Assembly (NCBI GenBank): GCA_027486405.1
Contig: JAIXPD010000095.1
Location: 1 to 64,000, forward strand
Length of the DNA: 64,000 nt
Source: Azospirillum sp.
Lineage (GTDB): Bacteria > Pseudomonadota > Alphaproteobacteria > Azospirillales > Azospirillaceae
Direction: 5' to 3'
Shown here in pieces: positions 1-64,000 of the stretch. The first letter of the stretch is position 1. Every line of letters starts with the position of its first letter. The position numbers were made by a program, and so were the translations under genes. The notes beneath the pieces were generated by a model. That model did no database searches and was not told the DNA's origin. It worked only from the letters and a program-made list of their open reading frames with translations.

Positions 1-67
<67 letters not shown>

Positions 68-74
68 AATCAGC

Positions 75-110
75 AAGCCGTTGATCCAGAACATGGGTCA
101 GCGGCTTTTT
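75..110 (+). terminator. Rho-independent terminator after tRNA-Met
   Basis: An inverted repeat (AAGCCG-TTGATCC at 75-87 against GGGTCAGCGGCTT at 95-107) is followed by a run of T. It sits eight bases after the tRNA CCA end and most likely ends the tRNA transcript. The trailing TTTTTGCTGTG also follows the tRNA-Ser terminator near 62637. Confidence 0.8.
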
Positions 111-126
111 GCTGTGCGCAGACTCC

Positions 127-1116
127 TCAAAACCCGTCGTCCACCGACAGCGTGTTGGTGGCGCGCCAGCCGTCGTTCAGCAGGACGGACACGCGGTCGC
201 CGCGCCGGACGGGGACCGCGTCGATCAAGGGGCTGAACACCTCCGTCGACCAGATCAGGAAATTGCCGAACCACAGCTCCTGAATCCACATCACCGCGTT
301 CAGGGTTCCCGCCGATCCCACCGTCAACACCGCCCGCTCCGGCAGCCGGACGAAGCGCCCGCCATCGTCGTAGCGGATTTCTGTGACCGGAGCGGGATCG
401 CCCAGGAAGCGCCCGCCGCCGCGCCGGTGGCGGTAGCCGCCGTTGGTGAAACCGGGCGACCAATCATAGTCACCGAACGTCACCGGGCGGGACCGGTTGT
501 AACCGATCTCCGTGGTCATCGCGTCGAACAGCGGGCCAAGCTTCAGGCCGCAACGCTGTTCCAGATCCGTGACCGAGCGGCGCAGGTCGGTCAATTCGGA
601 ATAGACGTCGATCGGCGGCCAATCGCAGGGGACCGCCCGGTACACCACCCGATTCGGCACGGTGACGCAGGAGGGCAGGCCGAAGCGGTGGCGCAGATCG
701 CAGACGGCGGTGGAGCGCGCCTCGTCCACCACGATGTGGTTGGTGTAGATGAAGGCGAACAGCGTGTCGAAGCGGCCCGACAGATCCGCCGGGGTCAACT
801 GGCGCAGATCAGCCTCCAGAAAGCGGATGCGGTCCTCCACCCCGTTGGCCCGGGCCAGATCGCGGGCGAGATCGACGTGGTCGCGGTCCACCGCCACGAT
901 CTCCCCGGCCCCGGCCTCCAGCGCCAGGAAGGAGAGAATGCCCATGCCGCAACCGGCGTCCAGCACGCGGGCACCGGGGCGGACGGCGGCGCGCACCGCC
1001 TGTTTGACGCTGAAGGTCCGATCCAACCGCAGCAGGTTGCGCAGATGCATGGCGACGGAAAAGTGGACGTCGCGGGTCGGCGGCGGGGGCGGGGTGTCGG
1101 CGGAACGCTCGGTCAT
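127..1116 (-). CDS. Class I SAM-dependent methyltransferase, PRMT-like
   Basis: A 329-residue protein with a Rossmann methyltransferase core. Motif I is VLDAGCGMGILSFLALEAGA (about residues 51-70), followed by the acidic ribose-binding segment IVAVD and an EADLRQL motif. The GILS-hydrophobic-AG pattern resembles protein arginine methyltransferases, and the C-terminal half (about 170-329) could be the beta-barrel part of that fold. The PRMT double-glutamate loop is not recognisable (the region reads FAFIYTNHIVVDEA), so the substrate cannot be assigned to arginine. It begins with ATG at 1116, close to the divergently oriented tRNA end, and stands upstream of a chemoreceptor on the same strand. 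Sure of the fold, unsure of the substrate. Confidence 0.75.
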   Translation of the reverse strand: MTERSADTPPPPPTRDVHFSVAMHLRNLLRLDRTFSVKQAVRAAVRPGARVLDAGCGMGILSFLALEAGAGEIVAVDRDHVDLARDLARANGVEDRIRFLEADLRQLTPADLSGRFDTLFAFIYTNHIVVDEARSTAVCDLRHRFGLPSCVTVPNRVVYRAVPCDWPPIDVYSELTDLRRSVTDLEQRCGLKLGPLFDAMTTEIGYNRSRPVTFGDYDWSPGFTNGGYRHRRGGGRFLGDPAPVTEIRYDDGGRFVRLPERAVLTVGSAGTLNAVMWIQELWFGNFLIWSTEVFSPLIDAVPVRRGDRVSVLLNDGWRATNTLSVDDGF

Positions 1117-1217
1117 CGCGGTTGGCCTTCCAGTGGACGCGTGTCGGACGATGATCCGGCGGGTGACGCAGGTCCGCGCCGGATCATCGTGGGTTGGGCG
1201 GGGTGGGCAGGCCGCCG

Positions 1218-2894
1218 TCAGATCGCCCGCAGCCGTTCAAAGAAGCCGGTGACGCGGCTGTTCAACTCCGCCGCCTCGTGTTGCAGGGCGTCGGACGCGC
1301 CGTGCAGATCCCCGGCGGCCCGGCTGGTGGTTTCCGCCGCCCCGGCCACGCCGTTGATGTGGGTGGACACGTCGCGGGCACCGTCGGCGGCGCGCCCAAT
1401 GCTGCGGGCGATCTCCTGTGTGGTCGCGCCCTGCTGCTCCATGGCGGACGCGATGCCCATGGAGATGTGGCGCATGCTGCCGACGATTCCGCCGATGGTG
1501 GAAATCGCCGCCACCGCGCGGTCGGTTTCGCCCTGGATTTCACCGACGAAGGCCTGGATTTCGACGGTGGCCTGGGTGGTCTGGTTGGCCAACACCTTCA
1601 CCTCGCTGGCGACCACGGCAAAGCCCTTACCCGCCTCTCCGGCGCGGGCCGCTTCGATGGTGGCGTTCAGCGCCAACAGGTTGGTTTGGGTGGCGATGTC
1701 CTGAATGACCTTGACGATGGCCTCGATCCGCTGGGCCGCACTCGCCAGCCCTTGCATGGTGGTGCTGGTGCGTTCGGTTTCGGCCACCGCGCGTTCGCTG
1801 ACCTCGGTGGAGTTGGCGACCTGCTGGTTGACCTCGCGCACCGCCGCCGACAGCTCCTCCGCCGCGCTGGCGATGGTTTCGACGTTGGCGCTGGTCTCGT
1901 TGGCGGCGCGGTTGACCGCGTCGATCTGCCCTCGGCTGTTCTGCGCCATGCCCGACAGGCCGCCGGCGTTGGCGCGCACCTGCTGGGCCGCCGCCACAAC
2001 CGCCGCAACGATCTGGCCGATCTGGCCACGGAACTCCTCCAGCGACCGTTCGATGGCCTCCTGGCGGCGCTGCTTGGCGGCCTGTTCGGCGGCCTGGGAG
2101 GCGATCAACTCGTCGGCCCGTCGGCGGTTGTCCTTGAACACCGCCAGCGCGCGGGCCAGCACGCCGATTTCATGACGGTCGTCCAGGTGGGGAATTTCGA
2201 CGGTCAGATCGCCGCTGGCCAAGCGCCCCATGCCGTCGGCCATCACCGCCACCGGGCGGCTGATGCTGCGGGCCAGCGCGTAGGCCAGGGCGCTGCCCAC
2301 CAAAATCACCACCGCCGAGATGCCGAGGTAGATTTCAAGGATGCGGTTGAAGATGACATCGACGTCGTCGATGTACAGGCCGGTGCCGATCGACCATTGC
2401 CAGGGCTTGAATTCCGCCGCGTAGGCGATCTTGTCCACCGGTTCGGTCTGGCCGGGCCGGGGGAAACGGAAGCTGTAGAAATCACCGCCGCGCTGGGCCG
2501 CCTCGATCTGCAGGCGCACGGTCGGCACGCCGTCGGCGGTCTTGAAATCCAGGCGGTTCTTGCCTTCGAACGCGGTGTTGGCGTGGACCATCGTCACCCC
2601 GTCGAACCGGGTGGCGAAGAAATAATCCCCAGCTCCGAAGCGCAGCGGGCGCATCTGGTCGCGCGCGGCCTGTTGGGCCTGGTCGCGGGTGAGCTGGCCC
2701 GACAGCTCCTTATCGTGCCAGCTCTGCACCATGCCGCGCACCACACCGACCGTCTGGCGCAGTTGCTCTTTCCGGTCCTCCATCAGGCTGTCGCGCAGCA
2801 CGCTCAGGCCAAAGCCGATGACCACCGTCAGGGCGATCAGCAGAACAGGGATGAACAGCATCAGCCGATGGGAAATGCGCAGTCGTTTCAACAT
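1218..2894 (-). CDS. Methyl-accepting chemotaxis protein with Cache sensor
   Basis: A 558-residue transmembrane chemoreceptor. Residues ~10-32 form the first membrane helix, ~35-190 a periplasmic single-Cache domain (ending in the typical WQWSIGTGLYIDDVD segment), and ~195-215 the second helix. A HAMP domain (RPVAVMADGMGRLASGDL) follows, then a long cytoplasmic signalling hairpin with the tip sequence [20 protein letters not shown]. The reading frame extends upstream to 3278, but the ATG at 2894 is chosen because it starts right before the membrane helix (MLKRLRISHRLMLF) and follows a GAGGG ribosome site. Single-Cache receptors usually sense small organic acids; the ligand here is unknown. 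No che genes are adjacent, so it probably feeds arrays encoded elsewhere. Confidence 0.93.
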   Translation of the reverse strand: MLKRLRISHRLMLFIPVLLIALTVVIGFGLSVLRDSLMEDRKEQLRQTVGVVRGMVQSWHDKELSGQLTRDQAQQAARDQMRPLRFGAGDYFFATRFDGVTMVHANTAFEGKNRLDFKTADGVPTVRLQIEAAQRGGDFYSFRFPRPGQTEPVDKIAYAAEFKPWQWSIGTGLYIDDVDVIFNRILEIYLGISAVVILVGSALAYALARSISRPVAVMADGMGRLASGDLTVEIPHLDDRHEIGVLARALAVFKDNRRRADELIASQAAEQAAKQRRQEAIERSLEEFRGQIGQIVAAVVAAAQQVRANAGGLSGMAQNSRGQIDAVNRAANETSANVETIASAAEELSAAVREVNQQVANSTEVSERAVAETERTSTTMQGLASAAQRIEAIVKVIQDIATQTNLLALNATIEAARAGEAGKGFAVVASEVKVLANQTTQATVEIQAFVGEIQGETDRAVAAISTIGGIVGSMRHISMGIASAMEQQGATTQEIARSIGRAADGARDVSTHINGVAGAAETTSRAAGDLHGASDALQHEAAELNSRVTGFFERLRAI

Positions 2895-2965
2895 GGCACC
2901 CTCGCGCGTCGTATGGTTTGCGTCGTTTGTTGCTTGTGTTGTTTGTGGTCCGTTGGTGGCCGCGC

Positions 2966-4039
2966 TCAGGCGACCAGGCAGGGAACCGGATCGGGGGGGA
3001 CGAGCCGGGGGGACAGGCTGCGGCCCAGAACGGTGTCCGTCAGGTCCAGCGGCAGGCCCAAATCCTGAACGCAGGCGGTGGCGTGGGCCTCGTACAGGGC
3101 GGACACGCCCATGCGGTCGACGAGGTCGATGTCCGCGTCGGTCACGCTCCCACGGTCCCGCGCGATGTAGCGATAGCCCGACCCGGCGCGGTGGATGCCG
3201 GGAACGAAATAGACCTCCGGCTCCTTGGTGAAAATCAGACTGGATTGGTCGCTGTCGAACGCCTCGACCACGCCCCAATCGGTGACGGCCTGGGGCGAGA
3301 AGTGACCGGCCAAGCCAAGATGGCTGAACAGCGCGGCGGTGGCGCGCAGCGGGTCGCGGCTGGCCTCATGCACGTAATGGGTGACGGCCACCCCCTCCCG
3401 CCGGGCGTAACGCTCGACCCGGGTGGCGTTGAGCGAGGCGAGAACGAAATGGGCCAGCAGCCGGTCGCGCGGCACGCGGTCGGCCCATTTGGTCAGCCAG
3501 GAGGCCAGCGATGTCACCGGGTCGCGGTCCAGCAGGATCAGGTGCAGCCGGTCGGCGGGGTAGCCGCCTTCGATCAGCATCCGCAACGGGTTGTAGAGGC
3601 ATTCGGCCATCAGATAGGGGCCGGCCACATCCTTGCTGAAGATCGCCGGGTGCTCGTGCGCGGAGGGTGGTTGCCAGGAGCCGGGCGGGTCGCCGGTCAA
3701 GGTGTTGCGCATCAACGCCTTGATCGGCTGGAAGAACGAGGGGATTCCCGCCTCGCCGAACAGATTGGCCAGCGCGGTGGAGCCGACGCGGCAGCGGCCC
3801 CAGCCGTAACACAGATGCGGAAAGGCATCGGCGGGCAGGTGGTGCAGGTCATCCGCCAGCAGGGACGCCACCCGTCGGGTCAGATCGCCCAGGCGGAAGG
3901 GGTGGGTCTGGTATTTGCCATCCGGTTCCAACCAGAGGGCGTCCAGGGATGGATCGTCCGCCCGGATTCGGTCGGACAGGTGGAACAGCGTGTCGGCGGT
4001 GACTGTAGCGTTGCCCACGTCGAGCCTCCTTTTCGGCAT
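2966..4039 (-). CDS. Sulfotransferase-like protein
   Basis: A 357-residue cytoplasmic protein. Around residues 78-93 it carries GWGRCRVGSTALANLF, which resembles the 5'-phosphosulfate-binding P-loop of PAPS sulfotransferases. About 90 residues later DRDPVTSLASWL fits the 3'-phosphate-binding motif (R-x-P...S). This pair of motifs is the basis of the call. The remaining sequence shows no membrane segment or other domain that I recognise. It is the first gene of the minus-strand group before the chemoreceptor (71-bp gap) and has a weak ribosome site. The acceptor is unknown; a distant kinase-like P-loop protein is the alternative. Confidence 0.55.
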   Translation of the reverse strand: MPKRRLDVGNATVTADTLFHLSDRIRADDPSLDALWLEPDGKYQTHPFRLGDLTRRVASLLADDLHHLPADAFPHLCYGWGRCRVGSTALANLFGEAGIPSFFQPIKALMRNTLTGDPPGSWQPPSAHEHPAIFSKDVAGPYLMAECLYNPLRMLIEGGYPADRLHLILLDRDPVTSLASWLTKWADRVPRDRLLAHFVLASLNATRVERYARREGVAVTHYVHEASRDPLRATAALFSHLGLAGHFSPQAVTDWGVVEAFDSDQSSLIFTKEPEVYFVPGIHRAGSGYRYIARDRGSVTDADIDLVDRMGVSALYEAHATACVQDLGLPLDLTDTVLGRSLSPRLVPPDPVPCLVA

Positions 4040-4617
4040 CGTTGCTGTGTCAACAAACGCGTAACCTCGCCGGGCCGGTGTGGGGGCAATTCCCAGAGCT
4101 GGGTTCTATGAAAAAAGGCGTATAGACATTATCGCTTATGAGTTGTGATGGGTCGTTTGATAAAAAAGAATGTGGTGGACGCATTAATAAAAAGTTACCT
4201 GCGTGTATCTCTCGGGATCATGAGTCTGAATTTCTCATAATTTTTCAAATTTTATTAAAAGAACTTTGTCGATTTTCTGAAATTTGTGTGTATTCGGTGC
4301 GGAAATTGATGGTTTGCTGGGGAAATGATGCAGATGTTGTTTTGAGAGTTCATCAGGTTTTGCGGAATGGTTTGTGTGCAAAATTGTTGTGTTGGTCCGG
4401 GATGTTCGGATGGAAACCGTGTGTTTCAAAGGAAAGCGACCAACCATGTCTTGGGGCTCTCTCTTCCTTTTCACCCGCAAAGGTGGTTTTTGGTGGTGCT
4501 GTGCTGTGTCTATCCTCGGTTGAATCGGCGTGGGCCAATCTTTCCATTTTGAGGAATAAAATTTCAAAATATGAGCAAGCGCGAGAGTGCGCGCAAACGC
4601 ATGGCCGCCATGCGCGC
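4040..4617. other. AT-rich gene-free stretch
   Basis: About 580 bases lie between the sulfotransferase-like gene and the reductase terminator. Roughly 4100-4600 is strikingly AT-rich against the surrounding GC-rich DNA. Open frames on both strands (for example 4138-4773 + and 4235-4627 -) have no recognisable domain and an amino-acid make-up unlike neighbouring genes, so none is called. The stretch probably holds the promoter of the sulfotransferase-like gene; it may also be a remnant of acquired DNA. Confidence 0.6.
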
Positions 4618-4658
4618 AAAAAGACACCCCCTGCAGCGCGATCAGGCACCGCAGGGGG
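4618..4658 (-). terminator. Rho-independent terminator of the oxygenase/reductase unit
   Basis: On the minus strand the repeat CCCCCTGC (4658-4651) pairs with GCAGGGGG (4634-4627) across a 16-base loop and is followed by TGTCTTTTT (to 4618). It lies 52 bases past the reductase stop codon. Confidence 0.8.
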
Positions 4659-4709
4659 CGGGGGGAGCGCCATCTTGGCGCGACGCGCGACGTCAGGCCA
4701 GCGTGGCCG

Positions 4710-5765
4710 TTATCCGCCGGTGGTCATCAACCGATCAGGGGGTGGCGCTTCCGGGATGTGTTGCGAGACGTAGCCTTCGCTGTGGATCTGGTCGTCCTTG
4801 GCCCCCAGCGACCGGGCGGCGGCGACGCAATCGCCAACGAAGGCCGGGCTTCCCGCCACGAACACCGCGTGGTTGGACAGATCGGGGAACAGGCCGGGCA
4901 GGATGGCGGGGATGCGCCCGGTCAGGCCCCCCTCTTGCGCCGCGCGCGTCAGCGTCACCACAACCTTGAAGTTCCGGTGTTTGGCCTGCCAATAGGCCAG
5001 CAAGCCTTGCTCGTACAGGTCCTGCCGGGTCTGGGCGGAAACCACAAGCGTCACCGGCGGGCGGTAGCCCCGGCGCAGCGCCGCGTCGGTCAGGGCCAGA
5101 ATCGGGGCCAGACCGGACCCGGCGGCCATGCACAGCACCGGGCTGTCGACCGATGGATCGCCGATGAAGGTCCCGTAGGGACCGGAGATCCGGACCTGAT
5201 CGCCGACGCTGAGACGGTCATGCGCCCAAGCGCTGGTCGGGCCGCCGTCGACGCGCGTGATCTGCAAAACGATCTCGCCGTCCGGACGCGGGGCGTTGGC
5301 GATGGAGTAGCAGCGCGGCGGCGCGCCCGCCGCCGCGTCGCCCAGCATCACATATTGCCCCGGCCAATAGCGCAGCGGCTGGCCCAACGGGCGCAGGCGC
5401 AGTTCGACGATGCGGGGGGTGCGGGCGATGCGGTCGGTGACGACGAACAGCGCGTTGTCGCGCGGTGGGAACAGCTTGGGCTTGGCGTCGGCGGTCCCGT
5501 ATTCGATCACCAATTCGTCGGAAATCGGCTTGGCCATGCACATCAGGCCATAGCCGTCCTTCCGTTCGCCCTGCGACAGCGCCATGTCCAGAACCATGCC
5601 CTGGTCGAACTGGCCACTGATGACCTTGACCTTGCATTCGCCGCAGGCCCCGGCGCGGCAATTGTTGGGCAGGGCGTAGCCCGCCTGTTCGAGCGCGGAC
5701 AGAACGGTTTCGCCGTCGCGGCACTCCACCGTGCGGCCCGAGGGATGAAGGCGAATGCGGCTCAC
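4710..5765 (-). CDS. Ferredoxin-FAD/NAD(P)H reductase of a diiron oxygenase
   Basis: A 351-residue electron-transfer protein. Residues ~1-90 form a plant-type [2Fe-2S] ferredoxin with ligands C36, C41, C44 and C76. Next come an FAD-binding barrel with RCYSIANAP (the RxYS motif) and an NAD(P)H domain with GSGLAPILAL. The order ferredoxin-FAD-NAD is that of phenol hydroxylase P5, MmoC and BenC, and is the reverse of PaaE, whose ferredoxin is C-terminal. The GTG at 5765 is preferred over the upstream ATG at 5834, because it follows AAAGGA and starts exactly at the ferredoxin fold. It lies downstream of the diiron protein on the same strand, so the natural reading is that it delivers electrons from NAD(P)H to that oxygenase. 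Confidence 0.9.
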   Translation of the reverse strand: MSRIRLHPSGRTVECRDGETVLSALEQAGYALPNNCRAGACGECKVKVISGQFDQGMVLDMALSQGERKDGYGLMCMAKPISDELVIEYGTADAKPKLFPPRDNALFVVTDRIARTPRIVELRLRPLGQPLRYWPGQYVMLGDAAAGAPPRCYSIANAPRPDGEIVLQITRVDGGPTSAWAHDRLSVGDQVRISGPYGTFIGDPSVDSPVLCMAAGSGLAPILALTDAALRRGYRPPVTLVVSAQTRQDLYEQGLLAYWQAKHRNFKVVVTLTRAAQEGGLTGRIPAILPGLFPDLSNHAVFVAGSPAFVGDCVAAARSLGAKDDQIHSEGYVSQHIPEAPPPDRLMTTGG

Positions 5766-5784
5766 CGGGATGGTCCTTTGTTGC

Positions 5785-5826
5785 GAACGGATGGCAGGGA
5801 ACGGATGACAGGGAACAGATGGCAGG
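5785..5826. repeat. 14-bp tandem repeat, three copies
   Basis: The unit GAACGGATGGCAGG occurs three times head to tail (5785-5798, 5799-5812, 5813-5826) with two single-base differences. It fills most of the gap between the oxygenase stop codon and the reductase start. Confidence 0.85.
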
Positions 5827-5836
5827 GCGGGCAAGG

Positions 5837-5862
5837 CCCCTCCCCCGCGACCGGGGGAGGGG
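5837..5862. repeat. C/G-rich palindrome (REP-like)
   Basis: CCCCTCCCCC and GGGGGAGGGG form a perfect 10-bp inverted repeat around a 6-base loop between oxygenase and reductase genes. It resembles the larger palindromes at 9852, 52661 and 55969. Confidence 0.65.
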
Positions 5863-5891
5863 GAGCAACCGCGTGATTTGAAGGCGCGCGA

Positions 5892-6920
5892 TCAGAACAC
5901 GGGGATGATCTCGTCCATGTCGATGTCGCGGACTTCCTCGCCGGTGATGCCCACCTCGGGGATCGCCGGGAACGGGATGCTGTAACGGTCCAGCACGCCC
6001 TTCAGGTTCAGCATGGCGTTGCGCCAGTTGTCCTTCTTGGCCTCGTAGGTCGGGATGTGGAAACCGGCCTTGCGGGCGACCTCCTCACCGGCGCGCTGGT
6101 TGGCGATGAAATCCTCCGGCAGGTCCCAGAATTGCGGGGGCGGCTCGAACAGCACGGCGGACAGGAACAGATAACCGGCGCGGATCTGCTTGGTGATGAC
6201 GGCGCGGTCTTCCGGCGGCAGTTTGGGGTAATCGCGCTCCATCACCGACATGCAGATCGCCATGTGGCGGCCCTCGTCGCGGCCGATGTTGCGGAAGGCG
6301 TCCTTGAACACCGGTTCGGTGCAGCCCGCCGCCATCTGGTGGAAGATGGTGGCCGCCGCGATCTCGCCCATCAGGAAGGAGCTGAACAGCACCGCCAGCG
6401 AGTATTTCGGCACCGCCTTCTTGTAGCCGTCCCAGTAACGACCGCCGTTGTAATAGAGCCAATGGGCGTTCTTTTGCAGGCGGCGGCCCAACTCGGTCTT
6501 CGGTTCGTAGGTCAGCGGGCTGGAGGCTTCCAGCAGCTTGGTGATGGCCAGGCCGCACATCTGCTCGTGGTTCTGCTCGTCGCGGGTGACGGAGAAGAAG
6601 CAGCGGCGGACGGGGTCCTCCTCGTGCACCTCATAGGTTTTGATCAGCGCGTGGGCGAAGACGGGCGGGGCGGAGGCGTCGAACACCGACAGGATCGTCC
6701 ACCAATAGGCGATGGCCTCGCGCTCTTCCCAGCTGTAGCGGGTGACGTCGAAGGTGTCCCAGCACAGCTTGGCGGGATCCCAGTTTTCCCGCTGGGCGGC
6801 GGCGTACACCTCTTCCAGCTTCTTGGTGTGGGATTCCCAGGACAGGGGGTAGACGTTGGGCTGCGGCGTGGCTGGGGGGAGGTCCATCGTGTTGGCGATG
6901 GGGGTGTAATCCTTGGCCAT
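5892..6920 (-). CDS. Ferritin-like diiron oxygenase, R2-type
   Basis: A 342-residue soluble helical protein with the metal-ligand pattern of R2-like diiron enzymes. There is a glutamate in the EEREAIAYWW helix (about 65-68), E115-x-x-H118 (DEQNHE), E186 in MGEIAAATIFH, and E216-x-x-H219 (DEGRHM). Such proteins activate O2 in aromatic hydroxylation, epoxidation and N-oxygenation (PaaA, BoxB and AurF are related folds), but the length and flanking motifs match none of these closely and I do not recognise a named family. The downstream reductase and upstream PaaX regulator argue for a two-component oxygenase acting on an aromatic acid or its CoA thioester. Its 5' region carries an FNR box and a PaaX-like operator. 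The ATG at 6920 follows a purine-rich site (AGGAGGACACG). Confidence 0.82.
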   Translation of the reverse strand: MAKDYTPIANTMDLPPATPQPNVYPLSWESHTKKLEEVYAAAQRENWDPAKLCWDTFDVTRYSWEEREAIAYWWTILSVFDASAPPVFAHALIKTYEVHEEDPVRRCFFSVTRDEQNHEQMCGLAITKLLEASSPLTYEPKTELGRRLQKNAHWLYYNGGRYWDGYKKAVPKYSLAVLFSSFLMGEIAAATIFHQMAAGCTEPVFKDAFRNIGRDEGRHMAICMSVMERDYPKLPPEDRAVITKQIRAGYLFLSAVLFEPPPQFWDLPEDFIANQRAGEEVARKAGFHIPTYEAKKDNWRNAMLNLKGVLDRYSIPFPAIPEVGITGEEVRDIDMDEIIPVF

Positions 6921-6983
6921 GGGGGCGTGTCCTCCTGGAATTTATGGGGGCGCTCGCGTTTGTCCATCGGCGCCGTGTGGGGA

Positions 6984-7028
6984 TTTTATGACGCATATTT
7001 TCAGTATCATCAACATTTTCTGTATCAT
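6984..7028 (-). promoter_or_regulatory. Candidate PaaX operator upstream of the oxygenase
   Basis: On the minus strand ATGATAC (7028-7022) and GTCATAAAA (6992-6984) frame the site. The core is TGATAC-N27-GCGTCA. The same core with the same 27-base spacing occurs in the paaX-ABC transporter intergenic region (8427-8465). An extra ATGATAC lies at 7010-7004. It is 64 bases or more upstream of the oxygenase start, where a repressor could block transcription. From memory, E. coli PaaX recognises inverted TGATTC-like half-sites at about this spacing. Confidence 0.6.
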
Positions 7029-7094
7029 GTTGAGTGAGGGTTTTTCTGAAGTCAATGAATTGATTAAAAACGATAAAATGAGAAATTGCCAAAA

Positions 7095-7108
7095 TTGATC
7101 CAGATCAA
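7095..7108. promoter_or_regulatory. FNR-type box
   Basis: TTGAT-CCAG-ATCAA is an exact match to the FNR/FixK consensus TTGAT-N4-ATCAA. The palindrome extends one to two bases further (AATTGATC...GATCAATT). It lies 175 bp upstream of the diiron oxygenase start, with an AT-rich possible -10 (TTTTAT) at 7078-7073 on the minus strand, so it could act as an activator site near -40. The 374-bp gap 6921-7294 holds this box, the PaaX-like site and the tandem repeats, and no gene. Confidence 0.75.
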
Positions 7109-7195
7109 TTCGAACGAAAAACGAGATTTCTGACCGATAAATGTATCGAAAGTCAGGGTTTGGCGCGGCGCGCGCGCCCCCGCACCGGCCCAACG

Positions 7196-7280
7196 GGGAT
7201 GCGGGCCGGGATGCGGGCCGGGATGCGGGCCGGGATGCGAGGACGCCAACGGACGCCAACGGACGCCGCCGGACGCCAGC
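7196..7280. repeat. Two adjacent tandem repeat arrays (12-bp and 10-bp units)
   Basis: GGGATGCGGGCC repeats about 3.7 times from 7196 to 7239, then GGACGCCAAC-type units repeat four times from 7241 to 7280, two exact and two with changes. The arrays lie just beyond the paaX stop codon, between paaX and the oxygenase. Confidence 0.9.
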
Positions 7281-7294
7281 GGATCGGAAGGGGA

Positions 7295-8254
7295 TCAGGC
7301 GGTGGCGAGGGACTCGGCGTCCGCAGCCATCAACCCGCCGAAGCGGGCGAAGAACTCCGGCTGCGCTTCGGGCAACGGACCGTTGGCGGTGGTCAGGGAG
7401 GCCATCAGATGCGCTTCCGACGGCCCGGTCAGGCGGCGGTAGAGGTTGCGGGTCAGCATCCGCGATTCCTGACCCGGCCAATCCGACGGCAGCAGGTCCT
7501 GGGGCAGCATCGGGTCGCGCAGCAGGATGCGGCGAAAATCGTGGATCATCAGCGTGCGCAGGACAAAGCACAGCCGGGGATCGGGATTGTCCACCCCGTC
7601 CAGCGCCGTCCAGACCGGGCGGAAGCGATCCAGAAACGCGGCGTAATCACGCTCCAATTGATCCACGTCCCAACAGGCGCGGACCAGATCGCGCAGCGCG
7701 CCGAAGCCACCCGCCCGGTCCAGCGTGGCTTTCATGTGCACCACCTTGTCGGCCACCCCCAGCCGGGCGAGCAGCCGGTGCATCGCCCCTTCGTCGCAAT
7801 TGGGGTGGGCGTACACGGTGGGGGAAGCGGCCCCGAACCCTTCCCACAGCAACTCGCGCTTCAGCGTGTCGCGCGCCTCGGCGTCCAGGGCGTTGGGCGG
7901 CAGCATCAGGATGTCCCACCCGCGATCCCACACGCTGGCGAGCGGGGCGTAGATCCGCCGTTCGGCCACGGCGAAGCGTTCCTTGCCGCTGTCGGTGACG
8001 CGGTAGAAGCTGCGCCGCCCGATCTGGGTGTTGTCCAGCCAATCATCCTTGCACAACCGGAAGACGGAGGTGCGGACGATGCGCTCGCTCATGCCGAAAT
8101 GCGCCATCAGGTCGATCAGGCTGCCCAGCCACGCCGACCCGCCATGCGGCAACACGGCGTCGCCATAGACGGTGATGATGAGCGACTTGGCGCGCGGGGC
8201 CACCGCGTCGAGCAGCGGGGCGACGAGATCTTCGGTGCGGCGCGGGCGGGCCAT
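7295..8254 (-). CDS. paaX: PaaX-family transcriptional repressor
   Basis: A 319-residue regulator with the family layout: an N-terminal winged helix-turn-helix (about 20-95, with LMAHFGMSERIVRTSVFRLC as the recognition region) followed by the PaaX and PaaX C domains (WDILMLPP..., RDLVRACWDVDQLERDY, and LRTLMIHDFRRILLRDP). PaaX proteins repress aromatic-acid catabolic genes and release DNA when an aryl-CoA (phenylacetyl-CoA in E. coli) binds. Here the gene lies between a diiron oxygenase/reductase pair and a divergent ABC importer rather than the paa operon, so the effector may be another aryl-CoA. Matching operator-like half-sites occur in both neighbouring control regions. The ATG at 8254 follows AAGGACACC. 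Confidence 0.9.
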   Translation of the reverse strand: MARPRRTEDLVAPLLDAVAPRAKSLIITVYGDAVLPHGGSAWLGSLIDLMAHFGMSERIVRTSVFRLCKDDWLDNTQIGRRSFYRVTDSGKERFAVAERRIYAPLASVWDRGWDILMLPPNALDAEARDTLKRELLWEGFGAASPTVYAHPNCDEGAMHRLLARLGVADKVVHMKATLDRAGGFGALRDLVRACWDVDQLERDYAAFLDRFRPVWTALDGVDNPDPRLCFVLRTLMIHDFRRILLRDPMLPQDLLPSDWPGQESRMLTRNLYRRLTGPSEAHLMASLTTANGPLPEAQPEFFARFGGLMAADAESLATA

Positions 8255-8410
8255 GCGGGCGCGGTGTCCTTACGGTCGGGGCGGATCAAAACATCTGTAT
8301 ACGCAACGGACCCCATCCAGGGCCAGAGCGAAGGACGTCCGACCGGTCCTGCACGGCCCAACGCGCCCGGACCGTCCGTGCTTGGACCATCCCGGCCCCG
8401 GACTTTCCGT

Positions 8411-8467
8411 TTGACAATCATTAATATGATACACTAATGTCTTAACGCTGTTTGAAAGTGTGTCATA
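8411..8467 (+). promoter_or_regulatory. Divergent control region with PaaX-like operator and promoter
   Basis: TTGACA (8411-8416) with TAATGT (8435-8440, 18-bp spacing) is a plausible sigma-70 promoter for the transporter genes. The inverted half-sites TATGATACAC (8425-8434) and GTGTGTCATA (8458-8467) differ at one base and have centres 33 bp apart, about three helical turns. The core TGATAC-N27-GTGTCA overlaps the promoter, as expected for repression. Further into the leader are a near-perfect palindrome CGAAACGGTTTCG (8577-8589) and a small hairpin (8617-8637). Confidence 0.6.
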
Positions 8468-8659
8468 AAACGAAGCGTCCGCCGATCAAGCTCTGGCGAC
8501 TGGTTTGGGTTGCTGGGTTGGGCGCTGGCGCAACATTCGCAAAACCATTTTTATATTAGGGGAAAATTTTTTCTTTCGAAACGGTTTCGTTTGAAACATT
8601 ATGGTTGGCAAATCGTCCCCCGGGCTGAAAACGGGGGCGCATCCAAACGGGAGGACACC

Positions 8660-9814
8660 ATGCGCATCCGCTTGCTCTCCACCATGGCCGCCGTCGTCGG
8701 CCTCACCCTTGGCGCCGTTGCCGGATCGGCGACCGCCGCCGACCCGATCAAGGTCGGGGCCATCGTGTCGGCCACCGGCCCGGCCTCCTTCCTGGGCGAC
8801 CCGGAAAAGAAGGTGCTGGAACTCTACGCCGACCGCATCAACCAGGCGGGCGGGGTGGCCGGGCGTCCGGTGCAACTGACCGTCTATGACGATGGCGGTG
8901 CGGCGGACAAGGCGGCGTCCTTCACCAAGCGGCTGATCGAAAGCGACAAGGTGGACGTGATCGTCGGCGGCACGACGACGGCGACGACGATGGCGGCGGC
9001 CCCGCTGGTCGAACGCGGCGAGGTTCCCTTCATTTCGCTGGCCGGTGCCGTGGTGATCGTCGAGCCGGTGAAGAAATGGGTGTTCAAGACCCCGCACACC
9101 GACCGCATGGCGGCGGAAAAGGTGATGGACGATCTGAAAAAGCGCGGGCTGACCAAGCTGGCGCTGGTGTCGGAGGATTCCGGCTTTGGCAAGTCGGGCC
9201 GCGAACAGACGCTGGCCGTTGCCAAGGAACGCGGGATCGAGCTGGTGGCCGACGAAACCTATGGCGCGAAGGACACCGATGTCACCGCGCAATTGACCAA
9301 GATCCGCAACAACCCGGCGGCCCAGGCCGTGCTGGTGTTCGGGTTGGGGCAGGGACCGGCGGTGGTGACGAAGAACTACCGCCAGCTTGTCATCAATCTG
9401 CCGCTCTACCAGTCGCACGGCGTGGCGTCGAAGGAATACATCCGCTTGGCCGGTGGCGCGGCGGAGGGCGTTCGGCTTCCGGCGGCGGGGCTGGTGGTCG
9501 CCTCCCAGCTTCCCGACAGCGACCCGCAGAAGAAGGTCGTCGTCGAGTTCACCAAGGTCTACGAGGAGGCGTTCAGCGTGGAGGTGTCGACCTTCGCCGG
9601 GCACGCCTATGACGGGCTGATGATCGCGCTGGACGCGGTGAAGCGCGCGGGCGGGACCGACAAGGCCAAGCTGCGCGACGCCATCGAACAGACCAAGGGC
9701 TATGTCGGCACCGGCGGCACGGTGACGATGTCGGCCAAGGACCATATGGGCCTGACGCTCGACGCCTTCCACATGGTGGAGGTGAAGCAGGGCGATTGGA
9801 CGCTGGCGAAGTAA
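8660..9814 (+). CDS. Periplasmic binding protein of a Liv-type ABC importer
   Basis: A 384-residue precursor with a clear signal peptide (MRIRLLSTMAAVVGLTLGAVAGSATAA, about 1-27). A Leu/Ile/Val-binding-type type I solute-binding fold (Peripla_BP_6) starts at DPIKVGAIVSATGPASFLGD. The longer open frame from 8510 is rejected because ATG 8660 follows GGGAGGAC and begins the signal peptide. It is the first gene of a six- or seven-gene transporter operon. The family takes up branched-chain amino acids but also benzoates, phenylacetates and other aromatic acids. The PaaX-like operator in front of it suggests an aromatic ligand, which sequence alone cannot confirm. Confidence 0.92.
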   Translation: MRIRLLSTMAAVVGLTLGAVAGSATAADPIKVGAIVSATGPASFLGDPEKKVLELYADRINQAGGVAGRPVQLTVYDDGGAADKAASFTKRLIESDKVDVIVGGTTTATTMAAAPLVERGEVPFISLAGAVVIVEPVKKWVFKTPHTDRMAAEKVMDDLKKRGLTKLALVSEDSGFGKSGREQTLAVAKERGIELVADETYGAKDTDVTAQLTKIRNNPAAQAVLVFGLGQGPAVVTKNYRQLVINLPLYQSHGVASKEYIRLAGGAAEGVRLPAAGLVVASQLPDSDPQKKVVVEFTKVYEEAFSVEVSTFAGHAYDGLMIALDAVKRAGGTDKAKLRDAIEQTKGYVGTGGTVTMSAKDHMGLTLDAFHMVEVKQGDWTLAK

Positions 9815-9851
9815 CGACAGGGGGGCAACGGTTCCTTCTCCCGCCCTTATT

Positions 9852-9954
9852 CCCCTCTCCCCCCTGGGGAGAGGTCGGGTGAGGGGGATCCGTCTGCCGG
9901 AGGCGTCTCGTCGCGCTTCCCCCTCACCCAGCCCTCTCCCTAGGGGGGAGAGGG
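9852..9954. repeat. REP/BIME-like double palindrome
   Basis: Two C/G-rich hairpins face each other. CCCCTCTCCCCCCTGGGGAG followed by GGTGAGGGGG is mirrored by CCCCCTCACCCAGCCCTCTCCC with GGGGGGAGAGGG. The element fills the gap between the binding protein and livH genes and could lower expression of downstream transport genes relative to the binding protein, as intercistronic REP hairpins do. Confidence 0.75.
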
Positions 9955-9993
9955 TTTGATTGGGGGGGAGCGCCTGAAAGCGAAAGACCCACA

Positions 9994-10869
9994 ATGCTCG
10001 CGGAACTGCTGCAATATCTGCTGTCGGGCCTGACCATCGGCGCGATCTACGCGCTGGCCGGTCTTGGCTTTTCGATCATCTACAACGCCAGCCACGTCAT
10101 CAACTTCGCCCAGGGCGAGTTCATCATGATCGGCGGCATGGCGTCGGCCACGCTGACCGCGTCGGGGGTTCCGCTGCCGCTGGCGATCCTGATCGGTTGC
10201 GGTGGGGCGATGCTGGTGGGCGTCGCCGTGGCGAAATTCGCGGTGGAACGGGCGCGCAAGGCGTCCACCGTCACCCTCATCATCATCACCATCGGCGCGT
10301 CGATCTTCCTGCGCGGCGTGGCCGAACTGGTGTGGGGCAAGGATTTCAAACGGCTGGACGCCTTTTCCGGGGAAACGCCGATCCAGCTGTTCGGCGCGTC
10401 GCTGCAACCGCAATCGCTGTGGGTGATGGGCTGCGCCGGGGTGCTGATCGTCGCCATCGGCCTGTTCTTCAACAAGACGCTGACCGGCAAGGCGATGCTC
10501 GCCACCTCGCACAACCGGCTTGCCGCGCAGCTCGTCGGCATCGACGTCAAGCGGGTGGTGCTGGCCTCCTTCGCGCTGTCGGCGGCGCTGGGGGCGGTGG
10601 GCGGGGCGGTGGTCGCGCCGATCACCTTTTCCTACACCGAGATGGGCATCATGCTGGGGCTGAAGGGCTTCACCGCCGCTGTGCTGGGGGGCCTGGGCCA
10701 TGGGCCGGGGGCCGTCGCCGGGGGTCTGATCGTCGGCGTGGCGGAGGCGCTGGGCGCTGGCTACCTGTCGTCGGCCTACAAGGACGCGGTGGCCTTCGTC
10801 ATCATCCTGGCCGTCCTTCTCTTCATGCCGAACGGCCTGTTCGGCAAACGCGGCACCGAGCGGGTGTGA
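9994..10869 (+). CDS. livH: Branched-chain/aromatic ABC importer permease LivH
   Basis: A 291-residue inner-membrane protein with about eight hydrophobic helices. It carries the family opening GLTIGAIYALAGLGFSIIYN and the conserved loop VINFAQGEFIMIGGM. It forms the transmembrane heterodimer with LivM. It follows the binding-protein gene after the palindromic element and precedes livM by four bases. The C-terminal EAA-like cytoplasmic loop and the FMPNGLFG ending are typical. Confidence 0.93.
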   Translation: MLAELLQYLLSGLTIGAIYALAGLGFSIIYNASHVINFAQGEFIMIGGMASATLTASGVPLPLAILIGCGGAMLVGVAVAKFAVERARKASTVTLIIITIGASIFLRGVAELVWGKDFKRLDAFSGETPIQLFGASLQPQSLWVMGCAGVLIVAIGLFFNKTLTGKAMLATSHNRLAAQLVGIDVKRVVLASFALSAALGAVGGAVVAPITFSYTEMGIMLGLKGFTAAVLGGLGHGPGAVAGGLIVGVAEALGAGYLSSAYKDAVAFVIILAVLLFMPNGLFGKRGTERV

Positions 10870-10873
10870 GCGC

Positions 10874-11821
10874 ATGAACCGCATTCTTCATGGCCGTTTG
10901 ACCGGCCTGGCCGTTCTGGGCGCGATCATCGCCGTCCTGCCGGTCTTCCTGACCAACAACTTCTACCTGGACGTCGCCATCCTCGCCGGATTCAACGCGG
11001 TGGTGTGCGTCGGTCTCAACCTGCTGATCGGCTACGCCGGGCAAATCAGTTTGGGCCACGCCGGGTTCTTCGGCATCGGGGCCTACGCGTCCGGCGTGCT
11101 GGTCGGCGTCTATGGCTGGCCGCCCATCGCCGCGCTGCTGGCTGGGGCGCTGTTCGTCGGGGCGCTGGCCTTTGCCGTGGCCAAGCCGATCCTGCGGCTG
11201 AAGGGCCATTATCTGGCGATGGCCACGCTGGGCATCGGCATCATCGTGTCCATCGTGCTGCGCACCGAAAGCGGCCTGACCGGCGGCCCCGACGGCATGA
11301 TGGTCGAGCCGTTCAAACTCTTCGGCGTCGAGCTGTATGGGGAAAAGGTCTGGTACTGGGTGGTCGGCGTTCTGCTGTTCGTCGTGGTCTGGCTGTCCTT
11401 GAACCTGATCGACAGCCCGATGGGCCGGGCGCTGCGCGCGGTCCACGGGTCGGAGGTGGCGGCCGAGGTGGTCGGTGTCGACACCGCGCGGTTCAAGGTG
11501 ATGGTCTTCGTGCTGTCGGCGGTGTTCGCCAGCGTCGCGGGCAGCCTGTTCGCCCATTACGCCGGTCTCATCACCCCGGCCAAGGCCGATTTCTTCAAAT
11601 CCATCGAGCTGGTGACGATGGTGGTGTTCGGCGGCATGGCCTCCACCTTCGGGGCGGTGGTCGGGGCGGTGGTGCTGACCCTGCTGCCGCAGGCGCTGAC
11701 CGTGTTCCAGGACTATCAGCAGATCGTGCTGGGCGCGATCCTGATGGCGACGATGGTTTTCATGCCGAAGGGGCTGCTTCCCACCCTGGCCGGCTTGCTC
11801 CCGTCGCGGAGGCGGGCATGA
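10874..11821 (+). CDS. livM: Branched-chain/aromatic ABC importer permease LivM
   Basis: A 315-residue inner-membrane protein with eight to ten hydrophobic helices and the family signature GYAGQISLGHAGFFGIGAYA (about 51-70). A second conserved stretch, SEVAAEVVGVDTARFK, is the cytoplasmic loop that contacts the ATPases. It pairs with LivH. Its stop codon overlaps the livG start by four bases (ATGA), so translation is probably coupled. Confidence 0.93.
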   Translation: MNRILHGRLTGLAVLGAIIAVLPVFLTNNFYLDVAILAGFNAVVCVGLNLLIGYAGQISLGHAGFFGIGAYASGVLVGVYGWPPIAALLAGALFVGALAFAVAKPILRLKGHYLAMATLGIGIIVSIVLRTESGLTGGPDGMMVEPFKLFGVELYGEKVWYWVVGVLLFVVVWLSLNLIDSPMGRALRAVHGSEVAAEVVGVDTARFKVMVFVLSAVFASVAGSLFAHYAGLITPAKADFFKSIELVTMVVFGGMASTFGAVVGAVVLTLLPQALTVFQDYQQIVLGAILMATMVFMPKGLLPTLAGLLPSRRRA

Positions 11822-12642
11822 ACATGCTGACATCGCACGAACCGTCTTCCGACGCCGCGCCGACGGCCCGGCGTCCCGGCCCGCTGCTGCTGCGGGTGGA
11901 GCATCTCAGCCGCGAGTTCGGTGGCGTGCTCGCCATCGGGGATCTCAGCTTCACCGTGGCGGCGGGCGACATCCATTCGATCATCGGCCCGAACGGGGCG
12001 GGGAAAACCACGCTCTTCAACCTCGTCACCGGGGTTTACAAACCGTCGGGCGGGCGGGTGCTGTTCGATGGGGCCGACGTGTCGGGGCAGGCCCCCTACC
12101 GGCTGGCGGCGCGCGGCATGTCGCGCACCTTCCAGAATTTGCAGATCTTCTTCAACATGACGGCGTTGGAAAACGTCATGGTCGGGCGTCATCTGCATCT
12201 GGACACCCGGCTGCTGCCCGCGCTGTTCCGGTTCCCGTCGCTGGTGCGCCGGGATTCGGAGGCGCGCGACCGGGCGGCGCAGTTGATGACCGATGTCGGG
12301 CTGTCGCGCTACATCGGGGCCGATGCCGATTCCATGCCCTATGGTGCCCTCAAACGGCTGGAGATCGCCCGCGCGCTGGCGTCCCAACCCAAGCTGTTGC
12401 TGCTCGACGAACCGGCGGCGGGGCTGAACGCCACCGAAAGCCGCGAGATCGACGAGGTCATCAAGACGGTCGCCGCCAGCGGCGTCACCGTCATCCTGGT
12501 CGAACACGACATGAAGATGGTGATGGGCATCTCCGACCACATCACCGCCCTCAATCATGGGCGCAAGCTGGCCGAAGGCACCCCGGCGGAGGTGGCGGCG
12601 AACCCCGACGTCATCGCCGCCTATCTCGGCGCGGCCCCGTAA
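11818..12642 (+). CDS. livG: ABC importer ATPase LivG
   Basis: A 274-residue nucleotide-binding subunit. It has Walker A GPNGAGKTTLFN (about 59-70), the Q-loop in RTFQNLQIF, a signature region YGALKRLEIARAL in which the usual LSxGQ is replaced by PYGALKR as in other LivG proteins, Walker B LLLLDEPAAG and the switch histidine in VEHDMK. The ATG at 11818 overlaps the livM stop and is preceded by GGAGG. The frame open from 11005 is an out-of-frame shadow over livM. It pairs with LivF to drive import. Confidence 0.93.
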   Translation: MNMLTSHEPSSDAAPTARRPGPLLLRVEHLSREFGGVLAIGDLSFTVAAGDIHSIIGPNGAGKTTLFNLVTGVYKPSGGRVLFDGADVSGQAPYRLAARGMSRTFQNLQIFFNMTALENVMVGRHLHLDTRLLPALFRFPSLVRRDSEARDRAAQLMTDVGLSRYIGADADSMPYGALKRLEIARALASQPKLLLLDEPAAGLNATESREIDEVIKTVAASGVTVILVEHDMKMVMGISDHITALNHGRKLAEGTPAEVAANPDVIAAYLGAAP

Positions 12643-12654
12643 GGAACCGGATCC

Positions 12655-13359
12655 ATGCTGTTGGAAATCGAGGGTCTGAACAGTCACTACGGCCGCATCC
12701 ACGCGCTGAAATCGGCCAACCTGACCGTGCGCGAAGGCGAACTGGTGGCGCTGGTCGGGGCGAACGGGGCGGGCAAGACCACGCTGCTGCGCACCCTGTC
12801 CGGCGTCCATCCGGCGTCCAGCGGGGTGGTCAGGTTCGACGGGCGCGACATCACCCGGATGAACGCGGTGCGCCGCGTGGCCGAAGGCGTGATCCAGGTG
12901 CCGGAGGGCCGCCAGCTCTTCGGCCCGCTAACGGTCGAGGACAATTTGCGCCTCGGGGCCTTCCGCCGGGGCAGCGGGACCCCCGACGCCGATCTGGAGC
13001 ATCTGTACGAGCTGTTTCCGGTGCTGCGGGTCAAGCGCGACCAACCGGCGGGGACCCTGTCGGGCGGGCAGCAGCAGATCGTTGCGCTGGGCCGCGCGCT
13101 GATGGCCAAGCCGCGCCTGCTGCTGCTCGACGAACCCAGCATGGGCCTGGCCCCGCTGCTGGTCGCTGAAATCTTCGAGGCGGTGCAGCGGCTCAAGCGC
13201 GAGGGTGTGACCATCCTGCTGGTCGAACAGAACGCCCACGCCGCCCTGTCCATCGCCGATCGCGGCTATGTCATCGAAACCGGCGAGATCGTGTTGAGCG
13301 ACACCGGCCCGGCGCTGTTGAGCAACGAGCGGGTGCGCCAAGCCTATCTGGGTCTTTGA
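12655..13359 (+). CDS. livF: ABC importer ATPase LivF
   Basis: A 234-residue nucleotide-binding subunit with Walker A GANGAGKTTLLRTLSG, a canonical LSGGQQQ signature, Walker B LLLLDEPSMGLAP and the switch histidine region EQNAHAAL (LivF characteristically has N-A-H). It completes the LivHMGF transporter. It begins 12 bases after livG and ends 45 bases before the next gene on the same strand. Confidence 0.93.
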   Translation: MLLEIEGLNSHYGRIHALKSANLTVREGELVALVGANGAGKTTLLRTLSGVHPASSGVVRFDGRDITRMNAVRRVAEGVIQVPEGRQLFGPLTVEDNLRLGAFRRGSGTPDADLEHLYELFPVLRVKRDQPAGTLSGGQQQIVALGRALMAKPRLLLLDEPSMGLAPLLVAEIFEAVQRLKREGVTILLVEQNAHAALSIADRGYVIETGEIVLSDTGPALLSNERVRQAYLGL

Positions 13360-13404
13360 TTTTACGGACTCAATTTTTGCGGACAAACAAGAGGACGGGA
13401 ACCG

Positions 13405-14370
13405 ATGTCCACCAGCGCGCCGACCAAAGCCTTCGCCTCCACCGGCGATCTTGAGCCGAAAACCGTCACCTTCGCCGAACTGGCCCCCGGTGCCTACGCC
13501 TACACCGCCGAGGGGGACCCCAACACCGGCATCATCGTCGGCGACGACGGGGTGATGGTGATCGACGCCCAGGCCACGCCGCTGATGGCCGAGGATGTGA
13601 TCGCCAAGGTCCGCACCGTCACCGACAAGCCGATCAAATACGTCCTGCTGACCCATTACCACGCCGTGCGCGTGCTGGGGGCGTCGGGCTACAACGCCGA
13701 CCACATCATCGCCAGCCGCGACACCTATGACCTGATCGTGGAGCGCGGCCAGCAGGATTACGAATCGGAGCTGGGCCGCTTTCCCCGCCTGTTCCAGGGG
13801 GCCGACTCGATCCCCGGCCTGACCTGGCCGACCATCGTCTTCGACAACCACATGACGCTGTGGCTGGGCAAGACGCGGGTGGAGATCATGCAGCTTGGCC
13901 GGGGCCACACCAAGGGCGACACCGTGGCGTGGCTGCCCGACAGCAAGGTGCTGTTCTCCGGCGATCTGGTGGAGTTCGGGGCCACCCCCTACACCGGCGA
14001 CGCCTATTTGCGGGAATGGCCCGCCACGCTCGACGCGCTGGCGGCGCTGAAGCCGGAAAAGCTGGTGCCGGGGCGCGGCGACGCGCTGACGACGCCGGAG
14101 CTGTGCGCCCAGGCCATCACCGAAACCAAGGAGTTCCTGACCGCCATGTACGGCGCGGTCGCCCAGGCGCGCGCCGCCGGGGCCGGGTTGGGCGACGCCT
14201 TTGCCCAGGCCCGCGCGGCGCTGGAACCGCGCTTTGGCCGCTGGGTGATCTTTGAACATTGCCTGCCGTTCGACGTGTCGCGCGCCTTTGACGAATCGGG
14301 CGGCATCCACGACCCGCGCATCTGGACCGCCGACCGCGATCGTGAGATGTGGGCGGCGTTGCAGGTCTGA
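13405..14370 (+). CDS. Metallo-beta-lactamase-fold protein with altered metal motif
   Basis: A 321-residue cytoplasmic protein with the MBL fold. The first strand segment reads GIIVGDDGVMVIDAQAT, where the family usually has ...DTG/DTQ, and later come GHTKGDTVAWLPDSKVLFSG and DLVEFG with their histidine and aspartate ligands. The central HxHxDH motif is changed: it reads T-H84-Y-H86-A-V88-R89, so the metal-2 Asp is Val and the following His is Arg. A mono-metal or non-hydrolytic activity is therefore likely. It lies in the transporter operon 45 bases after livF, which suggests a role in processing the imported compound, for instance as a thioesterase or lactonase. The substrate is unknown. 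Confidence 0.82.
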   Translation: MSTSAPTKAFASTGDLEPKTVTFAELAPGAYAYTAEGDPNTGIIVGDDGVMVIDAQATPLMAEDVIAKVRTVTDKPIKYVLLTHYHAVRVLGASGYNADHIIASRDTYDLIVERGQQDYESELGRFPRLFQGADSIPGLTWPTIVFDNHMTLWLGKTRVEIMQLGRGHTKGDTVAWLPDSKVLFSGDLVEFGATPYTGDAYLREWPATLDALAALKPEKLVPGRGDALTTPELCAQAITETKEFLTAMYGAVAQARAAGAGLGDAFAQARAALEPRFGRWVIFEHCLPFDVSRAFDESGGIHDPRIWTADRDREMWAALQV

Positions 14371-14502
14371 CCCTTTTGCCCTGACGCGTTTCGCCCAGAT
14401 GTGTTTCGCGTAGACTCGTTGGCCGATGGCGGCGCTGTTGCCTTCTCCACGTTCATCGGGGGCGGGGACAGCGCCGCGCCCCCATTATCAGGAACCGCCG
14501 CT

Positions 14503-15144
14503 GTGAAGCTGTACGGCTATTTCCGCTCCTCCGCCGCCTACCGGGTGCGCATCGCGCTGAACCTCAAGGGTTTGAAGCCTGAGTTGGTCTTTGTCCATCT
14601 GCGCCATGGCGAGCAGGGGCAGCCCGGTTTCGCCGCGCTGAACCCGGAAAAGCTGGTTCCGGCGCTGGAGGTCGATGGCCAGGTCCTGTCCCAGTCGCTG
14701 GCGATCATCGAGTATCTTGAGGAAACCCATCCCACCCCGGCGCTGCTGCCCGCCGATCCGCTGGACCGCGCGCGGGTGCGGGCGCTGGCGCTGGCGATCG
14801 CCTGCGACATCCACCCGCTCGACAATCTGCGGGTGCTCAAGCATCTGAAAAACGCCATGGGCCACAGCCAGGAGGAGGTCGATGGCTGGTACCGCCATTG
14901 GATCGCCGTGGGGTTGAGCGGCCTGGAAGCCCGTCTGGCGGGCGACCCGCGCACCGGGCGATTCTGCCATGGCGACACGCCGGGGCTGGCCGACGCGCTG
15001 CTGGTTCCGCAGCTCTACAACGCCCGCCGGATGGATTGCCCGCTCGACGGTTTTCCCACCCTGTTGCGGATCGATGCGGCCTGCCGGGAATTGCCGGCCT
15101 TCATCGCGGCGGCCCCCGAAAACCAGCCGGACGCCGAGGCGTAA
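14503..15144 (+). CDS. maiA: Maleylacetoacetate isomerase (zeta-class GST)
   Basis: A 213-residue glutathione S-transferase of the zeta class. The N-terminal thioredoxin-like domain opens KLYGYFRSSAAYRVRIALNL, with the SS-x-(S/A)-x-RVRIAL active-site signature. LVPALEVDGQVLSQSLAIIEYL follows, then an all-helical C-terminal domain. The family isomerises maleylacetoacetate or maleylpyruvate in tyrosine/homogentisate and gentisate breakdown. The GTG at 14503 with AGGAA upstream is chosen over the frame start at 14401, which adds 34 unrelated residues. No hmgA or fahA is nearby. Its position behind the importer suggests that aromatic-ring cleavage products are handled by the same unit. Confidence 0.87.
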   Translation: MKLYGYFRSSAAYRVRIALNLKGLKPELVFVHLRHGEQGQPGFAALNPEKLVPALEVDGQVLSQSLAIIEYLEETHPTPALLPADPLDRARVRALALAIACDIHPLDNLRVLKHLKNAMGHSQEEVDGWYRHWIAVGLSGLEARLAGDPRTGRFCHGDTPGLADALLVPQLYNARRMDCPLDGFPTLLRIDAACRELPAFIAAAPENQPDAEA

Positions 15145-15300
15145 GCGCACAATGCCGAGGCGTAACCGTACAGCCCGCCGTCATAGGCCGCTTTCGCGGT
15201 TCACCGCCGTCCGTCCATGTTATAAAGAGATCATGGAAAACCGTTCCCCGTCGGTCTGAACGCGCCGGGGAGCGGGGCAGCGGCGGGCAGCGGGGCACCT

Positions 15301-17892
15301 TTGGGCGATTTTTCCTCCATAGCCTATGATCTTGCCGAGAACATCGCGGCGAGCGCCTTCGTCGTTCTGGCCTACACCATCATCATCCGCAGCATGGCCG
15401 GTTGGAACCGCCATCTGCGCCAGGGGCTGTTCGGCCTGTTCATGGGCCTGACCATCATCTTCACGATGGTCCACCCGATCCACATCCAGCCCGGTGTCTT
15501 CATCGACGCGCGGTCGCCGCTGGTCGGGCTGACGACGCTGTTCGGCGGGCCGGTTGCCGGGTTGCTGGCCGCGCTGGTCGGGGGCGGCTACCGCGTCTGG
15601 CTGGGCGGGGCGGGCATGCCCGCCGGGGTGATGAACGTCGTTCTGTCGCTGCTGGTCGGCATGGGCTTTTCCCGGTGGCTGGACCGGCGCGGCACGCCGA
15701 TGCAGGCAACCGACCTGCTGATTTTCGGCTTCATCCTCAGCGTCGTGACGTTGACCACGCTGGCGCTGCTGCCCAGTTGGGATCTGGCGCTGGAGGTGCT
15801 GGCCAAGACCGGCCTGCCGCTGCAAATCCTCATCCCGCTCGGCACGCTGTTTCTCGGCGGCCTGCTGCTGCGCGAACAGCGCCAGCACGACGCCGAACGG
15901 CGCGTGGCGGAAAGCGAGGCGCGTTACCGTCTGTTGGCCGACAACGTCACCGATCTGATTCTGGTGATGCGGGCCGATGGCCGGATCACCTATGTATCGC
16001 CGTCGATGCGCGATCTGCTGGGCTATGACCCGGCGGAGGTCCTGGGCACGTTTCCGGCCACCCTGCTGCACCCCGACGACCAGAAACAGGCGGCCAGCGC
16101 CTTCACCGGGATGCAGGCGGGCGCGCCCACCCGCACCATCACCCACCGGGTCCGTCACAAGGATGGCCGATTCGTGTGGATGGAATCGAGCATGCGTCCG
16201 GCGCGCGACGATGGCGGCGACTTCACCATCGTGGCCGCCATCCGCGACGTGACCGAACGCAAGACCGCCGAGGAGCAGCTCCGCGACGCCCGGCTGGAGG
16301 CCGAGGCGGCCAACCGGGTGAAGTCGGAGTTCCTGGCGGCGATGAGCCACGAGATCCGCACGCCGTTGAACGGGGTGATCGGCTTCGCCGACCTGCTGCT
16401 CGGCACCGATCTGACGCCGGAACAGCGCCAGTATGTGGCGCTTCAGCGCGAGGCCGGGCGTGGCCTGCTGGCGATCATCGGCGACATCCTGGATTACTCG
16501 AAGATCGAGGCCGGAAAGCTGGAGCTGGAGGAACGCCCCTTCGACCTGCACCGGTTGATGCGCGACTGCCGCGACCTGATGAGCAACGCCGCCTCGCAAA
16601 AGGGGCTGCTGCTGCAATTGTCGCTGGGGCCGGCGGTCCCGCGCTATGTCCGGGGGGACGAGGCGCGGGTCCGGCAAATCCTGCTCAATCTGGTTGGCAA
16701 CGCGGTGAAGTTCACCGAACAGGGGTCTGTCCTGCTCACGGTCGGGCTGCTGTTGGGGGAAGAGGCGGCGGCGGACCGGGCGTCGGTGCCGCTGCTGCGC
16801 TTTTCGGTCAGCGACACCGGCGTCGGCATTCCCCTGGCCGATCAGGCCAACATGTTCCAACGCTTCAACCAGGGCGACCGCTCCACCACCCGGCGTTACG
16901 GCGGCACCGGCCTTGGCCTCATCATCTCCAAGCAGTTGGCGGAGCTGATGGGCGGGCGGATCGGCTTCCAGAGCAGCCCCGGCGTCGGCAGCACCTTTTG
17001 GTTCGAACTGCCCTTGCCCGTCGCCAACGACATCCGCAGCGTCAGCGAGGAACCGGCGGCGCGCGGCGCGACCCGCACCGGGCGGATTCTGCTGGCCGAA
17101 GACGTGCCGATGAATCAGATCGTCACCTCCTCCATCCTGTGCAAGGCCGGACACACGGTGGAGGTGGCCGAAGACGGGGTGGCGGCGGTCGAGGCGCTGC
17201 GCGCGGGCGATTTCGATCTGATCCTGATGGACATGCAGATGCCCCGGATGGACGGGGTGCAGGCCACGCAGGAGATCCGCAGGATGGCGGGCGGACGCGG
17301 CCGCATCCCCATCATCGCGCTGACCGCCAACGCGCTGGCCGACCAGCTTCAACGCTGCCTGGACGCGGGCATGAACGACCACGTCACCAAGCCGATCGAC
17401 CGCGACACGCTGTTGAGCGCGGTGGACCGCTGGCTGGGGTCGGAACCGCAGGCCGAGGCCAACGGGATGGCCGGGGTGGAAACCCATGTCGACCCGGTGT
17501 TGAACCGGGCCAAGCTGCAAAGCCTGATCGACACCTTGGGGGCGGAGGCCACGCCCCGTTTCGTCACCGGGACGATGAGCGAACTGGCCCTGCGCATCGA
17601 CCGCATCCTGGAAGCCGAACGGCTGAAGGACGCAGGCTTTGACGCGCACGCCATGGTGTCGTTGGCCGGGAATCTGGGGCTGGTGGAACTGGCCCGGCTG
17701 GCCCGCGCCCTTCAGCACGCCTGCGAACAGGAACGGCCCGACGCCCCGGCGCTGAAGGATCAGGTGCGCGACGCGGTCAACCGCGCGTCCAACGCCTTGC
17801 GGGCCGCGCTGGCGGAGGGGGCGGTGGATGGGGCGGCGGCTGGCCCACAGGACCAGCGCAACCCGACCACGACGCTTCCCCTGAACGGTTGA
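15301..17892 (+). CDS. Hybrid sensor histidine kinase (5TM-LYT, PAS, kinase, REC, HPt)
   Basis: An 863-residue membrane sensor. The domains in order are 5TMR-LYT-like transmembrane segments (about 10-190), PAS with PAC (about 205-325), a HisKA dimerisation domain with H350 in MSHEIRTPLNG, HATPase (N box NLVGNAVKFTE, G1 DTGVGIP, G2 GGTGLGL), a receiver with D644 (LILMDMQMP), and a C-terminal histidine phosphotransfer domain with H783 (DAHAMVSLAGNLGL). It is a complete His-Asp-His relay in one chain, with no separate response regulator nearby. The start is a TTG with a weak ribosome site; later ATGs would remove the first membrane helix. The LYT-type module senses cell-wall or small ligands in other bacteria. 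Confidence 0.9.
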   Translation: MGDFSSIAYDLAENIAASAFVVLAYTIIIRSMAGWNRHLRQGLFGLFMGLTIIFTMVHPIHIQPGVFIDARSPLVGLTTLFGGPVAGLLAALVGGGYRVWLGGAGMPAGVMNVVLSLLVGMGFSRWLDRRGTPMQATDLLIFGFILSVVTLTTLALLPSWDLALEVLAKTGLPLQILIPLGTLFLGGLLLREQRQHDAERRVAESEARYRLLADNVTDLILVMRADGRITYVSPSMRDLLGYDPAEVLGTFPATLLHPDDQKQAASAFTGMQAGAPTRTITHRVRHKDGRFVWMESSMRPARDDGGDFTIVAAIRDVTERKTAEEQLRDARLEAEAANRVKSEFLAAMSHEIRTPLNGVIGFADLLLGTDLTPEQRQYVALQREAGRGLLAIIGDILDYSKIEAGKLELEERPFDLHRLMRDCRDLMSNAASQKGLLLQLSLGPAVPRYVRGDEARVRQILLNLVGNAVKFTEQGSVLLTVGLLLGEEAAADRASVPLLRFSVSDTGVGIPLADQANMFQRFNQGDRSTTRRYGGTGLGLIISKQLAELMGGRIGFQSSPGVGSTFWFELPLPVANDIRSVSEEPAARGATRTGRILLAEDVPMNQIVTSSILCKAGHTVEVAEDGVAAVEALRAGDFDLILMDMQMPRMDGVQATQEIRRMAGGRGRIPIIALTANALADQLQRCLDAGMNDHVTKPIDRDTLLSAVDRWLGSEPQAEANGMAGVETHVDPVLNRAKLQSLIDTLGAEATPRFVTGTMSELALRIDRILEAERLKDAGFDAHAMVSLAGNLGLVELARLARALQHACEQERPDAPALKDQVRDAVNRASNALRAALAEGAVDGAAAGPQDQRNPTTTLPLNG

Positions 17893-17941
17893 TGGTCAAC
17901 GGTTGATGGTCAGCGGTTGACGATCAGCGGTTGACGATCAG
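17886..17941. repeat. 14-bp tandem repeat spanning two stop codons
   Basis: Four units of CGGTTGATGGTCAA / CGGTTGACGATCAG lie head to tail at 17886, 17900, 17914 and 17928. The first contains the TGA of the histidine kinase gene (+ strand), and the third and fourth encode the last residues and stop of the EamA gene (- strand). Confidence 0.92.
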
Positions 17942-18808
17942 GGCCACCCCGGCGACCGCCACGGCGGCCCCCGCCCAGGCCCCCAGCCCCGGACGCTGGC
18001 CGGTCCACAGCCACAGCATCGGCAGGATCAGCACCGGGCTGAGGGCCGACAGGGTGGCGACCACCCCGGCGTTGCCGCTGGCCAGCGCCACCAGCAGCAG
18101 CGTCATGCCCAGCCCGATGCCGATGGCCCCGTTCACCGCGACCTGAAGAACGATCTTGGGCGTCAGCTTGCCACCGAAGCCCAGGCTTTGCCCCGGCAGC
18201 AGGCCGATCAGCGTCAGGATCACCGCCCCGGCCGACACCCGCACCGCCGCCGCCGCGACCGGATCGACCCCGGCGGCCATGACCGGCTTGGCGATGACCG
18301 ACCCGACGGCCTGCCCGCAGGCCCCGATCAGGCAGACGCCGACCCCCGCCAACAGGCTGCCCTGCACGGCCTCCCAGCTGTGGCTGGAGCCGGAGCGCAA
18401 GGCCACCGCCAGCATCACCCCCAGCGTGACCAGCAGGATGCCCAGAATGGTCCAGGGACTGAGCGCTTCCCCCAGGGCCAGCCAGGCCAGCAGCGCGGTC
18501 AGCGGGGCGTTGGCCGCGTACACCACCACGTTGCGGCGGGGGCCGAGACGGCTGAGCGACCAGAACAGCGCCAAATCCCCGACCACGATGCCGAACACGC
18601 CCGACAGGGCCAGCAGGCCAATGGCTTGGATGTCCAGGCTCGGCCAACCGCCCATCAGCGTGGCGACGGTCAGCAGGCCAAGGGCGACGACGGACAGGCG
18701 CAAGCGGTTGAAGGCGATGGAGCCGATGGCGCGGACCGGACCGATGGCGATGAGGCCGCCGACGGCCCAGCACGTCGCGGTGCCAAGCGCGGCCAGATAG
18801 GCAAGCAT
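17924..18808 (-). CDS. EamA/DMT-family transporter
   Basis: A 294-residue inner-membrane protein of ten hydrophobic helices arranged as two EamA repeats (the second begins near LLAGVGVCLIGACGQAVG). The drug/metabolite transporter superfamily exports amino acids, nucleosides or other metabolites; nothing in the sequence tells which. The frame runs to 19948, but only 17924-18808 has transporter character, and the ATG at 18808 begins the first helix (MLAYLAALGTATCWAVGG). The gene converges on the histidine kinase; the 14-bp repeat forms the end of both genes. Confidence 0.85.
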   Translation of the reverse strand: MLAYLAALGTATCWAVGGLIAIGPVRAIGSIAFNRLRLSVVALGLLTVATLMGGWPSLDIQAIGLLALSGVFGIVVGDLALFWSLSRLGPRRNVVVYAANAPLTALLAWLALGEALSPWTILGILLVTLGVMLAVALRSGSSHSWEAVQGSLLAGVGVCLIGACGQAVGSVIAKPVMAAGVDPVAAAAVRVSAGAVILTLIGLLPGQSLGFGGKLTPKIVLQVAVNGAIGIGLGMTLLLVALASGNAGVVATLSALSPVLILPMLWLWTGQRPGLGAWAGAAVAVAGVALIVNR

Positions 18809-19126
18809 GAGGGGGGACCGACCAATGGTTGACAGGGCCAGCACTCTACGCCGCCGCTCCGCTGCCCACGCCATGAGCAACACGCATGGCCGCCTCGCCT
18901 TTGCCGTTCCGCTGTGCGCTTTGCCCCTGTGCGCCGTCTTTGTGGGGTGGCTGGGCGGGAAATCATCTCGGGAAAACCCGGATCCGCGTTCACGCGGCTT
19001 GCCAAGCGGCCCGCAAAGGGCGATGTGTGGATCCTGCGCGCCCGTGTGGTGTTTGCCTGTGGGATCCCTTTGAGAGGGGCCAGGATGGCGGGCGCGGTTT
19101 CTGTTCCCCGGAGTTTGGGTCGTCCC
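18809..19126. other. Gene-free stretch between EamA and cold-shock genes
   Basis: About 318 bases between two divergent genes. I see no gene, RNA or clear promoter consensus here. A good ribosome site (GAGAGGGG) ahead of an ATG at 19085 offers an alternative, 14-residue longer start for the cold-shock protein. Confidence 0.5.
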
Positions 19127-19903
19127 ATGAGTCAGCATCCCCCCCGTCAGCATGTGTATCGTCAGCCCAACGTCGTCGGCACCGAGGTGACGGCCACCGT
19201 CAAATGGTTCGACCCCGAACGCGGCTATGGTTTTGTCACCTTGGGGGGCGCGGGCAAGGACGCGTTGCTGCCCGCCTCCGTCGTCGTTCCCGCCGGGCAC
19301 ACGACCTTGCCGGAGGGGGCCACCGTGGTGGTCGATCTGGTCGAGGACCGCAAGGGCCAGCAGGTCAGCGCGCTGCATTCCGTCGATCTTTCCACCGCCG
19401 CACCGCCGCGCCCGCGCGGCGGTGATCGGGGTGGTGAACGCAGCGGTGATCGGGGCGGCTTCCGCGAGCGCGGTGGCGACCGTGGTGGTTTCGGCGACCG
19501 TGGTGGCTTTGGCGATCGGGGCGGCGATCGGGGCGGCGACCGTGGCGGTGATCGCGGTTTTGGCGGTCGTCCGGGCGGTTTCGGTGCCCGTGATGGCGGG
19601 CGCGATTTCGGCCGTGATGGTGGCGGGCGTGACTTTGGTCGCGATGGCGGGCCGCGTGGCCCGGCCCCGCGCCGTTCGGCCGACAGCGGGCCGACCAGCG
19701 AAGTGACAGGCACGGTCAAATGGTTCAACAGCAGCAAGGGCTTTGGCTTCGCTTCCCCCGACACCGGTGGGCGCGACGTGTTCATTCACGCCCGCGCGCT
19801 GGAACGCGCGGGTCTGCACGGCCTTGACGATGGGCAGCGCGTGCGCATGACCATCCGCCAGGGCGAAAAGGGCATGGAGGCGGTCAGCCTGTCGGTGGAG
19901 TGA
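19127..19903 (+). CDS. Double cold-shock-domain protein with RGG-rich linker
   Basis: A 258-residue RNA/single-stranded-DNA-binding protein. CSD1 (about 17-85) has TVKWFDPERGYGFVTL but a degenerate RNP2 (DALLPASV instead of the DVFVH type). CSD2 (about 188-258) is canonical: GTVKWFNSSKGFGF and DVFIHARAL. Between them lies a ~100-residue disordered linker made of GGDRGG, GDRGGF and RDFGRD repeats. Alphaproteobacteria commonly have double-CSD proteins, but the long RG/RGG linker is unusual and is a known feature of phase-separating RNA-binding proteins. The ATG at 19127 is chosen; an in-frame ATG at 19085 has the better ribosome site and would add 14 residues. Confidence 0.88.
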   Translation: MSQHPPRQHVYRQPNVVGTEVTATVKWFDPERGYGFVTLGGAGKDALLPASVVVPAGHTTLPEGATVVVDLVEDRKGQQVSALHSVDLSTAAPPRPRGGDRGGERSGDRGGFRERGGDRGGFGDRGGFGDRGGDRGGDRGGDRGFGGRPGGFGARDGGRDFGRDGGGRDFGRDGGPRGPAPRRSADSGPTSEVTGTVKWFNSSKGFGFASPDTGGRDVFIHARALERAGLHGLDDGQRVRMTIRQGEKGMEAVSLSVE

Positions 19904-19975
19904 CCCGACGCGGGGCGGCCCACGGGGCCGCCCCTGTTCCTTGGCCATCCGTCCAGGCCCATCATCCCAGCCACG

Positions 19976-20650
19976 TCATCCCAGCCAATAGAGCGGATCG
20001 ACGCCGAACAGATGGGGATGCGCGGCGAGCATCGCCCCATAGGCCGCAAGTCCCCCGGCCAACCGCGCCCAACCGATTTCACGCAGGGCCACCGCCCAGC
20101 CGCCGACCGGCCCCGGCCAGGGCAGCCGACGCGTCTCGGCGTGGAAGGCCCGCCCCGCCGGGCTGCGGCGCAGGACGATGTCGTTTTTGACGATGGCGAA
20201 CAGGGCGATGGCCGCCATGGTGACGAACAGAACCACCCGCCGCCCGTCGCCGGTGGCGTTGAGATGGACCAGCGCCCACAGCAACAGCCCCAGGCTGCCC
20301 GGGCATCGGCTGATCCGAAAGATCCCCTGCGGCGGATTGGGGGCATCCAACGCGCCAAAGCGTGTGGTGATCCGCGCGACCAGCAGCACGAAGACCAGCG
20401 GCATGACGGCGGCGACCAGCGGGGCGGCCCACGGGGCCGGGGTGAACAGAAGCTCTCCACCATCGGCGGCGCGATAGGCGACGACGAACAGCCCCAGCGT
20501 CACCAGCGACCCCAGCGAGTGCAGGGCGATGAAGCCGGGACGGCCCAACCGGGCCATCAGCGCCGGGCGCACCCCCGGCCAGGAGGGCAGGGCGTGGCTG
20601 AGAAACACGAGACAAGCGGCGGCGAGCAGCGGTGCGGTCATGATCGTCAT
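19976..20650 (-). CDS. NnrU family membrane protein
   Basis: A 224-residue integral membrane protein with about six helices. It is recognised as NnrU-like from the early SHALPSWPGVRPALMARLGR segment and the later NPPQGIFRISRCPGSLGLLLWALVHL stretch, which contains the probable haem-ligand histidines. NnrU is linked to nitrite/nitric-oxide metabolism in Rhodobacter, and plant relatives are zeta-carotene isomerase. A palindromic FNR/NnrR-like site lies 26-39 bases upstream of the start, consistent with oxygen or NO control. The ATG at 20650 has GATGGG before it; the frame upstream to 20716 has no membrane character. Confidence 0.8.
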   Translation of the reverse strand: MTIMTAPLLAAACLVFLSHALPSWPGVRPALMARLGRPGFIALHSLGSLVTLGLFVVAYRAADGGELLFTPAPWAAPLVAAVMPLVFVLLVARITTRFGALDAPNPPQGIFRISRCPGSLGLLLWALVHLNATGDGRRVVLFVTMAAIALFAIVKNDIVLRRSPAGRAFHAETRRLPWPGPVGGWAVALREIGWARLAGGLAAYGAMLAAHPHLFGVDPLYWLG

Positions 20651-20675
20651 CCCATCGCAAGGCGGGCGCGCCGCC

Positions 20676-20689
20676 TTGACCCGGGTCAA
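20676..20689. promoter_or_regulatory. FNR/FixK/NnrR-like palindrome upstream of nnrU-like gene
   Basis: TTGAC-CCGG-GTCAA is a perfect 14-bp palindrome of the TTGA-N6-TCAA class used by CRP/FNR-family regulators. It stands 26 bases upstream of the ATG on the minus strand, close enough to overlap the promoter. Confidence 0.55.
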
Positions 20690-20708
20690 GCGGGCTGGGG
20701 GCAAACAG

Positions 20709-20954
20709 CAGGGCAATTGCTTGAAGCACCGTGCACCCGGTCAAAACAAGAATGGGCACGAATTTCACGGATTTTTCACGGATTTCGCGGAACGCGCCCC
20801 AGATCTGAGCTGCTTGCGATCTTGCGACAAACCTCATGGCGGGGTGCAGGAGGCAATTGGCGTCAAAAATCCGTGCAATCCTTCCTTTTGTCCGTGCAAT
20901 CCGCGTCCATTCTTGTTTGCGTGACGATGAGCGTTCGTTCAAGCGATTGCCCTG
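20709..20954. mobile_element. MITE copy A (246 bp)
   Basis: A non-coding element with terminal inverted repeats CAGGGCAATTGCTTGAA (20709-20725) and TTCAAGCGATTGCCCTG (20938-20954), with one mismatch. Inner inverted repeats are built from TCACGGATTT / ATCCGTGCAAT-type motifs. It is flanked by perfect 10-bp direct repeats GGGCAAACAG (20699-20708 and 20955-20964), as left by transposition. It shares ends and interior with copy B at 33009. No transposase gene is present, so it would need to be mobilised by an IS elsewhere. The 8-10 bp target duplication would suit ISAs1- or IS4-like enzymes. Confidence 0.9.
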
Positions 20955-20974
20955 GGGCAAACAGTAGGCACAGG

Positions 20975-21631
20975 TCAAGCGCCCGTGACCAAAGGCGACC
21001 GCGCCCGGCGGACCGGTGTCTTGCCGCCCTTGCAGGCGCTGTAGCCGTCAGGGCTGAGCTGGCCGAAGGTCAGGCCGGTGGCCTTGGGCAGGGCCACCCA
21101 ACGCTCCACCCCCAACTCCTGCCGCGCAGCCAGCCCGATGCGGGCACAGGCTTCGGCGTCGCTGCCCGCGCGGTGGTGTTCCAGCGCGATTCCCAGAAAA
21201 TCGGCGAGGTGGTTCAGCTTGTGCGCCGCCAGCGTCGGCCAGGCCCGCCGCGACAGCACCACCGTGCACAGATAGGCGCAGGTCGGCCAGGGCAGGCCAT
21301 AGGCCGTCAGGGTGTGGCGCAGCACGCTGAGGTCGAACGCCGCGTTGTGCGCCAGGATCAGGCGACCGTCGAGGCGGTCGCGCAGGCGTGCCCACACGCC
21401 GGGAAATTCCGGGGCGTCGGCGACATCCTCCGCCCGGATGCCGTGGATGGCGGTGTTGAACGGGTTGAACCGCATCTCCTGCGGGCGGATCAGATGCTCT
21501 TCCGTTTCGGTGACGCGGCCATCCTCGATCCAGGCGACGCCGATGGAACAGGCGCTGGTGCGCTGCTCGTTCGCCGTCTCGAAATCGATGGCAACCGCCC
21601 GGTCGTCGCCCAGGGGCAGGGGCAAGGTCAT
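20975..21631 (-). CDS. DnaQ-like 3'-5' exonuclease
   Basis: A 218-residue DEDD-superfamily exonuclease with Exo I AIDFETAN (D16-x-E18), Exo II HNAAFDLSVL and Exo III HHRAGSDAEACARI (the H-x(4,5)-D form, thus DEDDh). The conserved IHGIRAEDV segment is typical of the DNA polymerase III epsilon/RNase T group. It is a stand-alone nuclease that probably acts in DNA repair or RNA trimming. It lies 14 bases after the NUDIX gene and lacks a good ribosome site, so translation may be coupled. Its 3' end is ten bases from the right target duplication of MITE A. Confidence 0.88.
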   Translation of the reverse strand: MTLPLPLGDDRAVAIDFETANEQRTSACSIGVAWIEDGRVTETEEHLIRPQEMRFNPFNTAIHGIRAEDVADAPEFPGVWARLRDRLDGRLILAHNAAFDLSVLRHTLTAYGLPWPTCAYLCTVVLSRRAWPTLAAHKLNHLADFLGIALEHHRAGSDAEACARIGLAARQELGVERWVALPKATGLTFGQLSPDGYSACKGGKTPVRRARSPLVTGA

Positions 21632-21645
21632 GGGAAGGAGGACCG

Positions 21646-22236
21646 TCAGGATCGGATCAGGCGGGCGACGTCGTCGGGCAGGGTCCCGTTCATCGCCATC
21701 AGTTGCACCTTGAGCAGGCTGGCCACCGACATCGAATCGGTGATCGCGCCGTTCATCGCCATGGCCACGGCCTCAGCGAAGGGCACGCGGCGGACGGACA
21801 GCGCTTCGGTGTCGTCGGGGCAGGCGTCCCCCTCCTCCAGCCCCCAGGCGAGGAAGGTGTGGGCGATCTCGTCGGTGATGCAGTTGGACAGATGCATCGT
21901 CATCAACGGCAGCCAATGGCGCGCGGTCTGCCCGGTTTCCTCGCGCAATTCGCGCGCGGCGGACTCCTGCGGATCGACGGACTTGTCGCCACCGCCCTCC
22001 GGAATTTCCCAACTGTATTGATCGAGCGGGAAGCGGAACTGCCCCACCAGGGTGACGCGGCCCTCATCGTCGATCGGGACCACCCCGGTCGCCAGGCCGC
22101 GCGGGCGGACGACGCCGTAGATGCCGGGTTTTCCCGCAGGCGTCAGAACCTTGTGTTCGATCACCTCGATCCAGGGGTTTTCGTAGTGGGTCGTGCTGGA
22201 CAGCACCGTCCACGGGTTGCCGGTCTGCTGCGGCAC
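21646..22236 (-). CDS. NUDIX hydrolase, ADP-ribose pyrophosphatase-like
   Basis: A 196-residue NUDIX protein. The box reads GGGDKSVDPQESAARELREE followed by TG: the catalytic REL-x-EE-x-G part is intact, while the Glu expected at the seventh position from the first Gly is Val. The N-terminal beta domain (NPWIEVIEHKVLTPAGKPGIYGVV) resembles ADP-sugar diphosphatases of the NudF/YffH group. The GTG at 22236 with AGGAGCGTC before it is preferred; the frame extends to 22422 without similarity. It is transcribed ahead of the DnaQ-like gene, and both may form a small nucleotide-housekeeping operon. Confidence 0.83.
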   Translation of the reverse strand: MPQQTGNPWTVLSSTTHYENPWIEVIEHKVLTPAGKPGIYGVVRPRGLATGVVPIDDEGRVTLVGQFRFPLDQYSWEIPEGGGDKSVDPQESAARELREETGQTARHWLPLMTMHLSNCITDEIAHTFLAWGLEEGDACPDDTEALSVRRVPFAEAVAMAMNGAITDSMSVASLLKVQLMAMNGTLPDDVARLIRS

Positions 22237-22411
22237 GCGACGCTCCTGCGATGACGAGGCGGGGTGATGGTGGCGGTGACTATAGGCAGGGCTGGGGCGC
22301 ACCGCAACAGCCGCCCCAGAACAGCCGCCCGAAACAGTTGTCCGGGGGAAACTGGATAAAATTTTCCCTATATTCATCACAACCAAGAGAAAATCGTTAA
22401 ATATTGGTTTC

Positions 22412-22440
22412 TTGACAGACAAGATCGGGGCGCTTACTTC
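22412..22440 (+). promoter_or_regulatory. Sigma-70-like promoter for the methyltransferase gene
   Basis: TTGACA (22412-22417) and TACTTC (22435-22440) are separated by 17 bp in an AT-rich intergenic stretch, about 96 bases upstream of the ATG at 22536. Confidence 0.5.
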
Positions 22441-22535
22441 TGAAGATAAGACAAGTCGGCAAAGGTGCCGATCAAAAATTTAAATAAAATTCTTCGAAAC
22501 GGAACGGCCTAACCCAGAGCGGACCCGCAGCATCA

Positions 22536-23630
22536 ATGACCTTCGCGCCGCACGATCTTGACCGCTGGCAAAAGCCCGACTGGCGCACCCGGTTGGCGGC
22601 GTGGTGGGAGGGCTATGACCTGTCCCGGCTGCCGCCGCCGCGCCCAGCGGGCAGGACCGCGTTCGATCGTCGGGCGTCGCTGCGTCCGGTGGACGCGGTT
22701 GGCGGTGCGGGCGGGTTGCCGGTGGCGGGGCCGACCTCGCCCTTGCCCAACGCCGCCGCTCCGGCGGCTGGCCCGCTGGTCGATGCCGGGGCGGAGCCGC
22801 CCGTTGCCGAAACGGGAAACCCGGAGCTGGACCGGCTGGCGTTGATGCAGTTGGACCGCCATGGCGAACCGGTGTGGTCGGCCGCCCGCAGCGAGGGCGC
22901 GCAACTGCTGTGGGGGGAGGATCTGACCGGGCCGGGTGACGCGCAATGGATGGTGGACGCCGCGCGCCCCTTTGGCCTGAACGCGGCCAAGAGCGTTTTG
23001 GATCTGTCCGCCGGTCTGGGCGGAGCTGCCCGCGCGCTGGTGAACTCCTGCGACACCTGGGTGACGGGGCTGGAACCGTCGCCGTTGTTGGCCAAGCTGG
23101 CGATGGACCGGTCAAAGGCGCTGGGTGTGTCGAAAAAGGCCCCGATCACCCATTATGACCCGGAGCATTTCAACCAGGCGGGCAGCTTCGATCTGGTGAT
23201 GGCCGACCGGGTGATGCACCGGGTGCGCGACAAGGAGGCGTTCCTTGACCGCGTCGGCGATTGCCTCAAGCCCAAGGGCGGCATCCTGATGTTCGATTAC
23301 GTCATCGATGGCACACCGGGATCCTGGGACAATTGGAACAGCTGGCGCGAGGAGGAGCCGATGGAGGTCTATCCCTGGACCGGCGCGCGTCTGGCCGACG
23401 AGCTGACCCAACGCAACCTGGATCTGCGAATCCGCGAGGATCTGACCCAGCTTCACCGCCGCCAGATCATCGAACGCGTGCGAAAGCTTGGCGAAACCCT
23501 GAAGACCACCATCCCCGGCGGCCCGGTGCTGCGGGCTTTGGCGCGCGAGTTGCGGTTGTGGTGGTCGCGCCTGTCCGTTCTGGGCAACGGCCTGCGATTC
23601 TGCCGCTTCGTGGCGATCAAGCCGGGTTGA
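22536..23630 (+). CDS. Class I SAM-dependent methyltransferase
   Basis: A 364-residue protein. Residues ~1-110 are a low-complexity, Pro/Ala-rich lead-in that starts FAPHDLDRWQKPDWRTRLAAWWEGYDL. A Methyltransf_11-type Rossmann domain follows: motif I VLDLSAGLGGAARALV (about 150), the acidic loop GLEPSP, and the post-motif block FDLVMADRVMHRVRDKEAFLD with LKPKGGILMFDYV. The C-terminal ~80 residues are basic and helical, ending in a hydrophobic patch. I do not recognise a specific family or substrate. It has a consensus promoter about 100 bases upstream and no obvious operon partner. Confidence 0.75.
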   Translation: MTFAPHDLDRWQKPDWRTRLAAWWEGYDLSRLPPPRPAGRTAFDRRASLRPVDAVGGAGGLPVAGPTSPLPNAAAPAAGPLVDAGAEPPVAETGNPELDRLALMQLDRHGEPVWSAARSEGAQLLWGEDLTGPGDAQWMVDAARPFGLNAAKSVLDLSAGLGGAARALVNSCDTWVTGLEPSPLLAKLAMDRSKALGVSKKAPITHYDPEHFNQAGSFDLVMADRVMHRVRDKEAFLDRVGDCLKPKGGILMFDYVIDGTPGSWDNWNSWREEEPMEVYPWTGARLADELTQRNLDLRIREDLTQLHRRQIIERVRKLGETLKTTIPGGPVLRALARELRLWWSRLSVLGNGLRFCRFVAIKPG

Positions 23631-23788
23631 CCGCGCACCGCCTTCGGGTCCCGACGGCGTCCTGAGGTTGTGGCGCTTGGGGGTGTCTCTCCGGCGTCTG
23701 CTGCACCGCCAAAAAATATGGGAAAATTGAGGGCTTTGGGGCATGTCCCCGCTTTTCTTTGCGCGGATATCTGCGATACCGTTTCCTC

Positions 23789-24490
23789 ATGTCAGGAAAA
23801 ATCATCGCCGTTGGAAATCTGAAGGGGGGCACCGGCAAAAGCACGGTGGCCATCAACCTTGCCTGCGCCCTGCGCGGCAGCGGCAAGGTGACGGTCGCCG
23901 TCGTCGATGCCGACGCCCAAGGCACCGCCAGCGATTGGGGGGCCAAGGGCCGGTTGGGCCTGACCGTCCACGCGCTGCCGTTTGACGAGGCGGAAAGCAC
24001 CGGTCATGGCGGGGGAGCCATCAACGGAGCAACCGGCGGGCGCAACGGTGCCAGCTGGTCGGCGGTGGTCGAACGGCTGAAGGACGAGCATGACTTCGTC
24101 GTGATCGACCTGCCGCCGCAGTTGAGCGACGCGATCCTCAACGCGCTGGTCGCGGCCAACCTGTTCGTCGTACCCGTGACCGCCAGCGGGGCCGACCTGA
24201 AGGCGACGACCAAGGCGATCGAGCTGTTGCAGCGCGCCCGCGCGCAGCGCGACGATGGCCGCCCGGCCTGCCTGCTGGTCCCGTCGCGGGTGGATCGGCG
24301 CACGGCGGCGGGGCGGGAGATCGAAGCCGTGCTGCATGATTTCGGTGAACCGGTTGCCCCGGCCATCGGCCAGCGCGCCGCCCATGTCGATGCCTTCACG
24401 GCGGGGGAATGGGTGGGGTCCTACGCCCCGCGCTCTGCGGCCCATGGCGAGATCGATGTCCTCGCCGCGATTGTCAGAAGGGTGAAGTGA
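23789..24490 (+). CDS. Orphan ParA/MinD-family ATPase
   Basis: A 233-residue deviant Walker-A ATPase: KGGTGKSTVAINLA with the signature lysine (about 9-16), Walker A' VVDADAQGTASDW and Walker B FVVIDLPPQ. No ParB or parS-like sequence is nearby, so it is not the chromosome-partition ParA. The ATG at 23789 is chosen because it starts the first strand (MSGKIIAVGNLKGG); the ribosome site is weak and the message might be nearly leaderless. Its stop overlaps the start of the next gene by one base (TGATG), making a tightly coupled pair. Orphan ParAs of this kind position cargo such as chemoreceptor arrays, carboxysomes or storage granules. Confidence 0.87.
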   Translation: MSGKIIAVGNLKGGTGKSTVAINLACALRGSGKVTVAVVDADAQGTASDWGAKGRLGLTVHALPFDEAESTGHGGGAINGATGGRNGASWSAVVERLKDEHDFVVIDLPPQLSDAILNALVAANLFVVPVTASGADLKATTKAIELLQRARAQRDDGRPACLLVPSRVDRRTAAGREIEAVLHDFGEPVAPAIGQRAAHVDAFTAGEWVGSYAPRSAAHGEIDVLAAIVRRVK

Positions 24491-26208
24491 TGGCCTCCCG
24501 CAAGCGTCCGTCCCTTCGCGACAACCTCACCCCCCGCAACCCGGCCACCGACCCGGCCCCGGTGTCGGCCCCGGCCAAGCGCAAGGTCAAGGCCAAGACG
24601 GCGGTCGAGGCCAAGACGGTGGTCGAGGATCTCGCGGTCCCCCTGCCGGTGGAACCCGAACCTGCTCCTGTGGAATTGGCGGCTGTCGAACCGGTCCCCG
24701 TGGATGCGGTGCCTGCGAAGCCGGAGGCGGCGGAGGCCGTTCCGGTTGTCGCCCCGGCGGATCCCGTCCCCTCGGCCCCCGTTGCACCAGCGGCGGTGAT
24801 CGCGGTGGCGGAACCGGTGCCCGAAGCGAAGGAGTCGGCCCCGGTTGCGGAGCCGGTGGTGACGGAAAACCAGCCCGCAGCGGTGGTGCCGGTTGCGACT
24901 CCGGAGGCAGTCCCGGCGTTGGCCCCGGTCGAGTCCGCCCCGTCCGCCCCGCTTCCCGCCGCGTCGCCTGTCGTCCCGCCGCCTGCTGAGACACCGGTGC
25001 CGGTGGCCACGGCGGACGCCGCCCCACCCCCGGTTGCCGCCGCGCCGTCCGTGTCGGTCCAGCCCGATCCCGCTCCTCCCGCTTCTGCGGCGTCGGCTTC
25101 CGTGGCGACGCCCGCCGCCCCGACCCCTCCCGTCATCGTCCCCCCAGTCATGGAGACCGTTGTGTCCTCTGCCCCCAGCGAAACGGTCAAAGCGCCGACC
25201 TCTGCTTCCTCCTCTCAGCCCGCTTTCGTTCCGGCCCCGCCCCCGGCCCGGTCCGGTGGCCTCCTGGCGACGGTCGCGGTTGTGTTGGCGACCGCCGGTC
25301 TGGCGGCGGCGGCCACCACGCCGATGTGGTCCCCGCAGATCAAGCGGCAGGTTGCGGCCAGCCGCGCCCTGGACGAACGGGTGACGGCGGTCGAAGGCAA
25401 GCTTGGCACCGCCACCACCGCCAGCGCCTCGCTGACCGAGCGCGTCACCGCGCTGGAAGGCGCGCTGGCCGCGCTGAACACGAAGGTTGCGGCGCTGCCC
25501 GACGCCAAGGCGTTCGGCGCGCTGGCGATTTCGCAGTTGACGGCGGCGTTGGACGATTCCGATCCCTTCGCGGCGGAACTGGCGGCGGTTCGCGCCTCGG
25601 GCGTGGCCGACGAGCCGCTGAAGAAGGCGTTGGACGCCCTGGTTCCGCGCGCGGCCACCGGCATCCCGACCACCGACACCCTGGCCGAAAGCTTTGTGCT
25701 GATCGTGCCGGACGCGCTCGCCGCCGATCTGCGCGCCGCCGCTGAGGAGGCCAAGGCTGTGGCGGAGGCTGCCGCTGCGGCAGCGGCCGCCGCGCCGACT
25801 CCGGCCCCCGCTACCCCGGCCCCCGCTACCTCGGCCGAGCCGCCGGTGGAGGCACCCGCCGCCGCCGACACCGGGACCAGCCCGGAAGAGACCCCCGTGG
25901 TGGCCGACGCCGGTCCCGGCATCGTCGAGCAGCTGTGGTCGGCCCTCTACGGTGCGGCCGATCTGCTGCGCGTTGTCTCCTTCAGCAGCGGCGAGGTCCG
26001 CAAGGCCGCGACCGTGCTGGAACAGGCCGGTGTCCTGCTGGCCTCGGGCGATCTGATCGCCACGGTCGAACTGCTGTCCACCCTGGAAGGGGCCGCCGCC
26101 AAGACCTATGGCCCGTGGCTGGACGACGCCCGCGCCCGTGTGGCCGCCAACCAGGCGTCCGCCCTGCTGACCGCGCGCAGCGCGGCGCTGCTGGGTGGCA
26201 AGTCCTGA
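24490..26208 (+). CDS. Ala/Pro-rich membrane protein, probable partner of the orphan ParA
   Basis: A 572-residue protein of unknown family. Residues 1-25 are basic (MASRKRPSLRDNLTPR), and ~40-250 is a long disordered stretch of Ala, Pro, Val and Glu. Then come one membrane helix (GGLLATVAVVLATAGLAAAA, about 255-277) and a coiled-coil (about 290-345, with repeating TAVEGKLG / TALEGALA heptads). A helical domain follows, then a second Ala/Pro linker and a C-terminal helical domain (VEQLWSALYGAADLLRVV...). Basic N-termini are the usual ParA-stimulating element in ParB, ParP and McdB-like adaptors, so an adaptor that ties the ATPase to an envelope structure is a reasonable inference. No homolog is recognised. 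Confidence 0.7.
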   Translation: MASRKRPSLRDNLTPRNPATDPAPVSAPAKRKVKAKTAVEAKTVVEDLAVPLPVEPEPAPVELAAVEPVPVDAVPAKPEAAEAVPVVAPADPVPSAPVAPAAVIAVAEPVPEAKESAPVAEPVVTENQPAAVVPVATPEAVPALAPVESAPSAPLPAASPVVPPPAETPVPVATADAAPPPVAAAPSVSVQPDPAPPASAASASVATPAAPTPPVIVPPVMETVVSSAPSETVKAPTSASSSQPAFVPAPPPARSGGLLATVAVVLATAGLAAAATTPMWSPQIKRQVAASRALDERVTAVEGKLGTATTASASLTERVTALEGALAALNTKVAALPDAKAFGALAISQLTAALDDSDPFAAELAAVRASGVADEPLKKALDALVPRAATGIPTTDTLAESFVLIVPDALAADLRAAAEEAKAVAEAAAAAAAAAPTPAPATPAPATSAEPPVEAPAAADTGTSPEETPVVADAGPGIVEQLWSALYGAADLLRVVSFSSGEVRKAATVLEQAGVLLASGDLIATVELLSTLEGAAAKTYGPWLDDARARVAANQASALLTARSAALLGGKS

Positions 26209-26264
26209 TCCAGACGTGATCCGGGGCGGATGATCGCGCCCGCCCCGCTCGCATCTCGGCCCGC

Positions 26265-27131
26265 TCACATCTCGCTTGTTTTCACGCCGTCGTTGCGTTC
26301 CGTCCATCCGGCGGCGCGCACGGCGGCGTTGTAACGTCGGCTGACCGGAACGCGGCGGCCGTCGGTCAACACCAGCGTCAAGCGTCCGTCGGCGCTGCGC
26401 TCCACCCCCGCCACCGCGCGGCCCGCCACCCAGTGGGAGCGGTGGACCTGCATTCCCTCCACCCCGGTCAATTCGCCGATGGCGTCGCGCAGCCGCAGCA
26501 AAATCAAATCGCTGCCCTGGTCGGTGTGAACCCGGACATAGTGATCCTCCATCTCCAGGGCGAGAAGATTGCGACCCAGCCGGGGCGGGATGCGGTCCAG
26601 GAACGGGGGCGCGCCGGGTTCGGGGGCGGGTGTCGCCATTGGCTTCGGCACCGGGGCGGCGTCTGGTTCCACCGCATCGGGGATCGCTGCGTGGGCAGTC
26701 GGCGGCGGGGCCGCGTCGATCACGCCGTGGCGGCGCAGCTCCAGCCAGATCGGCGGGGCGGCGACCAGCAGGGTGACGACCAGCACATAGCCGTACAGCG
26801 TCAACAGCCCGCCCAGCCCCTGCGGGCCGCCGTTCCGCCACGTCTGTTCGATGACGGCGACCACGCCGGTCTGCACGACGCTGACCGTCAGCAGCCCCGC
26901 CGCCAGCATCCAGCGCCAGGAGCGGGTCAGGTCGGTGGTCAGCCGCTTGGCCAGCCAGACGACCAGATCGAATTCCAGCGTGCCGACCAGCAGCAACCCG
27001 CCCCAATAGGCCAACCGCCCGGCAAAGCTGAGATCCTGAAAGGTGCCGAACGGCCCCAGCACCGCCAGCGCCGCGACGCTGATGGCCAGAACCGGCGCGC
27101 GGCGGACCAGATGGGCGCGCAGCGCGGTCAT
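26265..27131 (-). CDS. Membrane-anchored LytTR DNA-binding regulator
   Basis: A 288-residue protein with four membrane helices (about 12-140), a Pro/Ala linker, and a C-terminal LytTR domain (about 190-280, with DHYVRVHTDQGSDLILLRLR and GMQVHRSHWVA). LytTR domains bind imperfect direct repeats. Membrane-bound forms without a receiver domain are often controlled by a small inhibitory partner, and none is seen next to it. The ATG at 27131 is preferred; an earlier in-frame ATG at 27251 would add 40 residues of another hydrophobic segment. Confidence 0.85.
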   Translation of the reverse strand: MTALRAHLVRRAPVLAISVAALAVLGPFGTFQDLSFAGRLAYWGGLLLVGTLEFDLVVWLAKRLTTDLTRSWRWMLAAGLLTVSVVQTGVVAVIEQTWRNGGPQGLGGLLTLYGYVLVVTLLVAAPPIWLELRRHGVIDAAPPPTAHAAIPDAVEPDAAPVPKPMATPAPEPGAPPFLDRIPPRLGRNLLALEMEDHYVRVHTDQGSDLILLRLRDAIGELTGVEGMQVHRSHWVAGRAVAGVERSADGRLTLVLTDGRRVPVSRRYNAAVRAAGWTERNDGVKTSEM

Positions 27132-27280
27132 CGTGTCGGTCCCCGCGCGGGCGTGGGCGTGAACGGGCGGGGCGACGACGGGCAGGCAGGACACCGCAAG
27201 ATGGACCGTCTCGAAACAGGGGCGACCGATGCGGGAGAGTCGCGCAGCCATCGGCACGGTCAAGCGGAAACGCGCGGGCG

Positions 27281-27961
27281 TCAGTCCTGATAGGGGCAGG
27301 AGGCGAGAAAATCGGACAGGCGGCGGCCGGGCGTGTCCTCGAACCCGCGCTCCAGCGCCTGCACCGCGTCCATGCGGTCGATGCGGAAATTGCGGAACTC
27401 CTGCCGCAGCTCGCACCAGGCGGCCAGCGTCCAGGTCCGGCCCCAGAAAAACAGGCCCAGCGGATGGGCGGCGCGGGCCGAAGCCGCCCCATCCTCCCGC
27501 CGGTAATCGAACAGCAGGACCCGGCGGTCGTTGATCGCGGCGCGCAGCAGGTCCATCCGCTCGCGCAGGGCGGGCGGGAAGAAATCGGGGGCGAACAGGC
27601 GGCTGTCGGCCAACTCCCGCCGCCGCGCCTCCGGGACCACGGCCTCGACCTTGTCGAGCACGCGGGCGGCGGCGGCGGCCAGCGCGCCGCCGGTCCAGGC
27701 GCGGGCCAACCGCGCCCCGACGACCAGCGCCTCCACCTCGTCGCGGGTGAACATCAGCGGCGGCAGGTCGTAGCCGTCGCGCAACAGATAGCCGACCCCG
27801 GCCTCGCCCTCCACCGGCACGCCGGAGGCGGCGAGGTCGCGGATGTCGCGGTAGATGGTGCGCTCCGACACCTCCAAGCGCCGCGCCAACTCGCCCGCCG
27901 TCATCAACCGCCCCTTGCGGAGCAGTTGCACGATGTCGAACAGGCGGTCGGCGCGGCGCAT
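27281..27961 (-). CDS. HTH-WYL transcriptional regulator (YafY type)
   Basis: A 226-residue regulator. An HTH_11 winged helix (about 1-60: AGELARRLEVSERTIYRDIR) is followed by a WYL-type sensing domain (about 135-200), although the W-Y-L triplet itself is altered (TWTLAAWCELRQEFRNFRIDRM retains the R-x-F-R-x-x-R core). Such regulators respond to nucleic-acid or small-molecule ligands. The gene lies 20 bases after a VOC-family gene on the same strand, a common pairing, and probably controls it. Confidence 0.88.
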   Translation of the reverse strand: MRRADRLFDIVQLLRKGRLMTAGELARRLEVSERTIYRDIRDLAASGVPVEGEAGVGYLLRDGYDLPPLMFTRDEVEALVVGARLARAWTGGALAAAAARVLDKVEAVVPEARRRELADSRLFAPDFFPPALRERMDLLRAAINDRRVLLFDYRREDGAASARAAHPLGLFFWGRTWTLAAWCELRQEFRNFRIDRMDAVQALERGFEDTPGRRLSDFLASCPYQD

Positions 27962-27981
27962 GGCGGGGCGTCAGGTCAGGG

Positions 27982-28365
27982 TCAGTTCAGCGAATGAAGG
28001 CCGATGCGGTTGCCTTCGCTGTCGATGAACTGCGCGAAGCAACCCAGCTCGGGGCTGATCGGCGTCTTGGGCACCACGATGCGGGCACCGGCAGCCTCGG
28101 CGCGGGCCAGCGGTTCGGCCAGATCAGCGCCACCGTTCAGGTAGAGGACGGTCCCGGTCCCGCCGGGCTTACCGTCTTCATGCTCGATCAGGCAGCCGGT
28201 GACGGCCCCCGTGTCGGCGGGGAACAGGGCCAGACGGATCGGCAGGCCGCTTGGGCATGCGCTCTGGTTGAGGGTGACGGCGAACACGGTTTCGTAAAAG
28301 CCGATGGCGCGGGCCAGATCGCTGACCGGAATCTCGAACCACACGGCCACGTTGGTGGGCATCAT
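27982..28365 (-). CDS. VOC-family (glyoxalase/bleomycin-resistance-like) protein
   Basis: A 127-residue protein with two beta-alpha-beta-beta-beta halves: VAVWFEIPVSDLARAIGFYETVF at the start and GCFAQFIDSEGNRIGLHSLN at the end. The second-half metal glutamate is not evident in the usual position. Its function is unknown. The ATG at 28365 follows CAGGAG with a long spacer. It is cotranscribed with the WYL regulator downstream. Confidence 0.85.
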   Translation of the reverse strand: MMPTNVAVWFEIPVSDLARAIGFYETVFAVTLNQSACPSGLPIRLALFPADTGAVTGCLIEHEDGKPGGTGTVLYLNGGADLAEPLARAEAAGARIVVPKTPISPELGCFAQFIDSEGNRIGLHSLN

Positions 28366-28402
28366 CGCAACAAACTCCTGACAGAAGAGGGAGGGTGGTA
28401 AA

Positions 28403-28492
28403 CAGGGTGCGTGCCGGCACACACCCTGTGTACGCCCCCCCTCCTGACAGCGTGCTGTCAGGAGGGTGACGCCCGGCGGACAAAATCCGCCG
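28403..28492. repeat. Cluster of three strong palindromes
   Basis: Within 90 bases lie CAGGGTGCGTGCC/GGCACACACCCTG (28403-28428, near-perfect 26-bp palindrome), CTCCTGACAGC-GT-GCTGTCAGGAG (28441-28464, perfect 11-bp arms) and CGGCGGA-CAAAA-TCCGCCG (28474-28492). The last begins nine bases beyond the TerB stop (minus strand) and probably stops its transcript despite lacking a T-run. The first two sit upstream of the VOC/WYL pair and could be operators. Confidence 0.75.
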
Positions 28493-28500
28493 GTGGAGGA

Positions 28501-28926
28501 TCAGGCGTCAAGCACCGCGCGGTCGTTCTTGGCGACCAGGGCGGCGAAGTAGGGTTCCATCGTCGCGTCGTCGAACCCGAAGGCGCGCTGGTACTGGATG
28601 ATGAGATCGCGTTCGCCCGCCTCGGCCTCGCCATCGGCCATGGCGCTGTCGATCATGTTCAGCAGGATGCACAGCCGCTGCTGTTGGGACAGCTTCGGCG
28701 TCACATCGGCCAGGAACTGGTCAGCGGGCGTGCTGCGGGCGTGCTTCAGGCAGCGGTCCAATTCGTCGCGCGTCGCGTTGCGGCCCAGGACGGAAATGAG
28801 ATGCGCGACCTCTTCCGGGTCGATCTCGCCATCCGACGCCATGCATTGGATCAGCGCCACCGCCAGCGCGCGGCGGGGGGTGATGTCCAGCGGGGCGGCA
28901 CCCTTGAACTTGTCGAACAGGCCCAT
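28501..28926 (-). CDS. TerB-like protein
   Basis: A 141-residue helical protein (MGLFDKFKG at the start). It carries the TerB features AVALIQCMASDGEIDPEEVAHL and LLNMIDSAMADGEAEAGERDLI, two acidic EF-hand-like D-G-E repeats that bind calcium in TerB. TerB/TerD proteins belong to stress and envelope-associated systems; this copy stands alone, without terC/D/E. The ATG at 28926 has GGAG eight bases upstream. Confidence 0.82.
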   Translation of the reverse strand: MGLFDKFKGAAPLDITPRRALAVALIQCMASDGEIDPEEVAHLISVLGRNATRDELDRCLKHARSTPADQFLADVTPKLSQQQRLCILLNMIDSAMADGEAEAGERDLIIQYQRAFGFDDATMEPYFAALVAKNDRAVLDA

Positions 28927-29003
28927 GGAAAAACTCCGTTGTCGTTGAACCGCCCTGCATGTGGGGATGGTGCGCGTGACGAACAGAGGGGGCATGCAAA
29001 AAA

Positions 29004-29498
29004 TTATGATGTGGCGGCGGCGGGCAGGGCCGGGACGGGCTGCGGGTACTGCGCCAGTTCGAACAGCGCGCCGTCGGGATCGCGCAGGTAGCACATCAAC
29101 TTGCCGCGCGGCAGCACGCTGTCGGGGACCGTCACCACCGGGCCGACGGCGGTTGCCCCCGCCGCCAGCGCGCGGTCGCGCACGGCGTGCAGATCGTCCA
29201 CCGCCACGGCGAAATGGCCGATGGCCTGCGGGCCGTCCGGCCCCCCGTCGCGGTCGGGGAAGCGCAGCAGTTCGATGCGCAGCCGCCGGTCGGCGTTGAC
29301 CAGGATCACGCAGTCGGCGGTCGCCCCGGGCCGCTCCAGCAGCGCTTCGAACCAGGGGCCGCACAGGGTTTGGTTCAGCGTCACCGTCATGGCGAACACA
29401 TCGCGGTAAAAGGCCACGGCGCGGTCCATGTCGCGCACGATGACGTTGATGTGGTCGTGGCGGGCGTGGCTGTCGGCGGTGGTGGAACTGGCGGGCAT
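29004..29498 (-). CDS. VOC-family dioxygenase/glyoxalase-like protein
   Basis: A 164-residue protein of the VOC fold. HINVIVRDMDRAVAFYRDVF opens the first module, RIELLRFP closes it with a metal-type glutamate, and HFAVAVDDLHAVRDRALAAG with GALFELAQYP forms the second. H16, E75-like and E151-like residues could form a metal site, so lyase, isomerase or dioxygenase activity is possible. It is separated from TerB by 77 bases, on the same strand. Not related to the VOC gene at 27982 beyond fold and first motif. Confidence 0.82.
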   Translation of the reverse strand: MPASSTTADSHARHDHINVIVRDMDRAVAFYRDVFAMTVTLNQTLCGPWFEALLERPGATADCVILVNADRRLRIELLRFPDRDGGPDGPQAIGHFAVAVDDLHAVRDRALAAGATAVGPVVTVPDSVLPRGKLMCYLRDPDGALFELAQYPQPVPALPAAATS

Positions 29499-29535
29499 GG
29501 TGGGGGCAGAGCCTTGGGCCGGGATGAAAACCGAC

Positions 29536-30639
29536 TCAGCTGTGCCCGATGCGGGCGGAGGTTTCCAGCGCTTTGATGTGCGACAGGCCGGGCAGGATTT
29601 CCGACTTCACGAACTCCATACGGCGGTTGGGGCCGCCCCCGCCGCGCTGGAACCGGCTTTTCCACAAATTCATCTTCACCGCCAAGCCGCACAGCACGCC
29701 GCCGATGGTGACGTGGTGGGAGGCGATCAGTTCGCGGATGGTGCGGAAGGTGTCGGCGTTGATGTCGCTCCAGAAATCCTTGGAGCGGTTGTCGAAGCTT
29801 TCGAACCGTCCGGTGATCGAGGTGGAGATGTCGGTCAGGTCGCGGGCGATGTCGTCCAGCATCTTCATCTGGCGCGGGTCGCGCTTGACCTCCGCCGAGG
29901 TGCGGATGTCGGCCATCCAGGTGACGAAGCGCTGAACCTCCGGCACGATCTCGTCCAGGCATTTGCGGAAATAGGCCAGCGACAGGAAGATGTCGCCATA
30001 CTCTTCCAGGAAATGGGGGATTTCGGTCAACTCGATGTCCAGCCGGTCGGCCATCATGCGCAGGTTGCGCAGCGCCTCGTCCTTGTTGGGGGTGGCGAAC
30101 AGGCGGATGATGTCGCTGACGTCCGACACCTGCATGTCTTCCTGACCGTAGACATACTCCATCAAGGGGCGGGTGAAGACCCGCATGTAGCTGGTCAGTT
30201 CCTGTTTCTTGCGGTCCGACAGGGTCAGGCATTCGACGTTGTTCACGTCTATTTTCAAACGCCGCAATTCGATGCGCGAAGAATAGACGTCAAAGCTCGA
30301 CGCGGTGGCGATCTTCTCGATCTTCACCAGATCGCGTTCGACCTCCTCCTTGTAGGATTCGAAATAGGCCGGGACATGGCGGGGAACCACCTGACCGCTG
30401 CCGGTCTGGACGCCGTGAAACATCTCCACCACGGTTTGCAGCCGCACGTTCTTGATCAGGCGGGCGTGTTGCAGGCCGGGGGTTTCCAACGGAATGCTGG
30501 ACAAGGGCAGGATGTGCAGGGAATCGCGCGCTTCGTCGTCCAGCGACCGACGCTTGGTGTCCTCGGTGCTGCTGGATGCGTCGGTCTGCGCCTGCGCGTC
30601 GGCCTGACTGGCGTCACCGTTCAACCAAACCTCTCCCAA
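29536..30639 (-). CDS. Conserved-looking hypothetical helical protein
   Basis: A 367-residue, predicted soluble, mostly helical protein that I do not recognise. Residues 1-35 are polar and disordered (GDASQADAQAQTDASSSTED). After that the sequence is well ordered and charged, with likely coiled-coil segments (PAYFESYKEEVERDLVKIEK, and IARDLTDISTSITGRFESFD). Near the C-terminus a hydrophobic patch, HHVTIGGVLCGLAVKMNLW, could be a buried or membrane-touching helix. Codon use is like the neighbours, so it looks like a resident gene. The ATG at 30639 is the only start of the frame. Confidence 0.72.
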   Translation of the reverse strand: MGEVWLNGDASQADAQAQTDASSSTEDTKRRSLDDEARDSLHILPLSSIPLETPGLQHARLIKNVRLQTVVEMFHGVQTGSGQVVPRHVPAYFESYKEEVERDLVKIEKIATASSFDVYSSRIELRRLKIDVNNVECLTLSDRKKQELTSYMRVFTRPLMEYVYGQEDMQVSDVSDIIRLFATPNKDEALRNLRMMADRLDIELTEIPHFLEEYGDIFLSLAYFRKCLDEIVPEVQRFVTWMADIRTSAEVKRDPRQMKMLDDIARDLTDISTSITGRFESFDNRSKDFWSDINADTFRTIRELIASHHVTIGGVLCGLAVKMNLWKSRFQRGGGGPNRRMEFVKSEILPGLSHIKALETSARIGHS

Positions 30640-30752
30640 TGCGTGCGGTCTGTTACGAATCCGTCATCGTCAGGATGCACCATACAACAGACAAACCGGC
30701 TGGCAAGGATCGATATGCCACGATTCGCGACACAAAACCATTGGGGGACAAC

Positions 30753-30788
30753 GCAATGCCCCAGCCGCGCGGGGGGCTGGAGCATTGC
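30753..30788. repeat. Strong hairpin between two minus-strand genes
   Basis: GCAATGCcCCAGCC (30753-30766) pairs with GGCTGGaGCATTGC (30775-30788). It lies downstream of the DUF1150 gene and may stop its transcript, though there is no T-run. Confidence 0.6.
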
Positions 30789-30814
30789 GCCGGGGGCGTG
30801 CGTTGCCGCCCTAT

Positions 30815-30844
30815 CATCAATGGACGCTTCATCAATGGACGCTC
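30815..30844. repeat. 15-bp duplication at the DUF1150 stop codon
   Basis: CATCAATGGACGCTT / CATCAATGGACGCTC occur head to tail. The second copy contains the stop codon and last codons of the DUF1150 gene, so the first is a duplicated gene end. Confidence 0.8.
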
Positions 30845-31053
30845 AGCGGCTCCATGTCGTTCTGGCGCACGGCGGCGAAGGCGATGTCGCGTTCCGCCAG
30901 CACGCTCAGCGGCGAACCGTCGGCGGCGTGGATGGAAAAGGCCGGTTCGCCGTTCCGGTCGATCGGGCGGATGTAGGCCAGATGATCCAGGCCGAGCGTG
31001 GCGAAATCCTGGACCGACAGATGGCGCAGGTGATCGAGCGTTTCGTGGGGCAT
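30832..31053 (-). CDS. DUF1150 small protein
   Basis: A 73-residue protein that fits the DUF1150 family: HLSVQDFATLGLDHLAYIRP near the start, then FSIHAADGSPLSVLAERDIAFAAVRQND. In alphaproteobacteria it is regularly encoded next to small heat-shock proteins, as here (97 bases after hsp20, same strand), so it probably shares heat-shock control. The start is the ATG at 31053; the longer frame to 31215 is mostly Pro/Arg. Its function is unknown. Confidence 0.85.
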   Translation of the reverse strand: MPHETLDHLRHLSVQDFATLGLDHLAYIRPIDRNGEPAFSIHAADGSPLSVLAERDIAFAAVRQNDMEPLSVH

Positions 31054-31150
31054 GGTCGCGACTCTCCGGGCGGCCCCCCGCAAGGGGCGGGCCGCGATGG
31101 GGGAAAACAGGCGCTGGGGCGGCCGCAAGGCGGAATGCGGGTGGAGGCGG

Positions 31151-31630
31151 TCAGCCCCCGTTGCGGTCCGCCGCGAGGTCGATGGTGCGGGCGGCGGCAC
31201 CGGGGGCGGCGGCACCGGGTTGCTCGATCTTGATCGTCCGCACCTTCGGTTCGGGCATCGGGCGGGTCAGGTCGATGTTCAGCAGGCCGTTGTCGAGCGA
31301 ACAGCCCACCACCTCGATCCCATCGGCCAACACGAAGCTGCGCTGGAACTGGCGGGCGGCGATGCCGCGATGGATGTAGATGCGCGACTTGTCGTCGGTC
31401 TGGCGACCGCGAATGACGAGCTGGTTGTCTTCGATCTGCACCGACAGGTCTTCGGACGTGAAGCCCGCGACCGCCAGTGTGATGCGCAGACCGTCGTCGC
31501 CGATCTGTTCGATGTTGTAGGGGGGGTAGCCCTCGGCGGAATTCTTGGCGATCCGGTCGAGCGTGCGCTCGAACTGATCGAAACCCAACAGCAGGGGGCT
31601 GTTGAACAGGGACAGGCGGGTGGTCGTCAC
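31151..31630 (-). CDS. Small heat-shock protein, Hsp20/IbpA type
   Basis: A 159-residue holdase chaperone. An N-terminal FDQFERTLDRI segment is followed by the alpha-crystallin domain (about 35-125: YNIEQIGDDGLRITLAVAGF, GLLNIDLTRPMPE) and a C-terminal I-x-I anchor in RTIKIEQ. The tail is Ala/Pro-rich. The start is a GTG at 31630 with a textbook AGGAGG eight bases ahead. It is probably heat-induced, but I could not find a convincing RpoH promoter or ROSE thermometer in the leader. Confidence 0.92.
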   Translation of the reverse strand: MTTTRLSLFNSPLLLGFDQFERTLDRIAKNSAEGYPPYNIEQIGDDGLRITLAVAGFTSEDLSVQIEDNQLVIRGRQTDDKSRIYIHRGIAARQFQRSFVLADGIEVVGCSLDNGLLNIDLTRPMPEPKVRTIKIEQPGAAAPGAAARTIDLAADRNGG

Positions 31631-31770
31631 GGCGCATCCTCCTCTTGACGCGAGCGAGTTGCACAAAGCAAAGGCCCGTTTCCGGCGCCCGGCGAAGCGG
31701 CAGCCCAAACGGATTCGGCGCTGCCAAGACAATAGATTGGGAGATGGGGGGCCGTGGTCAAGGCTCTCGA

Positions 31771-32913
31771 TCAGGGATCGACCACGCCCGCCATCCCCGT
31801 CACCGCGTCGGCGATGGCCAGACAGGAGGTGAGGCCCGGCGATTCGATGCCGAACAGGTTCACCAGACCGGGGATTCCGTGCGTTTCCGGCCCTTGCAGC
31901 AGAAAATCGCGCTGGGGCTGGCCGGGGCCGCTGAGTTTCGGCCGCACCCCGGAATAGGCGGGAACCAGCGCCCCGTCGGGCAGGCCCGGCCAATAGGCGC
32001 GCACCGAGTCGTAAAAGCTCTCCGCCCGCGCCGGATCGACGGCGTAGTCGATGCCGTCGCCGGTCGGGCCGGTGTCGGGGTTGCCCAGCCATTCCACATC
32101 CGGGCCGAAGCGGGCCTGCCCGGCCAGGTCGAGCGTCAGATGCACGCCCAGCCCGCCATCGACCGGGACCGGATAGACCAGCCGCGAGAAGGGGGAGCGG
32201 CCCTGACCCAGCGCGTAATAGCTGCCCTTGGCCAGCACGCGCGGCGGCACGTGATCGGCGGGGAACCCCTCCAACCCGGCGGCGACCGCCCAGGCCCCCA
32301 GGCCGGCCGCGTTGACCAGCGTGGTGCAGCCCAGCCGCATCGGCTCCGCCCCGCCGACCTCCAGCACGAAGCCGTCGGCGCTGCGGTGGGCGCGCACCAA
32401 CGGGCTGAGCAGGGCCAGCATCGCCCCGGCGTCCTCCGCGTCGCCCAGCAGGGCCAGCATCAGCCCGTGGCTGTCGATGATCCCGGTGGAGGGGGAGACC
32501 AGCGCTCCGGCGGCGCGCAGGTTGGGTTCCCAGGCCCGCGCGGTGGCGGCGTCGATGGCGTAGAGGTCGGTCACGCCGTTGGCGGCGGCCTGTTCCCGGA
32601 TGCCCGCCAGCTTGGGCAACTGGTTTTCGTCGCTGGCGACGATCAGCTTGCCGATGCGGCGGTGCTCCACCCCATGGCTTTGGCAATAATCATAGAGCGC
32701 GTCGCGCCCGGCCACGCACAGGCGGGCGCGCAGGCTGCCGGTGGGGTAATAGATGCCGGCGTGGATGACCTCCGAATTGCGCGAACTGGTCCCGGTGCCG
32801 ATGGCGTCGGCGGCCTCCAGCACGATGACCTCCCGCCCGGCCTGCGCCAGCCGCCGGGCCACCGCCAGCCCGACCACCCCGGCCCCGACCACCACGCATT
32901 CCACCCGCTCCAT
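31771..32913 (-). CDS. FAD-dependent oxidoreductase, L-2-hydroxyglutarate oxidase-like
   Basis: A 380-residue DAO-superfamily flavoprotein. The N-terminal dinucleotide fold is [20 protein letters not shown] with the acidic VLEA end. [20 protein letters not shown] (about 44-63) is the signature of the LhgO/L2HGDH group, and the C-terminal FAD contact reads [19 protein letters not shown]. The family oxidises L-2-hydroxyglutarate or related 2-hydroxy acids, passing electrons to quinone. It is a single gene with no partner; its 5' region ends just before MITE copy B. Confidence 0.85.
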
Positions 32914-33008
32914 CGCGCCGCACCCTCTGTTCCGCGTTCCAGGCGATGGGCAGGGGAGCGCAAAGCCGGGCGGGGCGCAAGAACCATGATGATGCCACGG
33001 GCATGGGG

Positions 33009-33234
33009 CAGGGCAATCGCTTGAAGCATCGTGCGACCGACCGGAACAAGGGTTGCCACGGATTTCACGGATTTCACGGAATCCGTCTCAGAAGCATCCG
33101 CTAGGGATCAACCCAATGACGGGATGCAGAATGCAATTTTGAACAGACATCCGTGAAATCCCTGGTTCTGTCCGTGAAATCCGTGTCAATCCTTGCCTGC
33201 GTAACGATGATTGTTCGTTCAAGCGATCGCCCTG
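33009..33234. mobile_element. MITE copy B (226 bp)
   Basis: Terminal inverted repeats CAGGGCAATCGCTTGAA (33009-33025) and TTCAAGCGATCGCCCTG (33218-33234) match those of copy A. The interior has facing CACGGATTTCACGG and CCGTGAAATCCGTG motifs that would fold into one long hairpin. Perfect 10-bp direct repeats GGGCATGGGG (32999-33008 and 33235-33244) flank it and differ from those of copy A, which is the mark of an independent insertion. It is non-coding and lies between the FAD oxidase and the rpsD promoter. The rest of the gap 32914-33430 holds only the rpsD promoter and leader. Confidence 0.9.
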
Positions 33235-33284
33235 GGGCATGGGGGCGTTGCGCGCTTTGCCGTCACGTTGCCGTCACAGCATGT

Positions 33285-33312
33285 TTGACTCGGGGCGCGG
33301 GATGGGTATAGT
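33285..33312 (+). promoter_or_regulatory. rpsD promoter
   Basis: TTGACT (33285-33290) and TATAGT (33307-33312) with 16-bp spacing form a strong sigma-70 type promoter. It gives a leader of about 110 bases, which contains a GC-rich hairpin near 33362-33383. Confidence 0.75.
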
Positions 33313-33430
33313 GCGCGCCTTCACCTCCTGGGAAAGTGGGCGCGCGTAGCGTTTGCGCCCCGTCCGTCGCCGCAAGGCGGGCGGAACTACCGGGACAACA
33401 TCAACTCGTGCATCAACGAGGCAGGTCGTT

Positions 33431-34045
33431 ATGAGCAAGCGTCAAGAGTCCAAGTTTAAGATTGACCGCCGCCTTGGCGTCAACCTGTGGGGCCGTTCCA
33501 AAAGCCCGCTGAACAAGCGCGAATACGGCCCCGGCCAGCACGGCCAGCGTCGCAAGAAGCCGTCGGATTACGGCTTGCAGCTGATGGCCAAGCAGAAGCT
33601 GAAGGGCTACTACGGCAACATCGGCGAGAAGCAGTTCCGCCGCATTTACGCCGAAGCCGTCCGCCGCAAGGGCGACACCGGCGAGAACCTGATCGGCCTG
33701 CTGGAGCGCCGTCTGGACGCGGTCGTGTACCGCATGAAGTTCGCGCCGACCCCGTTCGCCGCGCGCCAGATCATCAACCATGGTCACATCCTGGTGAACG
33801 GCCGTCGCCTGAACATCGCGTCGGCCCGCCTGAAGGACAACGACGTGGTCGAGGTCAAGACCAAGTCGAAGCAGATGGCCCTCATCCTCGAAGCCTCGGC
33901 CTCGGGTGAGCGCGACATCCCCGACTATCTGGAAGTCGACAGCAGCGCCCTGAAGGGCCGCTTCGTCCGCGCGCCGCTGCTCGCCGACGTGCCGTACCCG
34001 GTCCAGATGGAACCGAACCTGGTCGTCGAATTCTACTCGCGTTGA
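33431..34045 (+). CDS. rpsD: 30S ribosomal protein S4
   Basis: A 204-residue primary 16S rRNA-binding protein. It opens [20 protein letters not shown], as in alphaproteobacterial S4, lacks zinc-binding cysteines, and has the S4 RNA-binding domain (about 93-155: [20 protein letters not shown], then [14 protein letters not shown]). It ends [10 protein letters not shown] as expected. The ATG at 33431 follows AGGTCGTT. It is monocistronic, between a strong promoter and a strong terminator, and not in the alpha operon. Confidence 0.98.
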
Positions 34046-34092
34046 TCGGTCGGGCTTCGGCCCGCCTCATCGCGTCGAACACGGCGAACACG

Positions 34093-34124
34093 AAAAAGGC
34101 CGCTCCTTCGGGAGCGGCCTTTTT
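34093..34124. terminator. Bidirectional terminator between rpsD and the che/partner-switch operon
   Basis: AAAAAGGCCGCTCC-TTCG-GGAGCGGCCTTTTT is a perfect hairpin with A- and T-runs on both sides. It serves rpsD on the plus strand and the 14-gene operon on the minus strand. Confidence 0.95.
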
Positions 34125-34174
34125 CTTTGGCGGGATGTTGGAGGGAGACGCCCGGCGCTCCCCCGATCGTATCG

Positions 34175-35368
34175 TCAGATCTTGCGCGTCAGCAGCAGCG
34201 CGGTCAGATCGTCGTCAATCGGGCCGGTGGCCCGCAGATCGGCCAGCAGCGCGGAAAGGAAGGCCTCGCCCTCCCGGTCGCGGTGACGGGCGACCAGCGC
34301 AGCCAGACCGGTTTCGTCCAGCACGTCGCTGCCGACCGGAATTTCGATGGCGGCGTCGGAATACAGGAACAGACGCCCGCCCGGCGGCAGCGGCAGGCTG
34401 CGGTTGTCGTATTGGGCGGACGACAGCAGCCCCAGCGGCAGGCCGCTGCCATCGCCCAGTTGCGGGGCGTCGTCGCCCGGTGCCCACACCATCGGCGCGG
34501 TGGCGGCGGCGGAGGCGTAATGGAACACCCCCTCCATCGGGTCGATCACCCCCGCCAGCATGGTGGCGAACTGGCCATAGGGCAGCAGCGTGCACAGCCG
34601 TTTGTTGACGGTGGCCAGGAAGCGGGCCGGTTCGCCGCTGACAGCGGCCAATTGCTGGCACATCGCGTGCAAGCGGAAGGTGTTGAGCGCCGCGCCGACG
34701 CCATGGCCGGAAAAATCGACCAGATACACCGCCAGCCGCCCATCGGGCAGCCGCCGTTTGCCCCAGAAATCGCCCCCCAGCTCCGACGATGGGGCGAAAT
34801 GCGCGTTGATGGCGATTCCCAACGCCTCTTCGGTGTTGAGAAGGCGGGTCGGGGATGGCAGCAGCCGTTCCTGCATGCTGCGGGCGAGCGCCAACTCGCT
34901 TTGCGCCCGGTTGTGATAGGTCTCCAGATCGCGCAGCAGCGCGCGTTTTTTCAGATGGATGCGGACGCGGGCCAGCAGTTCGCCGCTGTTGATCGGCTTG
35001 GCGACGTAATCGGTGGCCCCGACCGAAAAGGCGCGGGCGCGGTCCTCCGGCCGGTTCAGGCTGGATTGGATCAGGACGGGCAGCGACTTCCAACGCGGAT
35101 CGGCGCGCAGGTGCCGGCACATCTCGAACCCGTCCATGCGCGGCATCATCAGGTCCAGCAGGATCAGATCGGGTTGGAAGCGGTCCAACCGGGCCAGGGC
35201 GTCGCCGCCATCCTCGGCCTGTTCGACCTGATGGAAGCCGCCGCGTTCCAGCAGGGCAAGCAGCAGGTTGCGGTTCACCCGGTTGTCGTCCACCACCAGG
35301 ATGCGGGCGTGTTCCAGCCCGGCGGACGCCTTGGCAAGCGGGGAAGGGGCTGGCGCTGGGGTGGTCAC
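34175..35368 (-). CDS. REC-PP2C (RsbU/SpoIIE-type) phosphatase, apparently active
   Basis: A 397-residue response regulator. The receiver (about 20-140) has the acidic pair VVDD, phospho-acceptor Asp in LILLDLMMPRMDG, and Lys in DYVAKPI. A helical linker leads to a PP2C/SpoIIE domain (about 185-397) with the metal-site motifs SELGGDFW, VDFSGHGVGAA, LFLYSDAAIE and DDDLTALLL, all aspartates present. It should dephosphorylate an anti-anti-sigma protein when its receiver is phosphorylated. The GTG at 35368 overlaps the stop of the upstream paralog (GTGA). It is the last gene of the operon, followed by the terminator. Confidence 0.9.
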   Translation of the reverse strand: MTTPAPAPSPLAKASAGLEHARILVVDDNRVNRNLLLALLERGGFHQVEQAEDGGDALARLDRFQPDLILLDLMMPRMDGFEMCRHLRADPRWKSLPVLIQSSLNRPEDRARAFSVGATDYVAKPINSGELLARVRIHLKKRALLRDLETYHNRAQSELALARSMQERLLPSPTRLLNTEEALGIAINAHFAPSSELGGDFWGKRRLPDGRLAVYLVDFSGHGVGAALNTFRLHAMCQQLAAVSGEPARFLATVNKRLCTLLPYGQFATMLAGVIDPMEGVFHYASAAATAPMVWAPGDDAPQLGDGSGLPLGLLSSAQYDNRSLPLPPGGRLFLYSDAAIEIPVGSDVLDETGLAALVARHRDREGEAFLSALLADLRATGPIDDDLTALLLTRKI

Positions 35369-36573
35369 GATCCGCTCCGTTCGATCCAAACCAGCGTGTG
35401 GTCGTCGCCGCTGGCGCGGCCCAGGGCGGCGCCCAGGCTGTTGACCACGCTGGCAAAGCCCGCTTCCCCGCCGCCTTCGGCCATGGCGCGCCCGATCATC
35501 CAGCCCAGCCCGATGCCCGTCCCGCCCTCGTCCAACGATTGCAGCACCGCCACCGAATAGAGCGTCAGCACCGATCCGGCGGGCAGCGGCAGCGTTTCGC
35601 TGCGGTAACGCGCGCCAACATCCATCCCGATGGCCATCCCGCCCGCCTGCCCATAGACCGGCGCTTGCCCATCCGGGGGCAGCAGCAGGGGCGGGGCCGA
35701 ATCGGCGGCGGCGTAGGTGAAACGGTCCCGTTCGCCGTCGATCACGCCATAGATGACGGTGGCGTGCTGCCCATCCTCCAGCAGGTCGGCGGCCTGTTCG
35801 TTCAGCGCGTTCAGCATCGCCGCCGGATCCAGGCCATGGTCGGCGGTCAGTTCGTGCAGCAGGGTGTGCAGGCGAAAGGCGTTCATCGCCGCCGACACGC
35901 CTTGCCCCGACATGTTCAGCAGAAAGATCCCGAGTTGGCCGTCGTCCAGCGGCAACACCCCCCACAGATCCCCGCCCAGATTGGCTGAAATCTCGGTGTG
36001 GGCGCGCAGCACCACCCCGGCCAGCGACCCCAGCGTGTTGCACAGGGTGGGGGAGGGCAACAGATGCTCGTGCATGGATCGGGCGATGGCCAGTTCGCCT
36101 TCCACCCGCGCCCGGTAGCTTTGCAAACGGCGGATCAGCAGGCGGCTTTCCAGATGGATGCGCACCCGGGCCACCAACTCCGTCCGGTCGAGCGGCTTGG
36201 ACACCAGATCGGTGGTTCCAGCGACGAAGGCGCGGTTGCGGTCCTCACCGGAGGTCAGCGAGGTTTGGACCAGGATCGGCAGATCGGCGGTGTCCGGATC
36301 GGCGCGCAGGCGGCGGCACACCTCGAACCCGTCGATGCCCGGCATCATGATGTCGAGGATGACCAGATCGGGTTGCAGCGCCGCGACCCGATCCAACGCC
36401 TCCTGCCCATCGCGGGCGTAATGCAGATTGTGGAATCCGGCCTCGCTCAGCATCGCGCCGATCAGGGTGCGGTTGAGATGGGTGTCGTCCACCACCAGGA
36501 TCGGGCATTCGGGCAGGCCGAGACAGACCTCCGCGTCGGCGGGGTGTCCCGGTTCCGGGGACAGCGGCGTCAC
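35365..36573 (-). CDS. REC-PP2C paralog with a degenerate phosphatase site
   Basis: A 402-residue paralog of the next gene. The receiver is intact (VVDD, LVILDIMMPGIDG, LVSKPLD). In the PP2C domain GGDLW is kept. However, the D-x-SGHG motif reads LLNMSGQGVSAA (Asp to Asn, His to Gln), and the YSDG-type motif reads LYSVAVLQ (Asp to Val). The final SGDDHTLVWI is kept. Loss of two metal-binding aspartates predicts a weak or dead phosphatase, perhaps a phosphorylation-controlled decoy or scaffold. The GTG at 36573 overlaps the ATPase stop by four bases. Confidence 0.87.
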   Translation of the reverse strand: MTPLSPEPGHPADAEVCLGLPECPILVVDDTHLNRTLIGAMLSEAGFHNLHYARDGQEALDRVAALQPDLVILDIMMPGIDGFEVCRRLRADPDTADLPILVQTSLTSGEDRNRAFVAGTTDLVSKPLDRTELVARVRIHLESRLLIRRLQSYRARVEGELAIARSMHEHLLPSPTLCNTLGSLAGVVLRAHTEISANLGGDLWGVLPLDDGQLGIFLLNMSGQGVSAAMNAFRLHTLLHELTADHGLDPAAMLNALNEQAADLLEDGQHATVIYGVIDGERDRFTYAAADSAPPLLLPPDGQAPVYGQAGGMAIGMDVGARYRSETLPLPAGSVLTLYSVAVLQSLDEGGTGIGLGWMIGRAMAEGGGEAGFASVVNSLGAALGRASGDDHTLVWIERSGS

Positions 36574-37325
36574 AGGGAAAACCTCATGCGGATGCGGCGG
36601 CCGCCGTCCCGCAGTTCCACCGAATCCGCCACGGTGGCGATCAAATCCAGCCCACGGCCCGACGCGCCGTGGCAATCCGTCCGGGTCGGTTGGAAACCGC
36701 CGCCTTCGTCGGCCACCTCAACCGCCAGGGCCGACGGCTCCAGCGTGACCGCCACCTCCAGCCGCCGTTGCGCCAGCGCCGGGTTCGCCATCTGGCGGAC
36801 CAGATCGCGGGAGAAGCGCTCCAGTTCGGCGGCGCTCAACTCCTTCATGCCCGCGACCTCCAGATTGCCATGCACCAGGGCGTTGCTGATCGCCTCGTGC
36901 AGGGCCAATTCCAGATCCTCGCGCCGGTCGGGCGGCAGCGGATGGCGGGCGGCCAGCGCGGTCAGCACGCGCCCGGCCAGATGCAGGTCGTTGGCGGTTT
37001 CGGTGGTCAGATTGATGTAGAGATCGACCGCCCCGGCCCGTTCGGTCTGCGCCGCCAGCAGGGGTTGGGCGTCGGAATCGGTCTTGGGTTCGATCCAGGC
37101 GGCCACCGGCGGCAGCCACGCGGCGCTGTCCTCCGCCCCTTGCGGGCCGTCCAGCAGGGCAAGGGTCGAGCCGGGCCGCTTCCGCCCGTTCCCCGTGTCG
37201 TTCGGTTGGCCGCATCCCGGCGGCAACCCCAGCCACGCCGCGCACCGGGCCAGGCGCTCGTCATCGATCGCCAGACCGCGCAGGGCGGTGAAGCGGGTTC
37301 GTGGGGAAGGCGTCCGGCGGGCCAT
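36570..37325 (-). CDS. RsbW/SpoIIAB-like serine kinase (HATPase_c_2)
   Basis: A 251-residue protein with a GHKL ATPase domain at ~120-251: N box ELALHEAISNALVHGN, G1 DEGGGFQP, G2 GRGLDLI. The first ~115 residues are an unassigned extension. Partner-switching kinases phosphorylate a STAS antagonist and sequester a target such as a sigma factor. The STAS gene lies seven bases upstream, and two PP2C genes follow, so the three module parts are contiguous. The target is not encoded here. Starts with ATG at 37325. Confidence 0.87.
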   Translation of the reverse strand: MARRTPSPRTRFTALRGLAIDDERLARCAAWLGLPPGCGQPNDTGNGRKRPGSTLALLDGPQGAEDSAAWLPPVAAWIEPKTDSDAQPLLAAQTERAGAVDLYINLTTETANDLHLAGRVLTALAARHPLPPDRREDLELALHEAISNALVHGNLEVAGMKELSAAELERFSRDLVRQMANPALAQRRLEVAVTLEPSALAVEVADEGGGFQPTRTDCHGASGRGLDLIATVADSVELRDGGRRIRMRFSL

Positions 37326-37331
37326 CCGGCC

Positions 37332-37637
37332 TCAATCCTCGATGGGGATGAGCTTGCCGATCTGCGCCACGGTCAACACCCGCTTGACCTGCCCGACCGC
37401 GCCACGCAGCACCAGGGTTTTGTCGGTGGCGACGATTTCCTCCCGCGCGATCAACAGCATGCCGATCCCCGCCGAATCAACGAACTCCAGCGACGACAAA
37501 TCCAGAATTTGCCGCTGACCTTTGTTCAGTTTCATCTCGCCAATCAGCGCCCGCAGCTTGGCGTGGTCGTTGAAGGTCAGACGACCGCGCAGGCGAATGG
37601 TGTCCTCGCGGTCGCGTTGTTCGCTCGCGTATTCCAT
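37332..37637 (-). CDS. STAS-domain anti-anti-sigma-like protein
   Basis: A 101-residue SpoIIAA/RsbV-type protein. QILDLSSLEFVDSAGIGMLL carries the phosphorylatable serine (S55 in VDSAG), and the family's later helix reads LVLRGAVGQVKRVLTVAQIGKL. It is the expected substrate of the adjacent kinase and PP2C proteins. The ATG at 37637 with GGGGGC upstream is preferred over a TTG 15 bases earlier. It is separated from the soluble MCP-like gene by 49 bases. Confidence 0.92.
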   Translation of the reverse strand: MEYASEQRDREDTIRLRGRLTFNDHAKLRALIGEMKLNKGQRQILDLSSLEFVDSAGIGMLLIAREEIVATDKTLVLRGAVGQVKRVLTVAQIGKLIPIED

Positions 37638-37686
37638 GGCTATGCCCCCCAAAAAACCAGTGTCTCAATCGAAGAACAGCAACGCA

Positions 37687-38805
37687 TCAGAACAGTTCGA
37701 TGTCTCCACCGGCACTGTCGCTATGCGATGCATCCACGTCAAGCACACCATTTTCATCCAGCGCGGTCCCTTCCAACAGAAGTTTTCGCACAAAACGCCC
37801 GCGCATTTCACTCAGCGTGAAGCGGCCCAGCAGGGTGTTCAGCCACTCCTGCGGCTCGCGCGCGCCGACGTCGGGCGGGACCTGGGCGCGGATTTGGCTT
37901 TCCAGATCGCCCAACCCGACGCACAGCACGGCGAGGCTGTCGTTGATCGCCTCAATCCGCTGTTTGGTCAGATCCTGGAACTGCATGCCGGTGATGACGC
38001 GCCCGATGGTGGCGGACATGTCCGCCGACACGGTGGCGGCGGTTTCCAGCACGCTTTGGAAGTGGTTGGTCTGCTCCACCAGGCTGACCATGGTCTTGTC
38101 GACGCGTTCCTTGGCCAGCATCTGGGGCGACATGTCGGTGTTGGCGATCTCGCGCAGGATCTCGTGGCCGTGGCGCACGCCCTTGACCACCGCCGTCACC
38201 TTGCTGCGCATCCGTTCGGCCAGCGCGGCGGTGGAGCTGGACAGGTGGCGCACCTCCTGGGCGACGACGGCGAAGGTGCGCCCGGCCTCCCCGGCGCGGC
38301 TGGCTTCGATGGTGGCGTTCAGCGCCAGGAAATTGGTCTGCCGGTTGATGCTGTCGATGTCGCCGATGGATTTCTCCAGCTCCACCACGTCCTTTTGCAC
38401 GTCGTCGAGCAGATAGACCATGCTCATGGCGTGGCGGGACAGGACCACGATGTTGCCGACCATGTCCGAAATCATGTCCTGCATGCCGACCACCAGATGA
38501 TCGACTGGCACGCGTTCGTCGTCGATGGTGACGGATCCGGCGATGGCGATGATGTCGGCGACCCGCTGGGACTGCTCCAGCGCCTTTTCCGCCAGGATGC
38601 GGAAGCGGGTGGACAGATCCAGCGTGGCGTCTTCCACATGCTGGGAGGTGCGCGCCAACTCGCTTTGCACCACACCCAGGGTGCGGCGCTGGACGTCGGC
38701 GAAGCCCATCCAGGTGGACAGCAGGTCGTGGGACACCGCCACCGTGTTGGCGGCGTCGGCGGTTCCGGCGGCGGGCGGCTGGATCGCGGCACCGTCAAAC
38801 GACAT
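37687..38805 (-). CDS. Soluble MCP-like signalling protein
   Basis: A 372-residue cytoplasmic protein without membrane helices, Cache, PAS or HAMP. The middle region (about 135-230) matches the tip of the chemoreceptor hairpin: [20 protein letters not shown] and [15 protein letters not shown]. Flanking helices are shorter than in true receptors, and the C-terminal ~80 residues ([19 protein letters not shown]...) are unrelated to known domains. Such proteins may link CheA/CheW to a cytoplasmic cue or act as an adaptor. Here it sits exactly between the Che genes and the partner-switch genes. The ATG at 38805 follows GAGGAG. Confidence 0.82.
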
Positions 38806-38851
38806 ATCGACACTCCTCACTCTGTCCACCCCATCCGGCCAACGGTCCGCA

Positions 38852-39916
38852 TCAGGAACCGCGCGGGCGGTCGCCGATGGCGTCGTAGGCGCGCATCATT
38901 TCGGCGGGAATTTGCGCCAAAGGCAACTCCACCGCCACCGCCCCGCCTTCGCGGGCGGCGCGCGGCATTCCATACACCACACAGCTCGATTCCTGTTCGC
39001 CAATGGTGTGGGCACCGGCGTCGCGCATCGCCTTCAGGCCGATGGCCCCGTCGCGGCCCATGCCCGACAGGATGACGCCGACGGCGTTCGGCCCGGCGGC
39101 CTTGGCGACGGAGCCGAACAGCACATCCACCGATGGCCGGTGGCCGCTGACCGCCGGGCTGTCCTGGATGTGGCAGACCAGCCCGAGAGCGTCGCGGGCG
39201 ATGGCGAGATGGCGGTCGCCCGGCGCGATGAAGACCACGCCCTGGGCCAGCCGCGCGCCATGGCTGGCGACCTGGACGCTGGGAGCGGACATCCGGTCGA
39301 GCCGGGCGGCGAAGCTGGGGACGTAGCTCGGCCCCATATGCTGGGTGATGACGATGGGCGGGCAATCGGCGGGCAGGACGGCCAGCACGTCGCGGATGCG
39401 TTCGACCCCGCCGGTGGAGGCGCCAATGGCGATCAGGCGGTTGCCCGTCTCGGCCCGGCGCGGCCTGGGCAAGGGCGTGGCGGCGGCGGCGGGGCGGCGC
39501 ATCGACAGGCGTGCGGTGGCGGCGACCATGATCTTGGACACCAGTTCGCGCCCGGTCTGTTCGAACCCCTTGCCGTCGGCGCTGCCCGGCTTGGCCAGGC
39601 AATCGACCGCCCCCAGCTCCAGCGCGCGGATGGCGGCGTCGGACCCTTCCTGCGTCAGGGTGGAGATCATGATGACCGGTGTCGGCCGCAGGGTCATGAT
39701 CTTTTCCAGAAAGGACAGGCCGTCCATCTTCGGCATTTCGACGTCCAGCGTGATGACGTCGGGGTTGGTCGCCTTGATGATTTCGCGCGCTTCGAACGGG
39801 TCGCGGGCCACGCCCACCACCTCGATTCCGGCTTCGCGCGAGAGCATGTCCTTCAGCATCTCGCGCATCAGCGCGCTGTCATCGACGATCACGACGCGGA
39901 TGGTTCGGCTCATCAT
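38852..39916 (-). CDS. cheB: CheB methylesterase/glutamine deamidase
   Basis: A 354-residue two-domain response regulator. The receiver has [12 protein letters not shown], and its phospho-Asp lies in [12 protein letters not shown]. The C-terminal methylesterase has the catalytic Ser in IGASTGG, His in ITQHMGPSY, and Asp in SGMGRDGA. It demethylates receptor glutamates when phosphorylated by CheA. It overlaps the cheD stop (TGATG); ATG 39913 is an equally good start. Confidence 0.96.
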
Positions 39917-40551
39917 CAACCCTCGTCGCTGTCGGTGGCGATGAACAGCTCGACCGCGCCGTCGATCAGGCCGCGCCGCAGGTTGGACATGAAATGGCGC
40001 TCCTGGGTGATGGTGTCCACAACCATGGTGGGATTCAGCATACGGCGCAGCGCCCGCCCGGCGTGGGGAAAATACTGGATGCGGCGCGCCGACGCACCGC
40101 CCAGATCCTGACCGGCCAGGATCAGCCCCTCGGCCCGCACATAATCCAGGGCAAAGCGGCTGTTCATGCCGCCGATGTCATAGCTGCTGTCGATGACGCG
40201 GGCACCGCCGAACAGCTTGACCTGCAAGCGCCGCCGCTCGGCCCCCGCCCCCAACAGCGCGTTGATGAGGCGCTCCATCGCCACCGAGCCATAGCGCGCC
40301 GCCTCCCCGTTGCCGCTCAGCTCCGATTCCGGGACCTCGGGCAGCAGGAAATGGTTCATGCCGCCGATGCCGCGCACCGGGTCGTGGATGCAGGCCGACA
40401 CACAGGACCCCAAGGTGGTGGACATCATCACGTCCATCCGGTCGCTGATGGCGTGGTCGCCCAGAAACACCTTGATCGTCTCCATCCCCGACGCCCGGCT
40501 GACCATGCGACCGACGCGCCGGTTGGGGGGGGCGACGGCGTCGCGCGTCAT
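39916..40551 (-). CDS. cheD: CheD chemoreceptor glutamine deamidase
   Basis: A 211-residue protein with the CheD catalytic Cys in TTLGSCVSACIHDP and His in GGMNHFLLPE, and the conserved VKLFGGARVI and GLILAGQDLGG-type segments. It deamidates receptor glutamines and in other bacteria interacts with CheC or phospho-CheY; no CheC is present here. It starts with ATG at 40551, overlapping the cheR stop by four bases. The C-terminal ~25 residues (LRRGLIDGAVELFIATDSD) extend past the common core. Confidence 0.95.
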   Translation of the reverse strand: MTRDAVAPPNRRVGRMVSRASGMETIKVFLGDHAISDRMDVMMSTTLGSCVSACIHDPVRGIGGMNHFLLPEVPESELSGNGEAARYGSVAMERLINALLGAGAERRRLQVKLFGGARVIDSSYDIGGMNSRFALDYVRAEGLILAGQDLGGASARRIQYFPHAGRALRRMLNPTMVVDTITQERHFMSNLRRGLIDGAVELFIATDSDEG

Positions 40552-41480
40552 GGTCCCACCCGCTGGTAGATGGTGGGGCCGACCTGCCGGAACCGCTCCG
40601 ACACGCCATACAGGCTTTCCGAATGCCCCAGGAACAGATAACCGCCGGTGCCGATCATGCGGGCGAAATTCTCGATCACCTGCATCCGTCCGGGCCGGTC
40701 GAAATAGATCAGCACGTTGCGGCAGAAAATGGCGTCGAACGGGCCGGACATCGGCCAATGTTCCAGAAGATTGAGCGGCTTGACGGTGATCAGGCGCTTC
40801 AGATCATCGGTCATGGCGATCGCCGGTTCGCCGTTCAGCGTCGTGGGTCGGGTGAAGCGGGACCGGATCGCCGCCGGGATGCCCGACGCGCCGTCGGCGC
40901 TGTACACCCCCCGTCGGGCGGTGTCGACCATGTGGGTGTCGATGTCGGTGGCCAGGATGCGGGCGTCCCAGCGCCGCAGTTCCGGCCCCAGGCTGGCAAC
41001 CAGCACCATGGCGATGCTGTAGGGTTCCGGCCCCGAGGAGCAGCCCGCCGACCACAGGCGCAGCCGGGGCTTGGGATCGCGGGCGCGCCGGTCGCGCAGT
41101 TCCGGCAGCACCGTTTGTTCCAGAAAGGTGAAGTGGTGGGCCTCGCGGTAAAAGCTGGTCAGGTTGGTGGTCAGGGCGTTGACGAGGTAGCCGATTTCGT
41201 GCGCCCCGGCCTCGCTCTGCAACAGGGCGCAATAGGCGTCGAAATCGGGCAGACGCAGGTCGCGCAGGCGGCGCGCCAGCCGGGCATAGACCATCTCCAC
41301 CTTGTGCGCCGCCAGCGCGATCCCGGCCAACTGGTGCAGCAGCCGGGCGATCAGATCGAAATGGTGCCGTTCAAAGCGGAACTCGCGGGTGTTCCGGAAA
41401 TCCGCCCCCGCGCCGGTCGGGCGGGACCGTCGGTCGGCGTCGGGGCGGGGATCATCGGACGGAGCCTGCGGGCCGGTCAT
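40548..41480 (-). CDS. cheR: CheR chemoreceptor methyltransferase
   Basis: A 310-residue SAM-dependent glutamate O-methyltransferase. It has an N-terminal helical domain (about 35-100), then the family blocks NLTSFYREAHHF, LWSAGCSSGPEPYSIAM (SAM site), ILATDIDTHMVDTARRGVY and FDAIFCRNVLIYFD. The leading ~30 residues are extra and charged. The ATG at 41480 is chosen over an adjacent TTG. It methylates the operon's own receptor and perhaps others. Confidence 0.96.
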   Translation of the reverse strand: MTGPQAPSDDPRPDADRRSRPTGAGADFRNTREFRFERHHFDLIARLLHQLAGIALAAHKVEMVYARLARRLRDLRLPDFDAYCALLQSEAGAHEIGYLVNALTTNLTSFYREAHHFTFLEQTVLPELRDRRARDPKPRLRLWSAGCSSGPEPYSIAMVLVASLGPELRRWDARILATDIDTHMVDTARRGVYSADGASGIPAAIRSRFTRPTTLNGEPAIAMTDDLKRLITVKPLNLLEHWPMSGPFDAIFCRNVLIYFDRPGRMQVIENFARMIGTGGYLFLGHSESLYGVSERFRQVGPTIYQRVGP

Positions 41481-41504
41481 CAAGGGGCGATCTCGGCAAA
41501 AGCG

Positions 41505-44135
41505 TCAGACGCGGGCGCGGCGGCGGTCGCCCCGATCCCCGGAGAAGCGATCCCCCGAGGCACGATCCCCCGAGGCACGATCCCCAGAGGCACGATCCAG
41601 GGTGAAGGAGGTCATTTGCTCGCGCAATTGGTCGGCCTGCTCCTCCAACGACCGGGCGGCGGCGGTGCTTTCCTCCACCAGGGCGGCGTTCTTCTGCGTC
41701 ATCTCGTCCATCTGGGCGACGGCGATGTTGACCTCGTCCAGGCCGCTGGCCTGTTCGCTGGTGGCGCGGGCGATTTCCGCGACCAGATCGGCGACGCGGC
41801 CGATGCCGGTGACGATCTCGGTCAGGGCACCGCCCGCCGCGCGCACCAGATCGACGCCCTCGCGCACCTGCGCGCCGCTGTCCAGGATCAGCGCCTTGAT
41901 CTCCTTCGACGCCTGGGCGGAGCGCTGGGCCAGTTGCCGGACCTCCTGCGCCACCACGGCGAAGCCGCGCCCGGCATCGCCCGCGCGCGCCGCCTCCACC
42001 GCCGCGTTCAGCGCCAGCAGATTGGTTTGGAACGCGATCTCGTCGATCACCCCGATGATGTCGGAGATCTTCTGCGAAGACTGCTCGATCCGCCGCATCG
42101 CCTCCACCGCGTCGCCCGCCACCTGACCGCCTCGCGCCGCCACACTGCGGGCGTCGGTGGCGAAACGGTTCACCTGCTGGGCGTTCTCGGCGTTGGAGCG
42201 CACGGTCGCGGCCAATTGTTCCATGCTGGCGGCGGTTTCCTCCAGGCTGCTGGCCTGCTGTTCGGTGCGCTCCGACAGGTCCAGGCTGCCCGCCGCCACC
42301 TCGCGGCTGGCGGTGGCGATGGAGGACGCCGCGCTGTCGATGCGCCGCACGGTGTCGGACAGTTGGACGACGGTGTTGTTGAAATCGTTCTTCAGGCGCT
42401 GGAACACGCCCTCGTAATCCCGTTCGATCCGGCGGGTCAGGTCGCCGTGCGACAGGGTTTCGAGCGCGGTGGCCAGCTCCTCGGTGACGGCGGAGACGTT
42501 CTCCGACAGCCGGTTGATGCCCTCGCTGACCAGCCGGAAGAAACCGACCTTGTCGGTCAGATCGATGCGGTGGGTGAAATCACCACGCACGGCGCGGTCC
42601 ACCATGCTGCTGATCTCGGCCTCGATCGCCAGTTCTTCGGTGCGGTCGCGCCATTCGATGACGGTCCCCAGCTTTTCCCCCTGGCGGCTGACCACCGGGT
42701 TGGCGATGACGTCGAAGGTGCGCCCACCCGCCTTGGCCGACCCGCGATAGGTCTGGGTCAACGCCCCCAACAGACGGCGCTGGTGGCTGGGGTCGCGGTG
42801 GAAGATGTCGTAATTCCGGCCCAGCAGCGCTTTGCTGTCGAAGTTGGGCAGGGCCTTTTTCAGATCGGCCTCGGCGTGGCGGAACATGCCCATGATGGAG
42901 TCGTTGGCGTAGAGGATTTGGCCATCGGCGTCCGCCATCATGATGTTGGCCGACACCCGGTCCAGGGCGATGCGCAGCCGGGCCGCCTCCACCGCCTCGT
43001 CCTTGAAGGCGGCGACGGCGCGGGCCATGTCGCCCATTTCGTCGCCCGCCTGGGTGTGGGGAACGGCGACGTTCAGCTTGCCCGCCAGCAGGTCGGTCAT
43101 CACGGCCTTGATCCCGGTGATCGGGCCGATGATCGACCGGCCGATCCGGCTGGCGGCGAAAACCCCGATCAGCAGCGACAGCAGACCCAGTCCGATCGAC
43201 AGGCGGGTGTTGAAGGTCGCCTCCTGCTCGGCGGCGATCTCGTCGGCCACCTGTTCGGCCCGCAGCGCGGTGATGATGATGCCGATCGCGTCGTTGATGT
43301 TGCCCACCAGCTTGCCCACCTCGGCGGTGCGCTGGGTGATGGTGGCGTTGAGCGCCAGCGCGTCCTTGAAGGCGGCGCGGTAGTCGGTGGAACGCGCCTC
43401 CACGTCGCGCAGGATCGCGCTGACGGTGGGGGAGGCGCGGAAGGCGGCGGTCAGCTCGGTCAGATGCTCGGCCAGCTCCTTGCTCTGTCCCTCCACCTGG
43501 GCGATGGCGGTGGGATCCTTCAACCCCAAGGCGCGGTTGGCGGCAAAGCGGACGGTGATCCAGTGCTTGATCGCCTCCTGCGCGTCGATGGCGGCGGCGC
43601 TGTTGTCCTTGCTCGCCGTCACCACCTCTTCCAGTTGGGCGGTGACGCGCTCGCCGTTCGGATCCATCCGGTCGCGCAGGATGCGGTCGAACCGCTCGCG
43701 CAGTTCGCGGACCTGCTCGAACTGCTCGTGATAGCCAGCGTGCAGCCGCGACAGCTCGGCAAAGGCGGCGGCCTGGGAGGAGGCGGTCAGGATCGCCTGA
43801 CGCTCGCTCATCGCCTTGTCGAAGCTGGTGCGCAGAGCGCGCTGACGCTCCAGCGAGCCGATGTCGCCGGTGAAGATGTAATCCCGCCCCTGGATGCGTT
43901 GGTTGGCCAGCCGGTTTTCCAGATCCTTGGCGAACAGGGCCAGATCGCCCGATTTCAGCGCGTGGTCCAACCGGTCGTTCAGGTTGTGCTGGCCCAGAGA
44001 GCCAATCCCCACTTGCGCGACGATCAAGGCCAGCAGAAAGCCGAAGACCAGCCACAGCCGTTGCGCGATGCCCATGCGGCGAACGGGCGCGCCGTTGGGT
44101 GTGGCGGCGGGCGCGGTGGTGGCGTGCGTGGTCAT
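41505..44135 (-). CDS. Methyl-accepting chemotaxis protein with helical sensor, PAS and double HAMP
   Basis: An 876-residue receptor. It has a membrane helix at ~27-48, a long periplasmic all-helical (HBM/4HB-like) region to ~325, a second helix ([17 protein letters not shown]), HAMP, a cytoplasmic PAS domain (about 430-545, [16 protein letters not shown]), two further HAMP-like segments ([26 protein letters not shown]), and a signalling hairpin with tip [20 protein letters not shown]. The C-terminus ends in (RASGD)n and a basic tail rather than an NWETF-type CheR tether. The ATG at 44135 after CTGGAG is preferred to the ATG at 44156. It is the dedicated receptor of this operon. Confidence 0.93.
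41533..41592. repeat. 15-bp tandem repeat inside the MCP C-terminus
   Basis: Four 15-bp units of the type CGATCCCCCGAGGCA lie at 41533, 41548, 41563 and 41578, the middle two identical. They encode the repeated pentapeptide [10 protein letters not shown] on the minus strand. Confidence 0.92.
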
Positions 44136-44238
44136 GGCGGTTGTCTCCAGCGTCATGTGCGTTGGCCGGTGGGGCGGGGTGGGGCCGATGGTGTGATCGC
44201 CGATGGGGGCCGGGGGCGGTCCCCCGGTCGGGTGGCGT

Positions 44239-44796
44239 CTAGGAGGTCGCGGCGCTGCCGGCAATTGCCCGGGTGTCGGCCGGGTCCTGGTGGTCGCCGT
44301 GTTCGTTCGCGAACAGCTTGTCGACGTTCAGCAGCGTCACCATGCGGTTCTCGGCGGTGTAGAGGCCGCTGAGATACTCGGCGTCGATCAGACCGCTGTC
44401 CACGTCGGGCGGCGGTTTGATGGCGTCCGGGCCGATGGCCAGAATGTCGGAAATCGCGTCCACCAGAATGCCCCGCGTGCGCTCGCCAACCTGGATCACC
44501 ACCACCACATGGCGTTTCGTCACCTCGGTCTTGCCCCCGCCGAAACGGGCGCGCAGATCAAAGATCGGAATGATGATGCCGCGCAGGTTGATGACCCCCC
44601 GGACATAGTCGGGAAGATTGGGCAGTCGGCTTTCCGGTGTCCAGCCGCGTATTTCCCTTACGGCCAGGATGTTGACCCCGTATTCCTCGGTGCCGACGGT
44701 GAAGGACACGTATTGATCCTCCGTGCCGTTCAGGGACAGGGCGTCGGACCGGCTGCCTCCGACGGTGGCGAGTGCCATGGAACTGCTCATGCTCAT
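44239..44796 (-). CDS. cheW: CheW coupling protein
   Basis: A 185-residue single-domain Che[22 protein letters not shown], then [28 protein letters not shown] and [11 protein letters not shown]. It couples receptors to CheA in the array. It starts with ATG at 44796 (GAGG upstream), ten bases after cheA. Both termini have ~25 extra residues compared with E. coli CheW. Confidence 0.96.
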
Positions 44797-44805
44797 CGCT
44801 GGGCC

Positions 44806-47130
44806 TCAGACCGTTTGGCGTTGACGCGGGGAGGGGGAGGGACCGGCCAGCGCCGGGGTGGGGGCTGGACGGGCGCGGTCGCTGTCGCCGGTGTGGCGGC
44901 TCATCTCGCGCAGGCCCGCGACGTCCAGGATCAGGGCGACCCGCCCGTCGCCCAGGATGGTGGCGGCGGCCACGCCATCCAGGCGGCGGAAGTTCGATTC
45001 CAGGCTCTTGATGACGACCTGCTGTTGGCCCAGCACCTCGTCCACCACCAAGCCCAGCCGCGATCCGTCCTCCGTCTCCACCAGCACGACCAGCCCACGG
45101 GTGGCGTCGTCCACCGCCTTGGGGATGCCGAACAGGCGGTGGAGGTAGACCAGCCGCACATATTCGCCGCGCGCCATCATCACGTCGCATTTGTTGACCA
45201 GCCCGTGCAGATCGACGGGTTTTGGCCGCAGGCTTTCCACGATGTTGGTCAGCGGCAGGACGAACCGTTCCTCTCCCACCGAAATGACCATGCCGTCCAG
45301 CACCGCCAGCGTCAGCGGCAGCGACAAAACGAAGCGTGAGCCTTCGCCCGGCGTGGAATAGACGCCGATGCGCCCACCCAACGCCGAGATGTTGCGGCGC
45401 ACCACATCCATGCCGACGCCGCGTCCGGACAGGTTGGACACCTGATCGGCGGTGGAGAAGCCCGGCAGGAAGATCAAATGATCGATCTCCTCGTCGGTCA
45501 GGCTGGCACCGGGTTGGACCAGCCCCTTTTCGATGGCCTTGGACAGCACCTTGGCCCGGTTGATGCCGCGCCCGTCGTCCGTCACCTCGATCACGATGCG
45601 GCCGGAGCGGTGCTGCGCGGACAGATGGACGGTTCCGGCGCGCGGCTTGCCGATGCGCTCGCGCTCCTCCGGCCCTTCCAGCCCATGGTCGATGGAGTTG
45701 CGGATCATGTGGGTCAGCGGATCGACGAGGTTTTCCACCACCGTCTTGTCCACCTCGGTGTTTTCGCCGGAGGTGGCGAGCAGCACCTCCTTGCCGGTCA
45801 GCGCGGCGCATTCGCGCACCAGGCGCGGCATCCGCGAAAAGACACTCGACACCGGTTGCGCGCGAATCGACATCACGCTTTCGCGCAGCTCGCGGGTGTG
45901 CTGGGCCAACTGCTCCAACCCCTCCTGCAACTCCTGGAACTGGCCGGGGGGCAGGTCGCGCAGATGCTCGGCGATCATCGCCTGGGTGATGACCATTTCG
46001 CCGACCATGTTCACCAGCCGGTCGATCTTGTCGAGATCGACGCGGATGGTGTGGGTGGTCAGGCCGCCGTGATCCCCACCGCCGTTGCCGCCGCGCGGCT
46101 TGGTCGGGCCGTCCGTCTTCGCGCCGTCGCCCTTGCCGGTGGTGGCCTGGGCGGCGGCGGCGGGCGCGGTGGTGGCCGGTGGAGTGGTTGTTTGGGTTGC
46201 GGGTGGGGCCGGAACGGCCGCCGGTTCGCTGCGGGCGGGCGGCGGCGCGGCGGCGCTGGCGGCGGGGGCCGTCGGCTCCACCACGGCGGGCAGCGGGGCG
46301 TCGGCGCTGATTTGGAGGTCGCAATCGTCGGCGACGAATTCGAACACGTCGTCGATCCGGTCGCGCCCGACCGACGCGTCGGCGGTCAGGGTGATGGTCC
46401 AGGACAGATGCAGCAGTTCGGCGTCCAGATCGGCCAGCGCGGGCAGATCGTCCAGATGACAGTGGATGTTCACCTCGCCCAGACGGCGCAGGGCGCGCAG
46501 CATGTAGGCCGGTTCGTTGCCCGACAGCAGCAGATCGTTCTTGGGACGGAAACGGATGGTCCAGCGCACGCGGTCGGCGGTGGCGCTGCCCGAACCGGTG
46601 CCGGACGGGTCGTCGTCGGCGCGGGCGGCGTTGATCGCGGCCAGGGCGTCGCCGAAGATCCCGGCCTCGTCATCCTCATCGTCCGGCGTCGCGCTGGCGG
46701 GGGGGGCCGTCGATTCGGCCACCGGCTGTGGCGGGCTGTTGCGATTCGCCGACAGGGCGTGGCGCAGGGCGGCGACGGTGTCGTCGGTCAGGCCGGGTGG
46801 CGGGTCGGTTTCGTCCCCAGCGTAGCCAAGCAACTGGCCCAACAGGTCGTTGGCGCGGATCAGCGTGTCGATCAGGTCGGTGGTGACGGGGATCGCGCCG
46901 TTGCGCAGCTCGTCCATCACCGTTTCGAATTCGTGGGAGAAGGCGACCAGTTCGGAAAAGCCGAAGGCCCCGGCCCCGCCCTTGATCGAATGGACGGCGC
47001 GGAAGATCGCGTTCACCTCGTCCATGTCGACGTCGCCGGGGGACAGCCGCAGCAACCCGGCCTCGGCGACCGCCATCAGTTCGGCGCTCTCGTCGAAATA
47101 GGTCTGCTTGAACCGGCTCAGATCGTCCAC
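44806..47130 (-). CDS. cheA: CheA histidine kinase
   Basis: A 774-residue kinase. The P1 HPt domain has H47 in IFRAVHSIKGGAGAFGF. A linker and P2-like region (about 150-285) is followed by an Ala/Pro/Thr linker. The P3 dimerisation helices (LDKIDRLVNMVGEMVITQAM), the P4 ATPase (DPLTHMIRNSIDHGLE, DDGRGIN, GRGVGMDVV) and the C-terminal CheW-like P5 complete it. It receives array signals and should phosphorylate CheY, CheB and possibly the receiver domains of the two PP2C proteins encoded downstream in the same operon. The stop lies ten bases from the cheW start. Confidence 0.97.
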   Translation of the reverse strand: MDDLSRFKQTYFDESAELMAVAEAGLLRLSPGDVDMDEVNAIFRAVHSIKGGAGAFGFSELVAFSHEFETVMDELRNGAIPVTTDLIDTLIRANDLLGQLLGYAGDETDPPPGLTDDTVAALRHALSANRNSPPQPVAESTAPPASATPDDEDDEAGIFGDALAAINAARADDDPSGTGSGSATADRVRWTIRFRPKNDLLLSGNEPAYMLRALRRLGEVNIHCHLDDLPALADLDAELLHLSWTITLTADASVGRDRIDDVFEFVADDCDLQISADAPLPAVVEPTAPAASAAAPPPARSEPAAVPAPPATQTTTPPATTAPAAAAQATTGKGDGAKTDGPTKPRGGNGGGDHGGLTTHTIRVDLDKIDRLVNMVGEMVITQAMIAEHLRDLPPGQFQELQEGLEQLAQHTRELRESVMSIRAQPVSSVFSRMPRLVRECAALTGKEVLLATSGENTEVDKTVVENLVDPLTHMIRNSIDHGLEGPEERERIGKPRAGTVHLSAQHRSGRIVIEVTDDGRGINRAKVLSKAIEKGLVQPGASLTDEEIDHLIFLPGFSTADQVSNLSGRGVGMDVVRRNISALGGRIGVYSTPGEGSRFVLSLPLTLAVLDGMVISVGEERFVLPLTNIVESLRPKPVDLHGLVNKCDVMMARGEYVRLVYLHRLFGIPKAVDDATRGLVVLVETEDGSRLGLVVDEVLGQQQVVIKSLESNFRRLDGVAAATILGDGRVALILDVAGLREMSRHTGDSDRARPAPTPALAGPSPSPRQRQTV

Positions 47131-47179
47131 GATCGCTCTCCTTGCCCGTGCGCGGTCTTATGGTCGCCGACCCGGCGGG

Positions 47180-47545
47180 TCAACCGCAGACCTTCTGCAC
47201 GACGGAAATCAGTTTGTCCGGGTTGAACGGCTTCACGATCCAGCCGGTCGCCCCGGCGGCCCGCCCCTCCGCCTTTTTCGAATCGTCGGCTTCGGTGGTC
47301 AGCATCAGGATGGGCAGGCTGCGATGGGCCGGGATGGCGCGCAGCTTGCGGATCAGGGTCAGGCCGTCCATCACCGGCATGTTCAGGTCGGTGATGACCA
47401 GATCGACCTTGGACGCGGCGATGGCGGTCATCGCCGCCTGTCCGTCGGCGGCCTCCACCACCTCGTACCCGGCCCCGCGCAGGGTGAAGGACACCATGTC
47501 GCGCATGGTGCGGGAATCATCGACGGTCAAAACCTTCTTTTTCAC
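47180..47545 (-). CDS. cheY: CheY-type single-domain response regulator
   Basis: A 121-residue receiver: KKKVLTVDDSRTMRDMVSFT, phospho-Asp in LVITDLNMPVMDG, Thr in ILMLTTEAD, Lys in GWIVKPFNPDKL. The GTG at 47545, with GGAG six bases ahead and a four-base overlap with the preceding STAS stop, is preferred; an ATG at 47557 would add four residues. It is the likely direct output or phosphate sink of this CheA. Confidence 0.95.
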   Translation of the reverse strand: MKKKVLTVDDSRTMRDMVSFTLRGAGYEVVEAADGQAAMTAIAASKVDLVITDLNMPVMDGLTLIRKLRAIPAHRSLPILMLTTEADDSKKAEGRAAGATGWIVKPFNPDKLISVVQKVCG

Positions 47546-47853
47546 GCGCGGCTCCATTGCTTCAGCCAATCCTGAAGACCCAAATCCTCGCAGGCCTCGG
47601 TCAGGCTGTCCGACGGGGTGGCGATGACAAAGGCGGCCCCGCGCGCGGCGCTGTCGCGGGCCGCCACCACCAGGGTCTGCACGGTGGCGGCGCTGACGCG
47701 CTCCACCGCGTCGGCCTGCACCGTCACGTCGTTGGCGGCGGCGAAGGCGGCGCGCAGGCTGTCCAGCAGCGGTTGCGCCATCGGCAGATCCAGATCGCTG
47801 GGCAGGGTCAGGCGGACGCGTCCGGCCTCTTCGCTCCATTTGATCAGTGTCAT
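47542..47853 (-). CDS. STAS-domain protein, first gene of the che operon
   Basis: A 103-residue SpoIIAA-like protein (MTLIKWSEEAGRVRLTLPSD...). The phosphosite region reads ADAVERVSAATVQTLVVAAR, so a serine is at the usual place (VSAAT instead of DSSG), but the preceding Asp is missing. STAS proteins of this type precede cheY-cheA in several alphaproteobacterial clusters. It differs clearly from the canonical STAS at 37332 and may be a second, divergent antagonist. The start is ATG 47853 with AAGGGGAAACGGGG before it. Confidence 0.85.
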   Translation of the reverse strand: MTLIKWSEEAGRVRLTLPSDLDLPMAQPLLDSLRAAFAAANDVTVQADAVERVSAATVQTLVVAARDSAARGAAFVIATPSDSLTEACEDLGLQDWLKQWSRA

Positions 47854-48000
47854 GCCCCGTTTCCCCTTCGCTGCTCTGCGCTCGGCCACAAGGATGGGTT
47901 AAGCCGAAATCATTGCCATGTTGTGCAAGGTCTTAGAACTTAGGAGCAACCGCAATCCTTTTCGGCGGACAACAGGGAGGGGTTGGCCGCGAATCGGGAT

Positions 48001-48564
48001 TCAGCCTTTCAACCGGGCGATTATGGGGCGGAATTCGGTCAGAACCGCTTCATACACATGACGTTTGAAGGCGACGATCAGGCCGGGCAGCTCCTCCGCG
48101 TCGATCCATTTCCAGGCGTCGAATTCGGGATGATCGGTGTCCAGCCGGATGTCGGCCTCGGTCCCGGTGAAGCGGGCGGCCATCCAGGTCTGCTCCTGCC
48201 CGCGCCAGCGCCCCTTCCACACCCGGCCCAGCAGATCGTCGGGCAGGTCGTAGCGGTGCGGGGTGGCGGACAGGGCGAGGCATTCGGCCTTGGCGGTCCC
48301 GATCTCTTCCTCCAGCTCGCGGAAGGCGGCGCTGCGGGCGTCCTCGCCGTCGTCGATGCCGCCCTGGGGCATTTGCCAGTCGGCCTCCGACCCGGTGCGG
48401 CGGGCGACGAACACCTCCCCCCGGTCGTTCAGCAGCATGATGCCGACGCAGGGGCGGTAGGGCAGCGACTCACGGTCGATGGTTTTGGGGGCGATGGTTT
48501 TTGGGTTGATGGGCTTGGTGTGTTGCTTGTCGTGTTTGGGCATGGGAAACGGCGCTTTCGTCAT
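48001..48564 (-). CDS. rppH: RNA pyrophosphohydrolase RppH
   Basis: A 187-residue NUDIX enzyme that removes pyrophosphate from 5' mRNA ends and so starts decay. It has YRPCVGIMLLNDRGEVFVARR, ADWQMPQGGIDDGED and the full Nudix box with FRELEEEIG, then the family's WKGRWRGQEQTWMAARF. An N-terminal lead of ~35 residues contains a small repeat (NPKTIAPKTIDRE). The ATG at 48564 overlaps the deacetylase stop by four bases; ATG 48543 is an alternative. Confidence 0.93.
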   Translation of the reverse strand: MTKAPFPMPKHDKQHTKPINPKTIAPKTIDRESLPYRPCVGIMLLNDRGEVFVARRTGSEADWQMPQGGIDDGEDARSAAFRELEEEIGTAKAECLALSATPHRYDLPDDLLGRVWKGRWRGQEQTWMAARFTGTEADIRLDTDHPEFDAWKWIDAEELPGLIVAFKRHVYEAVLTEFRPIIARLKG

Positions 48565-49820
48565 TGCTTCTGGATGTTGACCACCGCCGACACCGGGGCC
48601 AGAACCACCCCCCGGTCGTTCAGCGAGGTCATCCACAGGGCGATCCGTTCGATCGTGGTCGGGTAGGGGGAGGCCATGCCCACGGCGGCCCCGTTGGTCT
48701 TGGCCAACCCCTCCAGCTCGCGCAACTGGTCGTCGATGGCCCCGCGCGACAGGTCGCGGTCGATGGTGCGGTCGGCCAGCGCGCGCGGGACCCCGGCCAG
48801 CGTCGCCAGCGGCCCGGCCACGCTCTTGGGGTTGGCGCGGGCGTCGACGAACAGCAGGCCGCGCGCCTTCAGCGCGTCGATCATCGGCTGGACCGCGCCC
48901 TGGTTGGCGGTGAATTTGCTGCCGGTGGTGCTGGTGATGCCGACATAGCCCACCGCCTTGCCCAGCGACCATTCCAGCCGCTCCATGTTGCGGTCGGGGC
49001 CAAGCATGGTCAGCAGGGCGTTGGGGCCGGGATCGTCGCGCGGGTAGTTCAGCGGCTCCATCGGCACGGCGAGCATCACCTCATGCCCCTTGCTCCGCGC
49101 CCGTTCCACCCAATTGTCCAGCCGTTCGGCGTAGGGGACGAAGGCCAGGGTCACGCCGGGCGGCAGTTTGGCCAGCGCGTTGCCGGTGGTCACGCCGCTG
49201 ATGCCCATGTCGGCCATGACGATGGCCACGCGCGGGCGTTTGTCGGCGGCGGGGAAGGGGCGGGCGTAGACCTGCCAGGGCTTGCGACCATCCTCCGCCA
49301 CCTTCGGCAGCGGGCCGTTGCGGCTGTCCTCCACCATGCCCGGCACCGGGGCCGGGGTCAGGGTGACGTTGGCGGTGGCCTCCGGCAGGGCGAGCGGCGC
49401 GGCGTTGGTGGCCGGGCTGGTCGCCGGTGGGGCCGCCGGTGCGGGCATCGCGGGTGTTGCGGGGGGCGGCGCTGGCGGCGGTGTGGGTTGGGCGGCGGCC
49501 GGTTGGGGCGCTTTGGGCGGTGGTGGGGCTGGTGCCGGTTGGGCGACGGTCAGGTGCGCCTTGGGAACGGCGGCTTCCCACGCCTGGGTCGTGGCTTCGG
49601 CGTTCAGCGCCAGCCAACCGACCAGACCGCCCACGGCCAGCACCACGCCGCCGATCGCCCCCAACAGCAGCGTGGGCGGCGGGCGGCGCGGTTTGTCATC
49701 CTCCTCCCCGAAATCGGCGTGGGGATCCATTTTGCGGCGAAGGCGGGCCAGGAACCCGACGCCGGGGCGCAGGCCCCGGACATCGAATTTCAGGCGCCCA
49801 AGAAACGCTGGCGCTTTCAC
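48561..49820 (-). CDS. Divergent polysaccharide deacetylase family protein (YibQ type)
   Basis: A 419-residue membrane-anchored periplasmic protein. It has a basic cytoplasmic lead (1-48), one membrane helix (LLLGAIGGVVLAVGGLVGWL) and a long Ala/Pro linker (about 90-170). The DUF610 deacetylase-like domain follows (RVAIVMADMGISG, LAFVPYAERLDNWVERARSKG, GHEVMLAVPMEP, LLFVDAR). Its place behind envC and ctpA is conserved in proteobacteria and points to peptidoglycan or division-related work. Enzymatic activity is unproven in the family. Confidence 0.9.
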   Translation of the reverse strand: MKAPAFLGRLKFDVRGLRPGVGFLARLRRKMDPHADFGEEDDKPRRPPPTLLLGAIGGVVLAVGGLVGWLALNAEATTQAWEAAVPKAHLTVAQPAPAPPPPKAPQPAAAQPTPPPAPPPATPAMPAPAAPPATSPATNAAPLALPEATANVTLTPAPVPGMVEDSRNGPLPKVAEDGRKPWQVYARPFPAADKRPRVAIVMADMGISGVTTGNALAKLPPGVTLAFVPYAERLDNWVERARSKGHEVMLAVPMEPLNYPRDDPGPNALLTMLGPDRNMERLEWSLGKAVGYVGITSTTGSKFTANQGAVQPMIDALKARGLLFVDARANPKSVAGPLATLAGVPRALADRTIDRDLSRGAIDDQLRELEGLAKTNGAAVGMASPYPTTIERIALWMTSLNDRGVVLAPVSAVVNIQKQ

Positions 49821-49841
49821 CGCGTCGTGCTCCCGATCCGG

Positions 49842-51251
49842 TCAGCGCCCGGCGGCGCGCGATTGGAACAGCGCGACACCGCGCAACAGGTCGAGCGCCC
49901 GGGTCAATTGGTTGTCGAACGGCGGGGCCGCCCCCGGAGTCGCCGCAGCCGGGGCGTCGGGATCGGCCGGGGTGGCCGCCGGTGCCGGAGCGTTGGCGGG
50001 CGGGGTGGCGTTGGCCGGGGTGGTCGCGGCGGGTGGGGTGTTGGTGTTGGCCCCGGCGGCGGGCGGCTTGGCCCGGTTCTGGTTGGCCGGGTCGGTGTTG
50101 CGCAGCGAGCCTTTCAGATCGGCCTCGCGGCGGCGGGCGACGTTGCCCTCCAGATCCTCCACCTTGGCGACGTGCACCTCGATGTCGGGGGTGATGCCCA
50201 GTTGCTGGATCGAGCGGCCCGACGGTGTGTAATAGCGCGCCGTGGTCAGGCGCATCGCCCCATGGCCGGGCAGCGGGATGATGGTCTGGACCGATCCCTT
50301 GCCAAAGGATTGCGTCCCCATGATGATCGCGCGCTTGTGGTCCTGCAACGCACCGGCGACGATTTCCGAGGCGGAGGCCGACCCGCCGTTGATCAGCACG
50401 ACCAGCGGCAGCCCCTTGATCAGGTCGCCCGGCTTGGCGTTGAAGCGGGTTCCCTCTTCGGACTTGCGGCCACGGGTGGAGACGATCTCCCCCTTGTCCA
50501 GGAAGCTGTCGGACACCGACACCGCCTGGTCGAGCAGCCCGCCGGGGTTGTTGCGCAGATCCAGCACGAAGCCGCGCAGCTTGTCGCCCAACTGCTGCTG
50601 GATCGCCGCGATGGCCTTTTCCAGGCCGACCTGGGTCTGTTCGTTGAAGCTGGTGATGCGGACATAGCCGATCTCGCCCTCCACCCGGTGGCGGACGGAT
50701 TGCACCTTCACCACCGCGCGGGTCAGCGACACCTCGAACGGTTCGCCGACGTCGCCCCGGCGGACGGTGATCTTCAGCTCGCTGCCCACCGGGCCGCGCA
50801 TCTTTTCAACGGCCTCGTTCAGGGTCAGGCCCATGACCGGATCGCCGTTCAACTGCACGATCAGGTCGCCCGGTTGCAGACCGGCGCGAAAGGCCGGGGT
50901 GTCGTCGATGGGCGACACGACCTTGACCAGGCCGTTTTCCATCGTCACCTCGATCCCCAACCCGCCGAACTCACCCCGGGTCTGGACCTGCATGTCCTGG
51001 TAATTCTTTTTGTTCAGGTAGCTGGAATGCGGATCCAGCGAGGTCAGCATCCCGTTGATCGCCGCCTCGACGAGTTGCTCGTCCGTGACCTTTTCCACAT
51101 ATTCGGCGCGCACGCGCTCGAACACGTCGCCGAACAGGTTCAGTTGCCGGTAGGTCTCCGACGTGTTGCTGGATTGGGCGGTGACGGTGGCAACCCCAGC
51201 GCCGATAAACACCAGGGCCGCCGCCGCAGCGGCTCGCTTCAACATCCTCAT
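49842..51251 (-). CDS. ctpA: C-terminal processing peptidase, S41 family
   Basis: A 469-residue periplasmic serine protease with a signal peptide (LKRAAAAAALVFIGAGVATVTA), an N-terminal helical domain and a PDZ domain (about 85-165, FGGLGIEVTMENGLVKVVSP). The S41 core has catalytic Ser in NGGSASASEIVAG and Lys in TQSFGKGSVQT. The C-terminal ~90 residues are a Pro/Ala/Asn-rich tail. It starts with ATG directly after the envC stop (TAGATG). It trims envelope proteins and often regulates peptidoglycan hydrolases. Confidence 0.95.
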   Translation of the reverse strand: MRMLKRAAAAAALVFIGAGVATVTAQSSNTSETYRQLNLFGDVFERVRAEYVEKVTDEQLVEAAINGMLTSLDPHSSYLNKKNYQDMQVQTRGEFGGLGIEVTMENGLVKVVSPIDDTPAFRAGLQPGDLIVQLNGDPVMGLTLNEAVEKMRGPVGSELKITVRRGDVGEPFEVSLTRAVVKVQSVRHRVEGEIGYVRITSFNEQTQVGLEKAIAAIQQQLGDKLRGFVLDLRNNPGGLLDQAVSVSDSFLDKGEIVSTRGRKSEEGTRFNAKPGDLIKGLPLVVLINGGSASASEIVAGALQDHKRAIIMGTQSFGKGSVQTIIPLPGHGAMRLTTARYYTPSGRSIQQLGITPDIEVHVAKVEDLEGNVARRREADLKGSLRNTDPANQNRAKPPAAGANTNTPPAATTPANATPPANAPAPAATPADPDAPAAATPGAAPPFDNQLTRALDLLRGVALFQSRAAGR

Positions 51252-52730
51252 CTACCCGCGTCCTTTTCCCTCTGGGGTGCCGAACCCGCGCTGCGGATTG
51301 ATCGGCTGACCATTGCGCCGCAGCTCGAAATAGAGGTCCGGCGTTCCGTCGCCCGGCATGACCGCGATGGGTTCCCCCGCCGCCACCTTCTTGCCGACCG
51401 CCGTGTCGATCCGGCCCAAACCCGCAATGAGACTATGATATCCGCCGCTGTGTTCAACGATCAAAATAAGGCCATAGCCTTTGAACGGCCCAGCATACAC
51501 CACGGACCCGCCTTGCGGGGCGACCACGGTGGCCGTCGCGCGGGTCTGGATGGTCACGCCCCGGCTGGTTGCGCCGAATCGGTCGGTCTCGCCGAACCGG
51601 GTGGTCAGCTTGCCGCCGACCGGGGTCGGCATGCCCGCCACGCTGGGCGGTCCGCTGGGGGCCTTCTTCGCCAGCGCCAGTTCGGCGGCGGCGCGGGCGG
51701 CCTCCTCCTTGGCGCGCTGCTCCTCGGCGGCTTTCTGGGCGGCGGCCTTCTGTTCGGCGGCGCGCAGTTCGGCCAGCTTGCGTTCGGCCTCCTTGCGCTC
51801 CGCCTCCTTTTGGGCGGCGAGTCGGCGCTCGGCCTCGCGCTGTTCGGCCTGTCGTTTTTCCGCCTCTTTCCGTTCGCTGTCCCGGCGTTCGGCCTCGCGC
51901 TTGGCGGTGGCCTCGGCGGCGGCGCGGCGCTCGCTTTCGATCCGGTCCATCAATTGGCGCAGATCGCTGGCCTGACCGGACAATTGCCCCATGTGCTGGG
52001 CCAGTTGCTGGCGTTCGGCGTCGGTCTGGCGCGACAGCTCCTCGCGGCGGCTGACCAGACGGCTGATGTCGGCCTGTTTCTCGGCCAGCGCCTTGCGCGC
52101 GTCCAGCGCCTTGGCCCGTTGGGCGACCAGCGATTCGCGGGTCTCGGCCAGCCCGGTCAGGGCGGCGACCAGCGCGTCGGCGCGGGCGCGCAGGGCGGGC
52201 ACGGTGTCGCGCAGCAGCAGGGCGGAGCGCAGCGTGTCCACCGGCCCCTCCGGACGGATCAGGGCGGCTTCCGGCGGGACCCGCGCCAGCCGTTGCAGCG
52301 CGGCCAGCAGCCCGGCGATCTGGGCGCGTTCGCCGTCCAGCGCGGCGGTGCGGCGTTGCTCCTCCGCCTCCAGCGCGGCCAGCGTGCCTTCCAGCTCGTC
52401 GAGGGTGCGTTCCTGCACGCGGGCCTGATCGGCCAGCCCGATCACCTGGCCGCGCAGCTCGTTCAACTCCTTGTCGAGCGTCTGCGACTGGCGGTCCAAC
52501 TGGCGCTGGCGGTTGCGCTCGTTCTGGAGTTCCTGCTCCACCCGCTTCAACGCCTGCCCGGCGGCGTCGGGGGGGGACTCCGTCTGGGCGATGGCAGGGG
52601 TGGAGAGAACGAGAAGAGCGACGGCGAAGAATCGGGCCGAGGATGGTCCGGCAACCGGTGCCCCCTCACCCCGGCCCTCTCCCCGGCGGGGAGAGGGGGA
52701 AGGGGGGGGAGAGGGGGGCGGTGAGGCCAT
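51252..52730 (-). CDS. EnvC-like murein hydrolase activator with degenerate LytM domain
   Basis: A 492-residue periplasmic protein. The signal segment (FFAVALLVLSTPAIAQ) is followed by ~330 residues of coiled coil rich in EAERK/AEKRQ repeats and a C-terminal M23/LytM domain. The zinc ligands are absent: the HxxxD site reads SRGVTIQT and the HxH site reads HSGGYHSL in a shifted form. It is therefore an activator of amidases rather than an enzyme, like EnvC. The only ATG (52730) lies inside a C/G-rich palindrome that codes for [16 protein letters not shown] before the signal peptide; the true start may be a non-standard codon. Confidence 0.88.
   Translation of the reverse strand: MASPPPSPPPSPSPRRGEGRGEGAPVAGPSSARFFAVALLVLSTPAIAQTESPPDAAGQALKRVEQELQNERNRQRQLDRQSQTLDKELNELRGQVIGLADQARVQERTLDELEGTLAALEAEEQRRTAALDGERAQIAGLLAALQRLARVPPEAALIRPEGPVDTLRSALLLRDTVPALRARADALVAALTGLAETRESLVAQRAKALDARKALAEKQADISRLVSRREELSRQTDAERQQLAQHMGQLSGQASDLRQLMDRIESERRAAAEATAKREAERRDSERKEAEKRQAEQREAERRLAAQKEAERKEAERKLAELRAAEQKAAAQKAAEEQRAKEEAARAAAELALAKKAPSGPPSVAGMPTPVGGKLTTRFGETDRFGATSRGVTIQTRATATVVAPQGGSVVYAGPFKGYGLILIVEHSGGYHSLIAGLGRIDTAVGKKVAAGEPIAVMPGDGTPDLYFELRRNGQPINPQRGFGTPEGKGRG
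52661..52725. repeat. REP-like palindrome overlapping the envC-like start
   Basis: CCCCCTCACCCCGGCCCTCT with CCCC-GGCGGGGAGAGGGGG and a further GGGGAGAGGGG run forms the same CCCTCTCCCC/GGGGAGAGGG hairpin and CCCTCACC arm as the element at 9852. It lies within the first 25 codons of the envC-like gene. Confidence 0.75.
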
Positions 52731-52741
52731 CGCTGGATCGC

Positions 52742-54316
52742 TTATTCCGCCGCCGCGCGGGCGGCGGTGCGGATCAGCAGGTTGCGGCCGGTCATCTCCT
52801 CGGGCTTGGGCAGGCCGATGAGGTCGAGCAGGGTCGGCGCGATGTCGGCCAGGCGACCGCTGTCCAGCCGTGCCCCCGCCGGGCCGTTGACCAGCACCAG
52901 CGGGACCTTGTCCAGCGTGTGGGCGGTGTGCGGGCCGCCGTTGTCCGGGTCCTTCATCAGCTCGCAATTGCCGTGGTCGGCGGTGATCAGCATGGTCCCG
53001 CCCTGGCGGCGCACGGCGGCCTCCAGGCGACCGATGCTGGTGTCCACCGCGTGGACGGCCTTGATCGCGGCGTCGAGCATGCCCGAATGGCCGACCATGT
53101 CGGGGTTGGCGTAGTTGACGACGATCAGGTCGTAGGTCCCGGCGTCGATGGCGGCTTCCAGCTTGTCGGTGACTTCGGCCGCCGACATTTCGGGCTGAAG
53201 ATCGTAGGTCGCGACCTTCGGCGACGGGACCAGGATGCGGTCCTCGCCGGGGTAGACGCGTTCCTCCCCGCCGTTGAAGAAGAAGGTGACGTGCGGGTAC
53301 TTCTCCGTCTCGGCGATGCGGAGCTGCGTCATCCCGGCGTCGCTCACCACCTCGCCCAGCACCTTGGTCAGGGATTTCGGCGGGAACAGGGTGGTCATGC
53401 GCTGGGCCAGCGCGTTGGAGTATTCGACCATGCCGACAATGGCCGACAGCGCCGGTTGCGCGCCGCGTTCGAATCCGTCAAAGCCCGGCTCGACATAGGC
53501 GCTCAGGATCTCGCGGGCGCGGTCGGCGCGGAAATTCGCCATCAGGATGGCGTCGCCGTCCTTCATGCCGCTGTAGTCGCCGATGATGGTCGGCAGGATG
53601 AATTCGTCGTGCTTGCCGGTGGCGTAGCTCTGTTCGATCGCCTGGATCGGGTCGGCGGCGCGTTCGCCCACACTCTGGGTCATGGCGGTGTAGGCCTTGG
53701 CCACGCGGTCCCACCGCTTGTCGCGGTCCATCGCGTAGTAGCGCCCGATGACCGTGGCGATCTCCACGCCCGGCAACTCGAACACGTCGGCCATGAACTC
53801 CGCAACCTGATCCTTGGCGCTTTGCGGCGGCACGTCGCGCCCGTCGGTGAAGGCGTGGATGGCCACCGGCACGCCTTCGCGCGCCAGGATCGCGGCCAGT
53901 GCCGCCATGTGCTCCTGATGCGAATGCACCCCACCCGGCGACAACAGCCCCATCAGGTGGCAGGTGCCGCCGGTCTTGGTCAGGGTCTTGACCAGATCAT
54001 AAAGCGCCTGGTTGCGTTCCAGATCGCCGTTCAGGATGGCGTGGTCGATCATGACCAGATCCTGCATGACGACGCGACCGGCCCCGAGATTCATATGGCC
54101 GACCTCGGAATTGCCCATCTGGCCCTTGGGCAGACCGACCTCCTCCTCGCTGGCGTCGAGGAGTGCCGTGGGTTCGTCCGCCCACAGCCGGTCCCAATTG
54201 GGGGTGTCGCCCAGCGCGATGGCGTTGTCGGCCTGTTCCTCGCGATAGCCCCAGCCGTCCAGGATGCAGAGAACGACGGGCTTCGGGGTGTGGGCGGGAC
54301 GCTGCGGATCGGTCAT
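52742..54316 (-). CDS. gpmI: 2,3-bisphosphoglycerate-independent phosphoglycerate mutase
   Basis: A 524-residue Mn-dependent glycolytic enzyme interconverting 3- and 2-phosphoglycerate. It has VVLCILDGWGYRE (metal Asp), catalytic Ser in QMGNSEVGHMNLGAG, HAFTDGRDVPP, RYYAMDRDKRW, FFFNGGEE, and NYANPDMVGHSG with ITADHGNCE metal ligands. The length is as usual. It starts 11 bases after the envC-like start on the same strand and follows rlmH with a 77-base gap. Confidence 0.98.
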   Translation of the reverse strand: MTDPQRPAHTPKPVVLCILDGWGYREEQADNAIALGDTPNWDRLWADEPTALLDASEEEVGLPKGQMGNSEVGHMNLGAGRVVMQDLVMIDHAILNGDLERNQALYDLVKTLTKTGGTCHLMGLLSPGGVHSHQEHMAALAAILAREGVPVAIHAFTDGRDVPPQSAKDQVAEFMADVFELPGVEIATVIGRYYAMDRDKRWDRVAKAYTAMTQSVGERAADPIQAIEQSYATGKHDEFILPTIIGDYSGMKDGDAILMANFRADRAREILSAYVEPGFDGFERGAQPALSAIVGMVEYSNALAQRMTTLFPPKSLTKVLGEVVSDAGMTQLRIAETEKYPHVTFFFNGGEERVYPGEDRILVPSPKVATYDLQPEMSAAEVTDKLEAAIDAGTYDLIVVNYANPDMVGHSGMLDAAIKAVHAVDTSIGRLEAAVRRQGGTMLITADHGNCELMKDPDNGGPHTAHTLDKVPLVLVNGPAGARLDSGRLADIAPTLLDLIGLPKPEEMTGRNLLIRTAARAAAE

Positions 54317-54393
54317 CGCGGGTGCCTCTTGCGGACGGATGGGGGTCAGGAACCGTGGGTTCGGGTGGGGTGTTGGATGGAATGTTGGGGGGA

Positions 54394-54852
54394 TCAGACT
54401 CGGTGGTAGGGGTGCCCGGCCAAAATCTGCTGCGCCCGGTAAATCTGTTCGGCCAGCATGCCGCGCACCAGCATGTGCGGCCAGGTCATCGGGCCGAAGG
54501 CCATCAGGAAATCGGCGCGCGCCCGCACGGCGTCGCCATGGCCATCGGCCCCGCCGATCAGAAAGGCAAGGTCGCCGGTTCCCCGGTCGCGCCAGTCGCC
54601 CATCTTGGCGGCGAAGGCTTCGCTCGGCAGGGCCTTGCCGCGCTCATCCAGCGCGACGACCACCGCCCCGGCGGGGATCGCGGCCAGCAGCAGGTCGGCC
54701 TCCTGCCGTTTCAACTCGTCGGAGGTCAGGCGTTTTTTCATCTCGACCTCCCGCAGGGTGAAGGGCCAGCTCAGGCGTCCGACATACTCGTCGAACAGGT
54801 CGCGGGCGGGTCCCCCCCGCGACCGACCGACGGCGGCGAGCCACAATCGCAT
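54394..54852 (-). CDS. rlmH: 23S rRNA pseudouridine1915 N3-methyltransferase RlmH
   Basis: A 152-residue SPOUT methyltransferase. VALDERGKALPSEAFA and the knot-forming LAFLIGGADGHGDAVR, followed by the C-terminal MTWPHMLVRGMLAEQIYRAQ and HPYHRV ending, are diagnostic. It modifies Psi1915 in helix 69 of the large ribosomal subunit. The neighbours rsfS and nadD are the conserved context. Confidence 0.97.
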   Translation of the reverse strand: MRLWLAAVGRSRGGPARDLFDEYVGRLSWPFTLREVEMKKRLTSDELKRQEADLLLAAIPAGAVVVALDERGKALPSEAFAAKMGDWRDRGTGDLAFLIGGADGHGDAVRARADFLMAFGPMTWPHMLVRGMLAEQIYRAQQILAGHPYHRV

Positions 54853-54882
54853 GACGCTGACGACCCCTCCGCCCTTGGACCG

Positions 54883-55320
54883 TCAGGCGCTCAAACGCGC
54901 CGGGTCGGTCGGTGCCGGCATCTCGGCCCCCCACATCTTTTCGATGTTGTAGAAGGTCCGGACCTCCGGCTTGAACAGATGGACGATGATGTCACCGGCA
55001 TCGACCAGCACCCAATCGCACTGTTCCATGCCCTCGGTTTCGACGTAACGGAACCCGGCCTGCTTCAGCTTTTCGGTCAGCTTGGTGGCCATGGCCCCGA
55101 CGTGCCGCGTGTTGCGGCCCGAGGCGACGATCATGTAATCCGCGAAGGTGGCCTTCCCGGCGAGATCGATGACGGTGACGCCGTCGGCCTGATCCTCGTC
55201 GAGGGCCTGTTCGATGAGCGCCTTCAGATCCTGGACTTCCGGGATCGGGGGAACGGCGACCGGCTGCGCAGCGGACGCGGCCGTTTCGGTGTGCGTGGTG
55301 ATGGCTGTAACCTCTTGCAA
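54883..55320 (-). CDS. rsfS: Ribosomal silencing factor RsfS
   Basis: A 145-residue DUF143 protein that binds L14 and blocks subunit joining in starvation. The core has LIEQALDEDQADGVTVIDL, FADYMIVASGRNTRHVGAMA, EGMEQCDWVLVDAGDIIVH and LFKPEVRTFYNIEKMW. There is no ATG or GTG in frame before the core. The only conventional start is a TTG at 55320, with AAGAGG lying just after it rather than before, so the true initiation site is uncertain. About 30 low-complexity residues precede the domain. It follows nadD after four bases. Confidence 0.92.
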   Translation of the reverse strand: MQEVTAITTHTETAASAAQPVAVPPIPEVQDLKALIEQALDEDQADGVTVIDLAGKATFADYMIVASGRNTRHVGAMATKLTEKLKQAGFRYVETEGMEQCDWVLVDAGDIIVHLFKPEVRTFYNIEKMWGAEMPAPTDPARLSA

Positions 55321-55324
55321 CGTG

Positions 55325-56038
55325 TCACGACGGATGCGCGATCCGGGTGGCGCGTGCGTGCCGGATCGCCGTCGCCGAGGCCGGATTGAGGGGGTTGCGC
55401 AAAAACGCCCAGGCCAACCGCTTTCGGCGCGCCAGCCCCTTCACCCCGCAAACGGACACCCGCCGACGCCTGTAACGCTGGGCGGCCTGGCCGCTCAACG
55501 CATTCAGACAATAGGTCGGACGGGCGAAAACCGCAACCGGGACCGACTCGAAGATTCGCGTCCAGGCCCGCCAACGCGGGATTTGCCGCAAATTGTCCGC
55601 CCCCATCAGCCAAACAAAGCGGGTTTTGGGGAATTTCCGGATCAGGGCGGCCAGCGTGTCGGCGGTGAAGCGGGTCTTCAGCGCGGTTTCGATCGCCGTC
55701 ACCTCGATGCGCGGGTGGGCGGCCACGCTGCGGGCCTCGGCCAGCCGTTCGACCAGCGGGGCCATGCCCGCGCGCGCCTTCAACGGGTTCTGCGGGCTGA
55801 CCAGCCACCACACCCGGTCCAGCCCCAGCGTTTTCAGCGCGTACAGGCTGATGTCCCGATGCCCGTCATGGGCCGGGTTGAAGGAGCCGCCGAGCAGCCC
55901 GATGGTCAACCCGGCGTAGCGCGGGCCGGAGAAGGGGTGCGGCTCGCCCGTGGACGGTCTTGCGCGCGCCCCCTCCACCCCTCCCCCCGGGGGGGAGAGG
56001 GGGATGCCTGCGTCCGGGTCAGGGCCGGGTCTGGCCAT
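55325..56038 (-). CDS. nadD: Nicotinate-nucleotide adenylyltransferase
   Basis: NAD biosynthesis enzyme. The nucleotidyltransferase core begins at [20 protein letters not shown] (residue 46) with [11 protein letters not shown] and [19 protein letters not shown]. The frame is 237 residues if started at ATG 56038, which overlaps proA by 20 bases. The first ~43 residues are encoded partly by a C/G-rich palindrome (55969-56003) and look unrelated to the family, so a TTG at 55909 or GTG at 55978 may be the real start. The C-terminus is unusually basic ([18 protein letters not shown]). Confidence 0.93.
55969..56003. repeat. REP-like palindrome overlapping nadD 5' end
   Basis: CCCCCTCCACCCCTCCCCCC is followed by GGGGGGAGAGGGGG, the same sequence family as the elements at 9852 and 52661. 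It lies between the end of proA and the conserved start of the NadD fold. Confidence 0.7.
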
Positions 56039-57293
56039 TGCCGCGCACGACGTATTTGTAGCTGGTCAGTTGTTCCGCCCCCACCGGGCCACGGGCGTGG
56101 AACTTGTCGGTCGAGATGCCGATTTCCGCGCCCATGCCGAACTGGCCGCCGTCGGCGAACTGGGTGGAGGCGTTCCACAGCACGATGCCGCTGTCGACCC
56201 GCTGGAGGAAGCGTTCGGCCGTCGCCGGATCCTCGGTGACGATCGAGTCGGTGTGGTGGGAGCCGTGGCGGTTGATGTGGTCGATGGCGGCGTCCACCCC
56301 GTCCACCACGCCGCAGGCGATGATGGCGTCGAGATACTCGGTGTCCCAATCCGCCGCGTCCACCGGGGTCACACGCGGATCGACCGCCTGGGTGGCGGCG
56401 TCGCCGCGCACGGCGCACCCGGCGTTCAGCAGATCGGTGACGAGCGGGGCGAGTGCCGTGTCGGCGATGGCGCGGTCCACCAGCAGCGTTTCCGCCGCCC
56501 CGCAGATGGAGGTGCGGCGCATCTTGGCGTTCAGCACCACCTTGCGCGCCTTGTCCAGATCGGCCCCGGCGTGGACATAGACGTGGCAGTTGCCATCCAG
56601 ATGCTTGATGACCGGGACCCGGCTTTCGTCGGCGATGCGCTGGATCAGCGATTTGCCGCCGCGCGGGATGATGACGTCGATGAACTCGCGCATCCGCAGC
56701 ATGTGGCCGACCGCCGCCCGGTCGGTGGTGGGAACCAGTTGGATCGCCTCCCCCGGCAGGCCCGCCGCGCGCAGCCCTTCGGCCAGACAGGCGGCGATGG
56801 CGCGGGAGGATTGGACGCTTTCCGACCCGCCGCGCAGGATGGCGGCGTTGCCGGACTTCAGGCACAGGCCCCCGGCGTCGGCGGTCACGTTGGGGCGGCT
56901 TTCATAGATGATGCCGATGACGCCCAGCGGCACGCGCACGCGCTGGATGTTCAGCCCGTTGGGCCGGGTCCAGTCGGCCAGCACGCCGCCGATGGGGTCG
57001 GGGAAATCGGCGATGTCCTCCAACCCCTTGGCCATCGCCTCGATCCGCTCGTCGTTCAGCGTCAGCCGTTCGCGCAGGGGACCGGACAGATCGCCCGCGT
57101 TGGCCAGATCGGCGTCGTTGGCGGCCTGGATCGCCGCCTTGTTGGCGCGGATGGCCGCCGCCGCCGCCCGCAAGGCCCGATCCTTGTCCGGTCCTGGCGC
57201 GGCCGCCAGCGCGACCGAGGCGGCGCGGGCGGCGTGGCCAAGGGCAAGCATCTGGTCGTGCAGGGCATCGGCGGTGTCGGGCAAGGCGGACAT
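56019..57293 (-). CDS. proA: Glutamate-5-semialdehyde dehydrogenase
   Basis: A 424-residue aldehyde-dehydrogenase-fold enzyme of proline synthesis that reduces gamma-glutamyl phosphate with NADPH. Landmarks are [50 protein letters not shown], catalytic Cys in [10 protein letters not shown], and the end [18 protein letters not shown]. Length is normal. The partner ProB is encoded 1.6 kb upstream on the same strand, separated by a HAD gene and an opposing TauE gene. Confidence 0.98.
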
Positions 57294-57476
57294 GGCGCTC
57301 TCTTTCCAGAAAAACGGATCCCTCCAAAAGGGACACCGACCTTAAACCAAAGCCGCGCCCCGGCGAAAGCCGCACGGAGGGCGTGCGCAGCCGACCCGCC
57401 GAAAACGCAATGCGCGGTTTTCGCGGGTGCGGGGCATAGTCGGGGCCGTTTTCCGTCAACGACCGGATGGTTGCCG

Positions 57477-58220
57477 ATGCTCACGCTGCTGCTGATCGTC
57501 TCCGCCTTTTTCGCCGGTGCCCTGAACGCCGTGGCCGGTGGCGGCAGCTTTCTGACCTTTCCGGCGCTGATCCTGGCGGGCGTGCCGCCGCTCAACGCCA
57601 ACGCCACCAGCACGGTGGCCATCGCCCCCGGCGCGCTGGCCAGCGCCTATGGTTATCGGCGGGAGTTGGGCAAGATCAAGGAGGTGCATCTCCCCTCCTT
57701 CCTGGGCGTCAGCCTGATCGGTGGCCTGATCGGCGCGCTGGCCCTGCTGTGGACGCCCGAACGCACCTTCGAAGCCATCGTTCCCTGGCTGCTGCTGTTC
57801 GCCACCGTGCTGTTCGCCTTCGGGCCGAAGGTGTCGGCCTGGATCCGGCGGACGGTGACGGTCGGCTACAGCTCGGTTTTGGTGACGCAGTTCTTCATCG
57901 CCGTTTATGGCGGCTATTTCGGCGGCGGCATCGGCATTCTGATTTTGGCGACGCTGGGCGTGTTCGGCCTGACCGATCTGCACGCGATGAATGGGCTGAA
58001 AACCCTGGTGTCGGGCTGCCTGAACGCTGTGGCGGTCGTCGCCTTCATCGTTGGCGGGGCCGTTTATTGGACCGAGGCGCTGATCATGCTGGTGGCGGCG
58101 GTGGCCGGTGGCTACGCCGGTGCCGCCATCGCCCGCCGCATCCCGCCGCCGGTCCTGCGCAAATTCGTCATCGCCGTCGGCGTGGCGATGACGGCCTATT
58201 TCTTTCTGGTGAAGGGCTGA
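57477..58220 (+). CDS. TauE/SafE-family sulfite/organosulfonate exporter
   Basis: A 247-residue membrane protein with about eight helices. It has the family opening FFAGALNAVAGGGSFLTFPALIL and the internal repeat FFIAVYGGYFGGGIGILILATLGVFG. Relatives export sulfite, sulfoacetate or related anions, or import anions; the substrate here is unknown. The start ATG at 57477 follows GGATGGTTGCCG. It is the only plus-strand gene in an otherwise minus-strand housekeeping block, between proA and the HAD gene. Confidence 0.88.
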   Translation: MLTLLLIVSAFFAGALNAVAGGGSFLTFPALILAGVPPLNANATSTVAIAPGALASAYGYRRELGKIKEVHLPSFLGVSLIGGLIGALALLWTPERTFEAIVPWLLLFATVLFAFGPKVSAWIRRTVTVGYSSVLVTQFFIAVYGGYFGGGIGILILATLGVFGLTDLHAMNGLKTLVSGCLNAVAVVAFIVGGAVYWTEALIMLVAAVAGGYAGAAIARRIPPPVLRKFVIAVGVAMTAYFFLVKG

Positions 58221-58272
58221 TTGGCGAAGGGCTGAACGGGATACCCTGAACGCAGCAGCGGGTGCCGTGCCG

Positions 58273-58925
58273 TCAGGCGCGCGCCCCGCACAGCGTGTCC
58301 CAATCCAGCGCGCCCGGATCCTCGACCAGATGATCGACGGAGTCAAAGGCGATGCCGGGATCCTGCGGCCAGGCGATGGTCAGCATTCCGGCGGCGGCGG
58401 CGCTGCGGGCGCCGGTCGGGCTGTCTTCGATCACCGCGCAGGATTCGGGCGGCAGGCCCAGCCGGGCGGCGGCGGTCAGATAGGGTTCCGGGTGCGGTTT
58501 GCCGTTGGCGACATCGTTGCGGCTGATGCTGAAACGGAAATGGGGCAGGGCCATCGCCACCATGTGGGCGTCCACCACCTCGCGCCCGCTGTTGGACACG
58601 CAGGCCTGCGCCAACCCGCGCGCGGCGAAGGATTCGACCAGCGCGAAGGCCCCTGGACGCGGCTGGACGTTCGCCACCCGCGTCAGATAGAGCGCGTTGA
58701 TCTCGTCCAGGCACTGATCGACCGTGACCGGCAGCGGCCGGGCGGCGTTCAGTTGCGTGCACAGCTCGCGGAAGGACACGCCGACCAGCGACGCGCAGTG
58801 CGCCTCCGTCAGATCATGGCCATAGCCCCGGCAGACATCGACGATGGCGCGCTTGTGCCACGGCTCGCTGTCCATCAGCGTGCCGTCGATGTCCCACAGA
58901 ACGGCGCGGACGGGCGGGCGGCGCA

Positions 58926-58926
<1 letters not shown>
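58273..58926 (-). CDS. HAD-superfamily phosphatase
   Basis: A 217-residue haloacid-dehalogenase hydrolase of subfamily IA. It has nucleophile motif I AVLWDIDGTLMDSEP, motif II ACVSNSGREV, motif III Lys in NGKPHPEPYL and motif IV VIEDSPTGARSA. It resembles beta-phosphoglucomutase and phosphoglycolate phosphatase-type enzymes; the substrate is not assignable. Its ATG at 58926 overlaps the proB stop. Confidence 0.9.
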
Positions 58927-61527
<2,601 letters not shown>

Positions 61528-61588
61528 TCCCACAACCGTACGGGCCTGCTATATGGGCCGTGCGACGACCCCGATACAGAGGCTCTGG

Positions 61589-61876
61589 TTACTCAGCCGC
61601 GACGGCCGGAACCGAGTCGTTCGCCGGCTCGACGACGCACACATAGGTGCGGCCGTTGGCGGCGTGCTTGAAGAACACGTGGCCGTTGGCGGTCGCGAAC
61701 AGGGTGTGGTCGCGGCCCAGGCCGACGTTCACGCCCGGATGGAACTTGGTGCCGCGCTGACGGACAATGATGTTGCCCGACACAACGGCTTCGCCGCCGA
61801 AACGCTTCACGCCCAGACGGCGACCAGCGGAATCGCGACCGTTGCGGGACGAGCCGCCTGCCTTTTTATGCGCCAT
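61589..61876 (-). CDS. rpmA: 50S ribosomal protein L27
   Basis: A 95-residue protein opening [20 protein letters not shown], with [20 protein letters not shown] as expected for L27. The C-terminal ~12 residues ([13 protein letters not shown]) are a small extension. It is 36 bases downstream of rplU and cotranscribed with it. Confidence 0.98.
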
Positions 61877-61912
61877 TTATCTGACTCCTGTCCTGAAACG
61901 ACGTCGGCCCGA

Positions 61913-62230
61913 TCAGGCCGCGCCGTTGATCCCGGTGATGCGCAGGACGGTCAGGTCCTGGCGGTGGCCGTTCTTACGGCGATAGTTCTGGCGGCGCTTC
62001 TTCTTGAAGACGATGATCTTGGGACCACGGTCCTGAGCGACCACCTCGGCCACCACGGCGGCACCCGCCACCGTCGGGGTGCCAATCGTCGTGTTGCCGG
62101 CGTCGCCGACCATCAGCACGTCATCGAGCGTGATGGAAGCGCCAGCTTCGGCTTCGATCTTTTCAACGCGGATCACGTCGCCATTGGCGACCTTGTACTG
62201 CTTGCCGCCGGTGCGGATCACTGCAAACAT
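61913..62230 (-). CDS. rplU: 50S ribosomal protein L21
   Basis: A 105-residue protein: [20 protein letters not shown] at the start and the conserved [20 protein letters not shown] near the end. The ATG at 62230 gives the family start; a GTG nine bases upstream is also in frame. First gene of the rplU-rpmA unit; tRNA-Ser lies upstream in the opposite direction. Confidence 0.98.
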
Positions 62231-62437
62231 CGTCGTCACTGCCTATATCAAAACAAACGGCGGGCCGCTCGCCCACCGTTCGATGCGCAAGCCCGTTCAT
62301 GGGAGCGGGGATCTATACGCAGCCCATGCCGAGAGTCAACAGGTTGCTGTTCGGTCTTCGTGCATTTTTCTGCAAAAAAGGGCTTGCACCGATCCGGCGG
62401 TTTGATTAGGTTCCGCCCACCCCGGAAACGGGGGCGC

Positions 62438-62527
62438 GGAGGGGTGGCAGAGTGGTCGATTGCACCGCACTCGAAATGCGGCATACCTGTGAGGGTATCG
62501 GGAGTTCGAATCTCCCCCCCTCCGCCA
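62438..62527 (+). tRNA. tRNA-Ser (CGA)
   Basis: A 90-base class II tRNA. Acceptor GGAGGGG pairs with CCCCTCC, the D arm is GCAGAGTGGTCGATTGC, the anticodon loop CTCGAAA contains CGA at 62472-62474, the long variable arm is CATACCTGTGAGGGTATC, the T loop is TTCGAAT, and CCA is encoded. It decodes UCG codons. Confidence 0.96.
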
Positions 62528-62611
62528 TATCGCAGAGATGACACGCAGGACCACGGCGATCTGCGATAAGACATCAGAAAACACATTCTGAGAACACCAG
62601 CAAGGCCGCTC

Positions 62612-62637
62612 CTTCGAGTGGCCTTTTTGCTGTGTCC
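62612..62637 (+). terminator. Terminator after tRNA-Ser
   Basis: AAGGCCGCTCC-TTC-GAGTGGCCTT, with one mismatch in the stem, is followed by a T-run. The stem is a near-copy of the rpsD terminator at 34093. Confidence 0.8.
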
Positions 62638-62711
62638 CAGCCCTTTCTGCTGCGCTCCCCGCGCCGCCGCCCTGGTGGCGACGGCGGGGCCGCTGGGGCT
62701 TGGCCGGTGGG

Positions 62712-63776
62712 TCACGCCGCGCCGGACGGCATCGCGATCACGCTGATTCCCTGGGCGTGCCCGTCCATCAGGTGCCGGTATCCGTCGGCGGTCTGGTCCA
62801 GGGAAAAACGGCGGTCGATCACCGGCACCACCTGCCCGCGCTCCAGCAGGGAGCCAAGCGTCAGCAGATCGGGCCTGTTCGGTTTCATCAGGAACGGGGT
62901 CATCCGGCGGCGGGACCACGCCCCGACGGCCATCACCCGGGCCATCCACACCAGCGGCCCCACCCAATCGCCCCCCGGCCCGGCGGAGCCGGAGACGAAG
63001 ACGCCCTCGGGCGTCATCAGGGGAAGCCAGTCCGTCGGCGGGCGGTTGCCGACCAAATCCAGAATCACATCGTGGGTCAGGCCGCAGCGGGCCACATCCT
63101 CCCGCTGGTAATCCACCACGCGGTCCGCCCCCAGCGCGGCGACGCTGGCCACGTTCCGCCCGCTGCACACCGCCGTCACCTCCGCCCCCAGCGCCGTGGC
63201 GATCTGCACCGCGAGCGTTCCGACCCCGCCCGACGCGCCGTTGATGAGCGCGCGTTGCCCGGCTTGCAGCCGCCCGGCGTTGCGCAACGCTTGCAGCGCG
63301 GTCAGCCCCGACAGCGGCAGCGCGGCGGCCTGTTCCGCCGTTCGGTTGGCGGGAATCGGCACGAGGTGATCGGCCGGGACGGTGGCGAATTCGGCAAAGG
63401 CCCCGCCGTGAACCAGCCCGAACACCTCCTGCCCAACCCGCAGGCCGGTGACGTTCCGCCCGACGGCGCACACCCACCCGGCCAGCGACTGGCCGGGAAC
63501 CCGGTGAGCCGGGCGGCGGAGGCCGTATCCGGCAAGCCGAAGCGCGTGGGGGCGGCCGGTGAGCAGATGGACGTCGCCCTTGCACAAGGTCGCGGCCCGG
63601 ACCTGGATCAGCGCCTCGTTGTCCGCCACGATGGGGGGCGTCAGGGTTTCCACCCGCAGGATGTCGGGCGAGCCATAGCGGTCCGCCACCACCGCCGTCA
63701 TGCTGAGACGGAGGTCGCCGCGCGTGTTCGGATCCGGATCATCCCCGTTCCTTGCCGGGCTTTTCAGCGCGCTCAT
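62712..63776 (-). CDS. MDR-superfamily NAD(P)-dependent alcohol dehydrogenase/quinone oxidoreductase
   Basis: A 354-residue oxidoreductase. The GroES-like domain (MTAVVADRYGSPDILRVETL from residue 26) and a Rossmann domain with INGASGGVGTLAVQIA place it in the medium-chain dehydrogenase group close to quinone oxidoreductases. The structural-zinc cysteine cluster is absent. The first 25 residues are extra, so the start may be ATG 63701 rather than 63776. The promoter lies under two TetR-type operators, so induction by an electrophile or drug via the divergent regulator is likely. Confidence 0.87.
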   Translation of the reverse strand: MSALKSPARNGDDPDPNTRGDLRLSMTAVVADRYGSPDILRVETLTPPIVADNEALIQVRAATLCKGDVHLLTGRPHALRLAGYGLRRPAHRVPGQSLAGWVCAVGRNVTGLRVGQEVFGLVHGGAFAEFATVPADHLVPIPANRTAEQAAALPLSGLTALQALRNAGRLQAGQRALINGASGGVGTLAVQIATALGAEVTAVCSGRNVASVAALGADRVVDYQREDVARCGLTHDVILDLVGNRPPTDWLPLMTPEGVFVSGSAGPGGDWVGPLVWMARVMAVGAWSRRRMTPFLMKPNRPDLLTLGSLLERGQVVPVIDRRFSLDQTADGYRHLMDGHAQGISVIAMPSGAA

Positions 63777-63810
63777 GATCGGCTACCACCTGTGTTGCGA
63801 CGGTCTTGTG

Positions 63811-63861
63811 CTTACGGCGTAAGCGTGGGATCAGATAGGACTTACGCGGTAAGTTTGTCAA
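63811..63861. promoter_or_regulatory. Two palindromic operators and the oxidoreductase promoter
   Basis: CTTACGGCGTAAG (63811-63823) and CTTACGCGGTAAG (63841-63853) are nearly identical palindromes with centres 30 bp apart. On the minus strand TTGACA (63861-63856) and TATCTG (63837-63832) form a promoter of 18-bp spacing that the operators overlap. They lie between the oxidoreductase and the divergent TetR gene, the usual place for TetR-family sites. Confidence 0.8.
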
Positions 63862-63881
63862 GCCGGGACGACTCAGAAGCG

Positions 63882-64000
63882 ATGGCCAAAGCCACCCCCC
63901 CACCCACCCCGACGCGCCGCGCCCCGCGATCCTCGACGCGCCAACCGCTGACGCCGGATCGGGTGCTGGACGCCGCCTTGGCGCTTGCGGACGCGGAGGG
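63882..64000 (+). CDS. TetR-family regulator, N-terminal part (runs off the window)
   Basis: About 39 codons are visible from ATG 63882. A Pro/Arg-rich lead is followed by LTPDRVLDAALALADAEG, the first helix of the TetR DNA-binding domain. The rest lies beyond the window. Its divergence from the oxidoreductase and the twin palindromes between them indicate that it represses that gene and itself. Confidence 0.75.
   Translation, partial: MAKATPPPTPTRRAPRSSTRQPLTPDRVLDAALALADAE

Follow-up and report, generated by a model that had tools for sequence, protein, structure and literature searches.

The window, by which we mean the whole 64,000-nucleotide stretch of DNA analyzed here, from an Azospirillum close to A. 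griseum, contains 13 co-directional genes on the minus strand (47853-34175). The first eight encode STAS1, a CheS-like single-domain STAS protein (47542..47853; Pfam STAS_2); CheY4 (cheY, 47180..47557; Response_reg); CheA4 (cheA, 44806..47130, GTG start); CheW (44239..44796; Pfam CheW); a Tlp4a-like membrane MCP in which HAMP, HAMP_2 and MCP signal domains follow one another (41505..44156); CheR (40548..41480); CheD (39916..40551); and CheB (38852..39916). The best NCBIfam match of CheA, CheR, CheD and CheB was in each case its own family, with the curated cut-off passed by CheB only. Next come genes for a soluble MCP-like protein, Tlp4b, with an MCP signal domain and a C-terminal ELF (37687..38805); STAS2, an anti-sigma-antagonist-like protein with a Pfam STAS domain and a DSAG phosphosite (37332..37637); an RsbW-like GHKL kinase with an N-terminal alpha/beta domain and a HATPase_c_2 domain (36570..37325); and two proteins that each join a receiver to a SpoIIE-type PP2C domain, P1 (35365..36573) and P2 (34175..35368), both with GTG starts. 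On the basis of residue checks, P1 is a predicted pseudophosphatase and P2 has an intact active site.

From STAS1 to cheB, consecutive genes overlap by 16 bp, are separated by 49, 9, 82 and 24 bp, and then overlap by 4 and 1 bp; from cheB onward the spacings are 46, 49 and 6 bp, followed by two 4-bp overlaps. The widest gap is thus 82 bp, and no additional gene lies within the unit. Downstream of P2, and before a convergent gene that we take to be rpsD, an intrinsic terminator (34092..34125, minus strand) consists of 9 G/C-rich pairs, a CGAA loop and a TTTTT tract. Its folding energy is -28.5 kcal/mol (z -6.2 relative to 200 shuffles), and the consensus terminator scan of the window did not report it. 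Neither that scan nor inspection of the sequence found a terminator in the 49-bp Tlp4b-STAS2 junction, which separates the chemosensory half from the switch half and may hold an internal promoter. The same gene order recurs in 34/34 complete loci of the genus, with the membrane MCP found in 31 and undetected in 3 at the thresholds used, and also in Skermanella and several MAGs, so that the arrangement is beyond chance. An earlier note had described a same-strand unit of 13 genes with overlaps or short gaps and one terminator, and the coordinates, domains and folded hairpin agree with it.

The chemosensory half of the locus

The chemosensory genes can be identified as the known Che4 system of Azospirillum. 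Published Che4 is of the F7 class, with cheD and two MCPs (PMC8429497; PMC8561660), and in the window the core genes cheA, cheY, cheW, cheR and cheB lie in one cluster with cheD and two MCP genes; the F7 label is adopted from PMC8429497 and PMC6759762. The assignment to Che4 was made by content and by elimination, since the other three cheA clusters of A. brasilense (G030) had no cheD match in the regions seen, leaving a single cheD-bearing cluster among four. H47 and the adjoining SIKG of CheA, together with its kinase motifs, were invariant in 10 aligned sequences. Chemotaxis of A. brasilense requires Che4, which controls its swimming reversals (PMC8561660). An output instead of motility, which the earlier note had allowed, is unsupported given this published role (PMC8429497; PMC8561660); since these genes form the main motility pathway, any output of the switch would lie beside motility and would not replace it.

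When STAS1 is aligned to STAS2, its residue at the phospho-Ser position is T in 18, A in 15 and V in 2 of 35 sequences, and never Ser. CheS is a STAS-only protein (PMC12654446), which STAS1 matches in its domain and in its position directly upstream of cheY-cheA. STAS1 looks like CheS, a CheA-binding accessory, rather than a partner-switch substrate. Five further class regions (L197-L201) also carry a match.

The soluble receptor is Tlp4b. Its QFQDxxKQ sequence at residues 275-282, invariant in 32 aligned sequences, lies in a ten-residue site that resembles the CheZ active-site motif AxxFQ-DxxxQ (PMC7750401), with G replacing A. This CheZ-like pattern occurred in 65/76 receptors of the Tlp4b family and in 0/100 other MCP frames. 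Pfam scans gave no CheZ match in Tlp4b, and the window locus was absent among the CheZ matches listed. The structure model of Tlp4b (pLDDT 74, pTM 0.36) had chemoreceptors as its best fold matches; no CheZ fold was among the best 50 of 695 rows, a result of little weight for coiled coils.

Linkage to a partner-switching module

Adjoining the F7 che genes are a STAS protein with a phosphorylatable Ser, a GHKL kinase and receiver-PP2C proteins, the combination that characterizes the CrsR/CrsA type. The DSAG phosphosite of STAS2 was kept in 36/36 sequences, and the N-box and G-box residues of the kinase were invariant in 30/30. The kinase model (pLDDT 88) matched the folds of RsbW/SpoIIAB and of Leptospira LvrC, the latter over 278 columns in Foldseek but with a TM of 0.48. 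VIA-align fold rows cover mainly residues 100-251, leaving the N-terminal alpha/beta domain (residues ~10-107) largely outside; in the model this short domain looks receiver-like in its order of elements. An orthologous kinase was missing in one of 36 genus relatives (G028), and a match at 1e-3 was found in only 4/24 same-class genomes.

That the linkage should be conserved in relatives was a check proposed in the earlier note, and it is borne out at three levels. Within the genus, the order recurs as described above. Among 11 named loci outside Azospirillum, nine carry STAS2-RsbW-P1-P2, one is cut by a contig end and one lacks the module. Across the class, the soluble receptor was carried by 22/289 genomes of the sample, at 25 places, 21 of which are covered by the 20 regions fetched; left out were the window's own locus, one Azospirillum (G036), G215 and one place of G046. 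Fourteen of these 20 regions contain che genes, STAS2 and one full-length receiver-PP2C protein, with the kinase detected in 11 of the 14, and the set is absent in six; L162 and L119, whose contigs have the same length, represent one MAG locus, so that the switch-less locus is counted both here and among the named loci. Two genomes of another genus in the same family (G210, G306) had no soluble-receptor match at 1e-30.

Another 20 regions, hand-picked from high CheA matches and not random, comprised 14 outside the class but within the phylum and six inside it; contig ends truncate some of them (L186, L191, L193). Seven of the 14 end in STAS2 and a fused receiver-PP2C-kinase, and at two class loci (L177, L178) kinase and phosphatase are fused in the opposite order. 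These fusions provide independent hints that kinase and phosphatase act together. A key residue of the receiver active site is lost in 5/7 fused homologues, so not every che-linked switch is under receiver control.

The switch could in principle be a co-transcribed passenger, its receivers phosphorylated by another histidine kinase while Che4 serves chemotaxis only. The complete motility role published for Che4 (PMC8561660) would fit this, and a related STAS-RsbW-receiver-PP2C module on contig C9, where the stretch seen has no cheA match, indicates that partner-switch modules can work away from CheA; RbaY, RbaV and RbaW of Rhodobacter capsulatus are likewise described without a linked che operon in the accessible part of PMC3999984. 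We nonetheless consider a passenger unlikely. The linkage persists down to ~40-60% protein identity and across families, the 13-gene unit has no other gene inside, fused forms exist, and Shewanella oneidensis che1 with CrsR-CrsA forms one transcript by RT-PCR (PMC9855816). Old linkage, intact receivers and the uninterrupted unit make control of the phosphatase by CheA the natural reading.

Two receiver-PP2C proteins, one predicted to be inactive

The new element here is, as far as residues can tell, a conserved difference between the two receiver-PP2C proteins, one live and one dead. The receiver residues of P1 (D, D, D, T and K) were kept in 36/36 rows, but the Asp of its YSDG motif was found in 0/35 scorable rows, the 36th gene (L073) being cut by a contig end and unscorable at C-terminal sites, and the His of SGHG in 2/36. 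Every receiver and PP2C residue checked was present in P2 (35/35). The metal-binding aspartates of SpoIIE are D628, D746 and D795 (PMC5468089), positions located in P1 and P2 through their motifs rather than through a SpoIIE alignment. In a second alignment, the D746-equivalent Asp was present in 0/19 P1 and 19/19 P2 rows, each group including one strain twice (L044 and L095). It was also present in 17/17 other class rows and paralogues, and in 9/9 rows from the chosen regions, namely seven fused proteins, one alphaproteobacterial protein (L196) and one separate PP2C (L184). Loss of a catalytic metal ligand from P1 rules out the view, taken in the earlier note, that both proteins are working phosphatases; only one of the two can be active, and we predict that it is P2.

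P1 is not a decaying pseudogene. dN/dS (NG86) for its PP2C part was 0.10-0.35 in 14/14 pairs, one of them of 130 codons and some with dS small or near saturation, and this purifying selection on a catalytically dead domain argues that P1 is maintained as a pseudophosphatase. P1 combines it with a receiver that looks live, an architecture like that of E. coli RssB. The PP2C fold of P1 was called from sequence match; 3EQ2, P. aeruginosa RssB, ranked first in the PDB for P2 (E 2.9e-53) and first among full-length matches for P1. In the tree, the P1 rows fall to one side of a branch (99/96), and the P2 rows from those loci cluster together (99/93). The duplication appears to be old, no younger than the common ancestor shared by Azospirillum, Skermanella and Aerophototrophica; we claim no more, since the tree is rooted at midpoint only and has several long branches.

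Two other functions for these proteins were weighed. P1, and perhaps P2, could act mainly as CheA4 phosphate sinks that hasten termination of the CheY4 signal, with STAS2-RsbW secondary, an idea framed for species with several CheY proteins. Rhizobia have phosphate-sink receivers and a CheS-type helper (PMC8429497; PMC12654446), and the receiver is the sole fully intact part of P1. A sink, however, has no need of the dead PP2C domain that purifying selection holds in P1, and the catalytic residues of P2 are intact in every row scored; we judge this function improbable. More improbable still is that P1 works as an adaptor through which CheA would control the delivery of a protein to a protease, independently of STAS2. 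The suggestion comes from E. coli RssB, which shares with P1 a receiver and a PP2C fold without active-site residues (PMC7226468). Against it, a Sigma70_r3 search of the 94% complete genome gave two matches, strong in a 665-aa frame and weak in a protein that we read as RpoH, and found no RpoS-like sigma factor; moreover, all complete genus loci keep P1 next to P2, STAS2 and RsbW.

Proposed pathway and comparison with known systems

We favor, with moderate confidence, a model in which the Che4 operon of Azospirillum has been extended by a partner-switching output branch. Receptors would act on CheA4, which would phosphorylate CheY4 and CheB4 and also pass phosphate to the receivers of P1 and P2. 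P2, as a receiver-gated phosphatase, would strip phosphate from STAS2, and the RsbW-like kinase would restore it. The phosphorylation state of STAS2 would then decide whether the kinase, or a partner of STAS2, holds STAS2 or another protein. The outcome would be a slow response in gene expression or lifestyle, alongside the fast one in motility. P1 most likely engages STAS2, P2 or a different target, depending on phosphorylation and without hydrolysis, so that the CheA signal would set the balance between the working and the dead phosphatase. A more specific version, in which the main chemotaxis kinase of a family of plant-associated bacteria drives gene expression through a live/dead pair that competes for, or jointly gates, one STAS protein, while the CheZ-like site of Tlp4b drains CheY or receiver phosphate from the array, is possible but rather doubtful. 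In this version the motor and a phosphatase/pseudophosphatase comparator would both read the chemotaxis input. A kinase encoded at a different place in the genome may act on P1 and P2. A route from CheA through the receiver domains to the STAS protein had been proposed from gene order. Its linkage is conserved and its receivers are intact, but P1 is predicted to be catalytically dead, STAS1 is CheS-like and the output would stand beside motility. Receiver residues are intact in 14/14 class-wide phosphatase rows, and this conserved alphaproteobacterial layout makes direct control by CheA testable in a harmless soil bacterium such as A. brasilense.

CheA1 and CheA4 of A. brasilense have links to nitrogen metabolism and to protein levels whose routes are incompletely known (PMC8561660), and for CheA4 a partner switch encoded at che4 offers a concrete candidate. 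If the model is true, the live/dead pair would be a new way of converting receiver phosphorylation into a ratio, and proteins that control swimming in Azospirillum and its relatives may steer gene expression too.

In A. brasilense, Che4 (CheA4, CheS, Tlp4a, Tlp4b) is the orthologous locus and shares the F7 class, cheD, two MCPs and CheS. The accessible parts of its published descriptions count nine genes, leave the four partner-switch genes unmentioned (PMC8429497; PMC8561660) and report motility and metabolic phenotypes only. We recognized no published partner switch in Azospirillum che4 in the literature searched, and do not claim its absence from print.

The earlier note knew of no described pathway with this set of parts; a relative does exist. 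Shewanella oneidensis che1 (so_2117-so_2126) likewise combines F7 che genes and two MCP genes with an anti-sigma antagonist and a receiver-PP2C-kinase activity (PMC9855816; PMC6482189). The fused forms found outside the class match che1-CrsR/CrsA, and the Azospirillum operon can be regarded as a variant of that type. CrsR is one fused protein, whereas the Azospirillum kinase and phosphatase are separate genes with a 4-bp overlap; the target of CrsR is RpoS, of which no counterpart was found in the 94% complete Azospirillum genome; and Azospirillum adds the predicted dead phosphatase P1 to a che half that is the main motility pathway. HptB-HsbR-HsbA of P. aeruginosa also places a receiver-PP2C-kinase and a STAS protein under phosphorelay control (PMC6482189), but HsbR is fused and receives phosphate from HptB, whereas the Azospirillum proteins are separate, with CheA in the same operon. 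RbaV-RbaW-RbaY is, like the present module, an alphaproteobacterial partner switch with a receiver-PP2C protein, described in the accessible portion of its report without che genes or a pseudophosphatase (PMC3999984). Finally, the receiver-PP2C layout of RssB in E. coli and P. aeruginosa is common to P1 and P2, and E. coli RssB, like P1, is without PP2C active-site residues (PMC7226468); unlike RssB, P1 lies in a che operon beside a paralogue predicted to be active, STAS2 and the kinase.

Organization and distribution of the unit

The window lies on contig C81 of a 5.49 Mb genome and carries 13 minus-strand genes, from 47853 to 34175, in the order STAS1, cheY, cheA, cheW, MCP, cheR, cheD, cheB, a soluble MCP-like protein (the soluble receptor, Tlp4b), STAS2, an RsbW-like kinase, P1 and P2, the last two being receiver-PP2C proteins. 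The genes overlap at five junctions, the largest gap is 82 bp, and a strong hairpin with a U-tract marks the end. The placing of chemosensory and partner-switching genes in one operon, as claimed in the earlier note, is thus borne out. Gene content and order are observed directly, as is their conservation. Of 36 genus relatives, 35 gave an orthologue in the kinase search, the exception being G028 with the paralogue alone; among 24 other genomes of the class, 4 gave any match at 1e-3. All 35 genus regions were fetched and, with one ending at its contig edge, 34 were scored for order. Gene order was identical in all 34 complete loci, with the membrane MCP undetected in three. Twenty of 41 named loci were laid out, and 11 of these lie outside Azospirillum by name and content. 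STAS2-RsbW-P1-P2 (the switch) is present in nine of the 11, in Skermanella, Aerophototrophica (where cheD has moved), and Rhodospirillales and Azospirillaceae MAGs; one further locus is truncated at its contig edge, and in one MAG (L162) the che genes and soluble receptor are present but the switch is absent. Gene-order co-occurrence, proposed earlier as a check, therefore confirms the linkage, and the 13-gene unit is real and conserved. The locus on one MAG contig labelled Magnetospirillum (L097) closely resembles those found in the A. brasilense group, both in layout and in its identity to the window, which makes the label doubtful.

Across the class, the soluble receptor, whose closest named relative is from Azospirillum griseum (94% identity), was matched at E 1e-30 or better in 22 of 289 genomes; at that threshold there was no match in G210 or G306, which belong to the same family but another genus. 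Fourteen of 20 class-wide regions combine che genes, the soluble receptor, STAS2 and one full-length receiver-PP2C protein, with the kinase detected in 11; none of the 14 has a second full-length receiver-PP2C gene on the same strand. The six regions without the full set are L162, L169, L173 (STAS2 only), L174, L175 (STAS2 and a kinase but no che genes) and L181. CheA matches reached E 1e-120 or better in 131 of 349 genomes of the phylum, from which we chose 14 regions outside the class and six inside. In seven of the 14 the cluster closes with STAS2 plus a fused receiver-PP2C-kinase, and in one of the six (L196) with STAS2, receiver-PP2C and kinase; the other five (L197-L201) have a CheS-like gene and neither soluble receptor nor switch.

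The chemosensory half

The A. brasilense classes are described as Che1 (F5), Che2 (F9, with cheC), Che3 (ACF) and Che4 (F7, with cheD and two MCPs) (PMC8429497). A. brasilense (G030) has four cheA-like genes and the window's genome five, and within the regions fetched no cheD match was found in the three other A. brasilense cheA clusters. Elimination and content identify the window locus as Che4, for which nine proteins are predicted, including CheA4, CheB4, CheR4, CheS, Tlp4a and Tlp4b (PMC8561660). According to the same source, Che4 determines swimming reversals and Che4 mutants show no chemotaxis; the chemosensory half is therefore a motility pathway with the partner switch beside it. Of the output "instead of (or beside) motility" envisaged previously, "beside" is favoured and "instead" is unlikely. 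Usefully, this half is Che4, a system tractable by experiment. STAS1 fits CheS, which in Sinorhizobium meliloti is a STAS-only, CheA-binding protein (PMC12654446). The phosphosite position of STAS1 is never serine in our alignment (T 18, A 15, V 2; n=35), in contrast to STAS2, which keeps DSAG in 36/36.

In the soluble receptor (37687-38805), QFQDxxKQ at residues 275-282 is invariant in 32/32 aligned sequences; the looser FQDxxxQ occurs in 65 of 76 frames of the family versus 0 of 100 other MCP frames, and nearly all full-length members listed have a C-terminal ELF tail. The motif resembles the CheZ active site, AxxFQ-DxxxQ (PMC7750401). Because a CheZ model does not detect the soluble receptor, the window locus not being among the matches listed, a CheZ-like function is no more than a lead. 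A separate CheZ with the full motif is encoded on contig C50 of the same genome.

Kinase and phosphatases

The kinase (36570-37325) has N-box and G-box residues invariant in 30/30 sequences, and its confident structure model matches RsbW, SpoIIAB and Leptospira LvrC in fold. Its residues 10-107 form an N-terminal alpha/beta domain, mostly well modelled and poorly conserved in sequence. In the A. brasilense group (L044, L048, L065-L067, L069-L072), a paralogous kinase and receiver-PP2C lie on the opposite strand about 2 kb beyond P2, so that two partner switches face each other. On contig C9 of the window's genome (L074, L075) there is another STAS-RsbW-receiver-PP2C module, without a cheA match close by. 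The module stands at two mirror-image places of this 98962-base contig (26914-27396 and 71567-72049), which makes the contig look palindromic, probably an assembly artefact.

Over their length P1 and P2 share 44% identity. Both keep D, D, phospho-D, T/S and K of the receiver throughout the genus set (36/36 P1 and 35/35 P2 rows). P2 retains all PP2C residues checked (35/35). None of the 35 scorable P1 rows has the YSDG aspartate, whose place is taken by V, T, N, A, E or S (a further row ends early at its contig edge); the SGHG histidine survives in 2/36 and the DxSG aspartate in 18/36. In SpoIIE, metal is coordinated by D628, D746 and D795 (PMC5468089), and by motif the YSDG aspartate is the counterpart of D746. 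In a wider alignment this aspartate is present in 0/19 P1 and 19/19 P2 sequences, in 17/17 other class P2 proteins and paralogues, and in 9/9 rows from the 20 chosen phylum regions. In the tree, a branch supported at 99/96 sets the P1 rows apart from all P2 rows. Purifying selection acts on the dead domain of P1, with dN/dS of 0.10-0.35 in 14/14 pairs (0.03-0.30 in 13 pairs for the P2 domain). These residues and this selection are direct observations.

Proposed route and known systems

Protein families suggest a route in which CheA4 would phosphorylate the P2 receiver, P2 would remove phosphate from STAS2, the kinase would rephosphorylate it, and the state of STAS2 would control a bound target. 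P1 may bind a partner without catalysing a reaction, with its receiver as the gate. RpoS, the target in Shewanella, is an unlikely one here, because only two Sigma70_r3 matches occur in the genome (94% complete): a 665-aa frame on contig C61 matches strongly, and a 298-aa protein, which we take to be RpoH, matches weakly. The other Sigma70_r2 matches of this 94%-complete genome lack Sigma70_r3.

The layout of P1 is shared with E. coli RssB, a receiver joined to a PP2C fold without active-site residues (PMC7226468). In our alignment, five of the seven fused homologues outside the class (L183, L184, L187, L189, L190) have lost a key receiver residue while their PP2C residues are intact, whereas the receiver is intact in 14/14 class-wide phosphatase rows; as a candidate for direct control by CheA, the alphaproteobacterial form is the better of the two. 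The earlier note knew of no described pathway with exactly this set. That holds for the pair of live and dead phosphatases, of which we know no description, but a related system has been described: Shewanella oneidensis che1 with CrsA and CrsR, ten genes in one transcription unit by RT-PCR (PMC9855816). The fused receiver-PP2C-kinase form outside the class matches it; in two loci of the class, L177 and L178, the fusion runs kinase-receiver-PP2C, the reverse of CrsR. The window unit is a variant of the known kind represented by Shewanella che1-CrsRA.
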